From Ianthella basta (taxonomy: Eukaryota > Porifera > Demospongiae > Verongiida > Ianthellidae): 64,000 bases of DNA. The stretch spans positions 6,334,882 to 6,398,881 of the forward strand of contig OZ025869.1 of assembly GCA_964019415.1 (NCBI GenBank), read 5' to 3'. The notes beneath the pieces were generated by a model. That model had not been told where the DNA came from. It ran no database searches and saw nothing but the letters and a program-made list of their open reading frames with translations. Both the position numbers and the translations under genes were made by a program. Of the stretch, positions 1 through 64,000 are shown one piece after another (within the stretch, counting starts at the first letter, position 1; every line of letters begins with the position of its first letter).

Positions 1-2139
1 AGCCTGTGGAATTCCCTCCAGAGGCTGCTAAATGTCCCCACGTATCCCCCATGATTGCCAATACTTTCATTCTTTGTCCTTCAGAGTGCTGTTTTGTCCT
101 CCAGAGGCTACTCCCACCCTGAGGGACATATTGTCCTTATGTCCCCTGTCCCTCAGGGTCGAAACACATGATACCGGAATTGCCCCTCAAAGTTGAGTTC
201 CATCTTGTGGACGTGTAGTGAGGATAAATTGCAATATGTCATTTGATATACCTTCAAATAGAGAGGTGTGCACAACAATATATAAATTATAAAGGGACTG
301 GATTATGAATCCTGAGACTATGCCTAGAAACAAGTTGTACCACTTACCTTTCCAGTTCCTATAGCTCTGTCCTCCTCTCCTGGATACAGTAACTCTAAGA
401 CATACATCATTTCCTTTATCTGACTGCAGTTGTTTTGCAACAGTGGCCACATCTCCTGTTTAGGAATCTCCTGTTTAGGAATTGCAAAAGGTATATACAG
501 TATGGGGCAAAAAGGTATATACAGTATGTGACAACATGATGTTAACGATTCGAGGACGTGCAGAGTGATTATATAGAAGCAGTCGAAATAGTTTAGTGCG
601 AATTCGTAGTATTAGACAAGTGACCGAAGTATGCAGCAGTTATAAGAGGCAGCGGATTCTGCACTATGAACAACGTATGAACTGTCTCGCTATCGTTTTT
701 GCCGCGAAATCATCTCTCAATTGTTTTATTCACGTGCCGAATCGTTCCGGAGAAGTTGCGCAATGATAATGCTACCGTCCCGTATCGTTTTATTCATCGT
801 TCTCTTCCATTCTGCAAGACAGGATGTGCCGTTTTTCCAGCGTTTTTTAAAAATGAAACTCAAATTGTTCCCTGTTGGAAGGGCTCTTTTCATCCCTTTG
901 AATTATTAGGATCAGCCACTTAGGGCACTGGTGTCTACTTTGTAGAAAGGCCCGCCTTAGGCGCCTTACTGGTTCTAATGTGTGGTGTCACTTCTGGTTG
1001 CTTGGTATCAGTAAACCATACATGTGCATCACATTTACACATTGACTTGATGGTATGGTAATGCTATGGGGGACACCAAACATGCCATGTCCCTTATAGG
1101 TAAGTTTAAAGATAGGGTTACTATCAACGATCAGGTCACGGACCTAAAGCGTGTCTTACAAGGCGAACCTCACCCTCTGACGGAAGCTACCACTTAAGAG
1201 TTAGGTAGGGTTAGGGTTAGGTACTCTCCTAGTAGACATAGTATGTGACGCACTAAAATCCTGATTTACATACAATGCTATTCCACTGGGACATCATTCA
1301 TAACATACAGTTGAACCAATGGCCAATGGTAATTGGCTAACACTGCAAAGAAAACTTGTAATCAACGTTTTATGATTAGGATTAGTATCTCATTTGATCA
1401 ATAGCATGCTGTACTGCTCCAATTATGTACAAAGGCAACTTTTTGACTATACTGCAGGGCAGCACAGACATTGCAGCAGCTGCGGCTGCATCCAGCAACA
1501 GCCAGCCATCACTGCTGGCTTGTGGCAGCTTTGCAGATGGCATCTCTTCTGTCCATCTTGTGATGGAGAAGAAGCTCTTCCTAACACTAAGGAAATGGAC
1601 AAACACCATCCCCCTATTGTTTGCCACGTACTTTGTTTTCAATCTGTCCTATGCGCCCGGGACTCAATCACTTTATCAGTTTTTTGAGCATGTTTTTTTT
1701 AAAACAAAGTTGGAGTGGAAACAGGGCCCCCAAAAACTTATTGCCTTATTGCAAATGTAACTTCTTTCCCTGACTCACTTCTGCATATGCATGTTCACAT
1801 AATTTGCCAACATTTATCTGTATAAGTTTTTTGTTAATACTATGTTGAAGTTTTGATCATTGAAACATTAATTTTGTGCAGTACTTATGCAATATGCTAT
1901 GCATGTGACCATTGCATGAAATGGCATGTATACGTAAATCAGAAAGTTATAATAAGCATATGAGTAGATTTGAATGACATCATGTTTAGCAGGCCTACAT
2001 ATGAATGCACCACAAAAAGGGGCAATATTAGATCTTCATTGGGAGTACATATTACCTCAGAAAGGGAGTGATACAATTATCACTCCCAAAACAGAGTGTC
2101 CATGGTTTCAACGCCTTTACCCACAAATTGGAGTGAAAA
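1..2139. other. Non-coding stretch, no gene recognised
   Basis: Only short open frames without recognisable motifs are present, and none joins a neighbour by convincing splice sites. Small features are a duplicated GGTATATACAGTATG motif near 487-527 and two to three TTAGGG-like units at 1201-1221. The latter is far too short to be a telomere. I see nothing else that I can support. Confidence 0.5.
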
Positions 2140-2154
2140 TTACTCCAAATTTTT

Positions 2155-2173
2155 GGGGCGCCGAAGGCGCCCC
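2155..2173. repeat. GC-rich perfect palindrome (8-bp arms)
   Basis: GGGGCGCC is followed by GAA and GGCGCCCC in otherwise AT-rich DNA. A sister palindrome with the same arms and a CT centre lies at 2969-2986. The two bracket about 0.8 kb that includes a diverged tandem duplication. Function unknown; they may be termini or hairpins of a mobile element. Confidence 0.6.
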
Positions 2174-2249
2174 TATATTGTTTTCAGATTTAGGTCTTCG
2201 TATGGCTTCATGTTCGTATATATATATATATATATTTCTGTCATTTTGC

Positions 2250-2592
2250 AAATGGCGGCGCTCACGTCGTTCTTTACAAAGCTTTAAATCCTCTCTAATG
2301 ATGTTTCGCCGTGTTTGAATCGAACGAAATGTGGTCATAAACATGTGTTAATAGAGTGATACTAATAAAAAGCCTAAGGAACGTCTCTTCTGCGAGATAC
2401 AGCTCCAATTATCACTGACGGACATTGTAAAATGGCTTCGCGCTCGACGCTTTCTGTTTGCTAGGCTCAAAACCATTCTCTTTAGATTTCTCCGTGTATC
2501 CAAAGAACGCAAAGTGTTTCTAGAACATGTTTAAGTAATATTATTGTGGTAGGAAGCTTACTTAACTGTTTTTCTGCGAGGTACAGCCCTAA
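2250..2592. repeat. Diverged tandem duplication, about 180 bp unit
   Basis: Units at about 2250-2405 and 2430-2592 share a series of blocks in the same order. These are AAATGGC near the start, CTCTTTAGATTTCTCCGTG against CTCTCTAATGATGTTTCGCCGTG, a GAACG..AAAGTG block, an AACATGT block, and TTCTGCGAGRTACAGC at the end. Divergence is high, so the duplication is old. No coding potential is shared. Confidence 0.55.
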
Positions 2593-2968
2593 ATACAACA
2601 GAAGTCTAGTGACCCGTAGGCCAATAATGGAGGACCAGCGAGTCATGACACATAATTATAGCCATGATTCGCTCATATAGTCATCATAGGGTAGCCTTTT
2701 AGCCAGCACACTCCTCCTCCAGGCACAAAGTAACAATTGCTCATTTAGAATGTCATACAGATCAAAAAGCAGTTGGCAAACATTTGATAGTTTGGTAGGG
2801 ATGCTTTCACTGGATATGACTGGCTGCTCTGGAGACTTGAAACTCTTGCAAACCCAACGGTCTAGTGTATCTTGATGTATCTTTCAGGCCAACAACAATA
2901 CTGTACCCCCAACTATCTGATTTACTGAATGTACATGGGAAAATTGCTAGCAAGTAGTTCGAGGTTCA

Positions 2969-2986
2969 GGGGCGCCCTGGCGCCCC
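2969..2986. repeat. GC-rich perfect palindrome, second copy
   Basis: GGGGCGCC-CT-GGCGCCCC has the same 8-bp arms as the palindrome at 2155-2173. It is preceded by GTTCGAGGTTCA. No target-site duplication was found next to either palindrome. Confidence 0.55.
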
Positions 2987-3329
2987 ACGAGTTTTTTAAC
3001 TCAAAATACTTGTTAACAGTGCGATGTCTGTTGTTTGTACTCATTTCCAGAATCATGCGACTTGCTGCTGTGTGTTGCAATGAATTAATTGTGTACCATT
3101 ACATTTGTTCACTGGAAGCACATTGACATATATCACCGAATTAAGTATAGTCAACAGTAACCCAAAGTAACACAATTCTGCCTGTATATAATTGGATGCA
3201 GCATGCTGATGCATGTGTACAAGTGTGTAGTGCATGTATAATATTATGTAGAATGTCAGCTGTTCTAAATCTATACCGGTATAGATTTATTTGGGAATGT
3301 AATGAGTTACATGTATATAACTGGTTATA

Positions 3330-4215
3330 CACATTCCCAAAGAAACCATGTGCATTTAGTATGCCAAGTAGCATTTTTGCCTTGAATACTTTGTAGTCTT
3401 CATGGATGTGAAGGCAAATGGCTAGGTCACATGTTGATGCTGTTGGAAACGTGCCTCCTTCATGTAAAAAGGTGAGGGTCCCCTGCTTCTCAAATCCTAA
3501 AATTGTGATTGATGTTGCCCTTGCTGCAAATGCTAAGATCCACACCATCCTCAGTGACTGCTAGGCCTCGTTCCACATCACGGAGGAAGTAGCCCCAATG
3601 CAAAGTCATCTCCTCCTCTGCATCTCTGCAGTTGGAACCAACTACCGAGAAGGTCATATCTGAAGTCATACTCTTCTGATGACATCAGAGCCTGAGGATC
3701 TTTGGTGTTGGTTACATCAGCAATCTAACAGGTAGCAGACAAATTAGTTAGATGTGAAGTTACAAATTTGTTTCAAGAACTTAAGTTGTCACTGAATTAG
3801 CCAAAACTGTTTTAGTATATTAGCTATGTACCTTCTGCACTTTGACTCAAATTTCCAGGTCTGGAATATCACACATTTGTGGTTGTAATTTGTCAATTCC
3901 ATACAAGATGTAGTGTGCAATGGTTGGTGCCCAAAACTGAGGTGCAGGTCCTCCTTGAAGTGTTGACATGGCAAAGAACATACCCACCTCCCGATACTCC
4001 TTGTTGCACAGGAGGTGGACATTGTGTGTTGGTACTATTGCCTTACTGCTGCCCTGAAAGAGTGAACCGTCATGGCATATATGTTGCATCCTGCAGCAAA
4101 AGTACTCCCTTCTTGGACCATCGTCATCAATTGCGGCTTAACCAATGAAGTCTACCTTCAGCCATTTGTGTGGTGTGAAGCTTGACTCCTTAAATGCCAG
4201 TAAAGTGTCCTTCTA
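3330..4215 (-). pseudogene. HECT-domain E3 ubiquitin ligase fragment, decayed
   Basis: HECT domains carry ubiquitin on a C-lobe cysteine and pass it to substrates. On the minus strand the N-lobe block (about 4215-3832) reads FTPHKWLKVDFIG, then DDDGPRREYF and LQGGPAPQFWAP, which are typical HECT strings. A GTACAT donor after 3832 and a TTAG acceptor before 3724 define a 107-bp intron that restores VQK-IADVTNTKDP. The second exon holds the C-lobe with TILGF, FLHEGG and the catalytic TASTC (Cys codon 3429-3431). Two in-frame stops (TTA at 4138-4140 and TCA at 3847-3849 as read on the plus strand) and one frame change near 3545 break it. No N-terminal part was found, so this looks like a dead gene fragment. 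It resembles the G2E3-like HECT families that are common in invertebrate repeats (inference). Confidence 0.75.
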
Positions 4216-4728
4216 ATTCTTTCTCCTCCTCACCTGAATGTGCATTGTTGCATTGTGTAAGAACTCACTACTTGTCAGTTGTTGAGTGCGCATTTGCCTT
4301 ATGATGGATTCAGTGGACCTGAAGAAGAAAAAATGCTACTTTTTACCAGCATGTACATGTCTTTGTCAGACAGGGAATATTTAACTGCTTCATCTTGCAC
4401 TTACTGTCTGTTGTGACATGCCTGCATCTCTGTGAGAAAGCTATTCTCGCAAGCTTTGTGCACTGCCAGTCAATGTCAAAGTCATTGTACACCGGACTGT
4501 CCAGTGCATTGCTGATCACCAGATGAGCTGCACTGTCTGGTGGGTGGTAAATTAGTAGTTTCCTGCATAATTATGAGCATAATACACAAGGTAAAACACG
4601 ATAGCGAAGTATTGAACATAATGTACTACACATTGACCTCAAGCTCATTGATTTCGCCTTTGGTCAAATCAAATTTTTCTCGCTGCCAGAGTCTCTATCA
4701 GTCTTGATTAATTCTGCCCTGTGCCTGA
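4216..4728. other. Non-coding stretch upstream of the Harbinger element
   Basis: No convincing coding block. A CAG/GTGAGG splice-donor-like site on the minus strand near 4240 could belong to an upstream HECT exon, but the next acceptor lies only about 21 bp away, so I did not use it. The stretch ends in TGA (4726-4728), the proposed target-site duplication of the next element. Confidence 0.4.
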
Positions 4729-5289
4729 GGCCCCATTTACACGGAGACGATCTCGCCCGTATCCGCAAAGATTTGTTATTGTTTGCACCTTCTGTTTACA
4801 CGAAAACAGCCAAAATGATTTGGAGAACGCAACTTTTCGTATCCGCAAACTAAAGCGGAAAGATTGGAAAAACATCACTGGAACGTAGTCGTGTACACAG
4901 TCGGAAACAGAATCTTTCAGAGACAATTCGTTCGAGCCAAGGACATAGTGCTCCCTGGTGGTAAAGACAGAATCCCGACTAGTTCCCTAGTGCTTCTCAT
5001 CGCCGCGCGCTTAGCCCTGCTAAGTAGTTCCACCTCGTCGTCAGCTCAGACAAACGTTACCGCCTCCACGCGCGCCGCATAGGCCTTGTTTTTGTCGCAT
5101 ACCATCCTTCACCGTCCGCTTCTTCCTCCTCGACGTCTGATCCTTCTTTGCCACTTTGCCGAAAGAAGCCCGATTGTAGCGCTGAGACAAAGCACAAAGG
5201 ATCAAGTTAATAGCCAAAGCGAAGATGGCGTCCGTATGAAGGTCGCAGCACTCGTAGCTCTCTTGAGCAGTCTCATTGCAGCTTCTTAG

Positions 5290-5958
5290 CTATCCACTCT
5301 ACTGTTCTACCTCCAAAGTACATTCTACCATCAGAGAAGGAGAAGACTGCTGCAGATTTTTGCTGCTTCGAAGCAGATACAAAAAGTTTGCAAACAAGGG
5401 AGAAAGGGAAGAAGCCTTTGGATCAGACCAGAGAGGACTCATGCCTGGTGGGACAATTTCTTGCATGATGTTGTAGTGCCACAAGAGTGGAAAGAGAATT
5501 TTAGGATGTGCAAGCAGAATTTCCTTCAGCTCTGCTCTATGCTACAACCTTATATCGAGAAAAAGGTTACCAACATGCGCATGCTGGTGGAAGTTGAAAG
5601 ACAGGTTGCAGTAGCACTGTACTACTTGTTTGATGAAGGACGTCTGCAAAAGACGGCAAATGCCTTTGGCCTCTCTAGGTCTTCTGTGTCCATCATAATC
5701 CGAAGAGTGACACATGCTATTGCTATTGCTATTCATCTTGGACCACAGTACATCAGTATCCCCTTAACTGAAGATGCAGTGAAGAAGGTGACCAAGTTCT
5801 TTTCGGCTTTTTGTATCCCCCAATGTTTGGGAGCCATTGATGGGACCCACATCAATATTAAGCAGCCATCATCCAACTCCACAGACTATATCAACAGGAA
5901 AGGCCACTACTCATTGAATGTTCAAGCTTGCTGTGATTATAGGTATTGCTTCATGGAT
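5290..5958 (+). pseudogene. HARBI1-like: Harbinger transposase, N-terminal two thirds
   Basis: The frame is open from 5290 to the insertion point. Typical PIF/Harbinger strings occur in order: RTHAWWDNFLHDVVV, WKENFRMCKQNFLQLCSML, a helix-turn-helix around TANAFGLSRSSVSIIIRRVT, then CLGAIDGTHINIKQP with the first catalytic Asp, and DYINRKGHYSLNVQACCDY. The frame runs into the terminal repeat of the nested element right after YRYCFMD. The expected next residues (VVVKWPGSVHDAR in relatives) reappear at 15384, which proves the interruption. No clear start Met is seen near 5290, so the start is uncertain. Confidence 0.85.
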
Positions 5959-6166
5959 CACGGCTGTTTCGAATAATACAAATGGTGGCAGTTTGGTTTG
6001 GAAACCAGGAACGAGGTAATTGGGACTCTCGAGTAAATGGACCTCAAAATATTTTAGCCTTTTTCTCATCCTACACTTGAACAAGTGGCAATTAACTTAG
6101 AGCGTACGTAGAACAGATAACAGGCGAGTGTGCTATAGTCCAAAAAGCTTGTTTTGTGTTGTCTAG

Positions 6167-6567
6167 GCAGCAAGATAATGGCTGTAACTTGTGACAATTA
6201 ATCGCCCAATAGCAGACTCCCAGTTTTCCAGCCGGTTTACTGGGTATCGAAGGAAAGTTAAAGTAGTGCAGAACATTGTTTTTTATAGCTTGTTCTACTG
6301 CCCGGTTTGTACGTTTGAGTTTCGAACGACTTTACTAGCACTCCTCTTCGCCATACTATAATCCTATACTATAGTATGGTGAGGTAAAGTGTTAATAAAG
6401 TTGTTCGAAATGCAAAGTACGAACTGGGCAGTAAAACAAGCTATAAAGGATAACGACCTGCACTACCTTGACCTTCCTTCGATACACAAGACAATGGCTG
6501 GAAAACTGGGAGAATTGCGCTACTGGACGATTAAGTGTCGCAAGTGATAAGCCATTTTCTTGCTGTC
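6167..6567. mobile_element. Fold-back MITE, about 400 bp
   Basis: Left arm 6167-6357 and right arm 6362-6567 are near-complete inverse copies around a short CCTATACTATAG centre. Outer ends pair as GCAGCAAGATAATGGCT with the inverse of AGCCATTTTCTTGCTGTC, and inner parts as GCTTGTTCTACTGCCCGG with the inverse of its partner. There is no coding content. It is a passenger inside the 9.4 kb element. Arms differ at roughly one base in ten. Confidence 0.8.
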
Positions 6568-6719
6568 AAGAGAGTGTACGAAGCAGGCTTAGCTAGCTGT
6601 TAGGCTAATGCACATGCGCCTGGTATCAATTCGATGTCTGTGCACTTGATTCAAGAGTGGAGACAAGTGCCAAGAAGCAAAGAAGGCAAGAAAGGAATAC
6701 TGCTTTCCTGTCATATTAG

Positions 6720-6870
6720 TATCAGAAAAAGTGTCAGAGGGACAGCATTTACTAGTGAATATATACTATCCTATGAGGGACATCATTCACTAAGGGGAAC
6801 ACTATTCACCATACAGCTAGCAAATTTTGTTCGAGGGACACTATTCACTAGTGAATACTGTCCCGCAGGA
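6720..6870. repeat. Short degenerate repeats (ATTCACTAGTGAATA)
   Basis: The motif GAGGGACA..ATT(C)ACTA(GTGAAT) recurs at about 6736, 6776, 6801 and 6834 in a 130-bp stretch. The core ATTCACTAGTGAAT is itself palindromic. No gene recognised. Confidence 0.4.
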
Positions 6871-7438
6871 CTAACCATAGTGGGGACACCCCACACTGTG
6901 ACATCAGGGCCTTATACCTAGTGCTCCTTTCTGAAGGTACCTGGTATTTGGAAGACATTTGGAAGGAACAATGCAATAGATTGGAGCTAGAGTTAGGTGA
7001 AATTGTGAAGTGCATGGGTGGTACTGAATGTGAGGGTGTCTGTCTCAACATGCACGGCATTGTGCATATGCATCTGTGTGTGGGTGCCATGGACAATTTT
7101 CCATTGGCAGACCAGCCGCTGATTCCATGCATCTTCTTTCTCACCATGCTAATGCTGATAGAATTTTAAATGCTGGCTGCAGAAGTACGATGGAACCCTA
7201 CCTTCTTTATCATTCATTAAATGATGGCCTGCCTAGCCTTGTTCTACAGCAGCTTTCCAGGTATATAGCATAGCCCAGATCTAATTACAACTTATCTTCA
7301 CTGCATCACTACTTCCTTTGCTCTCCTGCAGCTGACATACTACGTGCACCTGCATGCATGTGTCACTCTTGCATGCACTAGCGCTTTCATATATCCACAC
7401 CCATGCATGCACGCATATGTAAACACACATGCATACTT

Positions 7439-7497
<59 letters not shown>

Positions 7498-8288
7498 CCC
7501 AAACATATGCACACATATATATATATGCTTGCAAACACGTACAACGCTAAAACATTATGTATGTTTGCAATTGGTGATGTATAATCATACATTATAAGTC
7601 ATGATCACATGCAAATAAAGAATGCTTACTAATCTGATATTAGTTGCATATTTTATGTTATATTTTTCTATCATTTTGCAGGCTCTGCAGGAATAGTATA
7701 TAATTATAATAATAGCTGTACATGTGTATACATACGGAATATTTATGTTACATATTACAGTAACTTGTGTATATGATTTCAGTCATTATTATTAATTTGC
7801 TGCTTGTAACATAGCTAATTCACTAAATGCTAAATACTATTCACTAAATGCATTGTATTACATGCATTATGTATCAAGTATATAGCAGACACCGCACGTA
7901 CGTACATAGTTAATGTTGTATGTGTAATATACCCTTCAGCTCTTCTATGCATGCAAAATCTGGATGTAATTAGATGAGAATTACACACACATGCAATTTA
8001 ATTGTACACTAGGGGGATCGAGTTGAAAGGGAAGCTACTATAAGGTGAAATGCAGGGCATCCATGTCACAGCTGGTTTTGTGGCCACCTTAATAATTAGT
8101 TTCGAAGTGGAAAGCGTGATGTTTGAGATTATGACATCAAATAATTAAAATAATTCTTATAATTATAGCGAAGCAACAACTGTGTACATTATTCCCCTTA
8201 TCATGTGCAAGCTGTGAATCAATGCAATTGCAATTGGCTTGTACCAGGGCACAAACAATGATATAAATACTGCGAAGAACCACTCCTG
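6871..8288. other. No gene recognised; contains a CA microsatellite
   Basis: The stretch is AT-rich and non-coding as far as I can tell. It includes an uninterrupted (AC)n run of about 28 units at 7439-7494 flanked by other CA/TA-rich sequence. Open frames here come from the dinucleotide repeat. Confidence 0.5.
7439..7494. repeat. (AC)n microsatellite
   Basis: About 28 perfect AC units, followed by ATGCCCAAACATATGC and a short AT run. Confidence 0.95.
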
Positions 8289-8363
8289 CTACTTCAATGC
8301 ACACGACACACCATAGGTATGTTTCGGCCAATTCCAGGCCATCATCAGGTGTGCTGGAAGTAG
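8289..8363 (-). ncRNA. Hammerhead ribozyme motif, type I layout
   Basis: On the minus strand the conserved CUGAUGA core (8348-8342) and GAAA (8325-8322) flank a GGCC/GGCC helix II. Helix III is CAUACC pairing with GGUGUG across a UAU loop. The cleavage triplet GUC (before 8304) is followed by GUGUGC, which pairs perfectly with the 5' GCACAC, then an internal loop, then GAAGUAG pairing perfectly with 5' CUACUUC. That gives 13 helix I pairs in two blocks. One extra U lies between CUGAUGA and helix II, which is not canonical. Such motifs are known in Penelope-like retroelements and retrozymes; no host element is recognisable here. Activity is untested. Confidence 0.72.
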
Positions 8364-8372
8364 TAGGGCTAT

Positions 8373-9101
8373 GGGACTAGCTAGACATTTGGGCCCATGT
8401 AGCTGTACAAGGAAATTAGGAATGCATAGCAAATTCAAGGCAATGTGACTCATCATGGTGTCGAGTTACTGTTGCTTGTTTCTATGCTTTTTCTGCTGGC
8501 CATTCCTAAATCCTTTTTAATTCAGAAGGAATTTTTATACACTATTAGAATGGCAATGACCTAATTTCCTTGTAGCTACATGGGACTAGCTAGACATTTG
8601 GGCCCATGTAGCTGTACAAGGAAATTAGGAATGCATAACGAACTTCACTGCAATGTGGTTCATCATGGTGTTGAGTTACTGTGCTTGTTTCTATGCTTTT
8701 TCTGCTGGCCATTCCTAAATCCTTTTTAATTCAGAAGGAATTTTTATACACTATTAGAATGGCAATGACCTGAAATGTACAGGACGAAATTATAAAACTA
8801 GAGTATAAAAATTCCTTTAGAATTAAAAGGGATTTAGGAATGGCCAGCAGAAAAAGCATAGAAACAAACAACATTAACTAACACAATGATGAACTACATT
8901 GCCGTGAAGTTCACTATGCATTCCTAATTTCCTTGTATACAGCTACATGGGCCCAAATGTCTAGCTAGCCAGTCCCATGTGTCTAGCTTCACAGCAATGT
9001 GGTTCATCATGGTGTTAGTTACTGTTGCTTGTTTCTATGCTTTTTTTCTGCTGGCCATTCCTAAATCCATTTTAATTCTAAAGTCATTTTTATACACTAG
9101 T
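8373..9101. mobile_element. Cluster of four copies of a 200-bp MITE-like unit
   Basis: The unit runs from GGGACTAGCTAGACATTTGGGC to AATGGCAATGACC. Copies are plus 8373-8561, plus 8582-8770, minus 8797-8976 and a partial plus copy 8988-9101. Shared strings include GCTGTACAAGGAAATTAGGAATGCAT, in pieces, and TTTTTCTGCTGGCCATTCC. Copies differ by only a few bases, so the amplification is young. The GGACTAGCT..ATGTAGCTGT ends are partly inverted. No coding content. Confidence 0.75.
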
Positions 9102-10285
9102 TTGTACAGTTTTTGCATATCCAATGGACTATGGTTACATTAGATTGATACCAGTGCTGACTAATACCCCGGGCCCTTCCTTAAATTAGCTGAAGATTGT
9201 GCAGAGCATCGAGCACAGTTATGCCACTTTAGATGAACCGGCTGTCGTGTACCGTATGGTATACCAGCACAACAAAATGGCGGCATTGGGGTATCTTTAA
9301 TACACGGGGAAGACAAATTTCCTGCCCACTCCAGCGCTATACTTATCAGATTGCCACTAGCGCTCAGATCCTAGTCCTTGACCTAGGTGCGTAAGTCCTC
9401 GTACACGTCTTAGGTCCGTAGGTGCCCTGTGTTGAGCGCTAGGAGCGTGCAAAATTTCAGTGGGAAGAAGAAGAATATGAAAAGACAAATAATGGGGTAC
9501 GAGCAGCCTATGACGCTTTTCCCTTGCATGAACTCCAGGTTGCCTTTGGGTGCACTGCTTACTTCAATACATCCAAAGAAGCCTATCCATGGCCTTTAAT
9601 TCTCCTTTGCCACTGCCGTTTGGCTAGTTTCACTGAAGCGCACTAATACATTAAGATAGGGACGCCATTTTGAACCAGGTACCTTCCTAAATAGACATCA
9701 CGAGCGTGACGTCTGATACCAGATCATGATCCATAATGTGTCAATACCAAGCTGTGGAAGTCCGAGTAGCGAAGTGGACAATTATAGCCAATGGACTAAA
9801 AAAATTGCTATGACCCAACCTGTGCATGATGCTGAATAGGAGAACAATAACAGGAATGTAGATACTGATGCATATCCTGTACAAAAGGTCAGAATTTCCC
9901 CACTCATTTGTGTATATAGATACAAGGTAGTGAAAATAATTGTGCAAGAAAATGGACAGCTATACCACTAACAACACTGCCTTGTGGCTACAGCCACTAA
10001 CTGGATACCTAGGAAAACTTGAGTTGACGAGGCGCAGCAATTTTCACTGAAGGACTATAGCTAATACAGTGCATGCATGAAAAGCAGGCAGCTTCGGGCA
10101 AATGTTAGAGTGAGCCCTGACTGACCTTTTCTCTCTGCTGTACTAGATGATGTAGATAGCACCCATGATGTGGGGGAGGGAGGCATCCTATCATAACCAC
10201 CTCCTTTGCCAGACTGGCCCGTAAGATTGGGTATGAGTTATAAGCAGATTCTGAAGCTTAAGCTTGTTGAAGGCCCCTGTACAGA
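9102..10285. other. No gene recognised before the transposase gene
   Basis: No protein motifs are seen in any frame. The region probably holds the promoter and 5' untranslated part of the gene starting at 10286, but I can point to no TATA box or other element with confidence. Confidence 0.4.
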
Positions 10286-13200
10286 ATGGAAAAACACAGA
10301 GAGAATTTGCTGCACCTATGTAGACTTTGTGGCCACAGGCTTAGCAGGAGGCAAAAGACAACATACTCCTGTCATGACTTCACTACCAGACTTGGGGCTG
10401 TCATGGCTGTGGACATAAGCCAGGACCAAGAAGATGTCCACCCAAAACAATTCTGTAACAACTGCTACAGAAAAATGACTAAGTAAGTGCAGTACTCAAA
10501 TCAAGGTATATTATCATGTATAATATAGTGTAAGCTCTATTTTCGTAGCACAAATATTTTGGGAATGGCTGTTTTTAGGATAATTTGCATTTCTGGATTC
10601 ACAAATTGCCACATGGTAAATATAATAGTTATATCGGCCATGAATGATTGAGCAGGCCAATTCGTGGATTGTCCGAATTCATATACACTTTGCGCACGGA
10701 CAATCCAAGGATTGAGTAGGCCAATCCTCGGATTGTCCGAATCCGTACTTTGCGCATGGTCAATCCATGGATTGGCCAACAATATACGGATTACTGCACA
10801 AAGCATTAATCTGCGGTTAGCACAGGCCAATCCGGGGATTGTCCACATTCATACTTTGCACATAACATACATATATACTAGATGCATAAAGCATGAAGAG
10901 GGACTTCATGAGTACAGGTTACTGTGTATGTACAATTGCAAGTGTGCATGCCTGAATCATCTCCATGTGATACTGTGCAAGAAGAATGGAACGGTATGCA
11001 CTTCCAATGCAGTTGTGAAGAACCAAGAAGGAGCGGGAAGCATCGGAAGATTAGTACTACTAGTGAGTGTGCAGAAGGTGGAAGTTTAAAATTACCAACT
11101 GGAGGTCAGGTAAGATGTACCTGCATGTACATTGACAACACCCACTAATCAGAATGCTGCATGTACACCATAATATACTTGCTTACAAATATTTGTACAT
11201 TATAGTCACTGTGCTTTCAGCGCATTACTCGGACACGAATTGCCAGTAGTGAAGCCAGTACTCGAACAATCAGGGAGCGTAGTAGCACCATCAATGATGT
11301 CCGAGGAGTGGTATCTGGAGGTTCTGCCGCCTCACACACAGCTCAGTTAGCTGCTGAGCTCCGGCACACTGCTATGACAGAAAGAGAAACAGCCTTAAGA
11401 GAAGCTGGTATTCTAAGCTCTGTAGAGGTGCCTGATGAGGACTGCCTCACAATGAAGGCCAGTTTAGCCATTCCATGGCATAAACTGAGACACATTCGAA
11501 GGTAAAAAGTGATGCTTCACAGTTATCCAATAAACTCACTGGGTAACATGAACATGCTTATAACTACATACATAGATGGCTATCAAAGTGGGGGCTAAAG
11601 CTTGCCAGTGAAAACAGGACACGGAGCATCACACGGCAGTGGGCCCCTAATGAAACTGCAGGAGAGTTGATGCCCTTCTTGTTTACTGCAAATGATGGTG
11701 AAGAAATACGTACAGCACCATGTGTGTACGTACACACCGCATTTGTTCAGTTGTGTGGAAACTTTCTTGGAGGAATTATCCAGGTATGAATTGGCAGTGA
11801 GTATAGCTAAGCGTATGCATTCACATATTACACTGATTACAGGAATTTGCTGATGAAAACAGTCTGTTACAATATGTATGTTGTCTGTCATATATCTATA
11901 GGGCACAGGCTTTGACCTGGCATGATGGCCACATACCCAAGGATGAGATTTGGGTAAAACTTGGCGGAGACAGAGGAGGAGGGTCCTTCAAAATGTCCTT
12001 TCAAGTAAATGCACCATGCATAACAAATACTTCAATTTACAGCATAATTATAGCTACTGGAAGTATTTTTGCAAGGCTTAGTGTTTGAAATTAAGCAGCA
12101 AATGGACATTACCCAGCATCTCCCAAATGAAGTCTCTGGCCATCTTCTTTCACAATTTTTACACTTCACACAATCAATATGCAAGCAATGAAATGTGTGA
12201 AGAAGCAGTTATAGCTACAATATTGAAATGATGTAGATTTCGTGTTCTCTACCATGTTCCATATTCATCTTATATTTATATGTAGGTTGCTAATGTGGAG
12301 AAACCCAACTCCGCAAAGAACACCTTTGTCTTTTGCTATTTCAAAGCAGGAGATATTACTAGGAACCTGCACATAGCACTGGGCCAATACCAACAACAGA
12401 TCCACACAATTTCGTCAGCAACGTGGGAGTAAGCAATGTATACATAATTTGATAGTTTCAGCACAGCTGATACTGTGTGCCATATAACTCAAAAACTTTC
12501 GCAATCATTACTGTTCACAAACTTGCAAATGGAGCACATTTGCAAACATTTCTATTGCAAACATTCATATACACAAACATACATAGACATGCATGTCATA
12601 AAAAAGATAATATGCAATATGTCATAGAAAGATGGCGGATTAGCAAATGCTAACAAAAGCACTTGTTCACTCAATTTTAGACGCTACATCTCACAATATT
12701 GGTCACAGAAGCAACTAATTGCCAAAGTAGTATAGCGTCCTTAGCGAAATATTATTCGCAAGCATTCCTGACCCCAGCATTATGAAAGCAGCGAAAAGCT
12801 TGTGATATACAGTAGTCACTGCAATACTGTTTCTAGTTCATATTGACATTTGTGCACTCAATCACATAAATAAATACTGGAACATCAGATTCTATGTGTT
12901 TTCAACATATTCCAAATTTCATCATACATGAGAGAATCTGATGTTCCAAATACTACATTTAACACGTTGTGTGATTGAGTGCAGAGTGCACTGGACAATC
13001 AGGATAATAACCACAAATATCCACATAAAACTGCATGCAACAAATATGCTTCACATGTACAAAACTTCAGTTCATCCACATTCATTGCCTTTCTTTGCAG
13101 AGGCAAAGCGATCCGTGTTTTCATCTTTGGAGACTATGAGTTCCTTTGTCGTCTTTTCAGGATCTCTGGCCATAGTGGTACGATTTAGGCACACAGGCTT

Positions 13201-14867
13201 GGGTTACTAGTGGAAGTGGCATTATATCCTTCACCAAAATGACATTCATTTAGGGCGTCATTGTTGTCTGTGGTGCAACATTGACCAACAGCAGATGGCA
13301 AGACCCCGTGAAACTCGAGGACAACAAGAACCAAGGACGCTGGATACACTACAACATGACCTACAGAGGTTCCAATCTGCTGGTGGGCTCATGAAAGAGG
13401 CCAAACACTACAATAATGTCATAGGACTTGTTCTATTCCACGTCCCACTTGACCAGGTATGACAATAAACATTATTATTAAGGAAGAACATTTAAGGCAC
13501 ATGCATAGCTAAAAGCAGTTCTCATTACTCCAACAGGTAGCAATTCCAGCTCTACATGTAAGCCTGGGCATTTTTCAACCACTTTACGAGCTGCTGGAAA
13601 ATGCTTGTCATGAACTGGACATCAAGCTTGCAAGAGCAACCACAGCACCAGTGGAGGCGAAGGAAGCCTACTTGCGCTATGCTGAACAACTGAGGGAATG
13701 AAGCTGACAATTACCAGCAGATGGCAGTCCAGCTTGCACTCCAAGAAGATGATGAAGACGCAGGGACAGTGCAACTAATTGAACTTTTGTTATCCGAGGC
13801 ACAGAAGTTCCACGCTGAAGCTTGTTCACTAGTGAGTGTACTAAAATGTATACAGCTACAATTTAGAGCAGACTATAGCTACCCTGCAGCTGTTTATGCA
13901 CAATGACCATCTTGCAATTCAAAATGCACATATAAGGAAAATAGATGTACGTACTACACTACAATCAAGGTGCATGTTAAGTGTCTGAACATGCCAGCAC
14001 CAGTGCATACTAGTTCGTGTGGGAGAAAGTGTGGATGCAACATTATTGTGTATACAAACTCTGGGATATACACAATGATGTGTCAGAGATTGAACAGGAA
14101 GTACAGATAGGGCAAGTTGTGATATATAAAAGCAGCAATCTGCAGGTTCATGTGCCATTCTTTGTAAGGAAAAGTTCTGAGTGAGAAGCTGCTGGCTATG
14201 GAAAACAATGAAAAGTTATTACACCTTTCAAAGATAAGGAGTGTATAATATGTTAACACGTCTACAACTTAGAAAGTAGAGAAAGCTGAAAATGCGGTGA
14301 GAGTAGAGAAAGCTGAAAATGAGGTGACTTGTGTGCCTGACACACCAGAACGTGGGGACCAAGAATTGATACCAGCAACCCCACTGAAGCAGAGCCGAAT
14401 CAAGTCAATTGCCTTTGAGGGTTTGGACAGTAAGCTGTAAATACGACTATAATAATCCCACGTAATACATGCATCTGTACTGACAGTTGCACATGCAACA
14501 TATATTATGTATAGTGTATACGGGTCCTTTCCAGAGCAAGGATGAAGAATTGCATGGTGAATACATACATGCATGCCACACAAAACATCTTTGACAAGAA
14601 ATAACCCATTGACTTGGTCACGCTACACTATATTTCTTCACAGAGGATAATGAAGACATGTGGCAGAGTTGTGACAGCAGTGAATATTGCTCTAAAGCTA
14701 GTGAGTATCTATACAAAGAAAAGTGGGGGGCAGGGCCAGAGACTAAAGAAGAAGATATACCACAAGCACAGCCACGCAGATCAGACGGGTGGCTCATTCC
14801 AGGATATAAACGCTACATCTATAAAATCAGGAAAAGTGCACGGAAAATGAGTGCACCAAAGAAATAA
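10286..14867 (+). CDS. Multi-exon transposase with RAG1 N-terminal-domain-like zinc module
   Basis: Exons by GT/AG borders: 10286-10482, about 10943-11108, 11221-11501, 11576-11783, 11909-12004, 12286-12428, 13101-13177, 13254-13456, 13537-13831, 14273-14429, 14644-14867 (stop). Frames join cleanly from exon 3 to the end. Exon 1 reads LLHLCRLCGHRL and, 30 residues on, HPKQFCNNCYRKM. This is the CxxC..HPxxFCxNCW layout of the RAG1 N-terminal domain. Exon 2 has EWNGMHFQCSCEEP, comparable to the W..H..C..C after it in RAG1. The core has KLGGDRGGGSFKMSFQ, VFIFGDYEFLCRLF, SGHSGRHCCLWC and YNNVIG, which look like an RNase H-fold catalytic region with a zinc insertion. Catalytic Asp and Glu assignments are inferred. 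A frame change with a TGA near 13700 breaks exon 9, and the exon 1-2 join is out of phase. Probably a recently dead copy. Confidence 0.72.
10654..10860. promoter_or_regulatory. Palindromic repeats inside intron 1, possible binding sites
   Basis: AGGCCAATYC..GGATTGTCC followed by CATACTTTGCGCA occurs directly at 10654, 10718 and 10824. Half-site versions in inverse orientation (GGACAATCCAAGGATTG, GGTCAATCCATGGATTGGCC) lie between them. Each unit is nearly palindromic around CCAATCC/GGATTG. The array lies between exons 1 and 2 of the transposase gene. A role as protein-binding sites is inference only. Confidence 0.45.
12853..12985. repeat. Small inverted-repeat element (about 130 bp)
   Basis: GCACTCAATCACATAAATAAATACTGGAACATCAGATTCT, seen in two blocks, is answered by AGAATCTGATGTTCCAAATACTACATTTAACAC and GTGATTGAGTGC on the other side. 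It lies in the intron between the exons ending at 12428 and starting at 13101. A MITE remnant is most likely. Confidence 0.6.
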
Positions 14868-15383
14868 GCCAAATCCTTGTACTGTTTCAGTCATTGACTA
14901 TGTGTTCGTCTGATTGTAATCAACACTAAATAGCATTTATGCTTATTGTTGCTTCAGGCAGCCCTCATGCATCCCCTCCGCTCAGCACCCCATTTCACCT
15001 CCTGCAGTTGCTTCTCAGCCACCTTATGTGCACAATGTATACTGTCATAATTATACTCCTAGTATATATTAGCCAATGCTGTGAATTGTGTCCATGTATA
15101 TAGAGATAAGGTGATCAGCATAATCCTCTTTGGCGAATGTAAACCTTGCAGGTAAACTCACTATTTTCATAACAGAAAAAACAGAATCCACAATGTTTAA
15201 AGTACAACCTACCTTCACTGGGTGAGAGCTATCCAGAAGCAAAGTTTCGTCCTCCTTGCAGTGGCGAGGGCTTAGGGATAAGAAAGTTGAATCATAGTAC
15301 TACACTCCTTCCTTGTGTTGACGCATTCCCATTCCCAATTTTTCAATTCAGAAAAACTAAACTGCCGCCTCGAAACAGCCGTG
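14868..15383. other. 3' part of the nested element, no gene seen
   Basis: The stretch runs from the transposase stop to the right terminal repeat. It must hold the 3' untranslated region. AATAAA-like signals are not obvious just after the stop. Nothing else recognised. Confidence 0.45.
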
Positions 15384-15876
15384 GGATGTAGTAGTTATGG
15401 TAGTGTCCATGATGCCTGAATGTTTGCGAATTCTTCGCTGAACGAGCAGTTAAGAAACAGAATAATACCTCCTTGTCCTCGGCGAATTGTGGATGATGAA
15501 GAACCCATTACGGTGTTCTTGTTAGGTGATCCTTAATGCCGTACATGATGAAAGAGTATGCAAATGGTGGAAGCAGTCGCCAGGAGCAGTACTTTGGCCT
15601 CAACCTATGCAGTGCAAGGAATGTGATTGAATGTTCTTTTGGTCGTCTGAAAGCGAGGTTTGGCGCACTGAAAAAGGACAATGGACATCAAACTCGATAC
15701 ATTACCTTTTGTAATTTATATCAGTGAAGACAGGGTGAGAGCAGCCATTGACTATGACAAGAACTTTCAACCTACAGCTGTTGCAGGACCCAGCAGATAC
15801 AGGAGCGACTGCAATGAAGCCGAGGGCAAAAGGGTGCGAAGGGTGCGAAGTGTTCTTACCAAGTACTTCAATTCAT
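15384..15876 (+). pseudogene. HARBI1-like: Harbinger transposase, C-terminal third
   Basis: This continues the gene interrupted at 5958. Strings in order: [40 protein letters not shown], then after a frame change [39 protein letters not shown] with the catalytic Glu, and after another frame change MDIKLDTLPFVIY. It ends with a basic tail and a stop at 15876-15878. There is an in-frame TGA where relatives have Arg before MFANSS. Breaks seen: one stop and about three frame changes. These lie in the plain DNA transposon and are separate from the insertion itself. Confidence 0.82.
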
Positions 15877-15912
15877 AGCAAATTAGATTTACGTTATAGC
15901 TATCATCTCATT

Positions 15913-16656
15913 TTACAAGTGACAAGCGACACTGCTGCCTGCATCATCTTTTTGTCCTTCTGGTTCAGCTATAAAGGAATGTGTTGCATCAGTAGTACTC
16001 AATTGCTCTTCATTGGAAGTTGTGTTAATGTCTGTACTCTCAACTCTGGTGACAATCTGTTCGGTGGCTGGAGATCCACCCCAAATCTTCTCGCACCATT
16101 CGAAACTATTAGAGGAGTACAACTCTTCCATGGCCACATCTTCTACCAGAATCAACAGCTGAATGCCTTTCAGCTTAGATGTGACAACTTGCTTGGTGAT
16201 CTCCTCTTTCTTATGAGGGTAATCCCTGCCCATTTCCGTTGCTGCCTCTGGGCTCGACGGTAGTTGTTCCTTCAGGAGTTCCCATATATTTTGATATTTG
16301 CTGCGAACCGTCTTCCAGTCAACACATTTTGCTGTTTTCGAGACCTTGTAGTCCAGGGTCACCTTCAGCAGCAGCTCCGACTCATCATCCGTCCACACAA
16401 AAGCTGTCTGCTCCTTTTCCATAACTTTTGCCGTCTTCTCTTTCATAGCCTTCATCGTCTTCTTCGTAGCCTTCGCAGTCTGCTTCGTAGCCTTCGCTAT
16501 CTGCCCCTTCGTGGCTGTCGTCACCTCTGCCGTCTGCTGTGTCACCTCAGCCATCTGCTGTGTCACCTCCGTCTGCTGTGTCACCTCCGTCTGGTTCTCG
16601 CTAGTTGCTGCTGGTATGCTTCTTGTCGCCATATTCTCCGCTCCGCTTAGCTGCAT
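15913..16656 (-). CDS. Harbinger accessory Myb/SANT-like DNA-binding protein
   Basis: A 247-residue single-exon frame starts at an ATG at 16656. The first 90 residues are low complexity, with repeats of TEVTQQ and KATKQTAK. Residues about 87-150 read FVWTDDESELLLKVTLDYKV, CVDWKTVRSKYQNIW and FPHKKEEITK-like YPHKKEEITKQVV. This is the trihelix/SANT-like layout known from the second protein of PIF/Harbinger elements, which helps the transposase reach DNA and the nucleus. CEKIWGGSPATEQ near residue 190 is also typical. The frame is intact over its length. Position and orientation at the right end of the element fit the family. Confidence 0.8.
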   Translation of the reverse strand: MQLSGAENMATRSIPAATSENQTEVTQQTEVTQQMAEVTQQTAEVTTATKGQIAKATKQTAKATKKTMKAMKEKTAKVMEKEQTAFVWTDDESELLLKVTLDYKVSKTAKCVDWKTVRSKYQNIWELLKEQLPSSPEAATEMGRDYPHKKEEITKQVVTSKLKGIQLLILVEDVAMEELYSSNSFEWCEKIWGGSPATEQIVTRVESTDINTTSNEEQLSTTDATHSFIAEPEGQKDDAGSSVACHL

Positions 16657-16785
16657 GGAATTACACCTTTGAGTAACACCTCAGCTGTTTCCATCGTTAC
16701 CGTGTAAACACCATAAAACGGAAGCGATTTTTCACTTGACGAAAACGTCACGAATGCGAAACGTCATCGTGTAAATGGAGTCTGA

Positions 16786-17280
16786 ATATAGAGGCACCCC
16801 TGACCACTCAGCTTGACCACCTCCTTAGCTGTCCAAGTGAACAAAGCTGACACAGCTGGAATCGGCTTGAAGGAAGCGAAAGGAAAGTTACTGTCATGGC
16901 CCATTGCAGTCTGGAAGGTGGACTGCACTTCATTCAAAACCTCATCTTCTGTCATCTCAGAGTGAAGACGAACTTTGCCACAGAGGCCTCTAGCTTGCAG
17001 TGTAGCCTTTCAGAATAGGTAGTTAGCATGTACTGTATCCCTGTGGTAAGCGAACAATACTCCTATTCCAAGTCACCAGGTGCTTCTTCCTTCCATCTCT
17101 TGTGCAAAAATGGACTCTTCTTGCCTGCATGTGCAGATGGCAAATTCTGAGAAGAAAGTGTTGCTGGTAGTAGATTAGAGTGCTAGGAGTGATCGTTGCT
17201 ATAGAGGTGGTCGGCTTGCTTGAGGAAGGGACTGTGAGTCAGTTGAAACTGGCAATGGATTTGCCCTGTGTGAAAATTGT
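16786..17280. other. No gene recognised
   Basis: Host-side flank right of the Harbinger element. No motif-bearing frame and no repeat that I can connect to others in the window. Confidence 0.4.
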
Positions 17281-19015
17281 TATTATGTTTAGTTTCTGCA
17301 CTTTTAATATAGCATGAGCTAAAATGCATGATATAGCTAGCTATTTTAACTTTCTTGTGTAGCTTCAGATAGAATTAGCTACATTTTGCATTTGAGAATA
17401 AATTTTATTGACATTGTAAATACTTAATTCCACAAGCCAAATGCCACACTAAGTCATAGAGCAAGGAGAAGAATTGCACTATGGAGCAAAACAACGAAAG
17501 TAGGAGCTTCCGGAGCTGTACACATCTGTTCGCAATGGCACCAGTCACTCCGGTTTCATCCGGTTGAATTATGTAATTTGAAAAAGGTGGCTGTCCTGCT
17601 TGGCCAAACAACAGGCAGGAGTTGTGGCAAGCACCGTCTTCCACACTAACTCACGCCGCCCTCTAACCTACAAAAGAATGCAGCCAGCCAAAAATGTTGC
17701 AATATGATGCGAGAAGTATTCTCCTGGGCCGTTTGGTTTGTGCGCTACGGCTGTCGAAGAAGAACAAGACAAAATGTGAGAAATATTGAGGGCGCTCTCT
17801 ACATGTAGGTGCACCTTTGCTGGGAAGTAAGCATACAAACAACCACTGCCATCTCTACAAAGACAGCACTACCGTGCTGTCTGATAATGGTCATAATACG
17901 GATAAAGAAGGAATAAACAGAACGTGGGCTCTGCACAAAGTCAGAAATGTCCACCGGAAGCTACCTCATAGTAATTAAAGTGGCAGCCCACTGGCACAAC
18001 TATCGCGGATGTCCTTCTAAATGGCATGCTGGCTAACAGCAGCCGAAGCTTGCACGGTATACACTTGCGACCACTCATCTGACCACCTGTGGGGCCCAAA
18101 ACTTAAAAGAGGAGTGACCAACCATCATACATGTGATTATGTCATTGTAAAATGACGTCTTGTGCCTAGCAACATCTTATGAAGGCTAGGATACCTCCAT
18201 TTGTGAACTGGCTCACAGAGCCCTCTAACCTGCAAAAGGCACTTACCTGCTGAAAGCGTCACAGAACTGTGGATAAATTATTTTCTTACTCCTTATTGTT
18301 CCAGCTACAGCTGATGGAGAACAAGAAGAAGACGACAAAACATGGAAAAGGCATCAATGTTTTTTACTTGACGGCACCCTGGTGCTTGGAAGTAAGATTA
18401 GCTATCCAGCCTTCAGCCTTCCTTACTTGCTGGCGGTTCCTTTTGTCAGTTCTTGCTTCTGTTCAGGAGTAGCATTACTTTCATTTGTATTACAGCATGC
18501 AAACAACCATGGCCATCCCTGATTATAGTCATGATATGGATATAATGGTCATCATATGCGTATAATAAGTTCTGATATCAGACAGCATGGTAGTGCTGTC
18601 TATGTAGGGATTGGCAGTGGTTGCTTTATGCTGTAATACAAACGAAAAGTTGCACTACTCTTGGACACGACTGAAAACCGGCAAACAAAGCTTCCCATGA
18701 GGAAGCGGACTGAACAGCGCATATAGCTAACCTTGCTTCTGAGCGAAGGTGCACCTACATGTAGAGAGCACCCTCAATATTTCTCACTTTTCTTCTTCTT
18801 CTTGTTTGACAGCACACAAACCAGATGGACCAGGAGAATACGTCTCGCACTATATTGCACCATTTTGGCTGGCTGAATTATTTGCAATGCCAATACAATT
18901 TCTCAAATCAAGTTGCAGCTAATTCCATCAGGAGTTACACAAGAAGTTTAAATTGCTAGCTATATCATGCATCCTAGCTCTGGCTCCATAAAATGTGCAG
19001 AAACTGGACATAATA
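17281..19015. mobile_element. Fold-back element with long inverted arms, about 1.7 kb
   Basis: Left arm (17281 to about 17900) and right arm (about 18500-19015) are inverse copies. Examples are AGTTTCTGCAC..ATGCATGATATAGCTAGC on the left and its inverse at the far right, TTGTGTA..ATTAGCT blocks, CAGCCAGCCAAAA, and GAGAAATATTGAGGGYGCTC with ACATGTAGGTGCACCTT. The left arm holds an extra segment of about 240 bp (17440-17683) missing on the right. CCCTCTAACCTRCAAAAG occurs in that segment and again at 18217. Arms are diverged by 10-15 percent. No transposase is present, so this would be a non-autonomous fold-back. Confidence 0.7.
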
Positions 19016-19023
19016 AAAAATGT

Positions 19024-19226
19024 CTACAAAAATTGTAAGGATGTAGGGATGGCATAAAAAGGACAGAAACAAAGAAAGGCTGTTACACAGTGAAGCATTA
19101 ACCATTGTCCCTACATTCAAGAGTGTAGGACTATATGGTGCAAAATTCTTGCATGTAGTGCTCCACAGCCTTTACTTGTTTCTGTCCTTTTTATGCCACC
19201 CCCCTACATCCTTACAATTTTTGTAG
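19024..19226. mobile_element. MITE with about 60-bp inverted ends
   Basis: CTACAAAAATTGTAAGGATG and GGCATAAAAAGGACAGAAAC on the left are mirrored at the right end by GTTTCTGTCCTTTTTATGCC and CATCCTTACAATTTTTGTAG. There is no coding content. A partial relative lies at 33652-33720. Confidence 0.8.
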
Positions 19227-19264
19227 AAAATCTTATTATGTCTCACTGGGCGAAAAGTGGAATT

Positions 19265-19450
19265 TCCTAGTCCAGGAAATGTACCTGAAATGTGGAATTT
19301 CCTGAATGTTTCAGGATGCAGGAAATGTCAACATTTCAGGAACATTTCCTGGTGCATTTTAGGGCAAACTATACTGTACATTTCCTGACTCCCCCAAAAC
19401 CTGACCTATCAGGAACCTTTCCTGTACTCACTTTCCAAGACATTTCCTGG
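19265..19450. repeat. Cluster of CAGGAAATGT motifs in both orientations
   Basis: CAGGAAATGT or its inverse ACATTTCCTG, exact or one base off, occurs about eight to ten times in 185 bp. Spacing is irregular, so this is not a simple tandem repeat. It follows the MITE directly. The core GGAA resembles ETS-type sites, but a role is not shown. Confidence 0.55.
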
Positions 19451-20491
19451 ACCTATTAGTTATTGTATTCATGATTATGCATGGCAATTTAATATTAATT
19501 AGTCTAATAATTATAATATATAATCTGCAGGCATGCAAAACTTGGAGTATTCTCGAATATTGTTCAAATGAATAATAGTTAATAAAAAAGGCAAGTTCAC
19601 ACTGAAAAAGATCAGTGATGGGCACAAAAAGGAATGCAAAGAATGACAGAAGGTACAAATCATATCTAGACAAAAGTTCAAGAACACAAAGCTGCAAAGT
19701 TATACATGTACATATGCATGCATCAGATCTAGAAACAAACTAGTAAATGCAGTAAGAACACAAAATACATGAGAAAACAATAACACCATCAGTATAACAC
19801 TAAATTGTTACCGCATATACGTACCAGCGAAATGCCCAAAGAGGATAAGTACCTGTGGCGGGTTTGGGACGAGTGGAATGTGCTTGTGATCAGTGTTTCA
19901 TCCCCAGATTGTAGCTAGTTTTACTGATTGCATATCGATTGGACAAATGCGGAATTGACACTACCCTGATTTGTTCTGAGTGTGTCTGTTTCTTACCTGT
20001 TTTGGTATGGTGAAGTGGGGGATGTGATGTTTCTCCGTGTGTTTTATTTGACTGCTGCCCTGTTCACTGGTCAGATTATTGTTGCCACTTGTATGTGGGA
20101 AACACTTTAGGATTAATTGGTTCTCTGCCAATAGGTGGTGCAAGCACATATGATATACAACAGATTCTATGCAACAAGCCACTTCCATGATGATATAGTC
20201 TGCCCACCTCCTCAGATGAAAGAAAAGATTCCCCAAAACAGACCCCCGTACTGGTTATATGTTGCTAAACTGACTGGGTACTGGGTGTGTCTTGCCATGA
20301 TTGTGTCTGTACTGTTTATGAAGCAATTATCATGTTCATTTTGTAGACCCTGTTCTCCCACAATTCCCTGTTGAAATGGATCTACCTGACCGAAGAAGGG
20401 GATCTAAACATGACATCGAACAGTGAGCCAGGTTAGTTTCTTGAAGTAAGGCACTGCAGTTAAGCTTGTTGACTTCCTCTTTGGAAATGCA
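19451..20491. other. No gene recognised
   Basis: AT-rich sequence with small open frames that lack motifs. A short frame at about 20372-20420 (DLPDRRRGSKHDIEQ) ending near a GTTAGT donor could be a small exon of the next fragment; I cannot support it further. Confidence 0.35.
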
Positions 20492-20552
20492 CTTTTCTAC
20501 TTGTGTATAATAGCTGCCATCATCAGATGGTAGCTATTATACATGAGTAGAA
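20492..20552. repeat. Hairpin, 28-bp arms
   Basis: TTTCTACTTGTGTATAATAG and CTGCCATC are mirrored after a short ATCA centre by GATGGTAG and CTATTATACATGAGTAGAAA. Only a few positions do not pair. It lies just before a transposase remnant. Confidence 0.65.
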
Positions 20553-20659
20553 AGGCTAGCTGTTAACTGTAACGGCATATGTCACTAGAAAAAATGTGGC
20601 ATTTTCTGCTACCCATAATGTACAGAAAATTTCACATTAAACATTCTGTTTACCGTGTA

Positions 20660-21500
20660 GCTAACAAAATCATATCTCGGGATCTTGGCCCTACCTCTGA
20701 CTCCACCTCGAGTGAACACATTCAGTCTGAAGAATTGGCTTTGTCCTTGGGCAATGTGGGCAGTGATTCTGATAGGTATGCTCTGTGATCTGTTGATATT
20801 ATCAAACCTTACCAAACCAGTATCATAGTAATCATATACCCCCTTGGTCATCATATCTATGTCATATGCCTGTATTTATTATGTAAATTAGTTTTAATAG
20901 CGATTACTTGTGTGAGAACTCATTTTGTATGTTTCCTAATACTTTTGGCTCCCTCATCTCAGATCCAATCACAGAGAAAATTGAGGAGATTTGGAACGAC
21001 GATGAGCACGACATTCTCATTGAGCAGATAGACCCTTTGACTGCACCAATTCCATTGCCAAACACACCAGCTGATTCCTCTGAAAAGTCTATTGGATCTT
21101 TAATTTCATGGCTAACTGGATTTCTAATGCTTTTACAAGCCCAACATTCAGTTTCAGATGCTGTCATCAATGCCATTTTAAAGTTTTAAGTGTTTTTCGG
21201 CGTAGCGTGACTGTTTTCAGATTTTATGGCAAAATTAGCTTCAAGATATGTTGAGGACTGCAATAAAAGATTATTTGACGTATACTGAATTTGTGGTATG
21301 TCCTTCTTGTCACAGACTGTACCGCTTTGCCGACTGTGTTAATTCTTCTGGAAGATATCACACGAGCAACAAGTGTACGTATATTCAGTTTCCTAACCAT
21401 ACACAAGTGAGTAAAAGAAATCCATGGGGCTGCTTGCTTATCAGCCGAATGTGCTCGTGTAGTTTCATACACAGACACAATCAGAATCACAATCACCTAA
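20660..21500 (+). pseudogene. N-terminal part of a large transposase (KDZ/tnp2-like), decayed
   Basis: An exon-like acidic block ends at a GATAG/GTATG donor near 20775. From 20963 the frame reads EIWNDDEHDILIEQIDPL, then ISWLTGFLMLLQAQHSVSDA, and after a stop and a frame change FVVCPSCHRLYRFADC, YIQFPNHTQ and NPWGCLL. This order (acidic segment, hydrophobic helices with H.VSD, CPxCxxLY zinc motif, FPNH) is what I recall from the N-terminus of large cnidarian and sponge transposases related to the CACTA/tnp2 and KDZ groups. Family placement is uncertain. The catalytic part is missing. Confidence 0.45.
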
Positions 21501-21502
21501 TT

Positions 21503-21577
21503 AGAGAGAACTGCAGACAGCCACACTAAATGTGGCTGTTTCGTCCTATTGGGGACTCATCAGTGCAGTGTACTCTC
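21503..21577 (-). ncRNA. Hammerhead ribozyme, canonical type I
   Basis: On the minus strand CUGAUGA is followed by helix II GUCC-CCAAUA-GGAC, then GAAA. Helix III is CAGCCACA pairing over UUUAG with UGUGGCUG (8 bp). The cleavage triplet is GUC, cut before 21515. Helix I pairs ACUGCA with UGCAGU, then a 3x3 internal loop, then AGAG with CUCU. All core nucleotides of the hammerhead are in place. The internal loop in helix I is of the kind that supports loop-loop contacts in natural ribozymes. The sequence was read directly; cleavage is inferred. Confidence 0.88.
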
Positions 21578-21689
21578 AACCCAAGGATTGCTCGTCCATA
21601 AGATATACATTGTGTACAAGTTGGTTTTAAGACTATGGGGAGTTCCTTGCTGGGACAGAACCCACCTGGTGTACTTGGGAGCATACAAG

Positions 21690-21905
21690 ACAGGTCACAC
21701 ACGGCACATACAAAAGGAACACACTGAGGTATACACACGGCACACACAGACTGAGAGGGAATGTGCTGAGGTACACACACGACACAAACAGAGGGAACAT
21801 ACTTAGGTACACACACAGCACACAGCACACATACACAGAGGGAACGGAACGCACTGAGGTACACACATGACACACACAGAGGGAACGCACTGAGGTAGAA
21901 CCACC
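21690..21905. repeat. Degenerate minisatellite (about 50 bp unit)
   Basis: GAGGGAAC.CACTGAGGTA followed by CACACAYGRCACACACA is repeated about five times with variable length. The three frames all stay open on both strands because the unit lacks stops, so the open frames here are not genes. Confidence 0.7.
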
Positions 21906-21989
21906 TGAAGCACCACAGCCCAGAGGAGGGCTCTTGTGGAGATGGCTGCAGCATCATCTCCAGATGCACATGACATGGTTGCAAAAAGG

Positions 21990-22260
21990 AAAGCTATGGA
22001 AAAACAGGCAGGAGTTACCTTATTGTCCAAGTGGCTGATCACAAAACCAGCCTCACCTATGGGGTCGCCAAGCTAGTCATGGATGAAGAGGTGGCTGTGT
22101 GGTTCGTTGATTTCCACGATGTTGTACGGCCACAGAGAGGCTGGACGAATGTGGCGGACCCTTTTTTGTAGCATTGAGTGGAAGCAGAGTAAGTTCAGGG
22201 TCTCCACAAGTTTGAGAGGCAAAACGATTTAGGCTAACTTTGGACGAATGAGAGAATTGA
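21990..22260 (+). pseudogene. Tyrosine-recombinase-like fragment, copy of 41680-41925
   Basis: The DNA matches the gene at 41690-41925 with few changes, over the part reading YLIVQVADHKT, YGVAKLVMDEEVAVWF and VRPQRGW. That gene is described at its own position. Here the reading frame does not continue on either side, so this is a stray fragment. Confidence 0.6.
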
Positions 22261-22401
22261 GCTGAGCTCTGAGGGCCAATCATATTTAAGCTATGAGGGA
22301 CAGCTACAGTATAAGCCTTGCATTTGGTAAGTCCACTGGGACACCAAGCAAGAGATGCCGACCAAGAGCCTGATATCGATCATAGTGGATGATGTTGCAG
22401 C

Positions 22402-23690
22402 CTGTGATGACAGTATTACACTGGTACTGTCTAAACGAGTGAGCCACAAGTCCCTGGTTTCCCAAACTGAGACTATCAGGGGCCAGGGCTATATGAAGGA
22501 CAAGACCCTTTTTTGTTCTGGGAAGGAAGTGAGGTTTGGGCTAGGCACAAAGCCATTGGGGCAGAATGGACTTCATGTAGTTTATTAGTATTCATATCTG
22601 CATTGATTAGTTCATGGAATGTTCTTGCAAGTTCTCCCGGCCTCTCTTTAAATTGTATAGGTGAAGCAGGACATTGTTAAAGATTGTTCAGTGAAGGTGG
22701 TGCCACTCATGGAAGACGTTTATACCTTCTATAATGAGGAGGGTGCAGCAATGGCTGAAGGAAGCTTGCACCTTGAAAGAGAATGGATGGTTTCATGGAA
22801 GGAAAGTGGATGCTGACCACGTAGTGGTATCGAGGCGATTTTTGACAATGGGGTCAGTCTGTATCCGGACCCAATGGAAGAGGACAACATACTATGTTTG
22901 GGACAGTTTGCCCTGTGGAAGAGAAGCCTCACATCCAGAAGGGGTGAAGGGACATCTTCCTGCTCAGAATTGACTGAAGACTTGCCTACAAAACAAGCAG
23001 ATGTCATCCCCTCCCCACCGTCCACCAGGGAGGACTCAGCCCCCCAGGCACTGGCGGCAGCACCTAAGGAAGTGACACTGACTGACCTCACCGACTGATC
23101 CTGACTTGCCTACTTGCTCCAAAGTGACTGAAGACCCCACAGAACAAGCAGATGTCATTCCCTCCCCACTATCCACCAGGGAGGACACAATAACTGCATG
23201 CAGCATTCCTTCAATTACTATATTATAGGTCCACCTACAAGACTGCATGCATATCGGGGAAGGTAATACCAGGTGCTTCCACTGGACCTCAGCAGTATCT
23301 GGATGATGTTGAAAAGGCAAAGAAAGCTATAGCAGTTCTGAAACTGGATACAGCTGCACCAAACGAGATAATATTTGTATGGTGCAAAGGACGAAATGTA
23401 GGCCAGTCCAACTACGTGTCAAATCCGATGCGTGTCTCAGCTGATGGTGGCCTCTCAATGGGGGAAGCACAGGTGATCTTGACCTGGTTGGAACCATTGG
23501 TTCTATCAGGCACGGCAGCAAGGAATAAGAGCAGAATACTCTGGAACACAGAAGGAGAAGCGCCTCATGAGGCTCTACGAGTTCTGTTGATTTGTCACAG
23601 GGCTGTGCCAGGGGGCTTCAGGGGTTGTGGACCCTTAACTATCCAGAGTACCCCACCACATCAAATGCTCTAATGAAGAGGGTGAGACTT
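22402..23690 (+). repeat. Repeat family R, copy A (coding-like, unrecognised)
   Basis: This shares long stretches with 52556-55085 (copy C) and 34607-35160 (copy B). Strings such as SHKSLVSQTET, RGQGYMKD, GGLSMGEAQVILTWLEP and KSRILWN are kept between copies although the frames break often. GGCTTC.GGGGTTGTGGACC ends the shared part. I do not recognise the protein. It may be a decayed multi-copy host gene or an element gene. Copy A carries extra tandem sequence near 22970-23180 (a GAAGAC..CATTCCCTCCCCAC unit present twice). Confidence 0.5.
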
Positions 23691-23708
23691 AGCCGCCTAC
23701 CTCTGGCT

Positions 23709-25298
23709 TGCAAGTTCACCCTAGCCAAATTCCAGTAGTTTGTGTACTCTCCAACAGGAAACTTGATTTGCTTCTATTCCCATTTCTTTCTACCGATGCA
23801 AAGCAAGAGTCGCTTGTCCATGCAGTTCGCATTTCATCATTCGCACCCGTTGATGAAGAATGACAGTTTTACGGTATAGTGTCTTCTGGTTTCCCTTTGT
23901 CACCTGGATAGGTTTTCCCTATAATGGTTGTCATCAAGGAAATCAAAAAAAAAAAGGATGGCTAGCAGGCCATCTGATTAGTTAACTTGAGCATGAGATT
24001 ATGCAAGTAAATGTTGTGGAAGAAAGGGAGCAGAAGTTCAAAGAAATAAGCTTGAAGACAAAGGGAGACGACATGAGGCAGACATTCTGGAGGAAAAACA
24101 CATCTGGAAGAAATGAAGAGGTTGGAAGCAATGAAGCACAGCTACATAACTTTAGCTCACTTTAGTTACTTTTTTGCCTTGCAGATTGCACGTTCTAAAT
24201 ACTTGGCACACACCTTTACCGTTTGGAATAGCACCTCAAGTCTTGGCCGTCATGGACCACATGCAAACAGGTCAAAATTGCTTGCGCTGCCAAAACTGGA
24301 AGAGTGGGAAGTCTAGCCAACATGATGGCATTCATCCAGACAAAGTAGTGTATAAAGAAGTTCTCTTTTAAAAGACACAATTGCACAATTACACAGTTGC
24401 ATACAATACTTGCAAATCAACTGTTTTGAGGCCTGTTTTCATATTAATATTAAATTTCCCATTTATAATACTAATGCTCTTTCCGTCTGTCTGTTGGCCT
24501 GGATTTATCATATTGTATTTATTCAGTACATCAATACACAACCCTACAACATGCTCCAGAAGCATTAGAAGTATTGGCTGTTTCGAAAGCTGCTGTTATA
24601 TCATGCACCACAAAGGATGTCCATCTCAAACTCCATTGATAAACCAGAGAGCAGAGTAACCACACGTCAAGCCCAGACAGATGAATCAGGCCAACCCACA
24701 AACTAAAATACTGCTCCTATTTATACACAGATCATAGTTTTAACTGGTGTAACTGGTTTGACTGGTTATAACAGTTAATTACAAGCTGTCAAACATCTGT
24801 TAACCTGTCACTTCACAGAAACATTACACAGTACATGTGTAACAGTACATAGTTTGCTGTTAGTGTAGGAAAAGCAAATCAAATCATGTCAATTCAAAAC
24901 TCACCTATACTTGCAGTTGATGTAGTGGTGGAGATATTTGAAGCTCTCTCGAATAGAGAAGCATTCTACATCGATTCTACACGTCCAAAAACGCAACATT
25001 GTAACGGTTCCAAAAATGGCTTGTAACAACTCCATAGATGGCAGGCTGATTACAACCCATAATCTCCCAATTTCACATCTGTTCCATTTTTTGGGAATGT
25101 ATCATGTCCAGGGCGTAATTATTGTGGGTACTAGTCCATACCACATAGAATAAGTACCTGTAATTAACACATTGAAAAGTGCATTGTATTGGTTTCGAAG
25201 TTGTGTCTGACTGTCATAATGGAATCAGGAAGTGTGAAAAGTGAATTGTGAGCCATTTTCACTGCGATAATTCATGTAAATTCTGTCTGTACTTCACA
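23709..25298. repeat. Duplicated block, copy 1
   Basis: It starts at AGTTCACCCTAGCCAAATTC and matches 56032-57089 almost base for base. Copy 1 has about 510 bp (24409-24927) that copy 2 lacks. Shared landmarks are a poly-A run after GGAAATC, GAAGAGGTTGGAAGCAATGA, and GAATAGAGAAGCATTC. The block ends at AATTCTGT near 25296. There copy 2 jumps to the segment that starts at 27168 here. No recognisable protein. Confidence 0.75.
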
Positions 25299-25542
25299 GG
25301 CACAAGAGAAGGGAGACCTGATGATCTCAATATCATAGACAGCAAAATGTTCCCGTCACTTCATTGCTGAATGCACTTTTCAGAGAGCTACATTGTAAAG
25401 GTGTGGGAGCTAGCAAGAATCTGCTGCAGTTCATGCATGCGTTATGACTGATTGAAATGGGAACCTGCTTGCATATGTACTTCTTATTGAGACACGGATG
25501 CAGGAGGCACTTTGCGGTGTCCTCAACTGTGAACAGCCTCTT

Positions 25543-26287
25543 TTAGCCCGGTTGTATCCTCAAGAATACTGGCAAGTTGACATCGCCATCATATGGCTCC
25601 GGCTGTCTCTGGTGGATGACATTAAGGTACTTTCTGCAATGACAGGGGACAATACAATGTAACATGCAGATATGAACACATAGGGTGGGGACAATGGCTA
25701 CCGTTATGTGTGTGCATTTTGATTGTACCACATACCCAGTATCTTTCTCATTGCATCCACATCTGTCATCGTAACATCCTCGTCAAGCTCCAATCCCGAG
25801 TCAGATTCTGACTGGCTTTCAGGTTTGGCATCACGCTTCTTTTCTGGTTTTACCAAATTCACAATTGCAACTGGATTGATGTCAAGGGACAGCTCCCTTT
25901 TTAACTCGGACCCTTCTTTTTTCTCTGGAGTCAACAAGGTGGTTCCTGCATTGTCTTCAGATTCACTGCAAAGGGACGAGGTGCTAGCATTGTTTGCATG
26001 TCATGCTAGCTAGCTGGCAACTTCAGTGCATGCATGGTATGTTCTTGTCTGTTAGTTTACTTTTTGCTTCAGATATTTAGCTACAGCTGCTATGTATACA
26101 TCTATGCACTAACCTGTCCAGTGTAATGCAAACAGCCTGACAACAGTCCATGCCACTACTCTCAGTTACATATGTCATAGTGTGTACAAGTGCTTGCAAA
26201 AACTGAATGTAGACTGTATGCAATAGTTTACTTGGATTCGTTTTCCATGCTTGAAGACCATTCCATCTCTCTCTCAGATGACATCAT
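25543..26287 (-). CDS. Small spliced gene, acidic protein, unrecognised
   Basis: Exon 1 runs 26287-26232 (ATG ATG; MMSSEREMEWSSSMENES), donor GTAAAC. Exon 2 runs 25965-25736, preceded by CCCTTTGCAG and ending at a GTATGT donor. The 1-2 join is in frame and reads ESNESEDNAGTTLLTPEK. Exon 3 runs 25633-25543 with NVIHQRQPEPYDGDVN and LPVFLRIQPG before TAA. The 2-3 join is one base out of phase, so either a splice site differs or the copy is broken. The protein would be about 125 residues, charged and rich in Ser, Glu and Asp, with no membrane segment. I recognise no family. Confidence 0.45.
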
Positions 26288-26723
26288 GTGTATGTTGTTC
26301 ACTGATTGGGTGTGATGTAGACAGCGGCAACTACATACGAATGTCGAGCGCTGATATCCACATACTGCTAACGACATTCGACTGTGTGCACTTGAAAGAT
26401 GGAAAGAAGGCAAAAAATTAGTGATCTCTATCCGTTTCAAGTTTGTTCTTCTTGTTTCGTTCATTCGTATCACACATCGAAATAATTTACGCACCTCGAG
26501 CTGACATTTTACTAATAATCATACTTCCGCTTAATATTCGTTATTCCGCTATTTCGTTATTCCGCTATTCCGTATTCCACTATTCTGTATTCCATGTTTT
26601 AAAGACACCCATGATCATCCCTACACCGGCCATGCAGGGCTGCATTGTGATATTATAGCAGACATTGTGGGCATACAGTTCTGACATGCAAGAGCACCAA
26701 TACCAAGCACATATCCACACATA

Positions 26724-26794
26724 GATAGAGAACTGCAGACAGCTACTGAGGGTTGTTTCGCCCTGTTTGGGGCTCTTCAGTGCAGTGTACTCAG
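26724..26794 (-). ncRNA. Hammerhead ribozyme relative, degraded
   Basis: Same family as 21503-21577: helix I strands (TACACTGCA and TGCAGTTCTC) are identical. The core is CUGAAGA (allowed at the variable position), helix II is GCCC-CAAACA-GGGC, followed by GAAA. Helix III has lost most pairs (CAACCC against GUAGCUG), so activity is doubtful. Confidence 0.6.
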
Positions 26795-27062
26795 TACATT
26801 GCACATGCATGTAAGCTGCTATTTTTCGGTAGTTGCTGACTAATCTTTTGAGGAGTGGTGGTTTTTAGAAAAACCATTTGTGTCTGCATGTGCATACACA
26901 AACACAGGGGTGCTACTTACAAGGCAAGGGGGCAACTTTTAATCATCTTTAGGACAGCCTGGCACGTATTGTCACCCTCCCTTCAGATTCATTCTTGACT
27001 ATATATGATAGAATGGAAGAGATAGGAGCGATAAAAGGACAATGAAATAAATAATGTGACTC

Positions 27063-27410
27063 TTAGATGTACATGTCACCATGCAGCAATGCAAGCACAT
27101 AGACACTACACGAACCCAGATGTCCATGATAGGGCTTGGCTCCACACTTCTTGCATTCCTCTGCACAAGTTAAATGGTAGAGACCACTTTCACTGCAGTT
27201 GCTACATCTGACATCTCTTGTTGGTGTCGTCACTCCCTTGTCAGCAAAGTACTCCAGGCAGTTAGCCTTCTGCATCAGCTGTGTCAGTGCTTGCAGCGAT
27301 CTCATGTTGGTTGCCCTGAGCAGCAAAGCGATATTGTAATGAATAGAATTTGCATGCATAAGCATCCCAAAATGGATGTAAAATAATCCACTGATTAACT
27401 ATACGTGAAA
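27063..27410 (-). repeat. Three-copy repeat containing a Cys-rich coding-like segment
   Basis: The part from about 27168 to 27410 recurs at 57089-57325 and 58440-58665. On the minus strand it can encode LLLRATNMRSLQALTQLMQ and KANCLEYFADKGV, then CSNCSESGLYHL. Here the frame runs further into CAEECKKCGAKPYHGHLGSC (two CxxC pairs). This may be an exon of a zinc-binding protein. Copies differ by only a few bases. The repeat abuts the LINE endonuclease in both 27 kb and 57 kb copies. Confidence 0.55.
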
Positions 27411-27484
27411 GGCGCGAACAAAATGGCAGCGGCTAACTGCGCTGGGTAAAAATCGTCTGAAGACAGCGCCGACCGGCCAAGACA

Positions 27485-28050
27485 ATGAGTGCCTCAGAAT
27501 TGGATCTTGGAATGTGCGATCAATGAATGGGAAAGATCGGGAGTTCATTGAAGAGATGAGGAAGTACGATCTCTGTATCCTCGGCATTAGCGAGACGAAG
27601 AGGAAAGGTAGCAGTGCCAGAGACATTGAAGACTACTACGCAATCTACTCGGGAGTGAGCGAGGGCAGGGCGAGAGCGGGTGTAGCTGTGGTCCTTTCAG
27701 AGAGAATGAGAAAGTGCGTAAAGAGTTGGAAGTGCGTAAGCGAGAGAATTGTGGTGGTGAAGTTGAAGGTGGCAAAGAGTGCTACACGTTGGTGCAAGCG
27801 TATGCTCCAACGGACGACAGCAAGAGTGAGGCCAAAGACCAATTTTATGCTGAGATGCAGAAGGTTGTGGGGAATGTAGGAAGAAGGGCGACCTAAATGC
27901 AAGAGTGGGTAGAAATACGGAAGTTTGGGGTGGTGTTCTTGGGTGTCAGAGGGAGGATGCTAGAAATGAGTGGGGAAAGGCTGTTGAGGTTTTGTTCAGT
28001 GAATGAGTTGATGATCACCAACACATGGTATCCACATAAGGACATACATA
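27485..28050 (+). pseudogene. LINE apurinic-type endonuclease fragment, copy 1
   Basis: It reads LRIGSWNVRSMNGKDREF, IEEMRKYDLCILGISETKR and AGVAVVLSERM, then YTLVQAYAPTDDSKSEA and GDLNARVG-like strings in other frames. This is the exonuclease-endonuclease-phosphatase fold at the start of LINE ORF2, closest in feel to RTE-type elements. It has several frame changes. The sequence stops matching copy 2 at 28050, exactly where a Tc1 element begins (CATACATA then CGGTACGTG). No reverse transcriptase follows. Confidence 0.75.
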
Positions 28051-28942
28051 CGGTACGTGTCAAGAAAAAGTTTATGTTCTACGGTTGTAGCAACGCCCGT
28101 ATGTTAACCCGTATTATAAGCGTACGTTTTGCTAGTTACCCCCGTACATACCCCGTACATACAAGTCGCACCCGTTGGCAAACTACGGCTAAGCTACGGG
28201 TATCGTAGGTATTGATAGCAGGAAGTCAGTCCTTCGATGCCATATCTACCCTACATACTTCCCCACAGGTGTAAAAAGTGTTCGAGGTGTATTCCAAGAT
28301 TGTTCTTTGCGTTGTGAGTGATATTTCTCTGGGCCTGTGGCTGTTGCGGCTTCGAGTGTGCCACAGAGACACCCTTGTCCAGTTCCAGCTTCGCTGCGAG
28401 TGTCCGTGCTTGAGGATTCGGTGTTTCAGCGTCAATGGTGTATTCCGACTACGTGAAGCAAAGGATCCTTTTTCTATCACCGCTTGGGGAAGAGTTACAC
28501 GGACATTGCTGACTGCATGTCTGAAGAAGGACACAAAGCCAGCAAAATGGGCATGTACAAGTTCCTCAAGCTGTACCAGAAGACTGGCACTATCCTGCGC
28601 AGACCAGGGAGTGGCCAAGCTTCGAAGATATCCGCAGCAGCGAAGCAAATCATCGATGAACAGATGAAGAAGGACGACGAATCCACTGGAATGGAGCTAC
28701 AGAAAATCCTTGTAAAGAATGGCATCATAGTCAGCGCAAGGACAGCCTTGAGATGGAGACACCAGTTAGGCTGGACATCTAAGAGTACAAGCTATTGCCA
28801 GATGATAAGAGATATCAACAGAGAAAAAAGACTGGCATGGGCACGCCAACACAAGGACTTGACCTTCGAAGATGTTATATACATGGACACTCTATGCACT
28901 GCCATACCCTATCCTTCCTTACAGTGGCCAACAGCTGAATGA
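28051..28942 (+). mobile_element. Tc1/mariner element, 3'-truncated
   Basis: It interrupts the LINE copy at a TA (28049-28050). The transposase starts at ATG 28435 (MVYSDYVKQRILFLSPLG), changes frame near 28485, and goes on as KSYTDIADCMSEEGHKASK, MGMYKFLKLYQKTGTI, LRRPGSGQASKISA (paired helix-turn-helix) and GWTSKSTSYCQMIRDIN. It ends abruptly after FEDVIYMD, at the first catalytic Asp, so the DDE core is missing. Right end not found. It is related to the copy at 36881-37874. Confidence 0.75.
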
Positions 28943-29287
28943 ATTGCGTAAGTGCATGCAATGTAGCATTTCATTATCTTTTGGTATGGCCCGTCACTTG
29001 AACCTGACCCACCTGCTTTATCGTATCACGAGTTGCTGTGTATGCTGTATATATGTAAATATTTAAGTTCTTTACACTTTTACTGTACCTTGGCATCAGC
29101 CTTACCACATCACTTTCAATGCAATCAAAAATAATAAGTGCACCAATTGCTTTTACTACGGTGAACAAAAGTGAAAGAGATGTAATTAAAAAAATGTGTT
29201 GTATCCATCTGAATAAAGTAACAATATAAGGCTTTTCAAATATATACATGCAGTGAAGTATATAATATGAAGGCAAAAAGCCTGTGT
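28943..29287. other. No gene recognised
   Basis: Short AT-rich stretch between the truncated Tc1 and the 3' end of the BEN-like gene. It may hold the 3' untranslated region of the latter. Confidence 0.4.
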
Positions 29288-31110
29288 TCACAACTTTCTA
29301 AGTCTCTTGCAAACCTGTGCCAGGGCCTCCTGGGCAGTTGTCCACTTCCGTTCAAATTCCTCGGGACAAACCCAGAAACGTGGAAACTGCCTGAATAATG
29401 TAACTTTGAGCAGGTTCAGCTCCACTTGTGGCAAGGCTGGAAGATCACACCAGCCTCTAGGGGTGCACCGTTTCAACACAGCGTCGCCAAAAATGGCTTC
29501 CCTCGCCAACTTCACTGCTAGTTTTCCGATCTTGCATTCCACCCTCAGGCTGGAGTACTCTTGCAGCACATCAGCAATTGGCTTTAGTACCACTTTATTT
29601 ATTGCTGATGATGGTAATTAATCAAATTTGGGGTTGGTCACAGCAATGACACGTGGCATTGGTATATCCAGAGGTGAGTTGGCATTCACAGGAGCTGGAG
29701 ACTGATAGCTGGAATTTGGCAAGAGCATCTCCGGATCTGGTCCATCGATGAAACATTGAGAGGGCTGATGGTAGTCTTGCCGTAGGGATATTTCTATTTC
29801 ATCAAGCACAGAATCAGGCAATGGCAGAAGTGGCATCTGCCCACTCGGCTGAGAAGATGGCAGAGATGGAAGGGCATCTGAGCACTCAGCTGAGGAGAAG
29901 GGAGAGATGGAGGGGGCATCTGACCACTCGGCTGAGAAGATGGCAGAGATGGAGGGGGTATCTGACCACTTGGCTGAGGAGACGGGAGAGATGGAGGGGG
30001 CATCTGACCACTCGGCTGAGAAGATGGCAGAGATGGAGGGGGCATCTGAGCACTCAGCTGAGGAGACGGGAGAGATGGAGGGGGGGCATCTGACCACTCG
30101 GCTGAGATGGAGGGGGTATCTGACCACTTGGCTGAGAAGATGGAGGGGGTATCTGACCACTTGGCTGAGAAGATCGCAGAGATGGAGGTGGCATCTGGTC
30201 ATTGGCCTGAGAAGATGGCATAGATGGAGCTGGCGCCTGGTCATTTAGCTGGGAAGATGGTAGTGGTGCTGGTGGCATTTGCACTGTGGACACGCTATTC
30301 TGGATATGTTGCTTCAGCTCATTCGACACGTCTTCAACTTTCGTGTGCAGCTCAGCCATCGTCTTCTCCCTTTTAGGACAGTTCTTAACAGAAGCTTCAC
30401 ATCTTTGCACATTTCATCTTGAGCTGTAGTTGCTTGAGTTTCCCAGTCAAAGTCTGCAATGTCAAGTATGACTCCGGTAGGCACTGGTGGCACCGGTGGG
30501 CAGCTTTCTGTAGTCTTCTTATTGCACCTTTCCTTTTTTGCTGGCTCATTTTCTGCAGCTGACTCCACTGTGTTTGTGTTCACATCTGACAGTGCCACCC
30601 GTTTCTTCGATTTTTTTGTCTTTTTTTGCTTTGGCTCATTCTCGGCAGCTGACTCCACAGTGTTTCTGTCCACTTCTGACAGTGCCACATGTTCGTAAGG
30701 AATTAGACCAATTTCTCTCAGGCAAGATAGTGACTCTGAACAGCACGGAACAGCTTCCTTCTTCAACCTCTGACAATGGGAAGCAGAGTACTCTGACATT
30801 GGCTTCCTGTGCTTCTTGGTTCCAGTGTGAGGTACGTTCTCCAAATCAGATGATGCCACTCCAATGCAAACACGAACAACATAAAATTAATATGCATGCA
30901 TGCAAAACAGTTCTGTGACTGAGAGACCAGAAGCAAATAAACCATTCGACCCATAGCACCTTAGATACACAATGTCACGAAGTATGAAGCACATACCAGT
31001 GGGACAGTCAGATTGTGTTTTCTCTCTTTCCAAAGCAGTCACCTTGTTAGTAAGCTCTCTCACTTGCTTTTGAAGAGCAACATTAGCCACATCAGCATCT
31101 TCAATTGGGA
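29288..31110 (-). pseudogene. BEN-domain-like gene, copy 2 (minus strand)
   Basis: Order along the minus strand: a coiled-coil exon (VALQKQVRELTNKVTALERE) ending at a GTATGT donor near 31000; an exon from about 30859 with a tandem VALSEVDRNTVESAAENEP / VALSDVNTNTVESAAENEP pair and PTGVILDIADFDWE; a frame change; a Pro/Ser/Gln tract with a repeated QPSGQMPPPSLPSS unit (29800-30250); another frame change; then the C-terminal domain CKIGKLAVKLAREAIFGDAV, CTPRGWCDLPALPQVEL and FERKWTTAQEALAQ with CKRLR. The C-terminal layout fits a BEN domain, a DNA- or protein-binding module. It matches the gene at 62245-63963 closely. Two frame changes suggest a dead copy. Confidence 0.6.
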
Positions 31111-31116
31111 CTGTTC

Positions 31117-31380
31117 CTACTGGCTACAATACTGTGCCCTTCCATGTCCTCCTGTCTTCAGTTTGAGGAAGTGAGGATAGTATTTGTAGCAATCTGCTAG
31201 CTTCTGATGATGATTGGGACTATAAGTTAAGTTCAAGCAGAGAACAGCACCAATTTCAGCAATCCACTTTCGCACGTTTGCCTCCATTGGATCAGTGCCA
31301 CATCTATGGACTAGTTCCTCGAACACTTGGCTATAGAGAAGAAGACTACGATGAACAGGGGTAACCACACCTGTGTATTA
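31117..31380 (-). other. Unrecognised coding-like block
   Basis: A minus-strand frame reads YSQVFEELVHRCGTDPMEAN, VRKWIAEIGAVLCLNLTYSP and LADCYKYYPHFLKLKTGG. Composition looks like real protein rather than a random frame. I do not recognise a family and find no clean splice to neighbours. Confidence 0.35.
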
Positions 31381-32124
31381 GTCTCACAGTGCTACGCTGT
31401 CATTGTGTCGTCTCCCAACGGAAACTAGTTAAAACTTCTAACAACTGCTCAGTATAGCTACGTATAGCTACGTGCACAGTCTTACTTGGGGATCTGACGC
31501 TGAAGAGCCATCCAATCATGCTCCAATTGGTACCCAAAGGTAGTGGAAACATAAAAACGCACTGAGACGAACCTCCTCAGATCTTGCAAACCGTTGCACA
31601 AATCTTCAAGATGCAGACCTCTTGCTTAGACGACTCCTTTCACAATAACACCTCTGGATAAGCCATTTCTCACCATACACGTTGCTAAGTTACCTTTACT
31701 GTGATTGCATTTCATAACCGAGCTACAGACAAAACAAACAAAGCAGTGGGAATTTCCCTATCTTAACATATGCTAACCTTAACCGTGTGCTTACCATGGC
31801 TACACATGTGACTGGGCATTATGTGCACACGATTTGAGAGCCTGGATTGAGCAAAAATGCAGATGTTGTCCTTCCTGTCTGAAGCATTTATGAAGAAAAG
31901 CGTTCTTTGTTGCAGCAAGACGTCCACGTGTGGCTTGAAGAAGGTTACGCAGTCGTTTTTGAGGGTTTGTCTGAACGAGTCACAATATTGCCACTTGTTG
32001 CGCCCAGCAAAGCGGTTGTTTCACTATTGCTTTAACTAAACAGCTTTGCCATAGTTGGTGAGAAGGTTTCTTCATGGGATGAAGATAATAATGGTTAGTC
32101 AACTGAATTCTCTAGCTTCTTCAC
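31381..32124. other. Mostly non-coding; one possible exon
   Basis: At about 31915-32035 (plus) a frame reads DVHVWLEEGYAVVFEGLSER and VTILPLVAPSKAVVS. It could be the end of a small exon, but no splice sites or homologue support it. Otherwise nothing seen. Confidence 0.3.
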
Positions 32125-32532
32125 GTGGGCAAATGCTACACAAGGTTCCTATCTGGAGTTACATGTGCCCAATTTGCTGGTTTTGCCTGGGGGCAGGCCA
32201 ATCCAATACATGCACAACTTAATGCAGTCATTTGGCTGCATGTACCAAGTGAACATTCCCTCAGCTATGTTGGTGAGAAAACTGGTGCGACCAGCTTAGT
32301 CCAAAACATCTCTGGACCAATAGCTACACTGGTGCAAAACCAGATGACGCATTCAATTGAAACACATGCCAGGTTCTACAGAGTAATCACAGGGGCTACA
32401 GATGATGCAGTTGCTTTCTGTAGCATGAAGAAACTGCGGCAGCAGCAGAAACCAGGTTTACTGGTCACAGTAAAGAAGCCGTCTCCCTCATCCACAGAAG
32501 GTGAAACTGCCAGCTGTGGAGCACCCAGATAG
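32125..32532 (+). pseudogene. Tyrosine-recombinase C-terminal fragment
   Basis: The frame contains LVQNQMTHSIETHARFYRV followed by DAVAFCSMKKLRQQQ. A His followed by T-A/H-x-Y(Y) near the end of the catalytic domain, with ..HS.ET...YR, is typical of tyrosine recombinases, where the last Tyr attacks DNA. The Arg-containing N-terminal half is absent here but a version of it stands at 41010-41917. Moderate confidence; it may come from a Crypton-like element. Confidence 0.45.
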
Positions 32533-32767
32533 AGATGTAGATTCTCAAATAAGGAGGAAGAGCAGATCAAGTCTCACTTAGCAAAACAGCTATAAGTTCA
32601 CACATTATGTTGGCCACTCCACTTGGGCTACTCCAGTCCAATTTCACTGGCATTTTTGGTTTGGTAGGCAACTAGATAATGCTTGCAATCAGCCCAACCC
32701 TTAAAGATGTTCAAAATAGATTATTTCTTGCACCATTAATCTTCTTGTTCAAAGTAAAAATTTTAGT

Positions 32768-33248
32768 ATTTTGGGCCACTTTGACCCAAGTGGCCCATTT
32801 TCATTGGAAAGTGCTATAATTTCTTTCTTCTGGTAAAACAGATGTGGACCTTTTATGGTTTTATTTTGAATGTTTATGCACTCCATGGCTCATAGAATGA
32901 ATTTATGTATGTATGCCACTTAGTGACCCAAAATTGTTTCAAAGGACCATCGAAGCTATTTTTTATTAGTCTCATGTCAGCATCTTTCATGGCTTGAGTT
33001 TTCAGTAAAATAAATGGTCATAGTTGAGAAATAAAATATTGGGCCACAAGATGGGCCACTGTCAAAATATTGTGCCCAGAGACAGCAGCGAATGAAAATT
33101 GAACAATTCAACTGGACCATGGAAGTCTACATTTATCAAGAATTCTAACCCCACAAAAAGTTATTTTTGCTGCGCTGAATACAAAAAATGGGTCACTTTG
33201 ACCCAAACAAAACCATGAAAGTGGCCCAAAGTGACCCAATTTGAGGTT
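32768..33248. repeat. Repeats of GTGGCCCAAAGTGACCCAA-type motif
   Basis: GGGCCACTTTGACCCAAGTG at 32772 is nearly palindromic. Variants (GGGTCACTTTGACCC, GTGGCCCAAAGTGACCC, GGGCCACAAGATGGGCCACTG, TAGTGACCCAAA) recur six or more times in both orientations over 480 bp. No coding sequence was recognised. It could be a degenerate satellite or a decayed inverted-repeat element. Confidence 0.5.
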
Positions 33249-33651
33249 TGACTCTTCACATGGATGAGGCTAACTAAAATGGGGTTAAACTTTGTCAGGT
33301 GCACCGTTTGTTCGGTTCATCCCACTCAATAATCTCGACTGGGAAGAGTCTGTCTTCTCTCCTCCACTTGACAGGCCTCGGCAGTCTAAACATCTGTGGC
33401 ACATTCCTCTTCTGTCGCAATCGCAATTGCATGATCCAGAGAGACTAGCTATCCGCTTTCACACTCAATAAACCAAACAACTTTACACTTCTGTGAAACA
33501 GTAAAATACGGAGGGTAACGCGTGCGTGGAAACAGGACCAGCCACAGATGTCTAATTAGAAGCAATTAGAAGCAATTAGCGTTAGAACACCTCAAAGCAT
33601 TGCCAGAAGCAAAACAACCGCAACAACTTCATATGGACTATGGTTAATGCT

Positions 33652-33720
33652 CCACTGTGTAACAGCCTTTACTTGTTTCTGTACTTTTTGTGCCATCCAT
33701 ACATCCTTGCTATTTATAGT
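33652..33720. mobile_element. Partial MITE, relative of 19024-19226
   Basis: It shares AACAGCCTTTACTTGTTTCTGT, in pieces, TTTTTRTGCCA and ACATCCTTRC with the right arm of the 19.0 kb MITE. The other arm is missing. Confidence 0.55.
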
Positions 33721-34606
33721 TTCTGTACTCTTTATGGTCTGCAAGCTGTACATGCTAAGTGCCACTAGAGGACATGCAGGTTACAGTATATGATTCTATT
33801 TCTGTAACTTTTAAGCTCAAGGTGTCAGCTATCTTCTAGCTTCCGCACCAGCCCACCTAAGAGAGCTTAGAATCAGTGACCAAAAGTTAGCCAAGTACTA
33901 ATTAAAATGGCGGGATATGCATGTCTACGAATGACTTTGAAATGACACAAAGCTAAACTTCGACCTAAGCCCTTGTTTGGTTTGATTGCCGTAAAAGTGG
34001 CAAGAACTCTGATGGAACGGGGTTAAACTAAATGTTGCTTCTGCAAGGTTACTCACGCTACGCCTCTTCGTAATCCTACCATGTTTTGTGATGTTTTGTC
34101 CAGACGTGAAGGAGTATATCCAGGACAACAAAAATGTGCCTTATGTTTATTATAATAAGATGTCTAGCTGCATGCATCATCGATGCCCTTTCCATGCGGG
34201 TAAAAGAGAGATGGGAGAGCAGCTGCCCAAATAATAAGCATCATCTCAGTAATGTTTTAACAGTTACTGTACTCATGTGCCGTTAACTTTATTGCCCTGC
34301 AGTACACTATGCTCATATTATTTACTGTTTCATTTCATTATTATTATATCACCATCAAAGTTCATTTTTGGATTCAGTTATTGTACATCGAGACTGCAAA
34401 GTAAATGACTTGCAATACATAATAATTTTAGCGAGTTATTTTGACCGTAGATATAAGTAGTTTGATAGAGTGATGTCCTCTCTAGAAAGTCCTATCGCAT
34501 GAAGTTGCGAGTCTGCCCACACATTGAATCAATCAAAAGTGACCATCAACAAGCTCTTCCATACACCATTAATCCACTTCCTTTCTCATATTAACCATAG
34601 AAGCAC
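33721..34606. other. No gene recognised
   Basis: AT-rich, with no motif-bearing frames and no repeats shared with other parts of the window that I could see. Confidence 0.4.
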
Positions 34607-35200
34607 AATTAACTGCATGCAGCATTCCTTCAATTACTATATAGGTCCACCCACCTACAAGACTGCATATCGGGGAAGGTACCTGCAGGTGCTTCCTCTG
34701 GACCTCAGCGGTATCTGGATGACATTGAAGAGGCAAAGCTATAGTGAGATTCATTACTAGCAGTTCTGAAACTGGATACAGCTGCACCAAACGAGATAAT
34801 ATTTGTATGGTGCAAAGATTGTGCGACCACAAAGGCCTGCAATTGCAGGAATCTACTGGGTGGTGGACTTCCTTCCAGAAGTGGCAACTGACCCTTGCCA
34901 TGAGGCATGCTGAGAGCATTGCACACACCAGGGTCATTGCCTCTGAGAATGATGTTCTCGAGAAGTGTTACGACATGCGATATCCCAAAGTATATAATGC
35001 AAATACAAACAAGAGTGTCTTCTTCTTTACCTCTAATATATAGTTTCTGTATACTCTGCAATTTTGTGCGACTAGTGATTCAGGACTTTAGCTGCAGCTA
35101 CAGACGATGAAAGGGGCTTCTGGGGTTGTGGACCGTTAGCTATCCAGAGTACCCCACCACATCAAATGCTCTAATGAAGAGGGTGAGACTTATTAAGTCT
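34607..35200 (+). repeat. Repeat family R, copy B (Helitron empty site)
   Basis: Matches copy A from 23188 and copy C from 53013 onward, starting at AACTGCATGCAGCATTCC. At 34792-34815 it reads GAGATAATATTTGTATGGTG without interruption. In copy C the same place holds a 1.06 kb Helitron. Copy B lacks about 500 bp of copy C between GACGATGAAA and GGGGCTTCTGGGG. Coding frames are broken; protein unrecognised. Confidence 0.65.
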
Positions 35201-35643
35201 TGACCTGAAACGGCCCAGCTGCCTACCTCGAGTTCGCAAGCCTCTCCGGAGTGCAAAGAGAGTTCTCTGCCAAGTTCTTCAGCACCAAGGGGAACTGGAG
35301 AAGGTTCCACCATCACGTCTCTGAGAGAGGGGATAGCTGGTGACCCAACAGGAATCCCAGTGATGCCCCAGGGAGAGCCAAGAGAGGAATCCATGAATTC
35401 CTATTCTGATCTGGAAGAGTAAGTGCAGAAAGTCGACAACACTACCGCCGGCTATTGAGAGAGACCAACCTGGAAGGGAGAAGCGCAAAGTGGAATGGGG
35501 TTCACGTGGACAGCAAACAATGTGCAGCAATCAACAGATGGATGTGAGGAGTGAAACCCAAAACACCCTGGGAAGTGAACTGCATGGTGTATGCGGCAGC
35601 TTTTATCCTGTGACCCCAAAAATCTCCTCAGTTTGAAGTGAAG
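35201..35643. other. No gene recognised
   Basis: Possible decayed coding sequence (several open frames on both strands) continuing from family R. It shares GAGAGAGACCAACCTGGAAGGG and GAACAGCAAACAA-like strings with the end of copy C at 55120-55190. Confidence 0.35.
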
Positions 35644-35689
35644 GTACGGTAGGCACGAAAAAATGTTTCCACTTCGAAGCGAACTTTGC

Positions 35690-35995
35690 AAAAAAACTTC
35701 GCTCGAAGTTCGCTCCAACTTCGCTCGAAGTTTGCTCCAACTCCGCTCGAAGTTTGCTCCAACTTCGCTCGAAGTTCGCTCCAACTTCACTCAAAGTTTG
35801 TTTGCTTGAAGTTCGCTCCAACTTCGCTCGAAGTTCGCTGCAACTTGCTCGAAGTTTGCTCCAACTTCGCTCGAAGTTCGCTCCAACTTCGCTCGAAGTT
35901 CGCTCCAACTTCACTCAAAGTTCATTTGCTTAAAGTTCGCCCAACTTCGCTCGAAGTTCGCTGCAACTTGCTCGAAGTTCGCTCCAACTGCCACT
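35690..35995. repeat. Minisatellite array A (GAAGTTCGCTCCAACTTCGCTC)
   Basis: About a dozen units of 21-27 bp built from CTTCGCTCGAAGTT and CGCTCCAA. Each unit contains the palindrome CTTCGCTCGAAG. A second array of the same unit stands at the other end of the element. Confidence 0.85.
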
Positions 35996-35998
35996 ATT

Positions 35999-36671
35999 AT
36001 GGGAATTGGCAGCAAAAGTGACCTGAAGAAGAAGGAGAAGAAGGACATCCATGTAGAGAAAGATGATAAGGAATGTGATGAAAGTACACCACCAGCCAAG
36101 AAAAAAAAGACAATTGGAAGACATGAAGGAAAAGGGGAAAATGACAACTGAAGGCAAGAAGGAGAAGGGAAAAAAGAAGGTGACAATACTTTGTGTCACA
36201 GAGCCGTCTGACCTAGATGAGCAACATGGTGAGCCTTCACCAGTACCTGTTCAGAGCACTCCACCTGATTCCAATGAATCTGAGCCTACCATACTCGAAC
36301 AACCATTGGAAAGGATGCAGACAGTGCAAATGACTCTGCAAAGTGTTGAGAGCTATTTTAGTGAACAGTGTGCCATAATCTGCTGCTGATGTCATTGGTA
36401 CAAACAGCAAACTTCTGCAATCTGTAACCAAGGCTGGTCGCCTGGCAGTCAAACTAGCAAGAGACAGCTACTTTGGGGAAGATGTGATGTGCACGAGTAC
36501 TGTGTCTGGGCTTGACAAAGACAAATTGAAAGAAATCAAGGCACGGCTTTATGAAGTTTACCGCTTTGATAACCTGGTAGAGTTTGAGCCATTGTGGCAG
36601 AAGTGCCTTATTGCCATAGGCAAAGCCTGCCAAGGTTTGAGAGCAAAAGCTACCATATGCATCTCGTAAGT
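35999..36671 (+). pseudogene. BEN-domain gene, copy 3
   Basis: It starts ATG at 35999 (MGIGSKSDLKKKEKKDIHVE), a Lys-rich N-terminus. After a frame change come SDLDEQHGEPSPVPVQSTPP and LERMQTVQMTLQSVESYFSE. After another frame change the C-terminal domain reads AGRLAVKLARDSYFGEDVM, LDKDKLKEIKARLYEVY and LWQKCLIAIGKACQGLR, a good match to the BEN layout (LAxxLF..EE, LD..K...I...V, W..C..AI...CR). BEN domains bind DNA or chromatin proteins. Two frame changes; it lies inside the 2.5 kb TIR element and may be its cargo or its own gene. Confidence 0.6.
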
Positions 36672-36880
36672 ACACAAGTTTAACTCTCTGTATTTACAAC
36701 TACTGTGTGTAAGTATTATCTTTTATTCCCATGTAACACCAGTAAGCTCAGCTCTTTGTATATACACATGCATGCTTGTAATGTATTATATATCAGTATA
36801 ATATGCACATGTAGGATGGATGATGCAGTACATAACTGCAGATGTAAGTACATTAGTTCTGTTCACCAATATTATATCAG

Positions 36881-37874
36881 TTAATATCCAGTGGGTCCAC
36901 CTTCGCACTCGATCACTTTAGGCAATACTTTTGACAGGTGATTGATGTAGCGGCAACATTTTGTGGCGTCAACCGTTTCCCAAAAAAAGAATTCCTTGAA
37001 TGAGTTCTTCTTTGCTTCTTGGCTTTACCTCTTGCCTCAAATGCTCCTTCAGTTCATGCCAAAGATTCTCAATCGGGTTACAATCTGGAGACTCTGGTGG
37101 GGTACGCCACCAGTTGACTCCATTGTCAATGATAAACTGTTGTGACCGGGCAGATGTATGTTTGGGGTCGTTGTCTTGGATGAATCTGTGCCCATTCGAA
37201 TAAAGTTTCTTAATCATTGGCAAAAGTGCTTGCTCCAGTATGCCAGTGTAGGCAACTGCATCCATACATCCTTCAAAGATGCAAATTCCAGATCTGCCTT
37301 CCTTGCTAATAGCAGCCCACACGTGTACCTTACTTGGGTGCTTCGGTCTGGGCTTGTATCTGGGTTTCCGTCCTGACTTAGTACAGCAGAATCTCCGATG
37401 AGTCTCTATTTGAACTGTGGTTTCATCAGAGAAAATGGCATTCGAGAAGTCATCTCCTTTGTTTTTTCTAGCCCATTCCAGTCTTTTGTCCTTGTTGACC
37501 TCACGTATCATCTGGCAATATGCACTACCAAGGCGTGTCCACCCAAGCCCAGTTCGGCATTTAAGTGCAGTGGTTTCACACACATGATGGCCATTCTCTG
37601 CTAGCATTTTCTTTAGTTCCTTTGCTGTTGTCTCGTCGTCATCTGTCATTTTCTCATCAACCAATCTCCTCACTTCAGCAGCTATCTTTGATTTCCTACC
37701 TGAGCCCTCCTATCTGCCAATAGTACCACTTGCAATGTACAGAAGCTTCTGGATACCTTGCCTTGAGGCTGGTAGACCTTCCTGTGATAGGATTCTAGAT
37801 GTTGTAGGTGCCTCGCGTCCATCACAAGACAGAGAAACAATCCTCTGCCACTTGTACTCGCTGTAATTTGCCAT
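36881..37874 (-). pseudogene. Tc1/mariner DD34E transposase, nearly whole
   Basis: Starts ATG at 37874 (MANYSEYKWQRIVSLSC), then the helix-turn-helix SRILSQEGLPASRQGIQKLL and EGSGRKSKIAAEVRRLV. The catalytic core has AIFSDETTVQIETHRR, HVWAAISKEGRSGICIFEG, FIQDNDPKHTSARSQQF and SPDCNPIENLWHELK. Asp, Asp and Glu are spaced as DD34E. The C-terminus WETVDATKCCRYINHL and CEGGPTGY ends at TAA 36881-36883. Length is about 331 residues, full for the family. Two breaks: a TAG (37710-37712) where relatives have Arg, and one frame change at an A7 run (36982-36988). Being in a homopolymer, the latter could be a sequencing error. Confidence 0.9.
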
Positions 37875-37969
37875 ACGTAACTCTCACACAAAATCAACTG
37901 ACTCTTCTCCACTTGCAAAACGAAATACGCACCTGTACACAACGCATTCAGCTCCTAGCAACGCAGGTT

Positions 37970-38090
37970 CAACTTTGCTTGAAGTACACTCCAACTTCGC
38001 TTGAAGTTCGCTCCAACTTCGCTCCAACTTCGCTCCAAGTTCGCTCCAACTTTGCTCGAAGTTCGCTTGAAGTTCACGAAGAACGAACTT
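37970..38090. repeat. Minisatellite array B
   Basis: About five to six units of the same CTTCGCTCCAAGTTCGCTCCAA type as array A, next to the right terminal repeat of the 2.5 kb element. Confidence 0.8.
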
Positions 38091-38123
38091 CGCATGGTAA
38101 CATTTTTTCCGTGCCTACCGTAC

Positions 38124-38770
38124 AACGAGAGGCACGACAGTGTCCTCTCCAGGATCCATTCATTCCTCGCTTATCATCTGCCTCAAGGGATGAAGATACT
38201 GGCGGACCTACGTGTACACCTTCCCCCCAAGCATTGCCCTAACTGATGAAAGGCCAGACATCGTGCTCTGGAACAGCTCCACTGTCCACCTTGTGGAGCT
38301 GACAGTGCCATTCGAGTCTGGCCTGGAGGAAGCCTCGTCCCGCAAGCAGGCAAAGTACGAGGACCTGGTTGCCTGTTGCAGGGACAATGGGTTCGCAACC
38401 ACCCTCACCACTGTACAGGTGGGTTCAAGGGGGTTCCTGCACAGGGAGAGCTTAACCAAACTGTACCAACTGGTTAAGGCTCCCCTTAAGGACAAGGTGG
38501 CACTGGAGAAGGATGCGATCCAGAGGGCAATTGAGGGCTCAGTCCATATCTAGTGCCAATGCAACTGGCTGCAGTGACAGTCCCTGTCTATGTACAATTC
38601 AGTTTGACTATAACTACATGTTCTAATTTTTATCTTTTTCACACACTGCATGCCTATTTCCTATTAGGAGCCCCAACTTTTTAACTGTGCATGTTTTTCT
38701 TCAGAACATCCGCATATGGTGCAAGAGAAACTGGAGAGAAGACAACAGACTACCTTGACAACCTGCATGC
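38124..38770 (+). pseudogene. LINE A: restriction-like endonuclease end
   Basis: It reads RHDSVLSRIHSFLAYHLPQG, then after a frame change DERPDIVLWNSSTVHLVELT, then VPFESGLEEASSRKQAKYED and TVQVGSRGFLHRESLTKLY. RPDIV..(11-13)..ELTVPFE..K..KY matches the PD-(D/E)xK endonuclease at the C-terminus of R2/NeSL/Hero-type LINEs, which nicks target DNA for reverse transcription. The motif IWCKRNWRED recurs at 38713, marking the 3' end of the coding part. A (GA)n tail follows at 38970. The 5' part was lost at the junction with the TIR element. Confidence 0.7.
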
Positions 38771-38969
38771 TTAACTTTACCCTTACTCTCCACCTAAACT
38801 AACTGTAATTGCACGCCTGAATTGTATTTCTATCTATTGAGGTCCGACTTTAACTGTGCATGTTTGTCTTCAGAACATTCTTTTTGGCAGTGTCGGGTCA
38901 CCTCTACCCACCTGTCACCTTTAATGCATTCAAAACAAGTATGTACTTACCTGCAGTTTTGAATGAGAG

Positions 38970-38992
38970 AGAGAGAGAGAGAGAGGTGTTAA
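38970..38992. repeat. (GA)n run at the end of LINE A
   Basis: GAGAGAGAGAGAGAGAGAGAGG follows TTTTGAATGA. Comparable GA-rich tails end the other LINE copies (about 41020, 43650-43720 and 44003-44025), which suggests a microsatellite-type 3' tail for this family. Confidence 0.7.
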
Positions 38993-40990
38993 TAAAATGG
39001 TGGCTGGAGCCTAAAGTGCAGTGAGTGGAGTCTCCTAGTTTCTGGCTTCTAGGCTTAACCTTTGCTTTCTAGCCTAGCTACACCTGTGGTGTGTGACCCT
39101 TGGAACCTCTGGGGAGAGTCAGACGGAGTTTCCTTTGCCACTTGGCCAGTTAGAGGACTTCTGGTGTATTGTCACCTCAACATGGCCCAGTCAGCCACAT
39201 CTAAACAGTGCCCCTTCTGTAACAGAGTCTTTGTGAGGTTGGGAAACCGCCTCAAACATTGCCCAGAGCGACAAGGACAAGATCAAGACATCCAGAAGAC
39301 GGTAGTTAAGCATAGAAGAACACCCCCTGCCCCAAGTATGGTAAGATGTTTGAAAGGCTTGATACTCATCTGCGCAATAGTGTCACTGTCCCTGGTGGAT
39401 GCTACCCTAGTGACAAGCCAACAAAAGGTGAGGCTCTTCAGAGATGCTGTTTGCCTTCGCCTTACCTGGGACCTATCCCTTGCTGATCTCCCCATCTCAT
39501 GGGTTGAAAAGAACCTGGACACCCTGACAACGAGGTATCTGAAGCGTTGGACTGGCCAGGGTGGCCAAGTCTGCCAACACCTATCTGCCAAAGAGCAAAG
39601 GTGGCCTCCAGGTTCCATCTATTTCAACCATCTTCAAAAGGCTAAAGTGTGCCAAGGCAGTGTCCCTGATGTCCTCCAGAGGTCGACCCCCTAGTGCGTC
39701 ACTTGGCCTCACAGAAGACACTTGCTGAATGAAGCCTCTGCCCAGAGACAGGTCTTCAAGCCTTTCCAGCAGGTAGTTGAAGTGATGCAGGAGGACCCAG
39801 GAGCAAGTCAGAAGACCTTAGCAGCACGAGCAAAGGACAAGGTGACACAGATGGACTCCTCAGCCCATCTTCAGCACTGCAGGAGCCTCACAGTGCAAGG
39901 TCAGACTGCAAGACAGTTTTGAGGACAGAGCTGCAGAGTGTACTCACCTCACCAGGCCATGTGATGAGGTTTGCCTAAATGGTGTGACAGACACCCTCCC
40001 GCACAACCTGAACCTGAGCCTATGGGGGAAGAAGACAACAGCCAAGTGTCAGCTCTGCCCAGAGAGACAGACTCTTCATCATGTGTACTCACCTCACCAG
40101 ACCATGTGATGAGGTTTGCCTAAATGGTGTGACAGACACCCTCCCGCACAACCTGAACCTGAGCCTATGGGGGAAGAAGACGACAGCCAAGTGTCAGCTC
40201 TGCCCAGAGAGACAGACCCTTCATTCACCATGTGCTGAATCACTGCAGCATGGCTCCGGAGGGGCGGTGCTTACAACCAGCGGCATGACGCTGTTCTTGT
40301 ACTGCTGTACCAGTTTGTCACGAGCCACCTCCAACCTGGCTGCCAGGTGACAGCTGATTTACACGGACAACACTACTGCTCCCCGCAGGATGTGGCTACG
40401 ACAGACAGCAGGCCAGACATTGTCATCTGGAACGACCAAACTATCATCCTAATAGAGTTGACCATCCCTTTTGAGCCAGGCATGGACACTGCAGAGAGGA
40501 AGAGAGCCAGGTATGCCAATCTCCTGGCCAGATGCAGTACCACTCGCCAAGCCCACCTCACAACAATCGAGGTGGGGTCAAGAGGGTTCCTCAATGTTGC
40601 AAGCTTTGAAAAGCTGTACAGTCATTTACACCACACCAAGCAGAGGGAAAGAAGGGAGTTGGAAGCTGAGATTGTCCAGAAGGTCATTACAGAGTCCCAT
40701 GACATCTGGTGCAAGAGAAACTGGTTAGGCTAGAGGACATAATATTCTATTCCTTGTTTTTCTGTAAACTGACACTGCATGTTGCTTTCCTTTGTGTTAA
40801 CTGTGTTTTTCTGTTAATTAGCACTGCATGCCACTTTTTTGTATGTGAACTGTGCTTACTCATCTGTGTGCTAGGGCTAGGCCTTAACTGTGCTGTGTTT
40901 TTGTAGAACATATTGGCAGGGCCTAGACCACCCTAGCCCTCACTGGTCACCCATGTTTTTTACTTGCATGTGATCTTTGTACTCCATTCA
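38993..40990 (+). mobile_element. LINE B: zinc finger and endonuclease, no reverse transcriptase
   Basis: Starts after the GA run of LINE A. From 39182 a frame reads MAQSATSKQCPFCNRVFVRL and NRLKHCPERQGQD, a C2HC-type N-terminal zinc finger as in R2-like LINEs. Later frames hold HLTRPCDEVCLNGVTDTL and CQLCPERQTLHH, the Cys-rich knuckle before the endonuclease. From 40347 the endonuclease reads DSRPDIVIWNDQTIILIELT, IPFEPGMDTAERKRARYANL and EVGSRGFLNVASFEKLY to IWCKRNWLG and stop (40733). The span between zinc finger and knuckle is only about 0.7 kb and contains no reverse transcriptase motifs. Several frame changes. Confidence 0.7.
39938..40229. repeat. 145-bp tandem duplication inside LINE B
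   Basis: GTGTACTCACCTCACCAGRC begins copies at 39938 and 40083. Both run through the Cys-knuckle coding part to CTCTTCATCAT / CCTTCATTCAC. Only about three differences, so it is recent. Confidence 0.85.
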
Positions 40991-41009
40991 AGTTTAATTA
41001 TGGTGTCCA

Positions 41010-41917
41010 TTGTGCAGGAAAAAAAGAGAGAAAGAGCCACACTCCACCAAAGACCCTGTGTCGATTGGATCTCATAGGAAGGGTGGTTCTACAAGAGAGT
41101 TTGGTCAGCATCCCTTATCAGAGGGTGTGCTATTGGCATTTATTGAGTGGTTGGGGACAGTCGATGGAAAGAACAGAACACCCAAGCAGGCAACAGAGAT
41201 AGCCGTAGATGTGTCTAAGTTTTTACACTTTTGCAGCCAGGAGGCTGTGCAGATACTCTTCGTACACACCAGCAGAATTCAATTGCTACTTGACAACTCT
41301 GCAGACAGCGAAGCTCACCCCTGCTGGTATAGCAGTGAATTACTCAGAATGAAATCATTCCTGACCTTCTTACTCTCTGGCTCACACGTGACACTAAACA
41401 AGGATGAAAAGGAGAAATTACAGGACATGACTGCGAAGCTGAACAGTTGGCATTCGTACTTCTCCAAACTGAAGAACAAGGATGCAAAGGAAAGGAAAGC
41501 GAGAATTGGCGAGATTGTACAAAACATCGAGTGCATAGAGCCATGGTGGCAGCTGCAAAGGAAGAAACTTTGAAAGCGGAAGAATACACCTATTGTAGGA
41601 GATGCTTCCTTATGATGCAGATTCTTTACAGGAACAGCCAACGTCCAGGTGCTGTCACAAATATGACCTGTGAAGAAGCCACTAAGGTCGAGTGCTGTGT
41701 GGTGAAGGACAGGAGTTACCTTATTGTCCAAGTGGCTGACCACAAAACCAGCCTCACCTATGGGGTCGCCAAGCTAGTCATGGACGAAGAGGTGGCTGTG
41801 TGGTTCATCAATCTCTGCGATATTGTAAGGCCACAGAGAGGCTGGATGAATGCGGTGGCCCCCTTTTTTGTAACATTGAGTGGAAGCAGAGTAAATTCAG
41901 GGTCTCCACGAGTTTGA
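41010..41917 (+). pseudogene. Tyrosine-recombinase-like gene (N-terminal two thirds)
   Basis: It starts within the GA-rich tail of LINE B. Residues about 20-170 read SEGVLLAFIEWLGTVDGKNR, PKQATEIAVDVSKFLHFC and KSFLTFLLSG, an all-helical core-binding-type segment. After one frame change near 41575 it reads LMMQILYRNSQRPGAVTNMT, VADHKTSLTYGVAKLVM and IVRPQRGW. RPG followed by a K-T hairpin is the first half of the catalytic domain of Crypton-like tyrosine recombinases as I know them. The HxxR and Tyr parts are missing; a fragment of that kind stands at 32125. A partial copy lies at 21990. Confidence 0.5.
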
Positions 41918-42429
41918 GAGGCAAAAAGTTGAGTTTAGGGGAGTCTCCAATCCAGCTGTCTAGGCAAGCCTTTCAGCTTGCAACCTAGGTTTTTCAACAG
42001 TTTTCAACCTAGGGACTAGTCCGGCCAAAGTTGGTTGTCATCCTCAAGCTACTTTTGGAGTTACAAGCCTTCCAAGTTTCAACACCTATTTTTGCAAGTC
42101 GGAAGAGTGGACCCAGCCCCAGATAACTGCTGCTGCTTCTGCCACAAGGTTTTCAGATGTGTGGGAAACCATTACAAGAACTGTCCTGAATGCAATAGTC
42201 AAGACTACCAGCATCTCATGTCAGCAAAGACAATAGCCAAGAAGAGAAACGGTAAAGCAAAGAAGGTCCCTTGCCCAAAGTGTGATAAGCATTTTCTACG
42301 ACTACAAACACATTTGAGGAATAGTGCCACCTGCAAATCCATAGACGTGCCCCCAGCAGTCACTCTTCACACCACCCAGCCTCCATCATCCTACCTCACA
42401 CACCTACACATCCAAGTCACATGATACAT

Positions 42430-42680
42430 CTTTATCTGATCCATCATCTAGTTCTGCATCTCCATCTCCATCATCTAGTTCTGCATCTCCATCCATCATC
42501 TCCATCCATCATCTCCATCTCCATCATCTAGTTCTGCATCTCCATCTCCATCATCTAGTTCTGCATCTCTGTCTCCATCATCTAGTTCTGCATCTTCATC
42601 TCCATCATCTAGTTCTGCATCTCCGTCTCCATCATCTAGTTCTGCATCTCCATCTACATCATCTAGTTCTGTATCTCCAT
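42430..42680. repeat. Minisatellite, unit CATCTCCATCATCTAGTTCTG
   Basis: About nine units of roughly 27 bp (TCTAGTTCTGCATCTCCATC plus TCCATCA). On the minus strand the unit encodes an Asp-rich DDGDGDAEL repeat, but this is not a gene. Confidence 0.85.
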
Positions 42681-43649
42681 GGATCTTGTCACTCTGGGGA
42701 ATCTCAAGCAAGAACTGCCTCAGTATGTAGCTGCAATAGAAGACATCTCCCCAACATACAGCCCCCTTGAGTTTTGGCGTAAGATGTCCAAGTATGCTGA
42801 CCTGGCTGTCTCCTGCAAGCAGAACGGCTTCGCCACTACACTAGTAACTGTCCAAGTTTGCTCCAGGGGCTTCCAACACCAACCCAGACAGGACAATCTC
42901 TACAAGCTGGTGAAGGCTCCCCTCAACCACAAGACAGATTTTGAGAGGCAGCTCATGAGGAGGGCAATCAAGGGGTCCTCCCCAAGTGGAATGGCAGTCT
43001 TGGCCTGCCTTCAATGGCCACCCTGTACAAAAAGCTCTAAGGCTGCCAGCCACATCTACTCCACCGACCCTGTGGTGAGGTCCATAGCCACACGGGAGAC
43101 AAAGAAGGAGACCAAGTCCCAATGACTTGCCTTCCATCCCTACACCAAAGTGATTGAAGTGATGAAGGAAGACACAGGAATCTCCAAGAGCCAGTTGACA
43201 ACCCAGGTGAAGTGGAAGGTGGAAGCAGCCAACAATGAAACACGCCTCTCCCACTGCACAAGCCTCATTAGGCCAGACTGCACATAGCTTTCAGGGAAGA
43301 GCTGCTGAGGTATTGTCCAACACAGTTCAAACTCTCCCAGAAGGCATCTTCAAGTTCGCCTTAAATGCAGTGACCGACACTCTCACACACAACAGCAACC
43401 TGTTCCGGTGGAAGAAGAAGTCTTCTCCTCAGTGCCAACTCTGTAGCAAGGAGCAAACCCTTCATCGAGCTACTTACTGTTTTATGTAACTGATCACCAT
43501 CTGTTAACTGTGCAGTATTTTTCCGATACTTTGGCAGTGGGTGATGATCAGACCCCATGTCCACATTATTAACTTTAAACCTGATTCTTGTACATGCATG
43601 TGCATGCGATTTTTGCTCTCAATTTGAGTTTAATAATGATGGCATGTTT

Positions 43650-43720
43650 GAAAAAAGGGAGAGGGAGAGGGAGAGTGAGAGGGAGAGGAAGAGGGAGAGC
43701 GAGAGTGGTGAAGACTACCC
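43650..43720. repeat. GA-rich LINE tail
   Basis: GAAAAAAGGGAGAGGGAGAG continues with GAGTGAGAGGGAGAGG units. It corresponds in place to the GA tails of the sister copies. Confidence 0.7.
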
Positions 43721-43730
43721 TCCTTCACTC

Positions 43731-44025
43731 GCACCTAATCTGGTGCAAGAGAAACTGGAGGGAATAGCTCTAGCCCTGAACTCGTCTATGTACAGTAACA
43801 TTGTAGCTGCATGAACATCATACCAATACTCTGTTTCATATTTTAATATAGCTTCTTATCCTACAAATTTTCTTCTTAGGCCAGACTGTAAACTGTGTAT
43901 GTGTTTTTGTAGAACACTTTTTAGCAGGGTCTGGAGTAACCTAAGACCACACGTGTACCCTTTTTGTTCTTGTTTGAATAATTATGGTTCATGTGCAGTG
44001 AAAAAAAGAGAGAGAGAGAGAGGTG
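43731..44025 (+). mobile_element. 3' end of another LINE copy
   Basis: CTGGTGCAAGAGAAACTGGAGGG is the nucleotide sequence of the WCKRNW-coding end seen in LINEs A and B. It is followed by the same 3' UTR phrases (AACTGTGTATG, TGTAGAACA, AGCAGGGTCTGG) and a terminal GAAAAAAAGAGAGAGAGAGA. Only the last 300 bp survive. Confidence 0.6.
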
Positions 44026-44654
44026 AGAGCTGTTAATTGCAGGGTTATAGAGAGGGAGAAAGCTGAGTTCAGGTGGAAACTCTTATCTAGCTGTCTAGGC
44101 AAGCATTTTCGCTTGTTTTCTAGTTTTTTTTTTCCAAAACTACTTAACCTAGTAACTGGTTTGGCCAAGTCTGGTTAGTTTCCTTCAGCAACGTTTGAAC
44201 TTGCAGCTATTTCAAGTTTCTGGCACCTCATTTCACAAGATTAGAGGTCAAAGAATGCATCTACTCCTAGAGAAATGCTGCTGTTTCTGCCAGAAAACCT
44301 TTAAAGGTTTAGAAATCCACTACAAGGGCTGCCCTGAGCGTCATGGAGCTGACTACCATCATCTTCTATCAGAAAAGACAAAGGCAAAGAAACAGAGCGG
44401 CAAAGCAAAGAAGGCCCCCTGCCCAAAATGTGATAAGCACTTTTTACAACTGGAGACACAGTGCCTCATGCAAAGTCACACATGTGTCACCCAGTCCTGC
44501 ACCTCACCCTCCAGATGTACCTGTAGCACACAGTTCTGTACCCCATCACCCAAATGGACCTGTACCTCCCAGTTTTGTAACTCTCCTTCCAAATGCATCT
44601 GTACCCCCAGGACTCTACCTCACCCTTCACACATGCAGGCAGCACACAACATGG

Positions 44655-45150
44655 TGCTGTACCCAATGAGTTTTGTACATAACAGTCATGAATGTCCTAC
44701 ACACACACCCATTGCCCATACACAACTCCTCATTACATCCCAATCATCACCAACACATGTACAATGTTTTGCAGAATATAGAATTAAGACATACAAAGTA
44801 CAGCTATGCATGTGATATTGCAATGTGATAAACTTGTATCATCAGTAGAACGTTGTGAACTCAGTATGAAATGCTCTGTAAGATTGATTTTATGTTACGT
44901 TTCAGGCAAAAGTCTACCAAATCCACACTCCTTAGCAATTAGCCATTGCCTTGGAGCCAGAGTCAGCCGCATTGCATGATCAAAGTCTGCAAGCTCTAAG
45001 CTGCTCATGGGCAGTGCAGTCAATGTCAAGCTGTACCCAATGAGTTTTGTACATAACAGTCATGCATGCCCTACACACACACCCATTGCCCATACACAAC
45101 TCCCAATTACATCCCAATCATCACCAACACATGTACAACATTTCAACACC
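44655..45150. repeat. Direct duplication inside LINE D (about 115 bp, 380 bp apart)
   Basis: GTACCCAATGAGTTTTGTAC followed by CACACCCATTGCCCATACAC and CATCCCAATCATCACCAACA occurs at about 44660-44765 and again at 45030-45140 with few differences. Confidence 0.75.
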
Positions 45151-45367
45151 TATTTACCACAATTACACCCCAACACGTTACCTGTTCCACCATACACAGT
45201 CATCACCACCTGCACAAAACACCCTCATAACCCCATCACCCCAGCCTGAATCTAGGCATGAAGCACCACTTGGAGCCTCACTTCCTAGTGCCCATCCCAC
45301 TTTGATGCACTCCCCCACTAATGTTCACTTCCTGCCAGTGATCAATCTACTGAAGGAAGCTGGGGTA

Positions 45368-45552
45368 TGGAAAGAGGCAAACTCCTTCTTTAAGGAGCAC
45401 CTTGTCCCAAGAGTGCTCGTGGAAAGTATAGCTGATGTCATGAATGATGTGCTATGCATGGAAAGAGGCAGACTCCTTCTTTAAGGAGCACCTGGTCTCA
45501 AGAGTGCTCATGCAAAGTACAGCTGATGTCATGAATGATGTGCTGTGCATAA
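45368..45552. repeat. 97-bp tandem duplication inside LINE D
   Basis: ATGGAAAGAGGCARACTCCT runs through AAGGAGCACCTKGTC and ATGTCATGAATGATGTGCTR, repeated once with about six changes. Confidence 0.8.
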
Positions 45553-46085
45553 CGGATCCATGACTACTTCACCAGGAAGCCCCCAACAACATCACAACAC
45601 GCCAACAGTCCAACCACCATCATCAACACCCTTCTAAGGTGAGAGGCCAGCATCAAAGGATCCTAAAGGCGGTGAAAGAGGAGAAGAGGCAAGCCAAGAA
45701 ACAGCTGAGAGCCCTGAAAAGGGATGGCACCAATCCGGAAGAGGTGCACAAGCTCACACACTTCTTCCATCAATCGGTGCAGAGGTACAGCAAACTGTCC
45801 CATGAAGAGAAGCTCAGGGAAAGGAAGCGGGGCAGGCAGGGTGAGCACAGAGCCTGCCACAACAATCTCTGGAGATTTTCCAAAGCTCTCCTTGATGATG
45901 ACGATTTCACCAGTATACCGCCTTCATTCACCTGCAAGACTGCTGAGTCCTTTTACAGGTCCACCTACAGCAACACCAGCACAAACAAGTCATTCAATCA
46001 GCCAGACTGGAAGCCTGATGTCCCAAGCCTGATGGGGGGTAATCAATGCCAAAATCAGCAGGTGACTTGTACTTTTGTCAGGTGA

Positions 46086-46540
46086 CTTTGCAACGCAGGT
46101 GACTTTGCACAGTCTCACTGACCACCTCCAGAGTACTGATATCACTATTATTATATGCATATTGTTATGTATATAAATGTTCACGTGTGGAAATATTCAC
46201 GAAATTAATTTAGGTCATTCGCAAATATCGTGAACCTTATATTAATCGCCAAATTTTGCCATATATGGTATATGTAGGTTCACCACCTCCGCACACCATG
46301 TGTGCTAGGTGTTAGAGGCCTCCGATGATTGGCTCAGTGAGTTCAGTCCACAGACAACAACAATGGACCGTGAACGCGACCAGACTCCTACTAGGCGCCT
46401 TTAGCGCACTAGAAACCTATTATTGATGGCTGTGGACAGCCTTCAAGAAAGTGAAGTGGCTCCCCATGCCTTGGTAGCAGTTTCTGATTCCTCCACACGC
46501 CCTTCCAGCCGTGTTGCTCCTTCTGCTGCCAGAACCTCTA
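46086..46540. other. No gene recognised
   Basis: AT-rich, then a short open frame starting ATG at 46423 (MMAVDSLQESEVAPHALVAV) that runs into the 60-bp repeat below. No family recognised. Confidence 0.35.
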
Positions 46541-46700
46541 CACAGCTGGGAGCGTTGGCACCCTTTTACGGCTCTACTGTTCCCTCCGCTGCTGGTACCT
46601 CGACGCCACTGGGAGTGTTGGCTCCTTCTTACGGCTCTACTGTTCCCTCTGCTGTTGATACCTCGACGCCACTGGGAGCGTCGGCCCCCTCACGGCTCTA
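46541..46700. repeat. About 60-bp tandem repeat, 2.5 copies
   Basis: CCTCGACGCCACTGGGAGYG followed by TACGGCTCTACTGTTCCCTC is repeated. In one frame it encodes TSTPLGVLAPSYGSTVPSA units. Confidence 0.8.
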
Positions 46701-46800
46701 CACTGTTAAAAATGTGGTGTGATGGTCATACCAGTCGCCGCTCACACCAATGGTGTGATCGATCGCACCGTGCGTTTGGTGTGACGATCACACCCAATTT
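46701..46800. repeat. GGTGTGA/TCACACC inverted motif cluster
   Basis: CACTGTTAAAAATGTGGTGTGATGG is followed, in short blocks, by CTCACACCAATGGTGTGATC and GGTGTGACGATCACACC. Five copies in alternating orientation lie in 90 bp. Confidence 0.55.
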
Positions 46801-47177
46801 GCTCGGTACGCTATTGCACAATCGCGATTCGTTCGTATCCTAGGTAACGAGGACATGTACAGGGGTGCTTCGGAAGATGATTCCTCGTCAGGGAGCTTCA
46901 GGGAGCAACACTGGCACCCTGAGAGTCATTTTGCCGGTGAAGATCACAATGTACATATTGTGTGTGATGTCCAACTATTATTCATCTTATTTTCTTGTGT
47001 AAACCTACTTTTAAGCTATTTGCCCACTGGCCATCACTGGCTGTTGCACGCGCGCACAGACGAAACGCGCATACAAGTGTACTATAGATTGATTAAATTG
47101 CACTTTGTCTAGAGCCTATAGCGCACAAATCTAGTATCTAGTTGCTACACACAGTCACTGCTTTACCACATTTACTG
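46801..47177. other. No gene recognised
   Basis: One open frame (46855-47112) lacks motifs. It could be an extension of the preceding short open frame, but nothing supports it. Confidence 0.35.
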
Positions 47178-47363
47178 CAGGTCATCCTTCAATAGGTACG
47201 TAATATTACAGCTCAAATTAGTCTATTAGTTAATATCTGCATGCATGGTGATGTACTTTGTACTGTTTGCAGGTCATCATTCAATAGGTACGTAATATTA
47301 CAGTCCAAATTAGTCTATTAGTTAATATTTGCATGCATGGTGATGTACTTTGTACTGTTTGTA
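47178..47363. repeat. 92-bp tandem duplication
   Basis: GCAGGTCATCMTTCAATAGG through GATGTACTTTGTACTGTTT is present twice in a row with three differences. Confidence 0.9.
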
Positions 47364-47403
47364 GTTTAGTGCATGGAAGTATTAGCTACGTAGTCAACCA
47401 CTC

Positions 47404-48165
47404 ACTTTGTAGTTGAAGTTTTCCTTGTAGAATTTCTCCTGCATGTACTCAGTCTGTAAACCCTCAAACGGGTGCCTTGAGGTTGCTAATGACGTGCTCA
47501 CACAGGGATGATGTACTGTGCACAACCTGGTTCTGGGTTTTCTTCTAGATCTGTGTTGTCCATGGAAAGCTCGCAAGGGAAGTTATGGGCTTTTCTATCA
47601 GCAGTGGCATACAACTATTGTATTAAGTGTAATATGATTATTGTACATGATCGTTTCTAACTGTACATGTAATTGCACATAATTGAATTTGCTTCATTTT
47701 TGTACTGACATTTTGTATGTTGGGTATATAAGTTTGACATGTACAAGACCTGACTAATTAATGTGCAATAATAATTGTACTATTTATAATGGCAGCTTGT
47801 ATGTATACAGAGTATGCCATGCATGGACAGTCTCTCAGGGTCTAAGCCGACATATAGCTATAGGTCGTCCTTTGCACTTACTCCTGGAAGGTCTGTGGAC
47901 TGTTGGGAGTATCATCGGAATCCTTGCGATCGCATACAATGTCATCTCCACGGTCGCTGAACAATACATCGCGATGCCTTTTGTAGACATGGACTCTGAA
48001 TAATTCGTACGCTCTATCCCTTAAGGCACATCCATCTAGGCCACACTTCACTTCAAAGCTGGGCTCAAATTGATGGACTTGTCCAATGTGCTTCTTCAGT
48101 ACGCCAAGGAAATTGGGAGCTGCAAAGTGATTACAAAGAGAGCAGTGGCGTTTCTGAGTCCCCAT
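47404..48165 (-). pseudogene. C2H2 zinc-finger gene, 5' exons
   Basis: Exon 1 (48165-47882) starts MGTQKRHCSLCNHFA, then LGVLKKHIGQVH (C-x2-C-x12-H-x3-H). A second finger, CGLDGCALRDRAYELFRVHV and YKRH, follows (C-x4-C-x12-H-x4-H). It ends QTFQE at a GTAAGT donor. An exon-like block at about 47545-47404 reads HVISNLKAP, then after a frame change HPFEGLQTEYMQEKFYKENF, ending at a GTGAGT donor. I recall this pairing (two fingers, then a PFxGLxTxYxQxKY..ENF segment) from multi-copy cnidarian, fish and sponge genes of likely transposon origin. The rest of the gene is not in the window. Confidence 0.5.
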
Positions 48166-48500
48166 CGCCAGGCTGAACCATTAAGTCTTGACACTTCAAT
48201 ATCAACGTGATTTAGCTCAAGAATTCACCTTATGTTAGCACTTCATTGTGGCTATCAGCACAAATGCCGAAAGATTTAGCTATGTACGGTTTAGCTAGTA
48301 CGTAGCTACTTCGCCAAAAGAGTCTTTTTTCACTTTCAGGCCCTCTCGTAGCTGCATACCCTCAATCTATCCTGCATGAAGTGACCACGCTAGTACTCCT
48401 TTCAATAGCTAGCTAAAAGCCAGTAAGCATGCAAAACGCTTTTGCATCTGTATATTACACTCTACTGCCGTATCTTATTCCATATATTATGCCTCACAGT
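48166..48500. other. Intergenic stretch between divergent gene fragments
   Basis: About 340 bp between the start codon of the C2H2 exon (minus) and the first exon-like block of the zinc-finger/BEN gene (plus). A shared promoter region is possible. No core motif stands out. Confidence 0.35.
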
Positions 48501-49950
48501 GATGTTGACCAATGCAATTTCAACCTGACATCGTCAAGGACAGCAGAATGGAAAGAAGAGTTTTGTTCATCTTGCGGGAGAGCCGGAAGGTTGCTGCACT
48601 GCCACCGCCCAGTTTGTGCCCGAGTACTTCGGACCTTGTTTCCTGTCTGCTAGCAACCGAGAGAGCAGGACAAATCCAAGACGTCTACCTCATCTCTGGC
48701 ACAGGATTTACTGGACCTAGTAAGTTTTAGCTGGTATAGGTACAGTTTCAATTAAATAATGAAATTACCATGCATTGCCAGGTTCACAGCTGTTGAATAT
48801 ACTCGTATTTATTACTTGATCTGTCACAGGATGATGACACTCCACTGGAGATTTGCCTAAAATGCGGCATGCAGTTCCCCCTACATTCCCTCCGGAAGCA
48901 CCTATACACCTGTCAGCAAGCACTTGAGCTGGCTGGCTGGGATCTTGCGAATTTATTTTATGTTCTTGTCAAATGCACTAAACAGCCATGTGTATACAAT
49001 GTCATATAGGATCTGTGCAAGCATTATGCATGTGCATTCGTTGACTAGTGTATTAGTAGTACCAAGTATGACATGCTACTAAGTGGTCATGGCCCAAACA
49101 TTCATCCACGAGACGCAATTTGTTATTTATTGCATCCACATTATGGCTAAGTGCTAGTATAATTCTGGTCATGACTTCTGCCTGCTACTGTCATGTAGTT
49201 GAGAACGGTGACTCGATAGCTGATGACGATGGAGTGAATGGGAGCTTGTTTGAGGGCTGCAATGATGCAGGATTTCTGGCAGATGGCAGACATTCACCAC
49301 AGCACAACACTACTGATGATGTTGGAAATGCACAACTGCCTTCCCCATTCAGTTCTCCAGTTTACTCCCCATTGACTCCACCAAAGAAGGTGCACAATGT
49401 AATATTCAGCTACCCAACCGCCTCCACCTACCCTGACACCTCTGCATCCAGCTACCCAACTGCCTCCACCTACCCTGATGCCTCTGCATTCAGCTACCAT
49501 ACCACCTCAGCCTCCAGTAGCCCTACCACCTCCAGCAGCACAGAGACCAACGGACGTAACACCACCTACTTCAGCACCTATGGAGGGAGTCCGTTGCTCT
49601 ACGAGATGACTCTTCACGAAGCAATATCTTTGCGAATAGCACTCAGGGAGGCTACGTTGTGCCACCAGATTTCATCTCTACGGCCCTGTATGGGTGCAAG
49701 TCTAGAAGAAACCTGGCTGCCAGTTTAGCAGCGAAGTTGTTCAGTGTCGAGGAGAGAAGTGGATCTAATTGCCGTGGGGTGCTTGGGAAGTCTCCTTTGG
49801 ATGTCAACAGAGTAAAAGCTATCAACTGTGTTTGTATGCAGCATTCTCCCCTGCAGCGCTTGGAGACCCAACTTCAGGTCGCAGGTCGACAAAGAAATGA
49901 GAACAGCCATCAACGAAATGTGCCGAAACACGAGGTCCAACCATCCCACC
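48500..49950 (+). pseudogene. C2HC zinc-finger plus BEN-domain gene
   Basis: An exon-like block ends at CCTA/GTAAGT (48721) and reads LLATERAGQIQDVYLISGTG. After a CACAG acceptor near 48830 the next block is DDDTPLEICLKCGMQFPLHS and LRKHLYTCQ, a single C2HC finger. From 49200 comes an acidic, then Ser/Thr/Pro-rich tract with repeated SYPTASTYPD. After a frame change at a CACTCAG acceptor (49649) the BEN domain reads GYVVPPDFISTALYGCKSRR, NLAASLAAKLFSVEERSGSN, CRGVLGKSPLDVNRVKAI and, one frame over, MRTAINEMCRNTR. BEN domains bind DNA or chromatin. At least two frame problems make it a likely pseudogene. Confidence 0.55.
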
Positions 49951-50320
49951 AGGATAGAGAACAACTGTGTAGGATCTTTAGTTTCACTTGCTTGTTACAA
50001 CTTTTTTATTCTAAGACTTGCTTTTTTCTTGTACGTAAGCTTACTCCCTTTCTGTTTACGTTTGTTTTGTGGAATGATTCTGACTCTATACTCTACTCGC
50101 GGAAGCTGCCAGATCTCCCTATAGCAACATGCACAGCTACAGCAATTATGGTCAATGACCACGTGTCTATGTCTGCAGGGGAGTCTGTCGTGATGTTGTT
50201 AGACGTCGTACAGTTTAAGTATACAGCATCAACCACCAAACACGGAACATTCTTCCTCTCAGTATAACAATCAGGGTGTAGAGATCAATGGCCACTTGGT
50301 ACTTTTTGGTGGTAGAGAAC
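49951..50320. other. No gene recognised
   Basis: Possibly 3' sequence of the BEN gene. Ends in AGAAC (50316-50320), the target duplication of the LTR element. Confidence 0.4.
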
Positions 50321-50527
50321 TGTGGCATAAGCTGAACACTAACTATGTAGTGTTAATTACTGACTATTACTAGTCATAGCTGTGTTACTATCTTTTAGTC
50401 ATGTTAAGTGTTGATTGTGACTGTACTTAGTATCATCTTAGACAAATGTTCTTTGTTGTACTGCTGGTTGAGTAATAAGTGTTGCTGTTGGCGAAGTGAC
50501 TGCGGACGTTCCCCATAGTATTCTACA
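50321..50527 (+). repeat. 5' LTR of the gypsy element
   Basis: 207 bp, TGTGGCATAAGCTGAACACT to ATAGTATTCTACA. It matches the 3' LTR over its whole length. Confidence 0.92.
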
Positions 50528-51879
50528 TGGTGTCAGAAGTGACAGGATGGCTAGTGTTCGGTTGCAGCCTCCCTCCCCCTTTGAGTTCCGGAATCCAGAT
50601 GAATGGCCCCGCTGGAAAAGGCGATTTGAACAGTTTCGCCTAGCGTCCGGACTGTCCTCAGAAGACGACAGTAGACAGGTCAGTACATTTCTATATTGCA
50701 TGGGTGAACATGCGGAAGATACGCTAGCATCTACGGATATCTCCGCTGCTGATCGTACAAAGTACCAGAAGGTGATCGACAAGTTTATTGGCAGGTGCAA
50801 GGTGAGCTCACTCTTCACGAGGATCTCCTCCTGTACAACAGCCGAATTGTTGTTCCCAAGAGCCTGCAAGCCATAATACTGCAGGAAATCCACACTGGAC
50901 ACCAAGGCATCCAGAGATGTCGTCAGCAAATATCTCAATCAGCATGGTGGCCTGGAGTGTCCAAGGAAATAGAACAGCTTATCAGGTCATGCCCAACCTG
51001 TGTGAAAGCCTCCACTCCACACAAGGAGCCAATGATGTACTCACCACTTCCCAGTCATCCATGGGAAAGAGTTGGATCAGATCTTTTTGAGCTTCATGGG
51101 ACCACTTACCTACTGGTTGTGGACTATTTCTCCCGCTACATTGAAATCCAGAAGCTTTCTTCTACCAACTCTAAAAGTGTTATTCTAGCACTGAAAGCCA
51201 TCTACTCTAGACACAGAGTTCCGGTCACGTTGGCCAGCAGTGACAATAGCCCACAATATGCTTCTCAGGAAATGCAGGAGTTCGCTGAGTCCTATGGATT
51301 CAAGCACACCACCAGCAGCCCACACTTCCCTCAAAGCAACGGGATGGCTGAGAGATCAGTCAAGACAGTGAAGAGCCAACTTGACAAGGCAAGCGACCCG
51401 TACATGGCAGTCCTCAGCTACAGAGCTACTCCATTGCCTTGGTGCAATCTAAGCCCAGCTGAACTTTTGATGGGCAGACGTCTGAAAACAGACATCCCTC
51501 AGCCAAAGGCAGCATTCATACCAGAATGGACCCATTTGAGAGGGTTTCGAGAGAAGGACAAAGAGTGGAAGGAGAAGCAGAAATCCGCCTATGACAAACA
51601 ACATCGAGTCAAAAACCTGGCTCCCCTTCCTGATGACCAGTCAGTGTGGGTAAACACCCAAGACAGACTACAGGAAGAGTCATTCAGCCAGCTGCAACCC
51701 TAAGGTCCTACATCGTTGAAACACCTACAGGACAACTTCGTAGAAACTGCAGCCACCTCATCCCAATACCTGAAGAGTCTCAGGAAGACACACCGGAGAG
51801 CGATTCTCCACCAACCCAGACTATTGCCACCCGATCTCGTACTGGAACTCACACCAGACCGCCTTCCGAGAAAGGGAGA

Positions 51880-52083
51880 TGTGGCATAAGCTGAACACTA
51901 ACTATGTAGTGTTAATTACTGAGTATTACTAGTCATAGCAGTGTTACTATCTTAGTCATGTTAAGTGTTGATTGTGACTGTACTTGATACTATCTTAGAC
52001 AATGCTCTTTGTTGTACTGCTGGTTGAGTAATAAGTGTTGCTGTTGGCTAAGTGACTGCGGACGTCCCCCATAGTATTCTACA
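51880..52083 (+). repeat. 3' LTR of the gypsy element
   Basis: 204 bp with the same termini as the 5' LTR and followed by the AGAAC duplication. Confidence 0.92.
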
Positions 52084-52555
52084 AGAACCATCATCCCATA
52101 CTGTTACCAACCTTGTGAGCACATGGAATGGGCAGGTTCTGCACCAAAAAGTACCGCCTATGCCTCCGCTTAATCATCTTCCCATGTTCTGTGGACATAA
52201 AATGAAGCAGCAACGCGGTAAACATTCCACCAGGGCTGCCATTTCGCTGTCTCACATTCAGCACATGCGGTATAGTGCAGAATAATATGTTTCGCTCCAC
52301 TAATTTAGGCACTGCCTGATATTATTTCCAATGCACAAGGGCGCTTACAATTGGAACGGGAAAAATAGGGTACGCCTTAGGGGGCGCTTTAACTGGGGCT
52401 TGTGTAACACTGCCCTTTGGCTTCAATGGCTGCTCACACGTAATGCCCATACCTGTGCACATGCACACAATCACAGGGAAAGACACACACTCGCACACTG
52501 TATACTCATATGCACATGGACAGACAGACTCACCTCGTTAAAGGTAGTGCTCTGT
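52084..52555. other. No gene recognised
   Basis: A minus-strand frame (52312-52091) has a protein-like look (RNGSPGGMFTALLLHFMSTE), but I know no family and see no splice partner. Confidence 0.3.
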
Positions 52556-53171
52556 GATGACGACAGTATTACACTGGTACTGTCTAAACCAGCGAGCCGC
52601 AAGTCCCTGGTTTCCCAAACTGAGACTGTCAGGGGCCAGGGCTATATGAAGGACTTGTCAAGACCCTTTTTCGTTCTGGGAAGGAAGTGAGTCGGGTTTG
52701 GGCTAGGGTATAGCCTTAGATTAAAGGTATGGGATTAGGCACAAAGCCATTGGGGCAGAATGGACTTCATGTAGTTTAGTAGCATTCATACCTGCATTGA
52801 TGAGTTCATGGAATGTTCTTGCAACTTCTCCCGGCCTCTCTTTAAATTGTATAGGTGAAGCAGGACATTGTTAAAGAATGTTCAGTGAAGGTGGTGCCAC
52901 TCATGGAAGAAGTTATACCTTCTATAATGAGGAGGGTGCAGCAATAGCTGAAGGAAGCTTGCACCCTGAAAGAGAACGGTTTCATGGAAGGCAAGTGGAT
53001 GCTGACCATTTCTATATAGGTCCACCAACAAGACTGCATGCATATCAGGGAAGGTACTACCAGGTGCTTCTACTGGACCTCAGCGGTATCTGGATGATGT
53101 TGAAGAGGCAAACAAAGCTATAGCAGTTCTGAAACTGGATACAGCTGCACCAAACGAGATAATTATTTGTA

Positions 53172-54231
53172 CTAACAGAAAAGCCCGCCTTCGGCGGGCT
53201 GTCCTGCTATGGCGCGCCGACGAAGGCTACCCGGCACCAGCATGTCCACGCCAGCACATTGACGATAGCTATTCAGGGGCCAACAGGTTGGCAACAGCTG
53301 TGTGGGTCCCAGCAGTCATCAATGGCCTATCTGACATCGTGTGCATGTGAAAACGTCAGTGCATCACACAGACTAACAATGATTGGAGTATTCAAACGTC
53401 ATATGACCATAATAATATAGTGCAGGTCAACAAGCCAATGACCATGGCACACGTTAGCTAACCTGACAATGATACAACATTGTCAGGTTAGCTAACGTGT
53501 GCCATGGTCATTGGCTTGTTGTCTTTAACTTTAAGATGCTGCAGTGCACCTACGCGACTGAGTGCAATATCCAGTTCGTCATGAGAAAACAGAGGCCTGT
53601 GTAAGTAAATACCAATGGTGTGTCTGGTCCTGGGGTTTAGCTAGCTAGCTAGCTACATGATGAGCAAGCACGTAAAGTTGCTGAGGCTGGGCAAGAAAAA
53701 CGCTAAGGAGCTAACCGCAGGCAGTCTTGATCCTGTTGCAATTGCTGCTGACAGTGGTCTAGATGATCCTCTGTTAGGACAGGCTCATCCACTGTAGTCT
53801 CTCTTGGAGATCGCCCGTAATGGTGGAGAGCGCAAAGTCATCAGGAAGCACAGGCGTTTCGCGGGATATGCCTGTGGGAAGCGCGGTCCCTGTCTGTTGG
53901 GCATGGTTGGCTTCGCTGGTTGCTGGCGTCAGTGCGCTGAGCTTCTCCTACAAAGACCATTGCTTTCAGTTGCACTGCCACCTCGCACTCCTTGGCAACC
54001 TTTGGCAAAGATGGCATCGTTATCCGAAAAAAACATGGCTGCCACAACGGTATATCTCCGATTGTCTTCGCAGAGGCATCGCGTGTGGCTGTTTTCGCGT
54101 CACGGCTGAATCGAATGGAGGTAGTCCGAAGTGCTGTATAAGAAAGCTTGCCATTTTCGCGTTGCAAAACGCTAAACGCTGCTAAGAATACGGAACACGG
54201 ATACTCAGGCTTAGCTCCATTATATATAGGA
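53172..54231 (-). mobile_element. Non-autonomous Helitron, 1.06 kb
   Basis: On the minus strand the element starts TCCTATATATAATGGAGC and ends with hairpin GCCCGCCGAAGGCGGGC, then TTTTCTGTTAG. A 5' TC, a GC-rich hairpin about 7 bp before the end, and a terminal TTAG (a variant of CTRR) are Helitron marks. It lies between A and T with no target duplication. The uninterrupted site (ATTTGTATGGTGCAAAG) is present in family copy B at 34800-34816. No Rep/helicase is encoded. The inner part holds a 43-bp perfect hairpin and a possible captured fragment (MSKHVKLLRLGKKNAKEL). Confidence 0.85.
53428..53521. repeat. Perfect 43-bp inverted repeat with 8-nt loop
   Basis: Arms 53428-53470 and 53479-53521 are exact complements, beginning CAACAAGCCAATGACCATGG. 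The loop is GATACAAC. It lies within the Helitron. Such perfection suggests a recent fold-back event or an assembly fold-back. Confidence 0.9.
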
Positions 54232-55100
54232 TGGTGCAAAGATTGTGTGACCACAAAGGCCTGCAATTGCAGGAATCTACTGGGTGGTGGACTTACTTCC
54301 AGAAGTGGCAACTGACCCTTGCCATGAGGTGTGCCAAGAGCATTGCACGCACCAGGGTCATTGCCTCTGACAGTGATGTTCTCAAGAAGTATTATGACAT
54401 GTGATATCCCAAAGTATATAAAGCAAATACAACAAGAGTGTCTTCTTCTTTACCTTTAATATATAGTTTCTGTATACTCTGCAGTTTTGTGCGACTAGTG
54501 ATTCGGGACTTTAGTTGCAGCTACAGACGATGAAAACCCTAGGTAAAGCTATTGTACATTGATATAATTATGTCCAAAATCACACTATAACAGATGTTAC
54601 TAGCCTATAGCTTGCACTGTTTTCTCTCTGGTGCATGTCTCATGCAGGTACCACTGCTGTAAAGGTCAGGCAGGAACCTTCCAGTGGCTTTCTGCACTAA
54701 AGCACCCACTGGTTGTGTTGGGCTGGCTAATCACCCACCATGGATCTTTCACTGCGATTACGTTTTACCAAGGAATTCAGTTTCAAGGTGACCTTAATCC
54801 CAGGTGCACGCAGGGAGGACAAAACATTGGCCAGTCCAACTACGTGCCAAACCCGATGTGTGCCTCACCTGATGGTGGCCTCTCAATGGGGGAAGCACAG
54901 GTGATCTTGACCCGGTTGGAACCGTCGGTTCTACCAGGCATGGCAGCAAAGAGCAGAATACTCTGGAACGCAGAGAAGGAGAAGCGCCTCATGAGGCTCT
55001 ACGAGTTCAGTTCTGCTGATTCGTCACGGGGCTGTGCCAGGGGGCTTCTGGGGTTGTGGACCCTTAACTATCCAGAGTACCCCTCGACTTGAGATGGCTA

Positions 55101-55328
55101 AGCCACCTACCTCTGGCTATTGAGAGAGATCAACCTGAAAGGGAGAAGCAGAAAGTGGAACGGTGTTCACGTGGACAGCAAACAACGTGTGCTTGCGCTT
55201 GTTATTTTTTTGTAACATTGTGTAACATTACTGCATCCTTAACCTTGATTTCTATATGGGAATCTCTATGGTAATGCGTCCAGTCAATGACTGAGGTTAC
55301 CAGCACAATCTTTAGCCTTGGGGTTTCA
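55101..55328. other. End of family R copy C, no gene
   Basis: Shares GAGAGAGATCAACCTGAAAG and GTTCACGTGGACAGCAAACAA, in part, with 35455-35520. Otherwise non-coding. Confidence 0.4.
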
Positions 55329-55690
55329 ATTTAAGCAAGAAGCTAGAAAGGAAGGAGAAAGTTGCAAGACTTTTACTGTGAAATGGAAAAGTGGAGGGAA
55401 GAGGCTGAAGAAGCAAAGAAGTGAGTGCCCTTTCCTATAATAAAATTGCAGTATCATGTGTTGTGACTGGAGCTGGAATATACTGTGCATATGGCCTAAC
55501 TAGGTGGGTAATGAAGCAGTAGATTCTTCATTTAAGCAAGAAGTTAGAAAGGAAAGAAAGTGTTGCAAGACTTTCACTGTGTAATGGAAAAGTGAAGGGA
55601 AGAGGCCAAAGAAGCAAAGAAGTGAGTGCCCATTCCCATAATAAAATTGCAGTATCATGTGTTGTGACTGGAGCTGGAATACATTATAAA
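55329..55690. repeat. Tandem duplication, period about 200 bp
   Basis: ATTTAAGCAAGAAGYTAGAA through CAGTATCATGTGTTGTGACT and GGAGCTGGAATA occurs at 55330-55480 and 55530-55682 with about 10 percent divergence. Confidence 0.85.
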
Positions 55691-56031
55691 AGATGTCTCC
55701 TCTCTGAAGTGTAGATGTAAGATTGAAAGTGATGAGCAAAGAAGAAGACTGGAAGAAAAGAATAGATGTTGGAGGCAGTGGTGAAGCACATGGAGGAGGA
55801 TAGATGCAGCACAGCTAATTAAAGAACAGCAGCATTGGTCTGCAGTGGATGCACTGCAGGCCGGTGTTGAACTCCCAATTATGTCTTTAACTCTAAGATT
55901 ACGCGTAGTTCCTTTTCCTCACTTTAGGTCATGGGCTACTACATCGCTTCCATGGGTTGCTGGATGAGTAGCCTCCTTGGCTAAAGCCCTCCCATTAAAT
56001 TAAGATTCCAAATCCAAATTCAAATTTCACA
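55691..56031. other. No gene recognised
   Basis: Purine-rich then mixed sequence leading into the duplicated block. No motif. Confidence 0.4.
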
Positions 56032-57325
56032 GTTCACCCTAGCCAAATTCCAGTAGTTTATGTACTCTCCAACAGGAAACTTGATTTGCTTCTATTCCCA
56101 TTTCTTTCTACCGATGCAAAGCAAGAGTCGCTTGTCCATACAGTTCACACTTCATCATTCGCACCCGTTGATGAAGAATGACAGTTTCACGGTATAGTGT
56201 CTTCTGGTTTCCCTTTGTCACCTGGATAGGTTTTCTCTATAATGGTTGTCATCAAGGAAATAAAAAAAAAAAGGATGGCTAGCAAGCCATCTGATTAGTT
56301 CACTTGAGCACGAGATTATGCAAGTAAATGTTGTGGAAGAAAGGGAGCAGAAGTTCAAAGAAATAAGCTTGAAGACAAAGGGAGACGACATGAGGCAGAC
56401 ATTCTGGAGGAAAAAACACATCTGGAAGAAATGAAGAGGTTGGAAGCAATGAAGCACAGCTACATAACTTTAGCTCACTTTAGTTACTTTTTGCCTTGCA
56501 GATTGCACGTTCTAAATACTTGGCACACACCTTTACCGTGTGGAATAGCACCTCAAGTCTTGGCCGTCATGGACCACATGCAAACAGGGCAAAATTGCTT
56601 GCGCTGCCAAAACTGGAAGAGTGGGAAGTCTAGCCAACATGATGGCATTCATCCAGACAAAGTAGTGTATAAAGAAGTTCTCTTTAAAAGACACAGTTGC
56701 ACAATTACACAGTTGCATACATTTGCATGTGGAGATATTTGAAGCTCTCTCGAATAGAGAAGCATTCTACATCGATTCTACACGTCCAAAAAACGCAACA
56801 TTGTAACGGTTCCGAAGTGGCTTGTAACAACTCCATAGATGGCAGTCTGATTACAACCCATAATCTCCCAATTTCACATCTGTTCTATTTTTTGGGAATG
56901 TATCATGTCCAGGTTGTAATTATTGTGGGCACTAGTCGATACCACATAGAATAAGTACCTGTTAATAACACATTGAAAAGTGCATTGTATTGGTTTCAAA
57001 GTCGTATCTGACTGTCATAGTGGAATCAGGAAGTGTGAAAAGTGAATTGTGAGCCATTTTCACTGCGATAATTTATGTAAATTCTGTTAAATGGTAGAGA
57101 CCACTTTCACTGCAGTTGCTACATTTGACATCTGTTGTTGGTGTCGTCACTCCCTTGTCAGCGAAGTACTCCAGGCAGTTAGCCTTCTGCATCAGCTGTG
57201 TCAGTGCTTGCAGCGATCTCATGTTGGTTGCCCTGAGCAGCAAAGTGATATTGTAATGAATAGAATTTGCATGCATAAGCATCCCAACATGGATGTAAAA
57301 TAATCCACTGATTAACTATACATGA
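56032..57325. repeat. Duplicated block, copy 2
   Basis: Matches 23709-24408, then 24928-25296, then directly 27168-27410 of copy 1. Compared with copy 1 it lacks about 510 bp and about 1.87 kb. Both junctions are clean; the second falls at a short shared CTGT/TTAAATGG overlap. The missing 1.87 kb of copy 1 contains the unrecognised spliced gene and the degraded ribozyme. Confidence 0.75.
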
Positions 57326-57419
57326 AAGGTGCGAACAAAATGGTAGCGGCTAACTGCGGTAGGTAAAAATTGTCTGAAGACAGCCTGCCAGTAGAGATAC
57401 TGACCGGCCAAGACAATGA

Positions 57420-58436
57420 GTGCCTCAGAATTGGAGCTTGGAATGTGTGATCAATGAATGGGAAAGATTGGGAGTTCATTGAAGAGATGAGGAAGTACGA
57501 TCTCTGTATCCTCGGCATTAGCGAGACGAAGAGGAAAGGTAGTGGTGCCAGAGACATTGAAGACTACTACACGATCTACTTGGGAGTGAGCAAGGGCAGG
57601 GCGAGAGCGGGTGTAGTTGTGGTCCTTTCAGAGAGAATGAGAAAGTGCACAAAGAGTTGGAAGTGCGTAAGCAAGAGAATTGTGGTGGTGAAGGTGGCAA
57701 AAGAGTGCTACATGTTGGTGCAAGCATATGCTCCAACAGACGACAGCAAGAGTGAGGCCAAAGACCAGTTCTATGCTGAGATGCAGAAGGTTGTGGGGAA
57801 TGTAGGAAGAATGGAGACTTCAATTGTTATGGGCAACCTAAATGCAAGAGTGGGTAGAAATATGGAAGTTTGGGGTGGTGTTCTTGGGTGTCACGGGAGG
57901 ATGCTAGAAATGAGAGTGGGGAAAGGCTGTTGAGGTTTTGTTCAGTGAATGAGTTGATGATCACCAACACATGGTATCCACATAAGGACATACATAAGGA
58001 CATACATAAGTACACATGGATTTGCCCAGGGAGGCAACTGAGGAGCCTGTTTGATTACTTTCTGGTGAGAAGGGTACATGATGTGAAGGTAGTGAGAGGT
58101 GCAGAGATAGGGAGTGATCGTCATCTGGTCTTGATGAAGATGAGCATGAGGAGCAAGGTAGAAAGAAAGAATAGGGTGAAGAATAAAGCAAGGGTAAAGA
58201 TAGAGAGACTAAACGGTTGAAATATCAGTGTAGAATTAGGCAGAAAATTAATAGTGGTAGGAGACACGAAGGTCAGGCAGAGGGGGCAACTGTTGAAGAG
58301 GCATGGGTTGAGTTTAAAGAGGCTATACTGAGCATGGCTGTGGAAGTGTGTGGGATGAAACGGTCAAAGGGTCAGCAAAAGAGGACAAAATGGTGGAATA
58401 ATGAGGTGAAGAAAGCAGTGAGGATGAAGAAGATAG
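57420..58436 (+). pseudogene. LINE apurinic-type endonuclease, copy 2 (longer)
   Basis: It reads MNGKDWEFIEEMRKYDLCIL, GISETKRKGSGARDIEDYYT, CYMLVQAYAPTDDSKSEAKD and METSIVMGNLNARVGRNMEV. After a frame change come LLRFCSVNELMITNTWYPHK, YTWICPGRQLRSLFDYFLVR and GAEIGSDRHLVLMKMSMRSK. QKRTKWWNNEVKKAVRMKKI closes the domain. N, E, D-N, SDH-like (GSDRHLV) motifs of the endonuclease are in order. This is the first third of a LINE ORF2 of RTE feel. It is cut off at 58436 by the third copy of the Cys-rich repeat, and no reverse transcriptase follows. Confidence 0.8.
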
Positions 58437-58437
58437 T

Positions 58438-58665
58438 GTCCACATTCACTGCAGTTGCTACATCTGACATCTCTTGTTGATGTCATCACTCCCTTGTCAG
58501 CGAAGTACTCCAGGCAGTTAGCCTTCTGCATCAGCTGTGTCAGTGCTTGCAGCGATCTCATGTTGGTTGCCCTGAGCAGCAAAGTGATATTGTAATGAAT
58601 AGAATTTGCATGCATAAGCATCCCAACATGGATGTAAAATAATCCACTGATTAACTATACGTACA
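58438..58665. repeat. Third copy of the Cys-rich repeat
   Basis: Same as 27185-27410 and 57105-57325, from TTCACTGCAGTTGCTACATC to AATCCACTGATTAACTATAC. It follows the LINE endonuclease in the same orientation as the copy before it, so the 57-58 kb LINE is bracketed by direct copies about 1.34 kb apart. Confidence 0.8.
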
Positions 58666-58880
58666 TCCATTAAGACAATTACCTGAAGAGGTGAGGTAGT
58701 CATCAAGCTTAGCTTGCGACGCTACCGGGCGATCTACCAGGTGGTGGTCAATCTGCTCGACTGGTACCCTCTGAAACAGAGACAGAAGGGAGTGATGAAG
58801 AAAGTTACAGGATATCCCCACTTTGCATCAATGCGTAAATTTCAATTTCTCGTGCACCTCACCTGGCTCTCCTCCCCTCA
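58666..58880. other. No gene recognised
   Basis: A frame beginning YRAIYQVVVNLLDWYPLKQR at 58714 runs into the minisatellite. It may be a short exon, but it has no recognised family. Confidence 0.3.
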
Positions 58881-58884
58881 TCTT

Positions 58885-59605
58885 GGGTTCCCACAGCCTC
58901 CCCCCACTCAGTCCCCACACCCTCCCACCACTCAGTCCGCATACCCTCCCCCTACTCAGTCCCCATACCCTCCCCCCACTCAGTCCGCATACCCTCCCCC
59001 CAATCAGTCCGCATATCCTCCCCCCACTCAGTCCCTATACCCTCCCCCACTCAGTCTGCATACCCTCCCCTCACTCAGTCCGCATACCCTCCCCTACTCA
59101 GTCCGCATACCCTCCCCCCACTCAGTCCCCTCCCCCTCCCCCCACTCAGTCCCCATACCCTCCCCCTCCCCCTCCCCTACTCAGTCCCCATACCCTCCCT
59201 TCACTCAGTCCCCATACCCTCCCCCCCCCACTCAGTCCCCATACCCTCCCTTCACTCAATCCCCATACCCTCCCCCCACTCAGTCCCCATACCCTCCCTT
59301 CACTCAATCCCCATACTCTCCCCCCACTCAGTCCGCATACCCTCCCCCTACTCAGTCCGCATACTCTCCCCCCACTGTCCCCTTGCCCTCCCCCTACTCA
59401 GTCCGCATACCCTCCCTCGACTCAGTCCCCATACCCTCCCTTCACTCAGTCCCCATATCCTCCCCCCACTCAGTCCCCATACCCTCCCCCCACTCAGTCC
59501 CACTCAGTCCACATACTCTCCCCCCACTCGGTCCCCATACCCTCCCCCCACTCAGTCCCCATACCCTCCCCCCACTCAGACCACATACCCTCCCCCTACT
59601 CATTC
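58885..59605. repeat. 24-bp minisatellite, about 30 units
   Basis: The unit is CCATACCCTCCCCCCACTCAGT with variants (GCATACC, TTCACTCAATC). The long open frames across it (Pro/Ser/Thr-rich) come from the lack of stops in the unit and are not counted as genes. Very strand-asymmetric: almost no G on the plus strand. Confidence 0.92.
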
Positions 59606-59819
59606 CACGGCGATTAACAACTGCCATTTTTGTACACGCACGTGTATCATATTTCACACGCGTGTCAGATGCATGGTGCATGGCTTAGTACTACTATACA
59701 AAATAACTGCATGTTTGCATACTGTCAGTCATGCAATATTGAGGTAACTCCATTTCTATCATTTTATAACCTGTTTTATAGGTATCCAGGTTCTATATTG
59801 TTCTGTATTATGATTATGA

Positions 59820-60315
59820 TCAGGGAAGCAAAGAATCTGATAATCATGAAGACGTTGAAGTTACTTGTGTGCCCGACTCACAGGAATTCATACATTCACA
59901 GGAATTGGATGAGCTACAGGATATACCACCTACCCTTCACCCAAGCCTTGCATTTGAGGATTTGCCTATAGTCAGTGAGAATTCATATTTTATATGACTG
60001 TATTTCTAGGGCTGTCCATACCACCAAGGTAAGTATAAGTAGCATGCCACTGTTGTCTAACTGCAGTGAGTTTGTATGTATCTGAAATTTGCTCAATATA
60101 TGAATAGAATGTTATTAAAATATTTATTTTCTTTCACAGACCTAAATGACTCTTGTGAATCAGAAATATGGGAGATTATCAAAGAAGAGGAAGACTGTAT
60201 TTATATGGAATGGTTGCCTGTACAGGAATACCTTCCACAGGCACAGCCAATGTCTTTTGACAGGCCTACTTCCACCAGCATGGACAAGGGTTTTAATGAG
60301 AAAAAAGAGAACTGA
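59820..60315 (+). pseudogene. C-terminal remnant of a RAG1-NTD-like element gene
   Basis: A first block after a CAG acceptor near 59822 reads EDVEVTCVPDSQEFIHSQEL and LHPSLAFEDLPI. In the gene at 10286-14867 the penultimate exon reads NEVTCVPDTPERGDQELIPA and IAFEGLD. A second block after a TTTCACAG acceptor (60139) reads DLNDSCESEIWEI and ends in a stop at 60313-60315, as the last exon there has DNEDMWQSCDSSEY. Exon borders are conserved in place. No other exons or terminal repeats were found nearby, so only the last two exons survive. Confidence 0.55.
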
Positions 60316-61450
60316 CAATAAGTATATTCATGTCAATGTTATGACTATAGCTATATAGATGATCTATCTATGATCTTTATCTATATAGTACACGTGCATG
60401 TGATTTGTATCTTTACACATAGCTAGGTGCAAGTGCAATAAACACAATTAGCATTTTATTGTAATGATCGAGTGGTTATATAGTAGCTAGCTGGTGCTGT
60501 ATGTACTTTAAGCTTTTGTTTGAACACTTGATGATCTGCGCAAGATCTGCTCTCTGTCTTCAAATTCTTCCAGCTGAATAGCTATAGGAATGCATGCAAG
60601 AACAAAATTAAAAGGTTTATAAAGAGCTGCTGTGCAGACTCATTGGCCAGTCACATCGCGCCAAACCGCCACACAAAGCATAATACTGTTATAGCTAGCT
60701 ACATAGCTGAGATCGTCATCTTAAAATACATTCTGCTGCACCCAGAGATATAAGAAAAACAAAGTTCATTAATTTTTCAACCCACAAACTAGAGACATGA
60801 ATTCAATGTGTGTGTGTGTGTGCATGAGAGAGTGTTGCTTAACATGTAACTTCATGATGCATGACTACATATCACGATATTATAATTATATATTAGTACG
60901 CAATTTTTATTTGAAGATGCAGAAACAACAATAACATTATTATAAAGCATATGCATGATGAATATGACAAGTCATTGTGAGCTTAGTCTCGTCCCCAGCC
61001 CCACTTACACTAAAATGGCTGCTGCCCGCAATAAGTGGGTCTGGCACATTTTGCTGCATTTCTTGGGTTTGCTGTCTCAGGATTACCAGGATCCTGGAAA
61101 GCCAATCAGTTTACAGCCTGGATTATATTGTAGTCTGCTCGAGGTATGAAATACAGTGGGAAACGCTTATTGATGTAGCTCTCGTGCATATTATACCATA
61201 ACCTTAAAACCTTAGCTAGTGCTGTTTGGACTGCAGCTGCCAACGAATTATGTATCGATACCCTTTTGAATACGTATTCAGCACCACCCATTCCCTATAA
61301 TTTTCGAATTCGGATCCATAAGGATGTTGTTTTAGCGCGCTTAGGCACCACGTGTGGCTATGCAAGTGTCATGTTGCATATGTAAGAATGCGCTGCAGGA
61401 TCACTCCTGTAGGAGGACAATCAGCCCAGTAAACTCCAGTAACAGCAAAA
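60316..61450. other. No gene recognised
   Basis: AT-rich, with a short TG run at 60810-60822. A frame at 60997-61142 (KMAAARNKWVWHILLHFLGL) ends at a GAG/GTATGA donor and might be a small exon, but nothing supports it. Confidence 0.35.
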
Positions 61451-61452
61451 TC

Positions 61453-61554
61453 AGGGGAACTGTCAGCCCTGACAAGTGTCGGCGATACATTGGGCACTTG
61501 AAAAAGGTAATCTTGAAAGTGATCGAATGCAGCGGAAGTGCTACTGGATACTAA
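61453..61554 (+). pseudogene. Tc1/mariner transposase, C-terminal 33 residues
   Basis: GTVSPDKCRRYIGHLKKVIL and ECSGSATGY then stop matches the end of the Tc1 at 36881 (ETVDATKCCRYINHLSKVLP, ECEGGPTGY). Nothing upstream matches, so this is a 5'-truncated remnant. Confidence 0.7.
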
Positions 61555-62244
61555 CGAGAGACTTGTATTGTATGTATATGTACGTACATACGTAACTGCA
61601 ACACTGACTTGATGTTTTGATATGTCTTCCGTATGAGTATTATACTATATATATTCCAATTATTAAGTTCTAAATGCTTGATACTGTGTTCTAAGACTTT
61701 TAGGCTCCTCAGGAAAGTGTAACTCTAGTAGTAGCTTATCTTAAGCTTGTCATTTGTTTATGGTAATCAACTAAACAAACATTAAGCACATTGCGTGGGT
61801 GTGGGAGCATTGTGATTAACCACAAGTGACCTTTCTTTCTTTGTACATTCCCACACACATTGTACACTTGCTGTGCACTATGTGTGAATGTATGTATGCA
61901 TAGGGCACATTACTGCATGTACATACGTACACATTACATGATGTGTGCATACAGCCATATTGTTCTTTGGTGATTAATTGCAAATGGCACCTCATGCATT
62001 ACAGACACACACACACACACATTGCACATGCACACACACGCAAACTGGTACATCGCAATAGCTTCGGTGCATGGCATTCAGATCGAAACAGAACGAACAA
62101 TCTTTTTGCATAATTCTGCAATGTACGTACATATAGAACTCTGGACAAAGAAGTATAATACTTGTCCCTTAAAGTAACAAAGAAGTTGCTCTAAACACAT
62201 GCACAACAAGTACGTATGTTCTACATAAATACAAAGAGTCAGTG
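61555..62244. other. No gene recognised
   Basis: AT-rich, with CA/TA-rich patches (61985-62040). It probably includes the 3' untranslated part of the BEN-like gene on the minus strand. Confidence 0.4.
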
Positions 62245-63963
62245 TTATCTCCTCAGGCATTTGCATGCTTGCGTCACTGACTCTTGGGCCTCCTTCCACT
62301 TCCTTTCAAAATCCTCTGGACAATTCCAGTAATGTGGAAATTGTCCAAAGACAGTGGTCTTAAGCAGAGCCAATTCCATTTGAGGAAGTGCTGGTATGCC
62401 AGTCCAGCCTCTTGGAGTGCACCTCTTCATCACTTCTTTACCAAATGTTGCTTCGCGTGCCAATTTGACAGAAAGCTCGCCTATCTTGCACTCTGTATGT
62501 AGTGCTGAATACTTACGCAAGACAACAGTAATGGGTGCAAGTTTTGACTTGTCGATTTCACTTGATGTCAGCTCTTCATACTTGATACTCACCGGAGCAA
62601 TTGGTAATGGTAGGTGTGGCAATACCAAAGGTGACTCCAAGCTCCGTGACTGGGCTGACGGGGTGAAGGGCAGCTGATCCTGACCGACTCCGGTGTTCAG
62701 CATGTGGCTTGACTGGGTGATGTGGCCCTGAGGTAGAGGGGCAATGGGCAGTGGATCCTCCAGGCTCTGTGACTGAGCTGACGGGGTGAAGGGCAGCTGA
62801 TCCTGATCGACTCTGGTGTTCAGCATGTGGCTTGGCTGAGTGATGTGGCCCTGAGTTAGAAGGGCAATGGGCAGTGGATCCTCCAGGCTCTGTGACTGAG
62901 CTGACGGGGTAAAGGGTAGCTGATCCTGATCAACTCCAGTGTTCAGCATGTGGCTTAGCTGAGTGATGTGGCCCTGAGTTAGAGGGGCAATAGGCAATGG
63001 ATCCTCCAGGCTCTGTGACTGAGCTGACGGGGTGAAGAGCAGCTGATCCTGATCGACTCCGGTGTTCAGCATGTGGCTTGGCTGAGTGATGTGGCCCTGA
63101 GTTAGAGGGGCAATGGGCAGTGGATCCTCCAGGCTCTGTGACTGAGCTGACGGGGTGAAGGGCAGCTGATCCTGATCGACTTCGGTGTTCAGCATGTGGC
63201 TTGGCTGGGTAATGTGGCCCTGAGGTAGAGGGGCAATGGGAAGTGCAGAGTCCATGCTCTGCGTGTGGGACGGCTGGGTGATGGGCGGGAAAGGTGCCCC
63301 ATAGTTCTGTGTCTCAGTTGGGCGAGTTGCAATAGGGCAGATGGCAATATGTTTATTTAGCTTCTTGTTGCTCTCTTCTACTGCCTTCTGTAGGGCGTCC
63401 AAGCTCTTTTCCAGCTTCCGAACTGTTTCCTTTATAAACTGACATCTTTGCACATTTCGTCAGCCAGTGTTGTTCTTTGTTCTTCAAAGTCAAATTCAGC
63501 TAGATCCAGGATTACTCCTGTTGGCTGACTCTGGTCTTTGTGACGTTGACTTCTATCGTTGCACCTTTTCTTTGCTGGTGGTCTTGTGGGTTGAGCACTG
63601 GCTGGCAACCTCCTTCGAAGGTACTGAGAGTTCTCTTTGAGGAATCTGATTCTCCACCTGTCCATCGATGAATTCATCTGCCATCAATGACATATCCCTT
63701 TGCGATCCTATAGATTGCAGGTGCGATTGTAGGTGTTTTAGAAGTATACATACGTACTACAGATACAAAAACGTACCAATCTGGACGGTTGTTCCCACGT
63801 AGGACTTCTTCCCAATGAGAACTTGGCAGGTTTCTCCGACGACAGGAGGTTCAGCAAACTTGGACAGGGCTACAACGCTCACGCAGTCCTTGCCTGCCCA
63901 GTAGACGAGCGCATGGTCGTCTGCCGGCTTCTGCATAGCTCTCAACGTAGACCGTAGATTCAT
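62245..63963 (-). CDS. BEN-domain-like gene, copy 1, with 41-residue repeats
   Basis: Exon 1 (63963-63772) starts MNLRSTLRAMQKPADDHALV and reads YWAGKDCVSVVALSKF, VVGETCQVLIGKKSYVG, ending at a GTACGT donor. Exon 2 follows a GGCAG acceptor (63681) with PAKKRCNDRSQRHKDQ, PTGVILDLAEFDFEEQ and EMCKDV, then one frame change. The main block (63453-62245) begins with a coiled coil (IKETVRKLEKSLDALQKAVE), continues with five copies of a 41-residue repeat (GHITQPSHMLNTGVDQDQ, LPFTPSAQSQSLEDPLPIAP) and ends in a BEN-like domain (CKIGELSVKLAREATFGKEV, CTPRGWTGIPALPQMELALL, FERKWKEAQESVTQACKCLR). The C-terminal half is nearly intact. Role likely DNA binding or chromatin contact (family knowledge); it may be element-borne. 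Confidence 0.6.
62640..63245. repeat. 123-bp coding minisatellite in the BEN-like gene
   Basis: GGATCCTCCAGGCTCTGTGA begins units at 62753, 62876, 62999 and 63122, exactly 123 bp apart, so the frame is kept. A fifth, diverged unit lies at the 62640 end. Confidence 0.9.
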
Positions 63964-64000
63964 CCTTCAGCCGCAAAGACGAAAAACTGTTGCCACTAGA
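63964..64000. other. 5' flank of the BEN-like gene, window edge
   Basis: Only 37 bp are visible beyond the ATG at 63963; too little to call a promoter. Confidence 0.4.

Follow-up and report, generated by a model that had tools for sequence, protein, structure and literature searches.

A degenerate, probably Chapaev-like transposon with a RAG1-related zinc domain in the sponge Ianthella basta

Where the N-terminal, non-core half of RAG1 came from is not as well established as the source of its core. In the account of Kapitonov and Koonin (2015, PMC4411706), the Chapa domain is a truncated part of the RAG1 N-terminal region and is carried by TransibSU, Chapaev and Chapaev3 transposases. The same account reports a RING following Chapa in two Chapaev subgroups, and as of that paper neither Chapa nor RING domains were known from other transposable elements. 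Chapa joined to a Transib-superfamily core is the Chapaev architecture published there, and the presence of Chapa in Chapaev transposases was used to explain the RAG1 N-terminus. In the accessible text of PMC4298943, Chapaev is named once, in a list, and "sponge" refers there to the element Spongebob. Published features of the CACTA/Mirage/Chapaev/Transib (CMC) clade are a C(2)C motif that follows the second D, termini of the form CA..TG and target site duplications (TSDs) of 2–5 bp (PMC12730594).

We analyzed a 64-kb window (64,000 nucleotides of contig OZ025869.1) and found a nested transposon of 9,425 bp on the plus strand, at 5959–15383. With high probability, it is a degenerate cut-and-paste transposon of the CMC clade, most likely Chapaev-like, that sits in a Harbinger-like transposase gene and whose own transposase carried a Chapa domain at its N-terminus, joined to an RNase H core like that of RAG1. 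We call it Chapaev-like, and a likely member of that group, because its Chapa-plus-core architecture is the published one, without a RING. Since such elements were described before, it is a new example and not a new kind: a new and probably dead Chapaev-like element, with a domain combination that was already described in 2015. A first-pass annotation of this DNA had proposed that a zinc module joined to such a core bears directly on where the RAG1 N-terminus came from. The combination is indeed present, but it is not new given the account in PMC4411706. A precisely bounded element that has a RAG1 zinc domain and a DDE-like core, and in which no RING or RAG2-like gene was found, adds one more data point. 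It supports the view published in PMC4411706 that fusion of the zinc domain to the core long predates vertebrate RAG.

The limits of the element were set by a scan for terminal inverted repeats (TIRs) and TSDs. It begins with CAC and ends with GTG, has a perfect 14-bp TIR (CACGGCTGTTTCGA at 5959–5972 on the plus strand, with its counterpart at 15370–15383 on the minus strand) and is flanked by a 4-bp GGAT duplication (5955–5958 and 15384–15387). This is the sole pair in the window, at separations of 1–20 kb, with a perfect 14-bp TIR and a 4-bp TSD; about 7e-5 such pairs are expected by chance from the base composition and the region scanned. A Chapaev TSD is 4 bp. The CAC...GTG ends and the 4-bp duplication also fit the clade rule of CA..TG and 2–5 bp (PMC12730594). 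A third TIR-like match, with 2 mismatches, lies at 54101–54114. When as many mismatches are allowed, shuffled sequences give a mean of 0.20 matches per window, and this one may be chance or a remnant of another copy.

The element is inserted within the gene of another transposase. The left flank (5290–5958) is the 5' part of that gene and matches positions 1–44 of the 158 in the DDE_Tnp_4 profile (E = 2.2e-7), and the right flank (15388–15727) resumes at positions 97–137 of 158 (E = 7.6e-4, below the cutoff). We take DDE_Tnp_4 to include Harbinger transposases and call the interrupted gene Harbinger-like on that assumption. When the element and one GGAT were excised in silico, the left frame stayed open for 17 more codons past the join. 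The interrupted copy is decayed, with stops and frame changes soon after the join, and no clear pair of termini was found for the outer Harbinger-like element. Next to this gene, on the minus strand, lies an ORF of 255 aa (15913–16680) that contains short TQQ/KAT repeats; nothing in Pfam matched it above the cutoff, and one possible identity is an accessory Harbinger protein.

Within the element, exon 1 (10286–10482, plus strand) is a single open frame that begins with the ATG at 10286, extends up to the GTAAGT donor at 10483 and holds HLCRLCG (10313–10333) and HPKQFCNNC (10439–10465). The first-pass annotation had pointed to these two Cys/His motifs as RAG1-like, and both are there. Used as a query, the translation of 10286–10486 matched the Pfam family RAG1_imp_bd in two stretches (E = 2.1e-9; 37.8 bits, with the cutoff at 23.3). 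A sequence search of the PDB (177,635 distinct sequences) placed RAG1 entries as the top 3 of the 19 matches listed at E ≤ 10, led by 21wb_A at E = 2.6e-6 and followed by two at E = 0.026. In the alignment with 21wb_A, HLCRLCGHR stands opposite HFCRICGNR and HPKQFCNNC opposite HPTEFCHDC. Other cuts of the query still returned 21wb_A first, more weakly: E = 6.5e-5 with exon 2 added and E = 2.7e-4 with 54 trimmed residues. By profile score and alignment, exon 1 is homologous to the non-core N-terminal region of RAG1, and the resemblance goes beyond chance. AlphaFold2 predicted an all-helical structure for exon 1 alone, with a mean pLDDT of 71.5 (39.3 to 71.5 across five models), and none of the 26 Foldseek matches to it was RAG1, a result that weighs neither for nor against the homology.

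An unrelated Cys-rich module of the ZAD or FYVE type could in principle imitate RAG1 through its Cys spacing. Both families do give weak matches to exon 1 below their cutoffs (zf-AD, 17.7 bits against a cutoff of 28, E = 0.0044; FYVE, 18.1 bits against 27.8, E = 0.0029), as does zf-AD to exons 1 and 2 together (E = 0.0091). Such weak zinc-type matches mean little because several shuffled controls also drew matches to other families below the cutoff, the best with E = 0.018. No RAG1_imp_bd match was seen in any of 10 shuffled versions of exon 1, which comprised five full shuffles and five in which every C and H was kept in place (0 of 5 in the latter set). The first-pass annotation had named a stronger ZAD match as the result to look out for, and none occurred: RAG1_imp_bd is above its cutoff and scores about 20 bits more than zf-AD or FYVE. 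Together with the lead of RAG1 in the PDB list, these results leave a chance likeness of Cys spacing with almost no credibility, and neither ZAD nor FYVE was accepted as the identity of exon 1.

The alignment indicates which part of RAG1 is matched. In 21wb_A the aligned motif occupies residues 16–33, and in full-length RAG1, a chain of 1040 residues, it occupies residues 102–119. From the motif positions in both chains, the 137 residues of 21wb_A span roughly RAG1 87–223. By this placement, exon 1 matches the central non-core zinc domain of RAG1 (87–217) and not the RING/dimerization part. According to PMC3124419, the central non-core domain has conserved cysteines, binds zinc strongly and prefers double-stranded DNA, and together with the neighboring region it aids nuclear localization; residues 265–380 (ZDD/RING) contain the dimerization domain and a RING with E3 ligase activity. 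The module had been presented at first pass as one that helps dimerization and ubiquitin ligation. That function belongs to a different part of RAG1, because the match is to 87–217 and those activities map to 265–380. A ZDD/RING reading of the zinc module was also tried and rejected: no RING profile follows the zinc domain, with none at E ≤ 1 (Pfam) in pieces covering exons 3–11. This differs from the two Chapaev subgroups that PMC4411706 describes with a RING after Chapa. The equation of Chapa with the matched part of RAG1 follows PMC4411706.

The element shares with the RAG1 central non-core domain the two aligned Cys clusters of exon 1; a third cluster, in exon 2, is degenerate and only weakly supported as part of the likeness. 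The first-pass annotation had described a W..H..C..C cluster in exon 2. A W..H..C.C cluster, EEWNGMHFQCSC (10981–11016), does lie in a second open stretch, which runs from 10912 to a GTAAG donor at 11110, but its cysteines are spaced C-x-C and not C-x2-C, and searched by itself exon 2 returns nothing RAG1-like, either from the PDB (no hit of any kind at E ≤ 10) or from Pfam. The 5' limit of exon 2 (10943–11109, plus strand) is uncertain, and 10943 is one candidate that is in the wrong phase. At 10909 the frame of exon 2 is already closed, and no canonical join to exon 1 was found among acceptors from 10860 onward: nine AG acceptors lie between 10882 and 10985, only the one at 10899 is in phase, and all nine translations contain a stop. 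When exons 1 and 2 were joined with an X, the RAG1_imp_bd match stretched to profile position 218, yet it scored 35.2 bits; the larger spliced protein scored 30 bits, against 37.8 for exon 1 alone. The RAG1 profile search proposed at first pass for both exons was thus significant for exon 1, and exon 2 added no score. Intron 1 contains several related inverted repeats of the CAATCC..GGATTG type (10658–10845).

Downstream of exon 2, splice sites and open frame predict further exons on the plus strand. Exons 3 (11221–11501), 4 (11576–11783), 5 (11843–12004), 6 (12286–12428), 7 (13101–13177), 8 (13254–13456) and 9 (13537–13831) are connected by canonical GT-AG joins in one frame of 412 codons. 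A preset frame of this length would be open by chance with a probability of about 5e-11 at the intron stop rate, a figure that ignores the freedom in choosing splice sites. G+C at the three codon positions is 0.56, 0.44 and 0.43, compared with 0.35 in the introns. Two more exons are predicted at 14273–14429 (exon 10) and 14644–14867 (exon 11, with a TAA stop at its end). In the proposed transposase, exon 1 would be spliced to the exons that follow.

On inspection, the D, D and C(2)C features of CMC-type transposases are present as GGD, GDY and CLWC. WVKLGGDRGG in exon 5 (11951–11980) holds the putative first catalytic Asp and RVFIFGDYEFL in exon 7 (13114–13146) the putative second, and CLWC in exon 8 (13265–13276) is a ZnC2-like pair with its cysteines 19 and 22 residues past the second Asp. 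The distances from D708 of RAG1 to C727 and C730 are the same. IPALHVSLGIF in exon 9 (13543–13575) may correspond to the H795 region of RAG1. The first-pass claim of a zinc module joined to an RNase H-like core is therefore borne out by a gene that bears the D, D and CxxC motifs of a DDE core. In Pfam, the only match to the core is DUF1280 (E = 1.6e-11).

These features invite comparison with the RAG-like transposons. The zinc region, the RNase H-like core and the CAC-starting ends are common to the element, to RAGL/ProtoRAG and to TransibSU. Transib, as presented in PMC7204232, is without the RAG1 N-terminal region that the element has. If the element were itself of the ProtoRAG/TransibSU type, it would be closely related to the direct ancestor of RAG1/RAG2, and its RAG1-related zinc domain and its CAC-starting, bipartite ends with unequal spacing would agree with that. 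We nevertheless regard such kinship as very unlikely. Searched against the PDB, the core finds nothing at E ≤ 10 even though RAG1 chains are in that library, so that by single-sequence search it is not detectably similar, and the TSD is 4 bp instead of the 5 bp given for RAGL in PMC9435367. A partner gene was not found either. None of 30 further ORFs inside the element had a Pfam match above the curated cutoff; on that basis no RAG2-like gene is visible, although a RAG2L divided among small exons might escape such a scan. Together with exon 1, the 30 take in all 18 ORFs of one ORF listing. Six of the 30 gave matches below the cutoff, none of them named kelch or RAG2 (ASC, Rad10, HVO_2753_ZBP, Toxin_35, SAC9_C8D and DUF5575; E from 0.0078 to 0.06), which we take as chance. 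A search of NCBIfam returned nothing above the cutoff. Thirteen ORFs of at least 90 aa overlap the element, and all were scanned except 12932–13210.

Chapaev (Kapitonov and Jurka 2007, as described in PMC4411706) and the element both have a RAG1-related zinc domain that is part of a Transib-superfamily type of transposase; a difference is that in this damaged copy neither an H(3-4)H pair (ZnH2) nor a third acidic residue can be recognized. The first-pass annotation had instead raised a sponge relative of the molluscan N-RAG-TP. Both that transposon, from Aplysia (Panchin and Moroz 2008, as cited in PMC8355894 and PMC2996935), and our element encode a RAG1 N-terminal-like protein. N-RAG-TP is said in PMC8355894 to consist entirely of the N-terminal-like part, whereas the gene studied here runs on into a DDE-like core. 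Direct kinship, judged by description only, is a real possibility that we nonetheless consider doubtful. It may also amount to the same thing as a Chapaev-like origin, because N-RAG-TP may itself be of the Chapaev type. Two pattern scans of viral contigs and one of prokaryote genome contigs gave matches, none of which was confirmed as a relative, and collections of this kind would hardly contain animal transposons.

The copy is damaged. Near 13700, inside exon 9, the reading frame shifts. A scan of 13820–15390 in all three plus frames gave 10 stop-free H..H strings (2–5 residues apart), none of which shares the frame of the predicted exons, and neither GN[HF] nor QAY. With no in-frame H..H and no GN[HF] or QAY after exon 8, there is no recognizable ZnH2 or third acidic region. 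The copy is probably dead or truncated at the C-terminal end of its core, and the earlier statement that the full gene is visible was too strong in view of the frameshift and the unrecognizable third catalytic residue. The frameshift also speaks against a domesticated host gene derived from a transposon and no longer mobile. A long spliced open frame is what such a gene would show, but perfect TIRs and a TSD around an insertion in another transposase gene are not, and we hold domestication to be highly improbable. A cluster of nested inverted repeats, with arms of up to 139 nt at 88%, lies inside the element at 8377–9103 and probably represents miniature elements inserted later.

If the Chapaev-like transposon worked as its parts suggest, an intact core would have cut at the CAC...GTG ends and made a 4-bp staggered strand transfer, which would yield the GGAT repeats. 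The zinc domain would bind zinc, aid nuclear entry and hold DNA, as its RAG1 counterpart does.

The ends contain a second block in addition to the TIR. At the left, GGTGGCAGTTTGGTTT (5984–5999, plus strand) begins 11 nt inside the TIR; at the right, GGCGGCAGTTTAGTTT (15354–15369, minus strand) lies directly inside it. The two 16-bp blocks are identical at 14 of 16 positions, a level reached by 1 of 3000 mononucleotide shuffles and by 1 of 3000 random window pairs. In this one copy, the 14-bp and 16-bp blocks are thus 11 nt apart on the left and 0 nt apart on the right. The spacers of 12- and 23-RSSs differ by 11, and 11 nt is about one helical turn. RAGL ends are likewise described as bipartite with unequal spacers, for example 4/13 in Aureococcus (PMC9435367). 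It is nevertheless unlikely that the ends follow a RAG/Transib-style bipartite, asymmetric plan as a family trait; with a single copy, a plain indel of 11 nt stays the simpler account. Were the offset a family trait, the pairing of unlike ends would reach beyond the RAG/Transib branch to Chapaev-like elements with the zinc domain of RAG1, and the origins of the 12/23 rule would lie further back. Asymmetric ends, if general, would give a testable handle on the origin of paired unlike ends.

The window holds several other pieces of transposons and retrotransposons. Tc1/mariner-type transposase fragments lie at 36972–37709 (minus strand) and 28457–28939 (plus strand), with matches to DDE_3 (E = 5.8e-23) and HTH_Tnp_Tc3_2 (E = 3.3e-5, below the cutoff). 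A retroelement-type integrase is present at 50753–51700 on the plus strand (Integrase_H2C2, E = 4.8e-16; rve, E = 5e-12). Two similar plus-strand ORFs, at 27409–27879 and 57451–57933, look like LINE endonucleases by eye, and the former has no Pfam match at E ≤ 0.001. Long repetitive ORFs occupy 58687–59747 and 62245–63459, one set being proline/serine-rich and the other carrying PLTQGHITQPSHMLNT-type repeats.
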